Of a stretch of 10,339 nucleotides of DNA, positions 1-10,339 are shown one piece after another; the stretch's first letter is position 1; the number at the start of each line of letters is the position of its first letter. The position numbers were made by a program, and so were the translations under genes. Source of the DNA: an uncultured Thalassospira sp. Its GTDB lineage: Bacteria; Pseudomonadota; Alphaproteobacteria; Rhodospirillales_A; Thalassospiraceae. The stretch lies in the NCBI GenBank assembly GCA_946885765.1, contig CAMPHD010000083.1, positions 1 to 10,339 on the forward strand. The letters are read 5' to 3'. The notes beneath the pieces were generated by a model. That model saw only the letters and a program-made list of their open reading frames with translations. It had not been told where the DNA came from and made no database searches.

Positions 1-341
1 GTGCTTTTGAAAGTCGCAGTCGGGTGTTCTTCAACATTCAGGAAGTCGGCGGTCTGCATATGCTTGTCGAGGCCCTCGACACCGGTATCGACCTTGGTCA
101 GGTCAATCGTAATGCTCGCCGACGATGCCGCCGGGTTTTCACGATCCAGCGTCAATTCGCCGGTCGTGCCGCCAAAACGGCCCTGAAAATTGGAAAAACC
201 AAGATGATTGACGATAAAGATCACGCTGGTATGGGTCGGATCAAGTTTATAGCTCTCGGCGGCCTGTGCCGAAACGGCAGCCCCCGAAAGACCCGCTGCA
301 ATCGCCAGCACAAAACCGGCTTTTTTCAATGAAGCAAACAT
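1..341 (-). CDS. YceI-family periplasmic protein, N-terminal part (runs off left edge)
   Basis: Reading leftward from the ATG at 341-339, an open frame of 113 codons runs off the window edge without a stop, so the C-terminal part is missing. Residues 1-27 form a signal peptide: a Lys-Lys pair, a hydrophobic run and an AQA-A cleavage-like site. The mature protein begins AESYKLDPTHTSVIFIVNHL, which is the hallmark opening of the YceI family (lipocalin-like beta barrel that binds an isoprenoid or other lipid). 'GLDKHMQTADFLNVEEHPTATF' is the family's second conserved block. An AAGGGA ribosome-binding site lies 7 bases upstream of the ATG, which fixes the start. Family members are periplasmic and are often called polyisoprenoid-binding or stress-related, but the physiological role is uncertain. 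Nothing downstream is visible, so operon partners are unknown. Confidence 0.88.
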   Translation of the reverse strand, partial: MFASLKKAGFVLAIAAGLSGAAVSAQAAESYKLDPTHTSVIFIVNHLGFSNFQGRFGGTTGELTLDRENPAASSASITIDLTKVDTGVEGLDKHMQTADFLNVEEHPTATFKS

Positions 342-557
342 AAGCACATCCCTTGTTTTAAATAGTCCGACGCGAAATTCCGCATCGCAACAAAACTGGA
401 AGAAGGATGACAGTTCCACCCTGTCTCCTCAAGACATACAGCCCGCAACACTTATTTTCCCCACAGGAAACAATAACCGGCATTTCCGCCTTATTTTATC
501 CAGAATGAGAACACACTGATATTGAAACTAAAATCATTGCATTTTGCCCGAAACTTC

Positions 558-580
558 CCGGATTTTATGGCAAAATCCGG
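558..580. repeat. Hairpin, 9-bp stem, possible terminator
   Basis: CCGGATTTT (558-566) pairs perfectly with AAAATCCGG (572-580) around a 5-base loop. The A/T tract lies inside the stem, so it could act as a bidirectional terminator, but no clear T-run follows on either strand. It lies 165 bases beyond the end of the DUF2155 gene and 217 bases upstream of the YceI start. Confidence 0.4.
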
Positions 581-656
581 CTTCAGATCATCGCGAATCC
601 TCTGCATGACGTAACGTCAAATCACCCCCGCAGCCATTACCATCAAGTCTGGCACA

Positions 657-689
657 AATAATTATGGCCGATGCAATTTGCATCGGCCA
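657..689 (-). terminator. Likely terminator of the DUF2155 operon
   Basis: TGGCCGATGC (665-674) pairs perfectly with GCATCGGCCA (680-689) around an AATTT loop, a 10-bp GC-rich stem. On the minus strand the stem is followed by TAATTATTT, a moderately T-rich tail. It lies 56 bases beyond the DUF2155 stop codon, in the right place and orientation to end that transcript. Confidence 0.6.
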
Positions 690-744
690 GCATTCGGAAA
701 CAATCGGATGGTATGTCACGTTCAGATAACGAGATTGTGAACCG

Positions 745-1188
745 TCATTCCGCGGGGGCAGGTTGCCCCTGTTCGACGGCCCCTGATCCCTGATCATTCG
801 GATCAATGCATTCCTTGACCCAAACGTCATAAACCGGATGTTCAAGCCCCGAAAGACCCGGCGTAGAGGCAAACATCCAGCCCGAAAACAGTTCGGCAAC
901 GGTGTTTTGGGCATCTTCACGCTGGTCGGAAATTTCAAGGAAACCAGCACTTTCCGGGCGTTCTTCCGGCGGGGTGCGGTAACATGCATCCACCCGGATC
1001 GTAAGGGTGCCGAATTTCGCCGTCTGGCCCACCGGCACCTCAAAGGTCGAAATGCGGGCGGTGATTTTATCAAGCCCCTGAAGCTGGGCGATTTGTGCCG
1101 GGCGATAATCCAGCGCAAAGGCAGACGTCAACGCAGCCACAGAAGCAACCGCGGCAACCGCAGCGCCAAACACTATCTTGGTTTTCAT
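745..1188 (-). CDS. DUF2155 domain-containing secreted protein
   Basis: 147 residues. An N-terminal signal peptide (about 1-25, MKTKIVFGAAVAAVAS... ending SAFA) predicts export to the periplasm. The mature part contains the blocks that identify the alphaproteobacterial DUF2155 family (COG4765 as I recall): 'LQGLDKITARISTFEVPVGQ' at about 37-56, 'FGTLTIRVDACYRTPPEE' at about 59-76, and 'AELFSGWMFASTPGLSGLEH' at about 98-117, followed by 'PVYDVWVKEC'. The two cysteines, in DACY and KEC, could form a disulfide. The function of the family is unknown. The gene starts 6 bases after the stop of the upstream 81-residue ORF, so the two are translated from one message. An AGGA motif about 10 bases before the ATG is an acceptable ribosome-binding site. 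In related genomes this gene is usually near mlaD and the NDUFA12 gene, as here (recalled, not checked). Confidence 0.9.
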   Translation of the reverse strand: MKTKIVFGAAVAAVASVAALTSAFALDYRPAQIAQLQGLDKITARISTFEVPVGQTAKFGTLTIRVDACYRTPPEERPESAGFLEISDQREDAQNTVAELFSGWMFASTPGLSGLEHPVYDVWVKECIDPNDQGSGAVEQGQPAPAE

Positions 1189-1194
1189 GAATAT

Positions 1195-1440
1195 TCAGTC
1201 CTGATCGTCTGGCTTGCCATAAGGATTGTGCAGCTCTTCAACAACGCTGCGCATCACCTGGCGAAACTGTTCCTGGTCGCAGCCCATCAGCAACGCGTCT
1301 TCCATTGCTTCCTGCATCATTTCACGCAGTTCGCCGAAATTCTCGTTCAGAACCTTGATCTTCTCCACGCACGAAAGCGGTGCCCCTTCGGGGTCCTGCC
1401 ATGTGGGAAAATTCCTGTTCATGCTATCGGACTTGCTCAT
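1195..1440 (-). CDS. Small uncharacterised protein, 81 aa
   Basis: I do not recognise a named family. The protein starts MSKSDSMNRNFPTWQDPEGA; residues about 24-72 look like two amphipathic helices, acidic and rich in Glu, Met and Gln, and it ends in HNPYGKPDDQD. Two cysteines are present (about residues 24 and 54). There is no signal peptide or membrane segment, so it should be cytosolic. I chose the ATG at 1440 because a GGAG motif lies 7 bases upstream; a TTG directly before it (1443) is possible but less likely. The gene directly precedes the DUF2155 gene (6-base gap) and follows mlaD by 160 bases with a hairpin terminator between them. Coding character is supported by the ribosome-binding site, the tight spacing and the compositionally normal protein. 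Confidence 0.72.
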   Translation of the reverse strand: MSKSDSMNRNFPTWQDPEGAPLSCVEKIKVLNENFGELREMMQEAMEDALLMGCDQEQFRQVMRSVVEELHNPYGKPDDQD

Positions 1441-1536
1441 CAAGCGGCTCCGCTGCCTTTCGATCTGATCAGGATATCGGTGTCGATATCACGTTGCGCA
1501 AGCTCTCTAAAGATACTTCGCGGCAAACTGACCGGT

Positions 1537-1563
1537 AAAACCGGCAAAATCATGGCCGGTTTT
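1537..1563 (-). terminator. Hairpin terminator downstream of mlaD
   Basis: AAAACCGGC (1537-1545) and GCCGGTTTT (1555-1563) form a perfect 9-bp stem with a 9-base loop, 37 bases beyond the mlaD stop codon. On the minus strand the stem ends in TTTT and is followed by ACCGG. The symmetrical A/T ends would let it work in both directions. It separates mlaD from the small ORF-DUF2155 pair, though read-through is possible. Confidence 0.6.
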
Positions 1564-1600
1564 GTACCCATCACTCCGGCCCATCACCCGGATCAAGTGC

Positions 1601-2089
1601 CTATTCGGGGCTGTCCGAAGAACTGCCACCCGATCCACTACCAGAACCACCGCCGGACGAATAAATCACCTGCCCGATCAGCTCTTCGAGGTTGACCGAT
1701 CCTTGCGTGTATTCAATCTCGCCGCCCGGGGCCAGCATATCAATATCCCCGCCCGGCTCCAGCGACACGAACTTGCCGCCCAGCAATCCATCGGATGCAA
1801 TCTTGGCCGAACTGTCCGCAGGCAGTTCAACATCGGAACGCACCGTCATCTTGACCACCGCCATATAGGTCTTCGGGTTCAGTTCCTGTGCCGTGACCGA
1901 GCCAACCTTGACGCCGGAAATCCGCACATCATTGCCAACCGTCAGGCCATCAATGCGATTGAAGTTGGCCGAAAGTTCGTATCCATCCACAGACTCGATG
2001 CCCGCCCGGGAATAGGAATAGGTCGCAAAGCCGACCGCCACGGCGATAACGGCTGCCCCTGCAAGGCTCTCGATCAGTCTGTTGCTCAT
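1601..2089 (-). CDS. mlaD: MlaD, outer-membrane lipid asymmetry ABC transporter substrate-binding subunit
   Basis: 162 residues. An N-terminal membrane anchor (about 8-28, SLAGAAVIAVAVGFATYSYS) is followed by a single MCE domain (about 36-115) with the typical 'YELSANFNRIDGLTVGNDVRISGVKVGSV' opening, then 'AKIASDGLLGGKFVSLEPGG'. The tail (about 145-162) is a low-complexity Gly/Ser linker ending DSPE. MlaD is the periplasm-facing, hexameric, lipid-binding part of the MlaFEDB transporter, which moves phospholipids between the inner and outer membranes. The usual partners mlaE and mlaF are not adjacent; in many alphaproteobacteria mlaD sits apart from them, next to an NDUFA12 gene (recalled). 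It starts 157 bases after the NDUFA12 stop, beyond a strong terminator, so it may have its own promoter, but I could not pick one out. The ribosome-binding site is weak (GGATAAGG close to the ATG). Confidence 0.9.
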   Translation of the reverse strand: MSNRLIESLAGAAVIAVAVGFATYSYSRAGIESVDGYELSANFNRIDGLTVGNDVRISGVKVGSVTAQELNPKTYMAVVKMTVRSDVELPADSSAKIASDGLLGGKFVSLEPGGDIDMLAPGGEIEYTQGSVNLEELIGQVIYSSGGGSGSGSGGSSSDSPE

Positions 2090-2185
2090 GGACCTTATCC
2101 GTATCTGCTATCTTGTTGATCTGCATATTGTCGCGTGCGGGCCGAAAAAACAACCGGCTCGGGCACTCTGGTGCAAAAACACGGC

Positions 2186-2226
2186 AAAAACACAACCGGG
2201 CGCCAACATATTGTCGCGCCCGGTTG
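2186..2226 (-). terminator. Strong terminator after the NDUFA12 gene
   Basis: CAACCGGGCGC (2193-2203) pairs perfectly with GCGCCCGGTTG (2216-2226), an 11-bp GC-rich stem with a 12-base loop. On the minus strand it is followed by TGTGTTTTTGCC, giving a T-run in the right place. It lies 20 bases beyond the NDUFA12 stop codon and is a textbook intrinsic terminator for that gene. Confidence 0.78.
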
Positions 2227-2246
2227 CAGAATATAACGATTCCCGA

Positions 2247-2609
2247 TCAGCCTTCCGGCGACCATGCCTGATAGTCGCCAGTCGCCTTGGCGCGCTGGCC
2301 GCCACTATATTCGTGGCCTTTCGGGCGATAGGCATGTTTGGTCCCGGTCAGGTTCGGCAGATGCTCTTTCTGCCAGTCATAACGGTCTTCGGCCTTGTCC
2401 GACAGCGGCGCATCAACGGTGTAATGCAGCCATGCATGCCATTCAGCCGGAACCTTGGACCCTTCGCTGATACCTTTATAAATCACCCAGCGTTTCGCAC
2501 GGCGACCATTGGCGGCTTTCTTTTCGGTGTAATAGACATTTCCAAAACGGTCTTCGCCGACGCGTTTGCCATACAGCGCGGTAAAAATGCGGGTCCCGAC
2601 GGTGGCCAT
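2247..2609 (-). CDS. NADH:ubiquinone oxidoreductase accessory subunit NDUFA12
   Basis: 120 residues. The open frame extends further upstream, but the ATG at 2609 has a GGAGAGAG ribosome-binding site and gives the expected family length; the upstream extension (Arg-rich, lacking family features) overlaps a terminator-like hairpin. The protein shows the NDUFA12/B17.2 pattern: 'GKRVGEDRFGNVYYTEKK' at about 14-31, 'RRAKRWVIYKG' at about 36-46, 'VPAEWHAWLHYTVDAPLSD' at about 53-71, and 'HLPNLTGTKHAYRPKGH' at about 83-99. NDUFA12 is a peripheral-arm accessory subunit of complex I that alphaproteobacteria share with mitochondria. In these bacteria it is commonly encoded away from the nuo operon, as here. 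It carries no membrane segment and should sit on the cytoplasmic side of complex I. Confidence 0.93.
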   Translation of the reverse strand: MATVGTRIFTALYGKRVGEDRFGNVYYTEKKAANGRRAKRWVIYKGISEGSKVPAEWHAWLHYTVDAPLSDKAEDRYDWQKEHLPNLTGTKHAYRPKGHEYSGGQRAKATGDYQAWSPEG

Positions 2610-2659
2610 GTGTGGTCTCTCTCCAGATCTGGTTCTTCCGCCTTTGGCGGCGCGCAGAC

Positions 2660-2699
2660 AAAAGGCCCGTATGTGCAAACCGGTGTTTGCTCGCGGGCC
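2660..2699 (-). terminator. Terminator-like hairpin upstream of the NDUFA12 gene
   Basis: On the minus strand GGCCCG pairs with CGGGCC (2694-2699 with 2664-2669) and GCAAAC with GTTTGC (2685-2690 with 2675-2680), separated by a small asymmetric internal loop and capped by a 4-base loop. TTTT follows at 2663-2660. It may end the eptA-kinase transcript, which has no other visible terminator, or it may attenuate the NDUFA12 transcript, because a promoter-like sequence lies just upstream of it. Confidence 0.62.
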
Positions 2700-2737
2700 C
2701 TGATTTTGCGGCCTGTGTCCGGCGGTCAATAAGGACC

Positions 2738-2767
2738 TTATATGTCGTGATGTTGCGCTAAAGTCAA
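2738..2767 (-). promoter_or_regulatory. Predicted sigma70-type promoter between the kinase and NDUFA12 genes
   Basis: On the minus strand TTGACT (2767-2762) and ATATAA (2743-2738) are separated by 18 bases. The -35 element begins 5 bases after the diacylglycerol kinase stop codon. Predicted transcription would begin near 2731 and reach the NDUFA12 start codon at 2609 after passing the hairpin at 2660-2699. Confidence 0.5.
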
Positions 2768-2771
2768 TAAT

Positions 2772-3713
2772 TCAAGCCCGCTGAATGTACTTAAATTGGC
2801 CGGGGACCAACAACCTGACCGCATGTGGCGCCAATCCGATTTGACAAGGAAGTCGCCCGTGATGATCTCCATCAATCTGGACCTGCATACCTCGCTTACT
2901 GTCTGCACAGGAAATTGTGACCACACTTGTCGATACCACTTCAACATCGAGTTCCCGTTCCAGGCGACCACGGATCAGGCTCAATGCATAACGAACAAGA
3001 TCCCGCACCTTACCAGAACGGAGCATCACGACAACCAATCCCGGTTGTTGCAGTCCTGCACATTCCGACAGCACAAACGGCCCGCCATAGTGACAGGCAC
3101 GCGTGACAATCACTCCGGCCACCTGATACATTTCATCGCCAAGTCTGACATTGATCATGTCTCCCTGCCCGCGCAAGATTGTGCGCATTCCCTGCCAGAT
3201 ATATGCATATTTTCCAAACAGAGCTTTTGCTTGCGGCGAAACATTTGCCACCGTTTCCGCATCCGGGCCGGCACCGGTCATCAACATAAAGGCACAATCT
3301 CCGGACATGCCTGGTACGACCTCGATATCCGAAGGGGACTTCAGATATCCGACAATGTCGGAGACACGAGTTGTCATTCGGATTTCCCGTGCCAGCACAT
3401 TTGCCGTCCCGCTTGGGATAATCCCTATCGGGGGCGTCTGCCGTCCCAGTTTTCTGGTATCCATCAGGCCATTGACCACCTCATTGATCGTGCCATCCCC
3501 TCCAGCAACATAAACCGGAATGTCCGCAGGCATATCACGTACGAGTAAGCGCGCATGGCCGCGATAACCGGTCTCGTGAAGATTGGCCCGAACTTCTGCT
3601 CGCTCAAGAATGGTTTCAAGCCGCCCGCGCCGAAACCCGCCTGCTTTGGGGTTGACGATAACATTGATCACAGGACGGCCAGCCCTTATCGGGTCTGTTT
3701 TACCGCCCGGCAT
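2772..3713 (-). CDS. Diacylglycerol kinase family (YegS/DgkB-type) lipid kinase
   Basis: 313 residues from the ATG at 3713, chosen because AAGGA lies 8 bases upstream; in-frame ATGs at 3737 and 3773 lack one and would lengthen the overlap with the upstream gene. The fold is the soluble DAGK-catalytic type: 'VIVNPKAGG' (about 18-26) at the start of the domain, the nucleotide-binding 'VAGGDGTINEVVNGL' (about 69-83), and 'GIIPSGTANVLARE' (about 97-110). The C-terminal half carries the expected beta-rich lipid-kinase region, including 'MQVQIDGDHHG', where 'DGE' is the usual form. There is no membrane segment, unlike the small integral DgkA. It phosphorylates a lipid, probably diacylglycerol to phosphatidic acid, at the inner face of the inner membrane. 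Its start overlaps the end of the phosphoethanolamine transferase gene by 14 bases, implying translational coupling and recycling of the diacylglycerol that enzyme releases (inference). No other terminator follows it except the hairpin at 2660-2699. Confidence 0.88.
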   Translation of the reverse strand: MPGGKTDPIRAGRPVINVIVNPKAGGFRRGRLETILERAEVRANLHETGYRGHARLLVRDMPADIPVYVAGGDGTINEVVNGLMDTRKLGRQTPPIGIIPSGTANVLAREIRMTTRVSDIVGYLKSPSDIEVVPGMSGDCAFMLMTGAGPDAETVANVSPQAKALFGKYAYIWQGMRTILRGQGDMINVRLGDEMYQVAGVIVTRACHYGGPFVLSECAGLQQPGLVVVMLRSGKVRDLVRYALSLIRGRLERELDVEVVSTSVVTISCADSKRGMQVQIDGDHHGRLPCQIGLAPHAVRLLVPGQFKYIQRA

Positions 3714-5397
3714 AGTTGACGTCCTTTTTGTGCTCATCCGTACAGGCAGAAAAAATATCGGTAGCTGCGTCATATACCGACGTTTCGATCCCCATCAATC
3801 CTAGCGTGGTCGCAAAAATATTATCATGGGAATACGAACGGGAATGGCTGATATCCTCGACACAGGGCCTGCTGATTTGATGGTCATGTGCGAACCCGTC
3901 CGACATCCAGAACATCATTGGCACATGCGTCTGTTCCGATGGCGCAAGGAAATAGGGCGCACCATGCAGATACAGTCCCCCTTCACCAAGGGACTCACCA
4001 TGATCGGATACATATAAAAGTGCTGTGTTGTAATCCTGCTCGCGCAGTTGCAGTTCCTTGACCAGCCTGGCAATGACAAAATCGGTATACCGGATCGTAT
4101 TGTCATAGGTATTGACCAGTTCCTGCTGGGTACAGTTCTCGATATCGCTTTGCGGACAATCGGGCATGAAATAGCGGAATTTCTCGGTATAACGCTCGTA
4201 GTAGGTTGGACCGTGGCTTCCATTAAGGTGCAGGACAATCAGCCGACCCTGCCCATTCACGGCATCTTTGCGATCCAACTCCTGCGCCGCCACATCTACC
4301 AATAACTCGTCAAAACATAGTCCGTTGGCACACATTCCGGGAAAATCGTCTGCCGACAACGTCCGGTTCGGAATGCGGTCACACACCCCCTTGCACCCGC
4401 TGTCATTCTCACTCCAGAAAACATCGACCCCGGCCTTTGCCAAAACATCCAGAAGGTTCTCGGTGTGTTCGGCAATAGCTTCGTCATAATGGTCGCGCGT
4501 CATGGGCGAAAACATGCACGGCACCGAAACCGCCGTTGCCGTCCCGCATGATGTCACGTCCTGAAAGGCCACCATATCCGGGATCTTGCTGGTAAATTCG
4601 GACGTCGGTCGATCATATCCGTTCGCAGCCACACTCGCCGCACGGGCCGTCTCACCGACCACAAGGAAAATCAGTGTTGGTTTTTCCCCAACCGGCCGAA
4701 CCACCGCGTCATTGCCGATGGTGCGAAACGGAATTTGTCGCGAAAGAAACCGGCGTTTTCCGTACTGGATGCTTGCCATGATATAATTTACCGGCACGAC
4801 TTCCTTTCCGAGAATCTTGTTATTGCGTCCGACCGAAGCATAATCCTTGAAATAGCAGAAGCCGATGACACCAAGGCACAGGAACGCCATCGAAACCATC
4901 AACAATTTCTGCCCCAAACCGCGCCAGAATGACGTTGCATATCGTATCGGCAAAAGAATAAGGACCACCGCCGGAATAACCCCGGTCAGGATCAGCGACA
5001 TCACGGACTGCAAATTCACATAGGAAAGCGCCTCCCCCGGATTTGTCTGGGCAAAATTTGTGATCATGCTGCGATCAAACACGATCCCGTATCGGCTCAT
5101 GGCATAGCTGACGACCGACGACGTCAAAATTAAAAGAACAAAAAATGGCTTTAAAATCGGGCGGAATGAAAAAACGGTGAATGTCGCCATCAACCCGAAA
5201 AACAGGACAAAGGGTACGCTGGCGGCAAATACCGGATCAAATGCCTCCAATCCACGCAGGATCGAATAAAAATGTGCGATAACATCCCGATTAAAAACCA
5301 GAATGAAATACAATGTGATCAAACATAATACGATCCGATAGTCCGCAAGGCACTTTCGTCCCTCTGCAACAAACCGGGAATTCAAAAGATATTTCAT
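3700..5397 (-). CDS. EptA/MCR-type lipid A phosphoethanolamine transferase
   Basis: 565 residues, close to the usual 540-560. Five membrane segments are predicted in the first 185 residues (roughly 21-37, 56-76, 82-99, 132-150 and 164-183), with the family's N-terminal domain. The periplasmic alkaline-phosphatase-like domain runs from about 238 to 535. All expected zinc and catalytic residues are visible: Glu249 in VVGET, the phospho-acceptor Thr286 in TSCGTATAVSVPCMFS, His395 in LNGSHGPTYY, Asp465-His466 in VSDHGESLGE, and His478 in YLHGAPY. Many cysteines match the disulfides of this family. It moves phosphoethanolamine from phosphatidylethanolamine to lipid A or other envelope glycans, lowering negative charge and binding of cationic peptides. 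The exact acceptor cannot be told from sequence. The ribosome-binding site is weak; I keep this start because the next ATG (residue 70) would remove the first two membrane segments. It follows the PepSY gene by 116 bases. Confidence 0.93.
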   Translation of the reverse strand: MKYLLNSRFVAEGRKCLADYRIVLCLITLYFILVFNRDVIAHFYSILRGLEAFDPVFAASVPFVLFFGLMATFTVFSFRPILKPFFVLLILTSSVVSYAMSRYGIVFDRSMITNFAQTNPGEALSYVNLQSVMSLILTGVIPAVVLILLPIRYATSFWRGLGQKLLMVSMAFLCLGVIGFCYFKDYASVGRNNKILGKEVVPVNYIMASIQYGKRRFLSRQIPFRTIGNDAVVRPVGEKPTLIFLVVGETARAASVAANGYDRPTSEFTSKIPDMVAFQDVTSCGTATAVSVPCMFSPMTRDHYDEAIAEHTENLLDVLAKAGVDVFWSENDSGCKGVCDRIPNRTLSADDFPGMCANGLCFDELLVDVAAQELDRKDAVNGQGRLIVLHLNGSHGPTYYERYTEKFRYFMPDCPQSDIENCTQQELVNTYDNTIRYTDFVIARLVKELQLREQDYNTALLYVSDHGESLGEGGLYLHGAPYFLAPSEQTHVPMMFWMSDGFAHDHQISRPCVEDISHSRSYSHDNIFATTLGLMGIETSVYDAATDIFSACTDEHKKDVNYAGR

Positions 5398-5513
5398 TGG
5401 AAAGTTGTGTCCGTCTCGCGTGAGTCTATGCCACGCTTTCTGTCGTCTGCTCCAGCAACCGGCGCTGAAAAGGGACCAACAGGAAGGCCTGGCGCGTGGG
5501 CTGCCAACCAGGG

Positions 5514-5795
5514 TCAGTCGCCAGGCAGGCTCACAGGATCAAAGGTCTTGGGGTCGAAATAGGCTTCGACATCCACCCCATCTTTGGTTGTGGCGTAAAC
5601 TTCATAACAGCCATCATCCGTGGTGATTTTTCTGACATTCCATCCCTCGGATACGAGTTTCTGCTCCAGTTTTTCACGAGGCTGCCATTGATCCATGGGC
5701 ACGTCGCACATATCGGTCTCCGTAGCCGAAGCAGGTAGAACAACCGACAAGGCCAGAAACACTGTCCCAAGAACCTGCGCCAAAAGCGTTTTCAT
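5514..5795 (-). CDS. PepSY domain-containing secreted protein
   Basis: 93 residues. A signal peptide (about 1-24, ending ASA) precedes a small PepSY-like domain: 'CDVPMDQWQPREKLEQKLVSEGWNVRKITTDDGCYEVYATTKDGVDVEAYFDPKTFDPV'. Two cysteines (about residues 30 and 63) flank the domain and may form a disulfide in the periplasm. The ribosome-binding site GGGAG lies 7 bases before the ATG. PepSY proteins of this size are common beside two-component systems in proteobacteria, where a role in sensing or in modulating the kinase is suspected but not established. The gene is divergent from the response regulator gene and is the first gene of the leftward PepSY-eptA-kinase set, so it probably shares the regulator's control through the palindrome at 5849-5903. 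Confidence 0.85.
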   Translation of the reverse strand: MKTLLAQVLGTVFLALSVVLPASATETDMCDVPMDQWQPREKLEQKLVSEGWNVRKITTDDGCYEVYATTKDGVDVEAYFDPKTFDPVSLPGD

Positions 5796-5848
5796 GATGT
5801 AACTCCCGCTCCAATGTGAAAAACTCGTTCAGACGGAAGATGCCCATG

Positions 5849-5903
5849 TTTCCTGACACCAACCTGAACAGGAATGCGATCCGTTCAGTCTGGTGTCAGG
5901 AAA
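5849..5903. promoter_or_regulatory. 55-bp imperfect palindrome, likely divergent operator for the response regulator
   Basis: TTTCCTGACACCA (5849-5861) and TGGTGTCAGGAAA (5891-5903) are perfect inverted copies; CTGAAC (5864-5869) and GTTCAG (5883-5888) extend the pairing, so 19 of 21 arm positions match. Each arm read inward contains TCCTGA-N5-(A/G)(C/A)CTGA, that is two half-sites at 11-bp period, the geometry used by OmpR/PmrA-family dimers. It lies in the region shared by the divergent PepSY and response regulator genes. The alternative, a hairpin in the leader RNA, is less likely given the half-site pattern. Confidence 0.65.
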
Positions 5904-5908
5904 ACCTG

Positions 5909-5914
5909 TATAAG
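5909..5914 (+). promoter_or_regulatory. Candidate -10 element of the response regulator promoter
   Basis: TATAAG lies 5 bases after the right arm of the palindrome. At 17-base spacing the -35 position (5886-5891, CAGTCT) is a poor match and falls inside the arm, as expected for a promoter that needs the bound regulator. The start codon follows 37 bases later. Confidence 0.4.
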
Positions 5915-5950
5915 TGCCGCCACCTGCCGAAATGGCCAAAAGAGAAACAG

Positions 5951-6607
5951 ATGCGACTTCTTCTGATTGAGGATGAAAAAAATCTGGGAAATGCCGTCCG
6001 CGACAATCTATTGACTCAGGGACATGCCACAGACTGGGTGGAAACGATTGAGGATGCAGATAGCGCCATCATGACCACTCCCTATGACGTCATCCTGCTT
6101 GACCTCAATCTGCCGGATGGCCATGGCATTGAACTGCTGCGTCGATTGCGCATGCAGGGAGATACCACACCCTGCATTATTCTGACGGCACAGGACCAGA
6201 TCACCGACCGGATTAAGGGGCTCAATGCCGGGGCAGATGACTATATTGTCAAACCCTTTGATCTAGGGGAACTCGCGGCCCGACTGGCATCCGTCGCCCG
6301 GCGATATGCGGGAAATCCCAATCCCCTGCTACGCATTTCAAATGTCGAGATTGATCTGGCCAGACGGCATGTTCTTGTTGACAGCCGGATGGTCGAACTG
6401 ACCGCACGGGAATGGGCTTTGCTTGACCAGTTCGCCCGTCACCCCAGGACCATCCTGTCGAAAAGCCAGCTAGAGGAATCGCTGTACGAATTCGGTGCGG
6501 AAATCGAAAGCAATACGGTTGAAGTCTATGTCAGCCGATTGCGCAAAAAGATCGGCAGTCACTTGATCAAAACATTGCGCGGCATTGGTTACAGGCTGGA
6601 GGGATAA
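5951..6607 (+). CDS. OmpR/PmrA-family response regulator
   Basis: 218 residues from the ATG at 5951 (MRLLLIEDEKNLG); the frame is open further upstream to 5816, but that extension crosses the palindrome and does not resemble a receiver domain. The receiver domain (1-115) has the acidic pocket Glu7-Asp8, phospho-acceptor Asp51 in 'VILLDLNLPDGHG', switch residue Thr79 and Lys101 in 'DDYIVKPFDLGEL'. The C-terminal winged helix (about 125-218) includes 'LTAREWALLDQFARHP' and 'NTVEVYVSRLRKKIG', ending with the typical 'IKTLRGIGYRLEG'. It belongs to the QseB/PmrA/TctD-like group. The kinase gene starts 4 bases after its stop. Its likely targets are its own promoter and the divergent PepSY-eptA-kinase set (inference from the palindrome). 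The ribosome-binding site is weak (AGAGA). Confidence 0.93.
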   Translation: MRLLLIEDEKNLGNAVRDNLLTQGHATDWVETIEDADSAIMTTPYDVILLDLNLPDGHGIELLRRLRMQGDTTPCIILTAQDQITDRIKGLNAGADDYIVKPFDLGELAARLASVARRYAGNPNPLLRISNVEIDLARRHVLVDSRMVELTAREWALLDQFARHPRTILSKSQLEESLYEFGAEIESNTVEVYVSRLRKKIGSHLIKTLRGIGYRLEG

Positions 6608-6611
6608 GGTC

Positions 6612-7967
6612 ATGACCGCCATTATTCGGCATAGTCTTCTCGGTCAGATTGTTATCCGTGTCACCCTCTGCGTGTTTGCCCTCTGGCTGGTCGGCGCCAT
6701 ATTTGCAGCGGTTGTCATCAATGACGAACTTGGCGAGGCATTTGATACCGGGCTCCAGGAAACAGCGAGACGCACCCTGCCTTTGGCTGTTCAATTTCAC
6801 ATGAACCGCACGGACCAAGACGGGTCCACTCACATGCCTGCATTTTCTGCTGCGAACGGCTCCGCTCCACGTAGCGGGGAATACCTGATCTATCAATTGC
6901 GGGATCATGCCGGCAAAGTCGTCCTGCGCTCTCATGATACAACAGATATCCCGTTTCCAGCCCCTCTGATTGGCGGTTTCTGGGAAGATAGCGACTATCG
7001 CTATTACACCGAGGCCAGCATCAGTGGCAGCCTGTTTTTTCAGGTTGCCGAACCGATGGCTCACCGGCACGAGGCATCACTGGAGAGTTCTGCCGCCACC
7101 TTGTTGCCTCTCTCTGTACTTGTACCTGCAATTATAATTGCCATTTGGCTGAGCGTACGAAACGGCCTCTCCCCGGTACGTCTCCTGCGAGATGAAATTA
7201 GCCAGCGTGGCAGCGGCAATCTTGATCCGATCGATCTTGGTAAAACACCGCAAGAACTGGCCGACATGATTACTGCTATCAATAGCTTGCTCATCCGCCT
7301 GCGCTCTGCTCTGAATGCCGAACGCAACTTCGCCGCCAATAGCGCCCATGAATTGCGCACCCCTGTCGCAAGCGCCCTTGCTCAGACTCAGCAGTTACTT
7401 CTGGAAATCCACGAAAACAATCCTGCCCGAAAACGCGCTCAGAAAGTTGAAATGTCGCTGAACCGGCTTGCCCGACTTTCGGAAAAACTTCTGCAATGGT
7501 CTCGCGCCGAATCCGGGCTGGGCAGAAGCAGCGAGACACATGACCTGACTCCGATCATCCGGATGGTTCTTGACGATATCGAACGCAGCCGCCGATACGA
7601 CAATCATGTGGTTCTGGCCTCCCAAAGCGTTTCGCTGAAAGCAGCGATTGACCCGGATGCGTTTGGCATTTGCTTTCGAAACCTGCTTGAAAATGCACTT
7701 GGACATGGCAGTAACAGCGAACCTGTATATGTCGTCGTCGACACTTCGAACAGAATATGCGTTGAAAATGCGGGCCCTGTTATCCCGAAAACACTTCTCT
7801 CGCGCCTGACCAACCGTTTTGAACGGCACGGCCACCATCCAGACAGCACAGGCCTTGGTCTGTCGATCACATCAACAATTATTGCCCAGGCTGGTGGCGT
7901 ACTTGAACTCTGTTCACCCCGCCCGGAGATGTCCGATGGCTTTTCGGCTACTATCATATTTGACTAG
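6612..7967 (+). CDS. Sensor histidine kinase (PmrB/QseC-like)
   Basis: 451 residues from the ATG at 6612, with GGAGGG and AAGG motifs just upstream. One membrane segment at about 11-37 and a second at about 161-183 bracket a periplasmic sensor of about 120 residues, followed by a HAMP-like linker. The dimerisation/phospho-acceptor domain has the H-box 'NSAHELRTPVASALAQ' with His246. The ATPase domain has the N-box 'FRNLLENALGHG' (Asn357, Asn361) and the G2 box 'STGLGLSIT' (about 412-420). The G1 box reads VENAGPVI, where DxGxG is usual; related kinases also vary here, so activity is not excluded. It should phosphorylate the regulator encoded just upstream. The periplasmic sensor has no acidic iron-binding ExxE pattern that I can see, so its signal is unknown; the PepSY protein is a candidate partner (inference). 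Confidence 0.92.
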   Translation: MTAIIRHSLLGQIVIRVTLCVFALWLVGAIFAAVVINDELGEAFDTGLQETARRTLPLAVQFHMNRTDQDGSTHMPAFSAANGSAPRSGEYLIYQLRDHAGKVVLRSHDTTDIPFPAPLIGGFWEDSDYRYYTEASISGSLFFQVAEPMAHRHEASLESSAATLLPLSVLVPAIIIAIWLSVRNGLSPVRLLRDEISQRGSGNLDPIDLGKTPQELADMITAINSLLIRLRSALNAERNFAANSAHELRTPVASALAQTQQLLLEIHENNPARKRAQKVEMSLNRLARLSEKLLQWSRAESGLGRSSETHDLTPIIRMVLDDIERSRRYDNHVVLASQSVSLKAAIDPDAFGICFRNLLENALGHGSNSEPVYVVVDTSNRICVENAGPVIPKTLLSRLTNRFERHGHHPDSTGLGLSITSTIIAQAGGVLELCSPRPEMSDGFSATIIFD

Positions 7968-8064
7968 TATGAATCGTGCCCGATGAAAGCAGAAAACAAC
8001 CCACAACCACTTGTGTATGTCCGACTCATTGCAACACAATCGTCACGCGGCCTTGTCCACCTGT

Positions 8065-8073
8065 TTATCCACA
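8065..8073 (+). promoter_or_regulatory. DnaA-box 9-mer
   Basis: TTATCCACA is an exact match to the strongest DnaA-binding 9-mer. A weaker relative, TTGTCCACC (8053-8061, 7 of 9), lies 12 bases upstream in the same orientation. DnaA regulates ribonucleotide reductase genes in some bacteria, but the site is more than 600 bases from the nrdJ start. Confidence 0.35.
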
Positions 8074-8208
8074 GCATTTCAAGGTCTTCGGTCCTGAGTG
8101 CGCCCTGCCCGGCTTGAAAATTCGCGCCGTATAAAAACAATGATTTTCATATAAATATCAAAATGTTATCTGACATTCCCGTGCTAATAACATCATCGGG
8201 ACAGGATT

Positions 8209-8362
8209 GTTTGCGCTTGATACTGGATTTCAAACGCAAACAGCGTTAGCTTTGTTTTGCGTTGTGGGGGTCATCTCGTCCCGGCACAAGATGTAGTCCG
8301 AGTCTTATGGACTTGCGATGGCACCCCCATCGGCAAAAGCGCAGTATTCCGCGGGCTTGCGG
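8209..8362 (+). ncRNA. Candidate structured RNA upstream of nrdJ (unnamed)
   Basis: GGGGGT (8266-8271) pairs with ACCCCC (8323-8328); inside lie two hairpins, CATCT/AGATG (8272-8276 with 8289-8293) and AGTCC/GGACT (8295-8299 with 8309-8313), giving a three-way junction. An outer pairing TTTTGC/GCAAAA (8255-8260 with 8333-8338) extends the closing stem. Upstream, GTTTGCG (8209-8215) pairs with CGCAAAC (8235-8241), and the latter can pair with TTTGCG (8256-8261) instead, so alternative folds exclude each other. A small GC hairpin CCGC/GCGG (8349-8352 with 8359-8362) followed by GCGTTT ends the region. No B12-box (GCCACTG) is present, so it is not a standard cobalamin riboswitch. Strand is assumed from nrdJ. 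Confidence 0.42.
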
Positions 8363-8422
8363 CGCGTTTAAACAATCTTAACGAGATTTTCCAAACATCA
8401 GATATGCGCGACATCGATTGAA

Positions 8423-8470
8423 CCACTACATCTAGTGATAAAAATCGCTGTCAACCACAAAGTTTGGTGG
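8423..8470 (+). promoter_or_regulatory. Tandem NrdR-box-like operator
   Basis: Box 1, CCACTACATCTAGTGA (8423-8438), matches 12 of 16 positions of the NrdR consensus as I remember it (acaCwAtATaTwGtgt) and has perfect CACTA/TAGTG arms. Box 2, CCACAAAGTTTGGTGG (8455-8470), matches 10 of 16 with perfect CCAC/GTGG ends. Their starts are 32 bp apart, the characteristic spacing of paired NrdR boxes, about three helical turns. NrdR is the ATP/dATP-sensing repressor of ribonucleotide reductase genes, which fits nrdJ downstream. A TTGAAC -35-like sequence overlaps the first box at 8418-8423. Confidence 0.62.
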
Positions 8471-8618
8471 ACTACCCCGAATTTTTGGCCTTATAGTTCT
8501 GGCTACGGACCGGATGGTTCCAAGGGGGGACCACCACCACAGATTACCGAATTCCGTTCGCCCAAACATGGCCATTTTATAAAGGTCAGGGGGCAGCGTA
8601 TGAGCGTTGAGCAAACTA

Positions 8619-8624
8619 TATAAT
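8619..8624 (+). promoter_or_regulatory. Perfect TATAAT element upstream of nrdJ
   Basis: An exact -10 hexamer, 60 bases before the nrdJ ATG. The -35 position at 17-base spacing is poor. The surrounding 16 bases (8613-8628) also match the remembered NrdR consensus at 12 of 16 positions, so this could be a promoter covered by a further repressor box, or chance in an AT-rich patch. Confidence 0.35.
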
Positions 8625-8684
8625 GTTCAGGCCGTGTTGGTGCTTATGCGCACGACATCAAGTCTGACCAAAACGGAGCAGACC

Positions 8685-10339
8685 ATGCGGATCAGCAGAA
8701 AGTTCACTCAGGAAGGTGTCAGCCCTTACGCCGACATCGATTTTCGTAAGTCGTCCTGCGTCATCAAAAACCCCGACGGCTCGGTTGTTTTTGAAATGAA
8801 AGATATCGACGTCCCGTCATCCTGGTCGCAGGTGGCAAGTGACGTCCTTGCGCAGAAATACTTCCGAAAGGCGGGTGTTCCGGTCGCGCTGAAACCGGTC
8901 AAGGAAAAGGACGTTCCGTCCTGGCTCTGGCGTCAGGCACCTGACAAGTCCAAGCTCGAAAAAATGCCGTCGGAATCGCGTTATATCAGCGAAACCAGTG
9001 CCACTCAGGTCTTTGACCGTCTGGCTGGCACCTGGACCTATTGGGGCTGGAAAGGCGGCTATTTCGATGCCGAATCCGATGCGCAGGCTTTCTTCGATGA
9101 AATGCGCTATCAGCTTTCCCACCAGATGGGTGCGCCGAACTCGCCGCAATGGTTCAATACCGGTCTGCATTGGGCATATGGCATTGATGGCCCGGCACAG
9201 GGTCACTCCTATGTCGATTACAAAACCGGCGAACTGACCAAATCGGCCAGTGCCTACGAACATCCGCAGCCCCATGCCTGCTTCATCCAGTCGGTTTCCG
9301 ATGACCTCGTGAACGAGGGTGGCATCATGGATCTCTGGACCCGTGAAGCCCGCCTGTTCAAATTCGGTTCGGGCACCGGTTCGAACTTCTCGCATGTGCG
9401 CGGCGAAGGCGAAACCCTGTCGGGTGGCGGCCGTTCTTCGGGCCTCATGAGCTTCCTTAAAATCGGGGACCGCGCAGCGGGCGCGATCAAGTCGGGCGGC
9501 ACCACGCGCCGTGCGGCCAAAATGGTCGTGGTGGATATCAACCACCCGGACATCGAAAACTATATCGACTGGAAAGTCGTCGAAGAACAGAAGGTCGCGG
9601 CCCTTGTCGCCGGTTCGAAACTGGCCGAAAAGCACCTGACCGACGTTCTCGCAGCCTGCACCAACTGGGACGGTGCCGCCGATTCCGAGGATCGCTTCCT
9701 GCCGCGTGCCAACCCGCAGCTCAAAGAAGCCGTGCTGGCCGCCCGTGCCGAGATGATCCCGGATAGCTAGATCAACAAGATCATCGAATTCGCCCGTCAG
9801 GGCTTCACCGAAATCAGCTTCAAGACCTACGACACCGATTGGGACTCCGAAGCATACCTGACCGTTTCCGGTCAGAACTCGAACAACTCGGTTCGCGTCT
9901 CGAACGACTTCCTTCAGGCTGTTCTTGATAACGGTGACTGGGAACTGATCCGCCGCACCGATGGCAAGGTTTCCAAAACCCTTGCCGCCCGCGAATTGTG
10001 GGACAAGGTCGGCGAAGCTGCATGGGCCTGTGCTGATCCGGGCATCCAGTACGACACCACGATCAACGAATGGCACACCTGCCCGAATTCGGGTCGCATC
10101 AATGCGTCCAACCCGTGCTCGGAATATATGTTCATTGACGATACGGCCTGTAACCTGGCCTCGATGAACCTGATGAACTTCCGTTCGGATGATGGTGGCG
10201 TTGATGTCACGGCATACGAACATGCCGTGCGTCTCTGGACCGTCGTTCTGGAAATCTCGGTTCTGATGGCGCAGTTCCCGTCGGATCGTATTGCCGAACT
10301 GTCCTATCGTTACCGCACGCTTGGCCTTGGCTATGCCAA
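8685..10339 (+). CDS. nrdJ: Adenosylcobalamin-dependent (class II) ribonucleotide reductase NrdJ, interrupted by an in-frame TAG and cut by the right edge
   Basis: The ATG at 8685 has GGAG 6 bases upstream and gives the usual alphaproteobacterial NrdJ start (MRISRKFTQEGVSPYADIDF); the frame opens earlier, at a TTG, without support. Codons 1-361 read normally, codon 362 is TAG (9768-9770), then the same frame stays open to the window edge with full family similarity, about 551 codons of the roughly 1,200 usual. Visible motifs: 'NSPQWFNTGLHWAYGI' (152-167), Cys199 in HACFIQS (first redox cysteine by analogy with class I Cys225), 'FGSGTGSNFSHVRGEG' (about 227-242), and after the stop 'NPCSEYMF', whose Asn476, Cys478 and Glu480 correspond to the class I triad with the thiyl-radical cysteine, then 'DDTACNLASMNL' with Cys489. 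It reduces ribonucleotides to deoxyribonucleotides using adenosylcobalamin in the cytosol. The product ending at 361 would lack Cys478 and Cys489 and so cannot be active. The gene may be a pseudogene, or the base may be wrong. Confidence 0.9.
9768..9770 (+). other. In-frame TAG stop within nrdJ (codon 362)
   Basis: The context is ATGATCCCGGATAGC-TAG-ATCAACAAGATC, read MIPDS-stop-INKI. Related NrdJ proteins as I remember them have Tyr at this position ('IP-x-x-Y-I-x-x-I-I-x-FARQG'), so one C-to-G or T-to-G change in a TAC/TAT codon explains it. There is no nearby frameshift and codon use is unchanged on both sides. Confidence 0.9.

Follow-up and report, generated by a model that had tools for sequence, protein, structure and literature searches.

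The last 1.7 kb of the window (our term for the whole 10,339-nucleotide stretch of DNA analysed, from an uncultured Thalassospira sp.) comprise the first ~550 codons of nrdJ, the gene for the class II, adenosylcobalamin-dependent ribonucleotide reductase, and this frame is interrupted by an in-frame TAG (Table 1). We tentatively read the interruption as a nonsense mutation that arose recently in this strain alone and is tolerated thanks to a class I reductase, and give this reading a probability of about 0.48. The initial annotation had named three options, namely, a sequence error, a recent pseudogene with another reductase taking over, and amber suppression, and these were the right ones to weigh. 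Because relatives possess a second enzyme, an ordinary broken copy or a sequencing error is most likely, rather than a new reading of the code.

Table 1. Features of the nrdJ region (positions are those of the window)
Feature	Position	Strand	Evidence or remark
nrdJ upstream region	7993..8684	+	No sign of decay
nrdJ 5' piece, 361 sense codons from ATG 8685	8685..9767	+	NF005736 positions 1-358, 677 bits; PF08471, PF02867
In-frame TAG, nrdJ codon 362	9768..9770	+	Tyr in relatives
nrdJ 3' continuation, same frame, cut by window end	9771..10339	+	NF005736 positions 361-550, 361 bits; PF02867
NPCSE, codons 476-480, downstream of TAG	10110..10124	+	Translation

Translation confirms the arrangement first described for this locus: 361 codons, the TAG, and at least 189 more codons, with the NPCSE motif, which we take to be the active-site motif of the reductase, encountered only past the stop, such that no single open frame runs through the catalytic residues. 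The 189 full codons that follow the TAG are open to position 10337, with no further stop, and a longer frame could begin upstream at TTG 8607. Both pieces match NF005736, the NCBIfam model of the B12-dependent reductase (1,222 positions), and since the second match resumes at model position 361 after the first ends at 358, no other sequence has been lost there. Neither piece reaches the curated cut-off of the model, the window stopping mid-gene: a full nrdJ has about 1,240 codons (frames of 1,234 to 1,265 in 28 Thalassospira genomes), so with the window ending at 10339, more than half of the gene lies outside the view. Eight neighbouring genes have Pfam matches, and their frames are all open over the extent visible in the window. 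The gene resembles alphaproteobacterial NrdJ (NF005736; structures 7b9p and 7b9q) both in its active-site motif and in the sequence flanking the TAG; it differs in the TAG itself at codon 362, where alignment of the intact protein of the Thalassospira genome G008 with the solved relative shows Tyr in the latter. The TAG sits in a stretch of ~88 residues (codons 306 to 393; positions 9600 to 9863) that the Pfam model of the reductase barrel skips and that, by the same alignment, exists in the solved relative 7b9p.

Close relatives uniformly have a sense codon at the site of the stop. All 22 aligned Thalassospira genomes (of 29 in the genus set, leaving out G022, in which the gene is cut, and G004, G007, G009, G010, G011, and G023) have a Tyr codon there and none has TAG. 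A wider scan of genome contigs, in which the best 80 loci were compared, recovered Tyr at 67 and Phe, Leu, Val, Ser, Ile, Ala, or Met at the other 13, with a stop at none; the two best-ranked loci belong to Thalassospira, with proteins 93% identical along the first piece, and L001 and L002 are counted in both the 80 loci and the 22 genomes. Tyr was thus correctly anticipated as the family residue, and the sense codon in 22 of 22 genomes and 80 of 80 loci makes the TAG look both private and young. The frame of NrdJ is complete and stop-free in 28 of the 29 genus genomes searched, the copy in G022 running off a contig end (C53:105484), and loss of nrdJ was seen in none of the 29. A survey of 289 alphaproteobacterial genomes gave 181 matches in 177 genomes at E <= 1e-100, and no internal stop occurred at the 150 best of these 181 places (the 31 weakest falling outside), from which we conclude that broken copies of nrdJ are rare.

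By DNA identity over 2,347 bases, the nearest genomes are G008 (95.6%), G029 (95.5%), G019 (93.8%), and G028 (92.7%), and the tree places the window in a clade with these four (support, 100/99), with no resolution within the clade. A protein database search with the 361-residue piece, the length limits of which leave out full-length relatives, had a top identity of 82% over 90% of the query among the best 120 of 6,912 matches. Searches of the literature collection used here, on the Thalassospira ribonucleotide reductase and on premature stops or pseudogenes in nrdJ, found nothing on such a case; the report recovered for Thalassospira looked unrelated by title and abstract, and the one recovered for nrdJ deals with an intein in nrdJ and a stop in another gene.

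The argument that a true stop would be lethal assumed NrdJ to be the only aerobic reductase of the genome, a premise contradicted in close kin. The class II gene is present in all 29 Thalassospira genomes, but the large subunit of class I also occurs in 18 of 29, with a short form (frames of 632 to 645 aa) in 12, a long form (988 to 1,040 aa) in 8, and both forms in 2, and these 18 genomes also encode the small subunit. Each of the four nearest relatives has a short NrdA of the 645-aa type adjoining NrdB, in addition to an intact nrdJ; in G008, whose NrdA and NrdB measure 626 and 362 aa from ATG and which is the one of the four in which class I proteins were compared with family models, both subunits score above the NCBIfam cut-offs (alpha, 1,009 versus 620 bits; beta, 571 versus 237 bits). 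Since all four carry this pair, it is very likely, on grounds of kinship, that the strain represented by the window has another reductase able to function in air. The recommended search for other reductases was thus positive, in relatives, for class I and negative for class III (PF13597), which was detected in none of the 29 genus genomes by a search that was positive in 6 of 14 control genomes.

The reductase set varies across the genus, with class II only in 11 of 29 genomes, class II plus the short class I pair in 10, plus the long pair in 6, and plus both in 2. On a 423-kb contig of G029 (C1; loci L144, L145, and L141), six tRNA genes lie in a row, and the contig also carries a short histidine-tRNA-ligase-like frame and a further class I pair (691 and 345 aa); our guess is that the contig may represent a large phage or a mobile element of another kind.

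On the nonsense reading, which requires that the base is real and that the strain shares the class I genes of its clade, the TAG would end translation of NrdJ at codon 362 of ~1,240. No active NrdJ would be made, because the cut precedes the catalytic residues, and the strain would survive because its clade also carries the oxygen-dependent class I enzyme (short NrdA plus NrdB). Class I reductases depend on oxygen and class II reductases do not (PMC4520616 and PMC3019208), so loss of nrdJ is expected to cost anoxic growth, and with class III in none of the 29 genomes, we infer that anoxic growth would be lost. Directly observed are the stop, the intact flanks, and the class I genes of relatives. 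In its single private stop, its conserved upstream region, and the second enzyme of the clade, the locus resembles an ordinary nonsense allele or pseudogene with a backup; it differs in that the allele is putative and that no other broken nrdJ occurs among the 28 complete frames of the genus. The latter count, like the rarity of broken copies class-wide, argues against the nonsense reading, 28 of 29 genomes having complete frames though class I is present in 18. Were the stop real, the strain would live on oxygen-dependent class I alone; in a genus in which 11 of 29 genomes have NrdJ only and none has class III, the oxygen-indifferent enzyme would then have been lost naturally, a small instance of reductase exchange.

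An error in base calling or consensus during assembly, with the real nrdJ intact as in relatives, is a serious contender that we put somewhat short of an even chance and that would matter for the record only. It would explain a lone odd base in a gene that is open in 28 genus genomes and at the 150 best of 181 places class-wide. The window stops mid-gene 569 bases past the TAG, as draft contigs do, and it is absent from the mobile DNA searched: no viral contig has an exact match to the 42-base string around the stop, plasmid matches to the window are only 72 to 76% identical, and phages gave no match. The dN/dS values relative to the four nearest relatives are low on both sides of the TAG (0.024 to 0.079 before it and 0.063 to 0.076 after), which indicates that the frame on both sides is more than chance and is as expected if the gene is intact. 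Against an error, no other frame break occurs in the window genes examined, and 19 of the 25 private nrdJ differences, stop included, fall at third codon positions, as in true evolution, a bias that would leave room for only a few errors.

Private codon changes, defined as changes in just one of five sequences (the window and its four nearest relatives) and excluding the stop codon, bear on both of these readings. In nrdJ, replacement and silent codons number 6:17 in the window and 5:64 in the four relatives pooled (Fisher p = 0.026), an excess of replacements in the window that speaks for the nonsense reading. The five flanking genes of the window, at 9:24, show the same ratio as its nrdJ (p = 1.0), and so nrdJ does not stand out as specially relaxed in this sequence; scattered base errors would raise replacements in the flanks and nrdJ alike, as would a faster-evolving lineage. 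The flanking genes of the relatives, pooled, stand at 49:107 (p = 0.68 versus the window), with 46 of the 49 replacements contributed by G019 and G028, and those of G008 and G029 together at 3:34. Four of the window's nrdJ replacements are at sites identical in the 22 other genomes, a tally that counts changed positions, such that a doubly changed codon makes two entries, and in which G002 likewise has 4 entries and G026 has 12. By a hand estimate, it is not unusual for two private replacements, the stop being one, to fall within 20 bases. As a test, the private changes fail to discriminate between relaxed selection and a handful of base errors.

Both of the remaining explanations, under which NrdJ would still be functional, are unlikely. 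Translation of the full protein by way of a suppressor tRNA with a CUA anticodon, or through a leaky stop, is improbable, despite two features that would accommodate it: dN/dS remains low after the stop, and the site is tolerant, the 13 of 80 loci with residues other than Tyr implying that many suppressors could restore function. TAG, however, is an ordinary stop, because it terminates the mlaD-like gene of the window and, at the identical position, that of each of the four nearest relatives (G008, G029, G019, and G028), and at the nrdJ site it is not conserved (0 of 22). A tRNA pattern with a CUA anticodon was run over the 29 genomes and produced eight matches in the four nearest, of which five are tRNA-Arg(UCU) matched with the register off by one base (ARAGORN identified four, at L163, L172, L188, and L189, and a string identical to confirmed ones marks the fifth, in G008), one lies inside a tRNA-Gln gene, and two are not tRNAs; the pattern requires that an A follow the anticodon and that the T loop be standard, strict enough that an odd suppressor tRNA would escape it. 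Among the matches in the other 25 genomes, ARAGORN, applied to L147, L148, L173, and L174, returned one tRNA-Arg(UCU) and, for the other three, no tRNA at the match. As a control, the corresponding pattern for the Tyr anticodon finds tRNA-Tyr, which ARAGORN confirms, in G019 and G028, and G008 and G029 contain an identical string. With no CUA tRNA found by this pattern in the four nearest relatives, the amber suppression option of the initial annotation gains no support, and its remark that no special stem-loop lies near the TAG holds, the 120 bases from 9741 folding no better than shuffled sequences (z = -0.34). A search for PylS, as a sign of pyrrolysine use, gave nothing over the cut-off in the 29 genomes and a weak match far below it in each; the best of these, in G029 (45 bits versus a cut-off of 178), is closer to histidine-tRNA ligase (hisS, 132 bits, also under its own cut-off). 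We regard as very improbable the variant in which an amber suppressor tRNA was gained horizontally, for example, from a tRNA-rich contig like that of G029, and NrdJ is made only via suppression; if true, it would tie B12-dependent DNA-precursor synthesis to the acquired element.

The two pieces of nrdJ could alternatively be separate, cooperating chains, like NrdJa and NrdJb of Pseudomonas aeruginosa, a possibility that we consider most doubtful. Codon 362 falls inside the stretch (~306 to 393) skipped by the barrel model, so that the barrel itself could survive a cut at this point, and a CTG at 9858 (codon 392) stands just ahead of the second barrel piece, which begins at codon 394. CTG is a rare start codon, and by eye, the 15 bases before it contain no ribosome site; the first in-frame ATG, GTG, or TTG past the TAG is TTG 9996 (codon 438), ~44 codons into the second barrel piece, and thus no such start codon adjoins the break. 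Split class II enzymes do exist, and in NrdJa-NrdJb, cofactor, substrate, and effector binding all reside in the first chain (PMC4520616). The window shares with this system a class II reductase frame in two pieces but differs in the point of the cut and in having only a CTG near the break.

Returning to the nonsense mutation as the preferred reading, the DNA ahead of nrdJ is conserved, with positions 7993 to 8690 being 93.8% identical to G008 and 93.1% identical to G029. No riboswitch was recognized upstream of nrdJ by Rfam, either at the gathering threshold or at E <= 1, and an alignment of the leader (15 rows, the window and 14 relatives) shows hardly any covariation. Well conserved in this alignment are palindrome-like boxes at 8423 to 8437 and 8455 to 8470, ~32 bases apart (another is at 8285 to 8298), and the first two, which resemble tandem NrdR boxes, are candidates for such sites.

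An NDUFA12-like gene precedes nrdJ, and the order is that of near relatives apart from an apparent insertion. Between these two genes the window has ~5.2 kb (2775 to 7992), as against some 90 bases in G008 and G029, and this segment, which by comparison of sequences looks like a strain-specific insertion, encodes a diacylglycerol-kinase-like protein, an EptA-like phosphoethanolamine transferase, a 93-aa open reading frame, a response regulator, and a histidine kinase. More distant EptA-like DNA occurs within 12 kb of nrdJ at L001 and L002 (67% identity) and in G019 (75% over 305 bases).
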